Positions 1-13,295 of a stretch of 13,295 bases of DNA are shown in pieces. This DNA comes from an uncultured Eubacteriales bacterium. GTDB taxonomy: Bacteria; Bacillota_A; Clostridia; Christensenellales; Aristaeellaceae. The stretch lies in assembly GCA_902803675.1 (NCBI GenBank), contig CADCQZ010000324.1, forward strand, positions 1 to 13,295. The letters run 5' to 3'. Position 1 is the stretch's first letter; every line of letters begins with the position of its first letter. Under the pieces are notes generated by a model. It ran no database searches, was not told the DNA's origin, and saw nothing but the letters and a program-made list of their open reading frames with translations. The position numbers and the translations under genes are program-made.

Positions 1-1
1 C

Positions 2-394
2 CCCATGGCGTTCCCCTCTGACGACGGCGTGCCCGAGCTGCAGGGCGGCATCTGGGGCTTCGGCCTGTTCGACAACGGCGACGAAGCGAAAGTGGCCGCT
101 GCCAAGACCTTCGTGAAGTTCGTGTGCGACGATCCCTCCCAGGCCGCTGCCAGCGTGTACGCCTCCGGCTTCTTCCCCACCCGTGCCTCCCTGGGCGATA
201 TCTACGCCGGCACCGAGAAGGAAGAGAACGGCGACTACGCCATCTTCATGCCCTACCTGGGCGACTACTACCAGGTCACTCCCAACTGGGCCGCGCAGCG
301 CACCGAATGGTGGAACCTGCTCCAGCGCGTGTTCGAGACCGGCAACGTGGCTGAGGAAGTCGCCGTGTACGCGACCAACGCCAACCCCAAGTAA
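2..394 (+). CDS. Sugar ABC transporter substrate-binding protein, C-terminal part (gene cut by window edge)
   Basis: The frame is open from the first bases and ends at a TAA at 392-394, giving about 130 residues of a longer protein; the usual length for this family is 400-450. The visible part looks like the C-terminal lobe of a family 1 extracellular solute-binding protein (COG1653). It has a PSDDG...GGIWGFGLF stretch followed by a helix resembling 'AAKTFVKFVCDDPSQ', typical of the region where these proteins list the remaining time-points of a closed sugar-binding cleft, and a Trp-rich end (PNWAAQRTEWW). The ATG at 5 is internal and is not the start. Two ABC permease genes follow after a hairpin, which supports the assignment. 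The role would be to capture a sugar outside the membrane and hand it to those permeases. The aldolase at the end of the operon suggests sialic acid or a related sugar, but the binding-site residues visible here do not prove it. Confidence 0.85.
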   Translation, partial: PMAFPSDDGVPELQGGIWGFGLFDNGDEAKVAAAKTFVKFVCDDPSQAAASVYASGFFPTRASLGDIYAGTEKEENGDYAIFMPYLGDYYQVTPNWAAQRTEWWNLLQRVFETGNVAEEVAVYATNANPK

Positions 395-403
395 GACCCG
401 CCC

Positions 404-464
404 CGGGGCATAACGCCCCGCGAGAAGATCCGGCGCCCCCACTCCCCGTCGGGGTGGGGGCGCC
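404..464 (+). terminator. Tandem hairpins between binding protein and permease genes (attenuator or mRNA-stability element)
   Basis: Just after the stop codon is a 6-bp stem, CGGGGC/GCCCCG (404-409 with 415-420, loop ATAAC). A much stronger hairpin follows at 432-464: arms GGCGCCCCCAC and GTGGGGGCGCC are perfectly complementary over 11 bp, and the inner CCC/GGG can extend the stem. Only a short TTTT follows (466-469), and the ribosome binding site of the next gene begins at once. This looks like a leaky terminator or a 3'-end-protecting stem. Either would leave more binding-protein mRNA than permease mRNA, as is known for maltose-type ABC operons. The structure is seen; the function is inferred. 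Confidence 0.7.
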
Positions 465-486
465 GTTTTAAAAGGAGGCTGACAAC

Positions 487-1401
487 ATGCAAAGAACCGC
501 GGCCGCGAGGCCGATCCAGACCATGCGGGACAGCCGGCGGCGGGAGAACATCGCCGGATACCTGTTCATGGCGCCCAGCCTTATGTTTTTCCTGGGATTC
601 GTCATCTATCCGATGGTGATGTGCGTGGTCTACAGCTTTTCCAACTACACGCTGTCGGAGTTCACCTTCGCGGGCCTGAGCAACTATAAGCGCATGCTGG
701 GCGACGCCATCTTCGGCAAGGCGCTGGTCAACACCCTGATCCTGGTGATCGTCAGCGTGCCCGTGACCTGTTTCTTCTCCCTGTGGGTCGCCTCCCTGAT
801 CAGCAAAATGGCCGACCGCGCCACGTCTTTCTTCCGCTGCGTGTTCTACCTGCCGGTGGTCACCGGTTCCGTGGCGGTCACGGTGGTGTGGAAGTGGATA
901 TTCAACAGGTACTACGGCATCCTCAATTACCTGTGCATGTCCCTGGGCATCATCAACCGGAACATGAACTGGCTGGGCGACGCCTCCACGGCCCTGGGCT
1001 GCATCATCACGATCCTTTTGACCACCTCCGTGGGCCAGCCCATCGTGCTGTACGTATCGGCCCTGAACAACGTGGACCAGTCCCTGGTGGAGGCCGCGTC
1101 CGTGGACGGCGCCACCAATCTGCAGACTTTCTGGCGCATCAAATGGCCCCAGATCATGCCCACCACGCTGTACATCCTGGTGATCACCACGATCAACAGC
1201 TTCCAGTGCTTCGCGCTGATCCAGCTGCTGACCTCCGGCGGCCCCAACCACGCCACGGAGACCATCATGTACTATATCTATTACAACGCCTTCAAGCTGC
1301 AGGACTTCGGATACGGCGCCGCCATGGGCGTGATCCTGGCCCTGATCATCGCGGCCTTCAGCGCCTTCCAGTTCAGGATCGCGCAGACCGACAACGGTTA
1401 A
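487..1401 (+). CDS. Sugar ABC transporter permease, MalF/UgpA type
   Basis: A 304-residue integral membrane protein with about six hydrophobic segments, the first at residues 23-50 after a short basic cytoplasmic N-terminus. The family signature for docking to the ATPase, the EAA loop, is seen at residues 202-204 (EAASVDGA...) with the following G and the hydrophobic-P pattern (IKWPQIMP). Length and order (first of two permeases after a binding protein) match the MalF/UgpA/LacF group of binding-protein-dependent transport permeases. Translation starts at an ATG 9 bp after a full AGGAGG (472-477). The stop lies 13 bp before the next permease gene, so the two are surely co-transcribed and would form a heterodimeric channel. 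No ATPase gene is seen nearby. Substrate unknown; sialic acid or a derivative is a guess from the downstream aldolase. Confidence 0.93.
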   Translation: MQRTAAARPIQTMRDSRRRENIAGYLFMAPSLMFFLGFVIYPMVMCVVYSFSNYTLSEFTFAGLSNYKRMLGDAIFGKALVNTLILVIVSVPVTCFFSLWVASLISKMADRATSFFRCVFYLPVVTGSVAVTVVWKWIFNRYYGILNYLCMSLGIINRNMNWLGDASTALGCIITILLTTSVGQPIVLYVSALNNVDQSLVEAASVDGATNLQTFWRIKWPQIMPTTLYILVITTINSFQCFALIQLLTSGGPNHATETIMYYIYYNAFKLQDFGYGAAMGVILALIIAAFSAFQFRIAQTDNG

Positions 1402-1414
1402 GGGGGGTGACGGC

Positions 1415-2308
1415 ATGAGTGAAAGGATCGCGGCCATCGAAAAACGCATGGCCAGAAAGCCCGCCAACACCGGCGCGGACCACAGCGTCCACCAGACCAC
1501 CGCCTATGACGTCATCGGCGTCATCATCCTGATCGTGATGGCCCTGCTGTTCATCTTCCCCCTGTACTGGATCATCACCGGTTCCTTCAAGACCCAGCAG
1601 GACGTCATCGCCACCGTGCCCCAGTTCTTCCCCACCACGGTGACCGCGGACAACTACGCCCGCCTGTTCCAGCGCCCGGCCTTCCTGTGGCTGTGGAACA
1701 CGGTGCTGATCTGCGCCCTGTCCATGCTCTTCACCTGCGTGACCGCTTCCATGGGCGGCTACGCCCTGGCCAAGAAGAAGTTCGTGGGCCGGACCGTCAT
1801 CTTTTCCGTTTTCATCTGCGCCATGGCCCTGCCCAAGCAGGTCATCCTGATCCCCCTGATCCAGGAAATGGCGGCCCTGAAGATCCATGACACCCTCTGG
1901 GCCGTGGTGCTCCCCACGGTGGGCTGGCCCTTCGGCGTGTTCCTGATGAAGCAGTTCTCGGAGACCATCCCCGAGTCCCTCCTGGAAGCGGCCCGCATCG
2001 ACGGCGCCGGCGAGACCCGCACGTTCCTGGAGATCGTGCTGCCCATCATCAAGCCCGGCATCGGCGCCCTGGCCATCTTCACCTTCATCAGCGCCTGGAA
2101 CGACTACTTCCTCCAGCTGATCATGCTCAACGATACCCGGGTGCTGACCATTTCCCTGGGCATCGCGAAGCTGCAGAGCGAACTGTCCAACGACTTCGGC
2201 CTCATCATGGCCGGCGCGGCCCTGGGTTCCATCCCCATCATCATCATCTTCATCCTGTTCCAGAACTTCTTCACCCGCGGCATCACCATGGGCGCAGTCA
2301 AGGGCTGA
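1415..2308 (+). CDS. Sugar ABC transporter permease, MalG/UgpE type
   Basis: A 297-residue permease, the second half of the channel made with the preceding gene product. About 30 polar residues precede the first membrane segment (about 31-51, ending in the 'FPLYWIITGSFK' motif that is highly typical of the MalG/UgpE group). The EAA loop is at residues 191-193 (EAARIDGAGETRTF), followed by the LP-x3-PG pattern. The C-terminus 'FFTRGITMGAVKG' is also characteristic of this subfamily. The start is the ATG after a purine-rich AAGGGGGGTGA site. It is separated by 13 bp from the upstream permease gene and by 25 bp from the aldolase gene, so one transcript is likely. Confidence 0.94.
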   Translation: MSERIAAIEKRMARKPANTGADHSVHQTTAYDVIGVIILIVMALLFIFPLYWIITGSFKTQQDVIATVPQFFPTTVTADNYARLFQRPAFLWLWNTVLICALSMLFTCVTASMGGYALAKKKFVGRTVIFSVFICAMALPKQVILIPLIQEMAALKIHDTLWAVVLPTVGWPFGVFLMKQFSETIPESLLEAARIDGAGETRTFLEIVLPIIKPGIGALAIFTFISAWNDYFLQLIMLNDTRVLTISLGIAKLQSELSNDFGLIMAGAALGSIPIIIIFILFQNFFTRGITMGAVKG

Positions 2309-2333
2309 GCCCGTCATAAGGAGGTCATCTTAT

Positions 2334-3248
2334 ATGAGCTTTGAAAAATATCGCGGTGTCATCCCCGCATTCTATGCCTGCTACGACGACGAGGGGAACG
2401 TGAGCCCCGAAAGGACCAAAGCGCTGGCCCGCCATCTGGTGAACAAGGGCGTGCAGGGCCTGTATGTGAACGGTTCCAGCGGTGAGTGCATCTATCTGCG
2501 CCCCTGCGAGAGGCGCACGATCCTCGAGGCCGTTATGGAAGAAGTGGGCGGCGAATGCACCATCATCGCCCACGTGGCCTGCAACAACACCGCCGATTCC
2601 ATGGCCCTGGCCGCCCACGCCCAGAGCCTCAAGGTGGACGCCGTCGCGTCCATCCCCCCCATCTACTTCCACCTGCCCGAGGACTCCATCGCCAAATACT
2701 GGAACGATATCTCCTCCGCCGCGCCGGACACGGATTTCGTGATCTACAACATCCCCCAGCTGGCAGGCGTGGCGCTCACGCCGAGCCTGTTCAAAAAAAT
2801 GCTGCAGAACCCCCGCGTGATCGGCGTGAAGAACTCCTCCATGCCCGTCCAGGACATCGAGACCTTCGTGCGTCTGGGCGAAGGGAAGATCGTGGTGTTC
2901 AACGGCCCGGATGAGCAGTTCGTCTCCGGCAGGGCCATCGGCGCCTGCGGCGGCATCGGCGGCACCTACAGCGTGATGCCCGAACTGTTCCTGAAGATGA
3001 ACGAGCTGATCGGAAAGGGCGACATCCCCGCCGCGGCCCGGATCCAGCACGAGGTCAACGCCATCATCGAAGGGCTGTGCGCCTGCAAGGGCAATATGTA
3101 CGCGGTCAACAAGGCCGTGCTCAGGATCAACGAAGGCCTGGAGCTGGGCGGCGTCCGCGCGCCTCTCGCGCCCCTTGTCCCGGAGGATATGCCCAAGGTG
3201 GAAGCCGTGGCCGAAAAGATCCGCAGGGCCGTCAAAGAGTTCTGCTGA
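2334..3248 (+). CDS. nanA: N-acetylneuraminate lyase-type aldolase (DapA/NanA superfamily)
   Basis: A 304-residue class I aldolase of the dihydrodipicolinate synthase / N-acetylneuraminate lyase superfamily (E. coli NanA has 297). Seen in order: the pyruvate carboxylate-binding loop GSSGE (47-51), the catalytic Tyr138 in YNIP, the Schiff-base Lys166 in GVKNSS, and a 'NGPDEQF...GACGGIGGTYS' stretch. The last matches the NanA pattern NG-x-DE-x-F-x-SG ... GA-x-GGIG-x-TYN far better than that of DapA. The IPP-x-YF motif also fits NanA. The expected reaction is cleavage of N-acetylneuraminate to N-acetylmannosamine and pyruvate in the cytoplasm. A sister activity on a related 2-keto-3-deoxy sugar acid cannot be excluded. 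The ATG follows a perfect AAGGAGG. It is the last gene of the transporter operon and is followed by a strong terminator. NanE and NanK, needed for the next steps, are not in the window. Confidence 0.78.
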   Translation: MSFEKYRGVIPAFYACYDDEGNVSPERTKALARHLVNKGVQGLYVNGSSGECIYLRPCERRTILEAVMEEVGGECTIIAHVACNNTADSMALAAHAQSLKVDAVASIPPIYFHLPEDSIAKYWNDISSAAPDTDFVIYNIPQLAGVALTPSLFKKMLQNPRVIGVKNSSMPVQDIETFVRLGEGKIVVFNGPDEQFVSGRAIGACGGIGGTYSVMPELFLKMNELIGKGDIPAAARIQHEVNAIIEGLCACKGNMYAVNKAVLRINEGLELGGVRAPLAPLVPEDMPKVEAVAEKIRRAVKEFC

Positions 3249-3284
3249 GAAACGCTCCGCCGCGCATCCATATACAGAAAGACA

Positions 3285-3325
3285 AAGGCCCGTCCCATCC
3301 GTTTGAGTCGGATGGGACGGGCCTT
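3285..3325. terminator. Bidirectional Rho-independent terminator between convergent genes
   Basis: A perfect 17-bp inverted repeat (3285-3301 with 3309-3325) encloses the 7-nt loop TTTGAGT. The arms begin with AA and end with TT, so each strand has T residues after the GC stem, and the minus strand continues into TTTGTCTTTC. It lies between the aldolase gene (ending 3248) and the oxidoreductase gene (ending 3400 on the minus strand), so it can stop transcription from both sides. The plus-strand U-tract is short, but the stem is very stable. Confidence 0.88.
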
Positions 3326-3399
3326 CGGATATCCCCCCGAAGCGTCGAAAAAACGCGGCTGCCGCGCCATTAAAGGCTCCGCTCCCGGCGGTGCCCCGG

Positions 3400-4662
3400 T
3401 CACATCAGCTCGACCGGCTGCCCTCCGCTGAGGCGGGATCTCTCCGCCGCCAGGGCCGCCAGATGGCTCTCCACGGAGCGCTCGATGCTCGTCAGGGTGC
3501 CGCTCATCTCTTTCTCCCCGCGCATGAAAGAAACGAATTCCCGGATCAGCCCCGCGTCCCCGCCGCCGTGACCCGAAAAGTCGTCCGCCAGGGCGCGCAC
3601 ATCGATGACCTCATCCTCCTGCCCGTAGCGCATGACCCGGATGATGTTCGCCTTCATGTCCCCATAGATCTCGCCCCTGGTGCCGCCCGCGCGCAGGATC
3701 CTGCCGCCGTGAGCCGTGAACGCGGTCATGGTCAGATCGACGGTGCTCCCGTCCTCCAGCTCCATGATCAGCGTCTGATGGTCCACCACGTCGTTGTCGC
3801 AGCGGAACACACAGCGCCCGTAGGGGCCGGTGCGCAGGGCCTCCAAAAGCTTTTCCTCCGTGGGACGCAGAGCCACCACGTTCTGCGGCCAGGCGTCCCC
3901 GCCCTGTCTGAACCGGTCCAGATAGAACTTCACCGCGTTGTACTCGCATTTTTCCGCCGCCGCGCAGTCAAGGCATCTGCCGCCGCTCCCCTCCGGCGCG
4001 TTCTCCTCCCTGAAGAAGCTCAGTGTGCCGAAGGAGGACACCCGCCGGCAGTGTTTGCCCGTCAGCCAGAGCAGGATATCCGTATCGTGGCAGCACTTCT
4101 GCAGTATCATGGCGGAGGACTCCTCCTTGCTGCGCCAGTTGCCGCGGACGAAGCTGTGGGCCTGATGCCAGTAGCAGACCTGTTCCAGTGCCTGGACACT
4201 GATCACGTCGCCGATCACACCGTCCATGATGAGCTGCCGGATCTTCTGATAAAAGACGGTGTAGCGCAGCACATGGCACACCACCACCCGGCGCCCGCGC
4301 TCAAGGGCCAGATCCCTGAGCTCGACGCACTCCCGTTCCGAGGGAGCGATGGGCTTTTCCAGGAGCAGATCGTACCCCTTGAGCAGCGCCGCTCTCGCGT
4401 GGGCGTAATGGCACCGGTCCCAGGTGCAGATCAGCATCACGTCCGCAAGGCGGGGCCGATCAAGCATCTCTTCCGCCGACGCGTAGCAGGCGCTTTCGGG
4501 GATACCGGTCAGCTCCCGCATGGCGGCGAGCTTCTCCGGGTCCAGATCGGCGGCCGCGACGATCACCGCTTTTTCGCTCATCCCGCTCAGGATCTTCGCG
4601 TAAGTCTTCAGCCCGCGGGAACCGCATCCCGCGACGGCCACGGTCATAGGCCTGTCCATCAT
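3400..4662 (-). CDS. Gfo/Idh/MocA family NAD(P)-dependent oxidoreductase
   Basis: A 420-residue protein with an N-terminal Rossmann dinucleotide-binding fold: beta strand 'TVAVAGCG', then GCGSRG at 12-17. The family hallmark EKP is at 102-104 (LLLEKPI). The C-terminal alpha/beta domain contains GNWR (174-177) and KCCHDTD (189-195), where Lys189, His192 and Asp195 sit at the usual catalytic positions. Cys230, Cys233 and Cys239 form a compact cluster that could bind a metal. This subfamily, with NAP-x-G ... C-x2-C ... C-x-YNA, is longer than the usual 330-370 residues. Such enzymes oxidise, reduce or epimerise sugars or open anhydro-sugars through transient oxidation; the substrate is not readable here. 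The start is a double ATG (4662/4659) after AAAGGAG. It is convergent with the aldolase operon, divergent from the phosphatase gene, and has its own promoter. A link to sialic acid or 2,7-anhydro-sialic acid metabolism is possible but weak. Confidence 0.88.
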   Translation of the reverse strand: MMDRPMTVAVAGCGSRGLKTYAKILSGMSEKAVIVAAADLDPEKLAAMRELTGIPESACYASAEEMLDRPRLADVMLICTWDRCHYAHARAALLKGYDLLLEKPIAPSERECVELRDLALERGRRVVVCHVLRYTVFYQKIRQLIMDGVIGDVISVQALEQVCYWHQAHSFVRGNWRSKEESSAMILQKCCHDTDILLWLTGKHCRRVSSFGTLSFFREENAPEGSGGRCLDCAAAEKCEYNAVKFYLDRFRQGGDAWPQNVVALRPTEEKLLEALRTGPYGRCVFRCDNDVVDHQTLIMELEDGSTVDLTMTAFTAHGGRILRAGGTRGEIYGDMKANIIRVMRYGQEDEVIDVRALADDFSGHGGGDAGLIREFVSFMRGEKEMSGTLTSIERSVESHLAALAAERSRLSGGQPVELM

Positions 4663-4746
4663 ACCTTTCTTCTCCTTTCAGGCAGCCGTCCCGGCGGAGA
4701 GTTTTTGCGGCCGGGAAAGCCGCGCTGCTCGATCGATTCCGTGAGA

Positions 4747-4775
4747 ACAGTATCGCGTTTTGAGGACCCTGTCAA
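4747..4775 (-). promoter_or_regulatory. Sigma70-like promoter for the oxidoreductase gene
   Basis: On the minus strand a perfect TTGACA (4775-4770) is followed after exactly 17 bp by TACTGT (4752-4747). The -35 box is perfect; the -10 box is weak (3 of 6). The expected start near 4740 gives an untranslated leader of about 75-80 nt. An 8-bp palindrome, TCGATCGA (4729-4736), falls just inside the transcript and might be a small operator, but chance is also possible. Confidence 0.55.
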
Positions 4776-4809
4776 GCCGCTCCCGGCTGAGAAAAAAGAA
4801 AATCAAGGC

Positions 4810-4838
4810 TTGCGCTTTGAAAAAAGCCGGGCTATGAT
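4810..4838 (+). promoter_or_regulatory. Sigma70-like promoter for the phosphatase-regulator unit
   Basis: TTGCGC (4810-4815) and TATGAT (4833-4838) are separated by 17 bp. The -10 box matches 5 of 6 positions; the -35 box matches only TTG. The local sequence is AT-rich against a GC-rich background. The start would lie near 4845, about 30 nt before the ATG of the phosphatase gene. The promoter is divergent from that of the oxidoreductase. Confidence 0.5.
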
Positions 4839-4874
4839 ATATCCGAAAAATACCGATCTTCGGGAGGGATACCA

Positions 4875-5675
4875 ATGGAACACGATCAGGCGGCGCTGTG
4901 GCTCGGCAGGATCGAGGAAGCGGCCCGGGAAGCGGGCGGCATCATGCTCAGGGCCCGGGATATCCGCAGCCGGGTGGCGGACAAGGCGGGGCACGCCAAT
5001 TTCGTGACGGCGTACGACAAACAGGTGCAGGACATGCTCTTTGACCGCCTGCGCAAAGTGGTGCCGGACGCCGCCTTCATCGGCGAGGAGAACGGCGCGG
5101 ACCGGGTGGGCGACGACAGCCGGAGCGGCTACGCTTTCTGTGTGGATCCCATTGACGGCACCTCCAATTTCCTGACGGGTTACCGTCCCTCCATGACTTC
5201 CATCGCCCTGATGAAGGACGGGGAGCCTTTCATCGCGGCGGTCTACAATCCCTACATCGACGCCATGTTCACCGCCATCCGGGGCCGGGGCGCCTGCGAA
5301 AACGGGAGACCCATCCTGTCCTCCCCCGAGCCGCTCTCCCGCAGCCTGGTATCCTTCGGAACGGCGCCCTACAACAGCGAATTCACCTCAATGACCTTCG
5401 ACATGTGCCGGTACTACCTGCCGAAGTGTATCGACTTAAGGCGCAGCGGCTCGGCCGCCTGGGACCTGGCCATGATGGCAAGGGGCGATACGGGGCTGTT
5501 CTACGAGTGCCGCCTGGGCCTGTGGGACTACGCCGCCGCGGGCCTCATCGCCATGGAAGCGGGGTGCGTCCTCACGGATCTCAGGGGCAAAGCCCTCACC
5601 TGGCGGGGCTATTCTTCGGTGATGTGCGCCTCCAGGGGCGTGGCGCGGGAGGATTATCTGTACCCGGCGCCGTAA
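4875..5675 (+). CDS. Inositol monophosphatase family phosphatase
   Basis: A 266-residue Mg-dependent, Li-sensitive-type phosphatase of the IMPase superfamily; length is normal (260-290). The metal-binding set is complete: Glu71 in GEEN, the signature DPIDGTSNF with Asp91, Ile93 and Asp94, and Asp218 in the C-terminal WDYAAAG motif, with GSAAWDLA before it. The expected reaction is hydrolysis of a phosphate ester from inositol phosphate, a sugar phosphate or a nucleotide such as PAP; the subfamily cannot be told by eye. The start ATG follows GGGAGGG with good spacing. Only 61 bp and no terminator separate it from the LacI-family gene, so co-transcription is likely. Its position in a sugar island suggests a sugar phosphate as substrate, for instance detoxification or effector control, but that is inference. 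Confidence 0.88.
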   Translation: MEHDQAALWLGRIEEAAREAGGIMLRARDIRSRVADKAGHANFVTAYDKQVQDMLFDRLRKVVPDAAFIGEENGADRVGDDSRSGYAFCVDPIDGTSNFLTGYRPSMTSIALMKDGEPFIAAVYNPYIDAMFTAIRGRGACENGRPILSSPEPLSRSLVSFGTAPYNSEFTSMTFDMCRYYLPKCIDLRRSGSAAWDLAMMARGDTGLFYECRLGLWDYAAAGLIAMEAGCVLTDLRGKALTWRGYSSVMCASRGVAREDYLYPAP

Positions 5676-5723
5676 GGATGGCGCGAACGGGGCTTTGAAG
5701 CGGACTTTTCAGTCATATTGAAA

Positions 5724-5728
5724 CGGAG
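5724..5728 (+). promoter_or_regulatory. Ribosome binding site fixing the LacI-family start
   Basis: CGGAG at 5724-5728 lies 8 nt before the ATG at 5737. An in-frame GTG three codons earlier (5728) overlaps this site and so cannot use it. The ATG also places the conserved helix-turn-helix at the usual distance from the N-terminus. Confidence 0.65.
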
Positions 5729-5736
5729 TGGATCGG

Positions 5737-6753
5737 ATGAGCAGTCTGCAGGACGTGGCAAAGCTGGCGGGGGTCTCCAACACCCTGGTATCCAGAACGA
5801 TCAACAATCAGAGCGGTGTCAGTGAGAAAAACAAAAAAAAGATCCTGGCCGCCATGGAAGCGCTGCACTATGAGCCCAACGCCCTGGCCAGGTCCCTGGT
5901 GAAAAGGCGCACCGGGACTATCGGCATCGTGATGGATACCCTTTGCGAGCCCTACTTCTTTCCGCTGATCGAAGGCCTGGAAAGCGCCATCGACACGACC
6001 GGCTACGATCTGGTGTTCTCCTCGGCGCGCAACAGCCTGGCCCACAAGGAGAGCGCCGTCAAATACTATATGCAGGGCCGGGCGGACGGCGTCATCTTTT
6101 ACGGCAGCCGCCTGGAGGACGAGGGCATCATCCATTCCCTCGCCGGGGGGAAATTCCCCTTTGTGGTGGTGGAAAACACCTTCCCCATGCTGGATATCAA
6201 CAATATCTCGCTGGACAACGCCTTCGGGTCCGCCCTGGCTGTGGACCATCTGATCGCCTGCGGGTGCAGAAAGATCTTTCACGTGGGCGGCGATATGCGC
6301 CACCGCGTCTCCATCGACCGGCAGAACGGCTTCATCACCGCCATGCAGCACCACGGGGTCACGGTGGACAGCCGCATGCTGATCCAGGCGGATTTCGACA
6401 CGGAATCAAGCACCCGCATCATGGCGGAATACCTCCGGAACACCCCGGTCAAAGAACTGCCGGACGCCTTCTACTGCGGATCGGACAATACCGCCTACGG
6501 CACGGTCACGGCTCTGGAGGAGAAAGGTATCCGCGTGCCCGACGATATCATGGTGATCGGTTTCGATAATGACGCCCCGCCCAGGGGCTACCGCTACCGG
6601 CCGCTCACCACCCTGTCCCAGCCCCTGAAGCAGATGGGCGTCAGCGCCATCGAGACCCTGATCGCCAAGATCGAGGATCCGCAGGCCCCCTGCCGGCACA
6701 TCGTGTTCTACCCTGAACTGGTCAGGCGTCAGACCACTCGAGAAAAAGAATAG
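5737..6753 (+). CDS. LacI/GalR-family transcriptional regulator
   Basis: A 338-residue regulator of standard length. The DNA-binding domain spans residues 1-45 with the signature LQDVAKLAGVSNTLVSRTIN (4-23). The hinge helix follows at about 46-60 and holds ALARSL, whose leucine pries open a central CG step in this family. Residues 61-338 form a periplasmic-binding-protein-like sugar-sensing domain, with 'GTIGIVMDTLCEPYF', 'ADGVIFYG', the SDNTAYG motif and 'VIGFDND' in the usual order. It probably represses the downstream operon. The intergenic region just after it holds a perfect palindrome with a central CG, right behind the operon's promoter. I see no copy of that palindrome before the phosphatase-regulator unit, so autoregulation is not evident. 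The effector is unknown and is likely a sugar or sugar phosphate of the downstream pathway. Confidence 0.93.
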   Translation: MSSLQDVAKLAGVSNTLVSRTINNQSGVSEKNKKKILAAMEALHYEPNALARSLVKRRTGTIGIVMDTLCEPYFFPLIEGLESAIDTTGYDLVFSSARNSLAHKESAVKYYMQGRADGVIFYGSRLEDEGIIHSLAGGKFPFVVVENTFPMLDINNISLDNAFGSALAVDHLIACGCRKIFHVGGDMRHRVSIDRQNGFITAMQHHGVTVDSRMLIQADFDTESSTRIMAEYLRNTPVKELPDAFYCGSDNTAYGTVTALEEKGIRVPDDIMVIGFDNDAPPRGYRYRPLTTLSQPLKQMGVSAIETLIAKIEDPQAPCRHIVFYPELVRRQTTREKE

Positions 6754-6765
6754 ATCCATCCTTGT

Positions 6766-6801
6766 CCGTGTCAGGCCCCTCCCCGGAGGGGCCTGACACG
6801 G
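6766..6801 (+). terminator. Strong hairpin after the LacI-family gene
   Basis: The arms CCGTGTCAGGCCCCTC (6766-6781) and its exact reverse complement (6786-6801) form a 16-bp perfect stem with a 4-nt loop, 12 bp after the stop codon. A run of T does not follow on the plus strand (TATATGGGC), so it is not a textbook intrinsic terminator. Position and stability still make transcription stop or 3'-end protection the likely job. Confidence 0.65.
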
Positions 6802-6821
6802 TATATGGGCAAAAAATTAAT

Positions 6822-6833
6822 CGTTACACATTT
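6822..6833 (+). promoter_or_regulatory. Upstream auxiliary half-operator
   Basis: CGTTACACATTT here is identical to the right half and flank of the palindromic operator at 6895-6906, exactly 73 bp downstream. The left half is degenerate, with about 3 of 8 palindrome positions. The spacing is about seven helical turns, so a LacI-type repressor bound to both could loop the promoter between them. The repeat is seen; looping is inferred. Confidence 0.55.
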
Positions 6834-6846
6834 TTCCAAAAACACA

Positions 6847-6875
6847 TTGACATTCTGGCGCAATTGCGCTATTAT
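6847..6875 (+). promoter_or_regulatory. Strong sigma70-like promoter of the GH4-kinase-ABC operon
   Basis: A perfect TTGACA (6847-6852), a 17-bp spacer and TATTAT (6870-6875, 5 of 6 matches) lie in an AT-rich stretch. Transcription should start near 6882, leaving a leader of about 87 nt. The end of the spacer holds a perfect 12-bp palindrome, GCGCAATTGCGC (6858-6869), which may be a binding site for a second regulator. The LacI-type operator lies directly downstream of the start. Confidence 0.82.
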
Positions 6876-6887
6876 TTTTTCATCGGT

Positions 6888-6903
6888 TGTGTAACGTTAC
6901 ACA
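6888..6903 (+). promoter_or_regulatory. LacI-family operator (16-bp perfect palindrome)
   Basis: TGTGTAACGTTACACA is a perfect palindrome with a central CG, the form bound by LacI/GalR regulators whose hinge leucines enter that step. Its centre is about 13 bp after the predicted start site, close to the placement of lacO1 in E. coli, so repression by blocking RNA polymerase is expected. The gene for a LacI-family regulator lies just upstream. It does not match the catabolite-control cre consensus, because the spacing of the half-sites is two bases shorter. Confidence 0.82.
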
Positions 6904-6968
6904 TTTCAGTCAAGAGATCCTCAGAAAAAGAACAGCCCACGCAGTTTTTTACGAAAGGACGATCCCAT

Positions 6969-8252
6969 ATGAAATTATCCATTGTCGGTGCCGGAAGCTC
7001 CTACACCCCCGAGCTGATCGAGGAAATGATCGACCGCCGGGACACACTGCCCGTCAAGGAACTGGTCCTGTACGATATCGACGAAAAGCGTCTTGACATC
7101 ATGACGGGGTTCTGCCGCCGGTTCGCGGACAAGCGGGGGATGCAGGGACTGATCATCCGCGCCACCACCGACCTTGACGACGCCCTGGAAGGCGCCGATT
7201 TCGTGGACACACAGATCCGGGTGGGCGGCAACCGCCAGAGAGTCAAGGATGAAAAGATCCCCCTGAAATACGGCCTGGTGGGCCAGGAGACCACCGGCGC
7301 GGGCGGCATGATGAAGGCCTTCCGCACCATCCCGGTCATGATGAACGTGGCCAGGCACATGGAAAAGGTCTCCCCCGACGGCTGGATCATCAACTACACC
7401 AATCCCACCGGCCTGGTGACCGAAGCCGTGACGCGCTACACGAAGGCGCGTATCGCCGGTTTCTGTTCCGGGGGCATCTTCCCGAAGATGTGGGCCTCAA
7501 GAGCCCTGGGCATCGGCTACACCGGTAAGGACTACGGCCGGGTGCAGTACGATTATGTGGGCCTGAACCACATGAATTTCATCAGCAACATCACCATCGA
7601 CGGTCGGCCGATCACCCGGGATGAGTTCAACGCCCTGGCCGAACAGAACGGGCACGATGTGGACCCGGAACTGAGCAGGCTGCTGGGTGTGCTGACAAGC
7701 CCGTATCTGCAGTACTACTACCACACCGGAGCGAAAGTGGAAAAGCTCCGCGCCCAGAAGCAGACCCGGGGCGAATATGTGCAGGAACTGGAAAAGGAAG
7801 TCTACGCTGCCTATGCCGATCCTGACAACGCGGACAAGCCCGCCGCCCTGGAAAAGCGCGGCGGCGGCGGATACAGCGAAGTGGCCATGAACTTCGTGAA
7901 CGCTGTCTTCAACAACTGCGATACCGAGCAGGTGGTCAACGTGCCCAACAAGGGAGCCGTCCCCTTCCTGCCGGACAGCGCCGTGGTGGAGATCAACTGC
8001 CTGGTCAACAGGCGCGGCATGGCGCCCATCCACCGCTCCATGGATCAGATCCCGCCCATGTGCTGGGGCCTGATCGCCGCCGTGAAAAACTATGAGCAGC
8101 TGGCGGTGGAAGCGGCTGTGGAAGGAAGCGTCACCAAGATGAAATGGGCTCTGCTGGCCCATCCCCTGGTGCGCGAATATGAGCTGGTGGAAAAACTGGT
8201 CCCCGAACTGATGGAAGCCAACAGAGAGTTCCTTCCCCAATTCGAACTGTGA
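6969..8252 (+). CDS. Glycoside hydrolase family 4, 6-phospho-beta-glucosidase-like (NAD- and metal-dependent)
   Basis: A 427-residue GH4 enzyme of usual size (410-450). The NAD-binding Rossmann start is GAGSSYTPE (7-15). The signatures GQETTGAGGMMKAFRTIPV (105-123) and NYTNPTG (142-148) follow. Metal ligands Cys166 (FCSGG) and His201 (GLNHMN) are present, and a Tyr cluster near 249-251 may supply the base. GH4 enzymes cleave glycosides by transient oxidation at C3, mostly on 6-phosphorylated disaccharides; the relatives LicH/CelF/ChbF act on phospho-cellobiose or chitobiose derivatives. The residue after Cys166 is Ser, where LicH/CelF types have Asn and alpha-glucosidase types have Asp, so specificity is open. 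The start is the ATG at 6969, 9 nt after GAAAGGA; the frame is open further upstream but that part is promoter and operator. It is first in the operon, and a kinase gene follows 12 bp later. Confidence 0.9.
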   Translation: MKLSIVGAGSSYTPELIEEMIDRRDTLPVKELVLYDIDEKRLDIMTGFCRRFADKRGMQGLIIRATTDLDDALEGADFVDTQIRVGGNRQRVKDEKIPLKYGLVGQETTGAGGMMKAFRTIPVMMNVARHMEKVSPDGWIINYTNPTGLVTEAVTRYTKARIAGFCSGGIFPKMWASRALGIGYTGKDYGRVQYDYVGLNHMNFISNITIDGRPITRDEFNALAEQNGHDVDPELSRLLGVLTSPYLQYYYHTGAKVEKLRAQKQTRGEYVQELEKEVYAAYADPDNADKPAALEKRGGGGYSEVAMNFVNAVFNNCDTEQVVNVPNKGAVPFLPDSAVVEINCLVNRRGMAPIHRSMDQIPPMCWGLIAAVKNYEQLAVEAAVEGSVTKMKWALLAHPLVREYELVEKLVPELMEANREFLPQFEL

Positions 8253-8257
8253 GGAAG
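8251..8257 (+). promoter_or_regulatory. Ribosome binding site selecting a TTG start for the kinase gene
   Basis: GAGGAAG overlaps the stop codon of the GH4 gene and lies 7 nt before the TTG at 8265. An ATG at 8258 touches the site directly and is out of frame, opening only a 9-codon frame. The TTG is therefore the best start for the kinase. Confidence 0.65.
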
Positions 8258-8264
8258 ATGTCAA

Positions 8265-9263
8265 TTGAGAACTGTTCTGGGAATTGATCAGGGCGGCAGC
8301 AAGACCTACGCCGTCATCACCGATGACACCGGCCGGATCCTGGGAACAGGCCGCGGCCCGGGCGCCTGCCATTCGGACGCGGGCATGGCCCGTGCCATGG
8401 CGGCCGTCGCCGAGGCGGCCGGGCAGGCCTGCGCCGAAGCGGGGATCGCTCCCGGCACCGTGACCGCCGCGGCGGGAGGCCTGACCGGCGTGGACTGGCC
8501 CGATGAAGCGGACCTGGTGCGCAAGGCCCTGGCTGATACCCTCCTCATCCCCGCGGAAAGGATCCAGGTGGTCAACGACTGCCTGATCGCCCTGCGTGCC
8601 GCCACCTCCAGCCCGGCGGGCTGCATCCTGTGCGCGGGCACCGGCCTTAACTGCGCGGTGCGGGACGGCCGGGGCCGCGAATACACCTTCGGCTTCTATA
8701 TCCGTGAAAAGGATCAGGGGGGCATGGCCCTGGCCCGCAGAGTGCTGCAGGCCGTGTATGACGCCGAGTCCGGCATGGGTCCCACCACCGCTCTTTCAGA
8801 TCGGGCGCTCGCCCTGGCCGGCTGCGGCACCGTGGACGATCTCCTGCGCATGCAGGTCACGGGAAAGCTTCCCGGCGGCATCATGCAGCAGCTGCCCCTG
8901 ATGCTCGAGGAGACAGCCCTGGAAGGCGATGAAGTATCCCTGGAACTCCTCCGCGGCTTCGGCAGGGATACGGCCGCTTATGCCGTGGCCGCCCTCAGGC
9001 GCTTCCATATGGAGAACAGCGCCGTCCGGGTGGTGCTGTCCGGCAGCGTGTTCAAGTGCCGCGCGGCGGCCCTGCTGGACACGGTCAGGGCCTCGATCCT
9101 TTCCTCCGTCCCCCGCGCGGTCATCACCGAAAGCACGTGGGAACCTGTGATCGGCGCCGTCCTGCTGGCCCTGGATCATTTGGAAGGCACGGACGCGGCC
9201 GTCATTCAGCAGCATATAAAGCGCGATGCACAGCGCTTTAATATGGTCCGCAAAACAAATTGA
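8265..9263 (+). CDS. BadF/BadG/BcrA/BcrD-family ATPase, N-acetylglucosamine-kinase-like sugar kinase
   Basis: A 332-residue member of the ASKHA (actin / sugar kinase / Hsp70) superfamily in the BadF/BadG/N-acetylglucosamine kinase group. Seen in order: phosphate-1 loop DQGGSKT (8-14), a TGVD segment (74-77), NDCLIAL (104-110) whose Asp105 matches the catalytic aspartate of NAGK, phosphate-2 loop CAGTG (123-127), and LSGSVF (258-263) in the adenosine-binding part. The motif usually read as GWG-x-LGDEGSG is degenerate here (FGFYIREKDQGG), so it is a diverged member. It would phosphorylate the imported sugar or glycoside with ATP in the cytoplasm, making the 6-phospho substrate that GH4 enzymes need. 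Translation starts at TTG. The gene sits 12 bp after the GH4 gene and 16 bp before the binding-protein gene, whose ribosome binding site overlaps its stop. Substrate not proven. Confidence 0.83.
   Translation: MRTVLGIDQGGSKTYAVITDDTGRILGTGRGPGACHSDAGMARAMAAVAEAAGQACAEAGIAPGTVTAAAGGLTGVDWPDEADLVRKALADTLLIPAERIQVVNDCLIALRAATSSPAGCILCAGTGLNCAVRDGRGREYTFGFYIREKDQGGMALARRVLQAVYDAESGMGPTTALSDRALALAGCGTVDDLLRMQVTGKLPGGIMQQLPLMLEETALEGDEVSLELLRGFGRDTAAYAVAALRRFHMENSAVRVVLSGSVFKCRAAALLDTVRASILSSVPRAVITESTWEPVIGAVLLALDHLEGTDAAVIQQHIKRDAQRFNMVRKTN
9217..9240 (+). other. 8-bp hairpin at the kinase 3' end, upstream of the binding-protein gene
   Basis: TAAAGCGC (9217-9224) and GCGCTTTA (9233-9240) form a perfect 8-bp stem with an 8-nt loop in the last codons of the kinase gene, 40 bp before the binding-protein ATG. 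With the hairpin behind that gene it would flank the binding-protein message. It may guide mRNA processing or stability, or be a chance codon pattern. Confidence 0.4.
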
Positions 9264-9279
9264 AAAGGAGAGTGTTCAC

Positions 9280-10554
9280 ATGAAAAAGTGCATGGCCCTC
9301 ATCACCGCTCTGATGATGCTGCTTTCCCTGGGGATGGCAGCCGTATCCGCCGAGGAGCAGATCACCCTCACCTTCTGGCACATCTGGCCCACCGATCAGA
9401 TGAGCGACATCGTCAAGGATTACATCGCCATCTACGAAGCAGAGCATCCCAACATCCGCATCGAAGCGAGCGCCTATCAGGAAGTGGACTACCAGACCAC
9501 CAAGCTGCCCATCGCCGCTTCCACCAAATCCCAGGGCGACGTGTTCTTCTGCTGGGGCGGCGGTTCCGCCAAGACCTACGTGGACGCCGGCGCCGTGCTG
9601 AGGCTGGACGAATACCTGGAGAAGGCCAATGTGTACGACAGCCTGCTGGACGGCACCCTGACCTACGGCACCTATGACGGCGGCATCTACGGCCTGCCCC
9701 TCAAGCAGTGGGCCGGCGTGCTGTTCTGCAACCAGGAGATCTTCGATGAGTACGGCGTCAAGATCCCCGAGACCTGGGACGAGATGATGACCGCCGTGGA
9801 GACCTTCCGCGCCAACGGCGTCACCCCCCTGGTGCTGGGCGCCAAGGATGCCTGGCATATCGGCATGATCCAGAACGCCCTGGCCGTGCGCACGGCGGGC
9901 CCCGAATACGTGAATGCCGCTCTGTCCGGCGAAAAGACCATGAACACCCCGGAGATCGTCCGTTCCGCCCAGCTCCTGGTGGACCTGAACAACGCCAAGG
10001 CGTTCTGCAACGGCACCCTGGGCGTCAGCTCCGAGGAAGCTCAGGAAGAGTTCTACATGGGCATGGTGGCCATGTATTTCGGCGGCAGCTGGTGCGCTTC
10101 CGGTTGTGACAGCCCCGACAACGATCTGGTGGGCAAGGTCACCGTGACCACCCTGCCCGTCGTGGACGGCGGCCTGGGCGACAGCACCACCTATTCCGGC
10201 GGCGTGATCGACTTCATGATGGTGAACTCCGCCACCGAGCATCCGGACGAGGCCTTTGATTTCGCCCTCGGCATGACCAAGTACATGTCCCAGGAATGCT
10301 ACAAGATCGGCGACTCCCTGCCCGCCTGGAAGCTTCCGGATATCGATGAATCCGAAGTGTCCCCCACCCTGATCGCCATCAAGAACCTGATCCAGAACTC
10401 CACAGGCTACGTGCTGGCGTGGGATACCTTCCTGGCCGGCGCCGCCATCGACGCCCACTACCAGGCGCTGCAGGGCCTGATCGCCGGCACCATGACCCCC
10501 GAAGAATTCGCCGTGGCCATGGATGAAGCGGTCATCGCTATGTACGCCGAATAA
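9280..10554 (+). CDS. Sugar ABC transporter substrate-binding protein (family 1)
   Basis: A 424-residue exported protein of the usual length. The N-terminus is a classic Sec signal peptide: MKK, a hydrophobic core at 5-19, and an AVSA-EE cleavage site after residue 24. There is no lipobox cysteine, although most Gram-positive binding proteins are lipoproteins, so how it stays at the cell is unclear. The mature part starts with 'ITLTFWHIWP', the first strand of the COG1653 fold. It continues with 'HPNIRIEASAYQ', 'GDVFFCWGGGSAKTYVDAGAVLRLDEYL' and 'YGLPLKQWAGVLFCNQEIFDEYGV', all in the family order, and many Trp and Tyr residues are available to stack on a sugar. The ATG lies 11 bp after AAAGGAG. 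The same operon carries the two permeases. The ligand is probably the glycoside processed by the GH4 enzyme and kinase upstream. Confidence 0.93.
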   Translation: MKKCMALITALMMLLSLGMAAVSAEEQITLTFWHIWPTDQMSDIVKDYIAIYEAEHPNIRIEASAYQEVDYQTTKLPIAASTKSQGDVFFCWGGGSAKTYVDAGAVLRLDEYLEKANVYDSLLDGTLTYGTYDGGIYGLPLKQWAGVLFCNQEIFDEYGVKIPETWDEMMTAVETFRANGVTPLVLGAKDAWHIGMIQNALAVRTAGPEYVNAALSGEKTMNTPEIVRSAQLLVDLNNAKAFCNGTLGVSSEEAQEEFYMGMVAMYFGGSWCASGCDSPDNDLVGKVTVTTLPVVDGGLGDSTTYSGGVIDFMMVNSATEHPDEAFDFALGMTKYMSQECYKIGDSLPAWKLPDIDESEVSPTLIAIKNLIQNSTGYVLAWDTFLAGAAIDAHYQALQGLIAGTMTPEEFAVAMDEAVIAMYAE

Positions 10555-10570
10555 TCCTGCCGATCATTCG

Positions 10571-10605
10571 CTGCCCGGCCGGTCATCCAGCCGGGCAGCC
10601 CTTTT
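10571..10605 (+). terminator. Hairpin between binding protein and permease genes (attenuator or stability element)
   Basis: CTGCCCGGC (10571-10579) and GCCGGGCAG (10590-10598) form a 9-bp perfect stem with a 10-nt loop, followed by CCCTTTT. The next ribosome binding site starts 4 bp later. It has the same place and form as the hairpin in the first ABC cassette, so partial termination or 3'-end protection of the binding-protein message is likely. Confidence 0.72.
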
Positions 10606-10620
10606 CAAGGAGGGATCCAG

Positions 10621-11499
10621 ATGGAAAAAGCCCTGCGGGACAAAAAAGCCATCCTGTTCTTCGTGCTCCCGGCCTTCATATGGTTTTTCGCCATCGCGCT
10701 GTTCCCCGTGCTCCAGTCCGTCGGATACAGCACGCTGAACTGGAACGGCATTTCCGAAGGCAGATTCGTCGGCCCGGACAATTACTCAGTCCTTCTGACG
10801 GATGACCTGTTCTGGCAGTCCATCTGGCATTCCCTGATCCTGGCCGGAGCTTCCCTGTTCATCCAGCTGCCCATTTCGATGCTGCTGGCCATGATCCTGG
10901 CCAACGGCGTCAGGGGCGAGACCGCTTACCGGAACATCTTCTTCGTACCGGTGATCATTTCCGGCACGGTCATCGCCAACCTGTGGATGAAGGTCTATCA
11001 TCCGTCATACGGGCTGCTGAACAACATCCTGAACTCCGTGGGGCTCAGCGGCTGGACCCACGAATGGCTCGGGTCAACGGACACGGCCCTGGGCGCGTGC
11101 TTCGTCCCCATGGTGTGGCAGTACATCGGCTATCACATGCTGTTGTACTATTCCTCCGCCAAGTCCATCAGTGAGGACATCCTGGAGGCCGCCCGGGTGG
11201 ACGGCGCCAATAAGCGCCAGCTGGTGTTCCGGATCATCATGCCCCAGATCGTACCGATGATCAAGGCCAGCACGATTTTCGCCATCATCGGTTCCCTCAA
11301 ATCATTCGACATGATCCAGATCCTCACCAAGGGCGGCCCGGTGCACGCCTCCGAGGTGCCGTCACTGCTCATGTACACCAATATCTTTACCACCCGCCGG
11401 TACGGGTACGCCAGCGCCATCGCCATTTTCATCATAATCGAGTGCCTCCTGTTCACTCTCGCCGTGCAGAAACTGTTCGGCGCGATCCAGAAAGAATAG
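10621..11499 (+). CDS. Sugar ABC transporter permease, MalF/UgpA type
   Basis: A 292-residue inner-membrane channel subunit with about six hydrophobic segments, the first at 10-33 ('ILFFVLPAFIWFFAIALFPVL'-like). The EAA loop is at 189-191 (EAARVDGANKRQLVF) with the expected MPQIVP continuation. 'LTKGGPVHASEV' in the last periplasmic loop is typical of the UgpA group. The ATG follows AAGGAGGGATC. The second permease begins 16 bp downstream. It is only distantly similar by eye to the first-cassette permease at 487-1401, so the two transporters are likely separate acquisitions with different ligands rather than a fresh duplication. Confidence 0.93.
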   Translation: MEKALRDKKAILFFVLPAFIWFFAIALFPVLQSVGYSTLNWNGISEGRFVGPDNYSVLLTDDLFWQSIWHSLILAGASLFIQLPISMLLAMILANGVRGETAYRNIFFVPVIISGTVIANLWMKVYHPSYGLLNNILNSVGLSGWTHEWLGSTDTALGACFVPMVWQYIGYHMLLYYSSAKSISEDILEAARVDGANKRQLVFRIIMPQIVPMIKASTIFAIIGSLKSFDMIQILTKGGPVHASEVPSLLMYTNIFTTRRYGYASAIAIFIIIECLLFTLAVQKLFGAIQKE

Positions 11500-11515
11500 A
11501 AAGGAGGCTGACGGC

Positions 11516-12373
11516 ATGAGCACGATCACACAGACGAAGAAAAGGACCGGCAGCCTGAAAAACAGGACCGGCCCGCTGATGACGGTGTTCCTCATCATCG
11601 TGGCCCTGATCCAGCTGTTCCCCCTTTACTGGATGTTCTCCTTCTCCCTCAAGGACAATAAGGAGATCTTCGGCGCCAATCCCATGGGCCTGCCGCAGAA
11701 ATGGCAGTGGGACAATTACTCCAAGATCTTCACCGCCGGCAGCATGGGCACCTACCTGCTCAACAGCGTGATCGTCACCGCCTCGACGATCCTGCTGACC
11801 CTGCTGCTCTCGGCCATGGCCACTTATGCCATCGTGCGCATGAAGTGGAAGCTGAGCAGGACGGTGTATACCATATTCCTCATCGGCATGATGCTGTCGG
11901 TGCAGGCGGTGATGCTGCCCCTGTACGTGAACCTGCAGCCCATTTTATCCACCCACTGGGCCCTGATCCTGCCCTACACGGCCTTCGCCATGCCCCAGGC
12001 CATCCTGCTGATGGTCGGTTCCCTGGAGGCGCTGCCCAAGGAGATGGAAGAGGCCGCCTTTATCGACGGCGCCAATATCTACCGGATCTTTTTCATCATC
12101 ATCCTGCCGATGCTGGCGCCCATACTGTCCACCGTGGCGATCCTGACCTTCCTGAGCACCTGGAACGAGTACATGCTCGCTTTGGTATTCATCTCCACCG
12201 ATAAACTGAAGACCGTCACCGTGGGCGTCAACGACATGGTGGGCAAGTATTCCACCAAATGGGGCGTCATCGGCGCCGGATTGACCATGGCCACGCTGCC
12301 CACCCTGATCATGTACGCGGTCCTGAGCAAAAACATCACCAACAGTCTGGCCATGGGAGCCGTGAAAGGATGA
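11516..12373 (+). CDS. Sugar ABC transporter permease, MalG/UgpE type
   Basis: A 285-residue partner of the preceding permease. A basic N-terminus (about 20 residues) leads into the first membrane segment, which ends in 'FPLYWMFSFSLK', the MalG/UgpE hallmark. The EAA loop is at 179-181 (EEAAFIDGANIYRIFF) with LPMLAP after it. The C-terminus 'LAMGAVKG' is nearly the same as that of the other MalG-type permease in this window. It starts at ATG after a perfect AAAGGAGG. The deaminase-like gene begins only 5 bp after its stop, with its ribosome binding site inside the last codons, which suggests translational coupling. No ATPase gene accompanies the pair. Confidence 0.94.
   Translation: MSTITQTKKRTGSLKNRTGPLMTVFLIIVALIQLFPLYWMFSFSLKDNKEIFGANPMGLPQKWQWDNYSKIFTAGSMGTYLLNSVIVTASTILLTLLLSAMATYAIVRMKWKLSRTVYTIFLIGMMLSVQAVMLPLYVNLQPILSTHWALILPYTAFAMPQAILLMVGSLEALPKEMEEAAFIDGANIYRIFFIIILPMLAPILSTVAILTFLSTWNEYMLALVFISTDKLKTVTVGVNDMVGKYSTKWGVIGAGLTMATLPTLIMYAVLSKNITNSLAMGAVKG
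12364..12370 (+). promoter_or_regulatory. Ribosome binding site fixing the start of the Cys-rich/NagB fusion gene
   Basis: GAAAGGA, inside the last codons of the permease gene, lies 8 nt before the ATG at 12379. The in-frame ATGs further on (for example 12474) have no purine-rich site before them. The full-length reading with the Cys-rich N-terminus is therefore preferred. Confidence 0.65.
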
Positions 12374-12378
12374 CGCCT

Positions 12379-13281
12379 ATGAGATGCACCTGCCCCTATA
12401 TCCCCTGCAAGATGCACGGAAACTGCAAAGCCTGTATCGCCCACAACATCCACACCGGTGACCTGGCCCACTGCATGGAAAAAACGGCGATGGCCCGCGG
12501 CGCGGTCATGCCGCTGCGCCTGCCCGGTAAAGTGTATCTTGAAAACGACTTTGAGGCCATGAGCCGGCGCAGCGCCGAACTGGTGGCGGATGTGGTGCGG
12601 GCAAAGCCCGACGCCCTGATCTCCCTGCCCGCCGGCAGCACCGCCAGGCGCACCTATGAGATCCTCAAAGAAATGGCGGACCGCGGAGACGTCGACTTCA
12701 GCCGCGCCCGGTTCGTGGCTCTTGACGAATGGCTGGACCTAAAGGATGAGAGCGAGAACTGCGACGCTTTCATGCGGAAGAACTTTTACACGCCCCTCGG
12801 CATCCCGGACGAGCGGGTGAAACGCTTTGATATCCACGCCGCCGACCTTGACAGGACCTGCCGGGACGTGGACGAGTTCATCTTCGCCCATTCCGGCATC
12901 GACGTGATGCTCCTGGGCGTGGGCATGAACGGGCATCTGGGGCTGAATGAGCCGGGCGGCGATTTTTCGGATTACGCCAAGGTGGTGGAACTGGACAGCG
13001 TCACGATGAACGTGGGCCAGAAATACTTTACCGGCGGCATGGAGCTGACGCGGGGCATCACCCTGGGCGTGCACCACATGTTCGACGCGAAGCTCGTGAT
13101 CCTGCAGGTGGGCGGCGCGCACAAAGCGGATATCATGGAACGGGTACTGCGCACGCCTCCGACCGAGGATCTGCCCGCCACCGTGCTCAAGCTGGTCGAC
13201 AACGGCGTCCTGGTCATCGACCGTGACGCCGCGTCCAAAGCCATGGACCTGATGGAAGGGCCGCAGGTCATCAAAGGATAA
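12379..13281 (+). CDS. Glucosamine-6-phosphate deaminase/isomerase-like enzyme with N-terminal Cys/His-rich domain
   Basis: A 300-residue protein made of two parts. Residues 1-34 hold six cysteines (3, 5, 10, 16, 19, 32) and four histidines (13, 22, 25, 31), which looks like a small zinc-binding fold. Residues about 51-300 are a NagB-type sugar-phosphate isomerase of normal size: the phosphate loop SLPAGST, LDEW (115-118) with Asp116 at the position of the catalytic base, and GVGMNGHLGLNEPG (180-193), where His186 and Glu191 match the ring-opening pair. Asn184 stands where E. coli NagB has Asp141, as I recall for Bacillus-type enzymes. The expected reaction is glucosamine 6-phosphate to fructose 6-phosphate and ammonia; galactosamine 6-phosphate is an alternative. 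It is the last gene seen in the operon and would deliver the product of the GH4 enzyme and kinase to glycolysis. The gene name is left open because of the fusion and substrate doubt. Confidence 0.85.
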   Translation: MRCTCPYIPCKMHGNCKACIAHNIHTGDLAHCMEKTAMARGAVMPLRLPGKVYLENDFEAMSRRSAELVADVVRAKPDALISLPAGSTARRTYEILKEMADRGDVDFSRARFVALDEWLDLKDESENCDAFMRKNFYTPLGIPDERVKRFDIHAADLDRTCRDVDEFIFAHSGIDVMLLGVGMNGHLGLNEPGGDFSDYAKVVELDSVTMNVGQKYFTGGMELTRGITLGVHHMFDAKLVILQVGGAHKADIMERVLRTPPTEDLPATVLKLVDNGVLVIDRDAASKAMDLMEGPQVIKG

Positions 13282-13295
13282 GAAGCCCAAAAAAG

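What the first reader, a model, noticed from the sequence alone, without database searches (positions are those of the whole stretch)
12379..13281. Cys/His-rich mini-domain fused to a NagB-type sugar-phosphate isomerase
Residues 1-34 carry six Cys and four His in a C-x-C-x4-C-x2-H-x2-C-x2-C pattern and run without a stop into a complete NagB-like domain. Known NagB proteins start almost directly with the first strand of the catalytic fold. The pattern resembles small free-standing Cys-rich proteins that I recall from clostridia, but none I know is fused to an amino-sugar isomerase. A metal-binding or redox-sensing head could regulate the enzyme, set its oligomer, or bring it to the coupled transporter permease.
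Basis: partly seen in the sequence, partly recalled or inferred. Interest (0 to 1): 0.72.

Follow-up and report, generated by a model that had tools for sequence, protein, structure and literature searches.

The report
Six-cysteine module fused to sugar isomerase
A clostridial amino-sugar enzyme carries an extra 45-residue, six-cysteine, probably metal-binding module at its front end; the fusion is real and shared by many relatives, but what the module does for the enzyme is untested.

Summary
ORF 12379-13281 opens with C3-x-C5-x4-C10-x5-C16-x2-C19-x12-C32 and runs in frame into a complete NagB/AgaI-type isomerase. It is no frameshift or misassembly: of 123 proteins (window plus 122 homologues), 112 have a complete six-Cys head and 11 start inside or after it. 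Synonymous change exceeds non-synonymous change in the head. AlphaFold2 orders the head (pLDDT 87-94), ahead of a core that begins where known NagB proteins begin. Sampled headed proteins form one clade on the AgaI-like (LDEW) side of the tree; one member lost the head but kept the operon. The operon (LacI, GH4, BadF-type kinase, ABC importer, isomerase) recurs in four other genomes. The four His are not conserved; the six Cys are. Modules outside the isomerase carry His four residues after the fifth Cys (66 of 67); fused heads carry Asn or Ser (110 of 112). One fused head that lost C16 has Cys there. I read the head as a thiolate metal site, most likely zinc, rigidly attached to the isomerase. 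Metal, redox and regulatory roles are inferred.

The parts
12365..12370 (+). probable ribosome-binding site AAAGGA, 8 nt before ATG 12379
   Evidence: sequence
12379..12474 (+). six-Cys head proper, residues 1-32 (C3, C5, C10, C16, C19, C32)
12475..12525 (+). second head helix and connector, residues 33-49; C32-to-LDEW distance 81 or 82 residues in the 111 proteins measured
12526..13278 (+). NagB/AgaI-type sugar-phosphate isomerase core, residues 50-300; LDEW 115-118, N184-G-H186, N190-E191-P192
13279..13281 (+). stop codon
11516..12373 (+). ABC sugar permease (second), directly upstream
10621..11499 (+). ABC sugar permease (first)
9226..10554 (+). ABC sugar-binding protein (true start probably further in)
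8265..9263 (+). BadF/NagK-type sugar kinase
6966..8252 (+). GH4 glycosidase
5728..6753 (+). LacI-type regulator

Best explanation
The gene encodes the last enzyme of an ABC-import / GH4 / kinase operon, probably for an amino-sugar glycoside: an AgaI/NagB-type isomerase-deaminase acting on a hexosamine 6-phosphate. Its N-terminal 45 residues are a six-cysteine module related to the DUF6485-like small clostridial proteins and gained once. The module most likely binds metal (probably zinc) through its thiolates, folds as two short helices, and is held rigidly against the core, where it stabilises or tunes the enzyme (oligomer contacts or access to the active site) rather than taking part in chemistry. 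Shown: the fusion, its conservation, one headed clade, relationship to free-standing modules, an ordered model, the operon. Inferred: metal, packing on the core, substrate, effect on the enzyme.
For: Complete six-Cys heads in 112 of 123 proteins. P0079 lacks C16 but has Cys at position 23, the place of the His in free-standing modules; this looks like a ligand swap. Head pLDDT 87-94 and pTM 0.91 for the whole model. C32-to-LDEW distance is 81 or 82 in all 111 proteins measured, so the join is no loose tether. pN/pS in the head 0.027/0.688, 0.041/0.495 and 0.213/0.728 in three genome pairs. One headed clade, SH-aLRT 100, with headless L003 inside it (29 headed rows sampled); 100/96 in the careful tree. 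Head against free-standing profile: hhalign 98.1%, E 7.4e-14. LacI-GH4-kinase-SBP-permease-permease-isomerase order in G001, G002, G739 and G740 as in the window.
Against: L003 lacks the head yet keeps the operon and the motif residues, so the head is not essential for the pathway there; its genome shows no separate module at E<=1. No coordinates were available, so Cys geometry and contacts with the core were not inspected. The head predicted alone from 3 sequences had pLDDT 53. A profile search of PDB sequences gave one chance-level hit. One fused head (P0118) keeps the His of free-standing modules. Substrate is inferred from gene order alone; no deacetylase gene lies between LacI and the isomerase, and E. 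coli AgaI is not needed for GalNAc or GalN use (PMC3668189 abstract).
Confidence: 0.5

Rival explanations
1. The head is a redox or oxygen switch: an iron-sulphur cluster or reactive thiolates whose oxidation changes isomerase activity in these anaerobes.
For: Six conserved Cys in a clostridial lineage; two of 34 heads gave weak Fer2_4 (2Fe-2S) hits, best E 0.028.
Against: 18 of 34 heads match DUF6485 and 2 the 2Fe-2S model, both weakly. The spacing matches no Fe-S motif that I recall. No redox-partner gene among the genes from LacI to the isomerase.
Confidence: 0.2
2. The head is a docking module that brings the isomerase to a partner, such as the ABC permease or the kinase.
For: The isomerase gene follows the second permease gene in the window and in the six other neighbourhoods compared. 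Many free-standing relatives could be adaptors.
Against: Connector of nearly fixed length and an ordered model point to packing on the isomerase itself. L003 keeps the permeases without the head. Free-standing modules have no recurrent neighbours in the 14 loci looked at by eye.
Confidence: 0.15
3. The head is a metal store or buffer with no effect on the enzyme.
For: Cys-rich; lost in L003 without loss of the operon.
Against: Non-Cys residues (P6, A18, M33, E34, G41, A42) are invariant or nearly so among 85 proteins, which a mere thiol store would not need.
Confidence: 0.08
4. Artefact: misassembly, frameshift, or translation from an internal start after residue 34.
For: 11 of 123 proteins are written from internal starts.
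Against: Same fusion in three genomes of the genus of Blautia parvula, each on one contig of over 5 Mb there. P0060, written without most of the head, agrees over the 37 residues printed with locus L035, which carries the whole head in frame upstream; the two are not identical throughout. pN below pS in the head in all 15 pairs.
Confidence: 0.02

Closest known systems
DUF6485 (PF20095) and similar small free-standing clostridial six-Cys proteins
   Same: Order and nearly all spacing of six Cys; hhalign 98.1% over 37 columns.
   Different: Below Pfam's gathering score (20.2 of 24 bits on residues 1-50); Asn/Ser instead of His four after the fifth Cys; fused to an enzyme; lacks the YDRS tail seen in several of them.
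AgaI, E. coli (P0125, NF007291)
   Same: LDEW and NGHLGLNEPG motifs; same side of the tree as the headed clade (100/95); about 36% identity.
   Different: 251 aa, no Cys head; the window protein scores 166.9 of 271 bits.
NagB glucosamine-6-phosphate deaminase (B. subtilis 2bkv, E. coli 1dea)
   Different: Starts at model residue 50; Tyr instead of Trp in LDEW in all 28 headless NagB rows.
DUF3795 protein ending in the same module (L032)
   Same: Shows that the module also joins another protein.
   Different: Module at the C-terminus, His kept.

Membership tests
PF20095 DUF6485 | Pfam gathering score of 24 bits | tested here: not met
   15.5 bits whole protein, 20.2 bits residues 1-50; 18 of 34 heads match at E<=0.1
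PF20095 DUF6485 | six Cys with C-x-C-x4-C-x5-C-x2-C-x12/13-C (pattern of the free-standing relatives seen here) | tested here: met
PF20095 DUF6485 | His four residues after the fifth Cys (feature seen in the free-standing relatives here) | tested here: not met
   Asn in this protein; 96 N, 14 S, 1 H, 1 C of 112 complete fused heads against 66 H, 1 E of 67 modules outside the isomerase
PF01182 glucosamine/galactosamine-6-phosphate isomerase superfamily | Pfam gathering score of 27 bits | tested here: met
   69.1 bits
PF01182 glucosamine/galactosamine-6-phosphate isomerase superfamily | catalytic residues (E. coli D72, H143, E148; numbering and roles recalled) | tested here: met
   D116, H186, E191 invariant among 85 proteins; aligned to solved NagB. 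The residue at E. coli 141 is Asn here, as in 14 of 28 NagB rows
AgaI (NF007291) | curated cut-off of 271 bits | tested here: not met
   166.9 bits; ordinary NagB paralogues in G001 and G002 score 147-167
AgaI-like (LDEW) subgroup | Trp after LDE; one side of a branch from NagB | tested here: met
   29 of 29 fused rows W, 28 of 28 NagB rows Y; support 100/95, with a warning about long branches of AgaI and the Listeria row
AgaI-like (LDEW) subgroup | acts on galactosamine 6-phosphate | not testable with these tools
   needs enzyme assay
NagB (TIGR00502) | curated cut-off of 236.9 bits | tested here: not met
   137 bits
Zinc-binding small domain (any known fold) | match to a solved metal-binding fold | tested here: inconclusive
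   profile search of PDB only chance level; fold search aligned the core; lone head model poor and not searched

The most novel reading that the evidence does not exclude
The head is a six-thiolate metal centre, perhaps a two-metal cluster comparable in size and helix plan to fungal Zn2Cys6 (comparison recalled), that makes an amino-sugar isomerase answer to metal or redox state. The His-to-Asn/Ser change marks the step from a free-standing module to a built-in regulatory one. The large unstudied DUF6485-like family would then be a set of metal-dependent adaptors or regulators of enzymes.
Probability: 0.15. Interest if true: 0.72.

Novelty: new variant of a known kind. Interest (0 to 1): 0.45.

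Why it matters
It gives a concrete enzyme partner to a widespread small-protein family: a module was found in 107 of 398 sampled genomes of the phylum, and the name DUF6485 is in 0 papers of the library searched. Because the module is joined to an enzyme with a measurable activity, and because a headless relative with the same operon exists, its function can be tested directly by comparing enzyme with and without head.

Tried and rejected
Four His as ligands: rejected, not conserved. Frameshift or misassembly: rejected. Asn at E. coli position 141 as a mark of the headed clade: rejected, 14 of 28 ordinary NagB rows have it. Listeria protein as a headed relative (its match began at query residue 24): rejected, the upstream part overlaps the end of the permease gene and holds no module. 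A 600-residue open frame with a module in G795 as another fusion: read as a free-standing gene at the end of an unrelated open frame (inference). Neighbours of free-standing modules as a clue: none recurrent in the 14 loci looked at. Search of the large protein set with the head profile: 3 candidates, none scored. Head predicted alone from 3 sequences: unusable. PDB: no clear relative of the head by profile; structure matches listed span the core. Crude ORF picking hid GH4 in G740 and most of the operon in G001; tblastn found them. Paper searches: no listed title or abstract describes this fusion; one search held 40 papers of which 20 were listed. The term AgaI also matched 'against' (seen). 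Plasmid records gave 38 matches, all under 60% identity; only the Listeria and E. coli ones were read. Tandem repeats and Rfam on the window gave nothing bearing on this. No promoter scan and no search of viral or phage collections was made.

Full report
What is there. The ORF at 12379-13281 encodes 300 residues. Pfam finds PF01182 (glucosamine-6-phosphate isomerase) at residues 59-271, above its cut-off, and a weak DUF6485 match at residues 3-33, below its cut-off. Residues 1-50 alone match DUF6485 at E 8.4e-4 (20.2 of 24 bits). The start at 12379 has a good ribosome site; 12370 is an in-frame alternative.

Is the head real and kept. Two searches gave 122 distinct homologues; with the window protein 123. 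The second search found 868 proteins, of which only the best 120 are listed, so the set is the near kin, not all. Of 123, 110 have the exact spacing C-x-C-P-x3-C-x5-C-x2-C-x12-C. P0118 has one residue less before the last Cys, and P0079 has a two-residue deletion; both still have six Cys. The other 11 start inside or after the head. For one of these, P0060, the 37 residues printed agree with locus L035, which carries the complete head in frame upstream; P0060 is not identical to L035 throughout. The other 10 were not traced. The head is about as conserved as the core (mean majority frequency 0.69 for residues 3-32, 0.72 for 51-290, 85 proteins). Among five genomes and the window, synonymous change exceeds non-synonymous change in the head in all 15 pairs (lowest pN/pS 0.027/0.688; many pairs are saturated at synonymous sites), so the head is translated and under purifying selection. 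The distance from the last Cys to LDEW is 81 residues in 64 and 82 in 47 of the 111 proteins measured.

Structure. AlphaFold2 on an 85-sequence alignment gave mean pLDDT 93.1 and pTM 0.91; the first four blocks of ten residues score 87, 94, 92 and 89, with helices at 16-26 and 31-39. Structural alignment places model residue 50 on residue 1 of E. coli, B. subtilis and human NagB: the head is a pure addition. The head folded alone from three sequences was not confident. No coordinates were available, so Cys geometry and head-core contacts were not seen.

Relatives of the head. A profile of 34 heads finds matches in 47 of 391 genomes of the class at E<=0.01, the centre G001 being the only one with an isomerase-sized open frame. 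Read out, 28 of the loci fetched by that call are small proteins with six Cys, and one more (L032) has the module at the end of a DUF3795 protein. A wider profile found a module in 107 of 398 genomes of the phylum at E<=0.001. Profile against profile, heads and free-standing proteins align over 37 columns at 98.1% probability. Of 68 loci examined, 67 gave 68 modules that fit the Cys pattern (L146 gave none; three partial hits without the pattern were dropped); leaving out the Blautia fused one, 67 modules have 66 His and 1 Glu four residues after the fifth Cys, or 59 His and 1 Glu among 60 distinct sequences. Complete fused heads have 96 Asn, 14 Ser, 1 His (P0118) and 1 Cys (P0079) of 112. P0079 has lost C16 and has Cys at this very position. 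One protein is weak evidence, but it is what a metal site with interchangeable ligands would look like.

How common is the fusion. In reference genomes it is rare, judged by open-frame length and fetched loci: 1 of 391 (class, the centre itself), 2 of 150 (family of G001, centre included), 1 of 200 (family of G002, the centre), 3 of 20 (genus of G002, centre included), 1 of 29 (genus of G001, the centre), 1 of 398 (phylum, the centre). Genes cut by contig ends could be missed.

Ancestry. On core columns, 29 headed proteins (a third of the 85 aligned, plus P0079) and L003 form one group with SH-aLRT 100 on a long branch (79 rows, quick tree; two partial rows and duplicate headed loci left out). 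A careful tree of 60 rows, with 20 near-copies and one very long row removed and two rows added, keeps this (100/96) and puts E. coli AgaI and a Listeria LDEW protein on the headed side, apart from 28 ordinary NagB rows (100/95); the two added rows have long branches, so their place is less sure. L003 sits inside the headed clade (99 for the five-row group), lacks a head, has a ribosome-like site before its own start and keeps the operon: a secondary loss. G001, G002, G739 and G740 also have ordinary NagB paralogues.

Operon. In the window: LacI, GH4, BadF/NagK-like kinase, sugar-binding protein, two permeases, headed isomerase. The same genes in the same order are found in G001, G002, G739 and G740; in G739 an extra reverse-strand ORF lies between the binding protein and the permeases. 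G506 shows permeases and isomerase before its contig ends. L003 has the set with a headless enzyme and only a piece of LacI at its edge. The set suggests import of a glycoside, cleavage by GH4, phosphorylation, and isomerisation-deamination of a hexosamine phosphate; no deacetylase gene lies between LacI and the isomerase. The substrate is inference. AgaI itself is a warning: in E. coli its deletion did not affect galactosamine use (PMC3668189, abstract read), and a 2025 review gives it an auxiliary role (PMC12118421, passages read). A 2017 comparative study names AgaS and AgaI as non-orthologous enzymes for the same step (PMC5583593, passages read).

Mechanism. I commit to a metal-binding, most likely zinc, module that packs on the isomerase and tunes its stability, assembly or activity (0.5). 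A redox or Fe-S switch (0.2), a docking module (0.15) and a metal store (0.08) remain. Everything about metal, packing and effect is inference from conservation and the model.

Novelty. The databases do not show the architecture: none of the listed homologues carries a precomputed Pfam label for the head, and the searches listed no paper on it by title or abstract. Both halves belong to known kinds, so it is a new variant of a known kind.

Noticed in passing
L032 (G014:C105): A DUF3795 protein ends in the same six-Cys module, His kept: a second fusion of the module.
   Followed up: partly
L144 (G1049:C75): Two neighbouring ORFs each carry a variant module, one with Glu in place of the usual His.
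   Followed up: no
P0079, residues 10-23: Fused head that lost C16 and has Cys at position 23, where free-standing modules have His.
   Followed up: partly
P0118, N-terminus: Fused head with one residue less before the last Cys that keeps the His of free-standing modules.
   Followed up: no
L003 5959-6717: Headless member inside the headed clade, same operon: a natural head-loss comparison.
   Followed up: yes
window 2334-3248: DHDPS-family lyase closest to N-acetylneuraminate lyase (210 of 281 bits, below cut-off), beside a second ABC importer and an inositol-monophosphatase-like gene; possibly a second sugar operon.
   Followed up: no
window 6966-8252: GH4 enzyme nearest by sequence to 6-phospho-beta-glucosidases (5c3m, 1s6y), yet encoded with an ABC importer and a kinase rather than a PTS; its substrate form is unclear.
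   Followed up: no
L148 4067-4795: Listeria LDEW-type isomerase gene follows lactose/cellobiose-type PTS genes and precedes an aldo/keto reductase and a sugar-phosphate isomerase/epimerase gene.
   Followed up: partly
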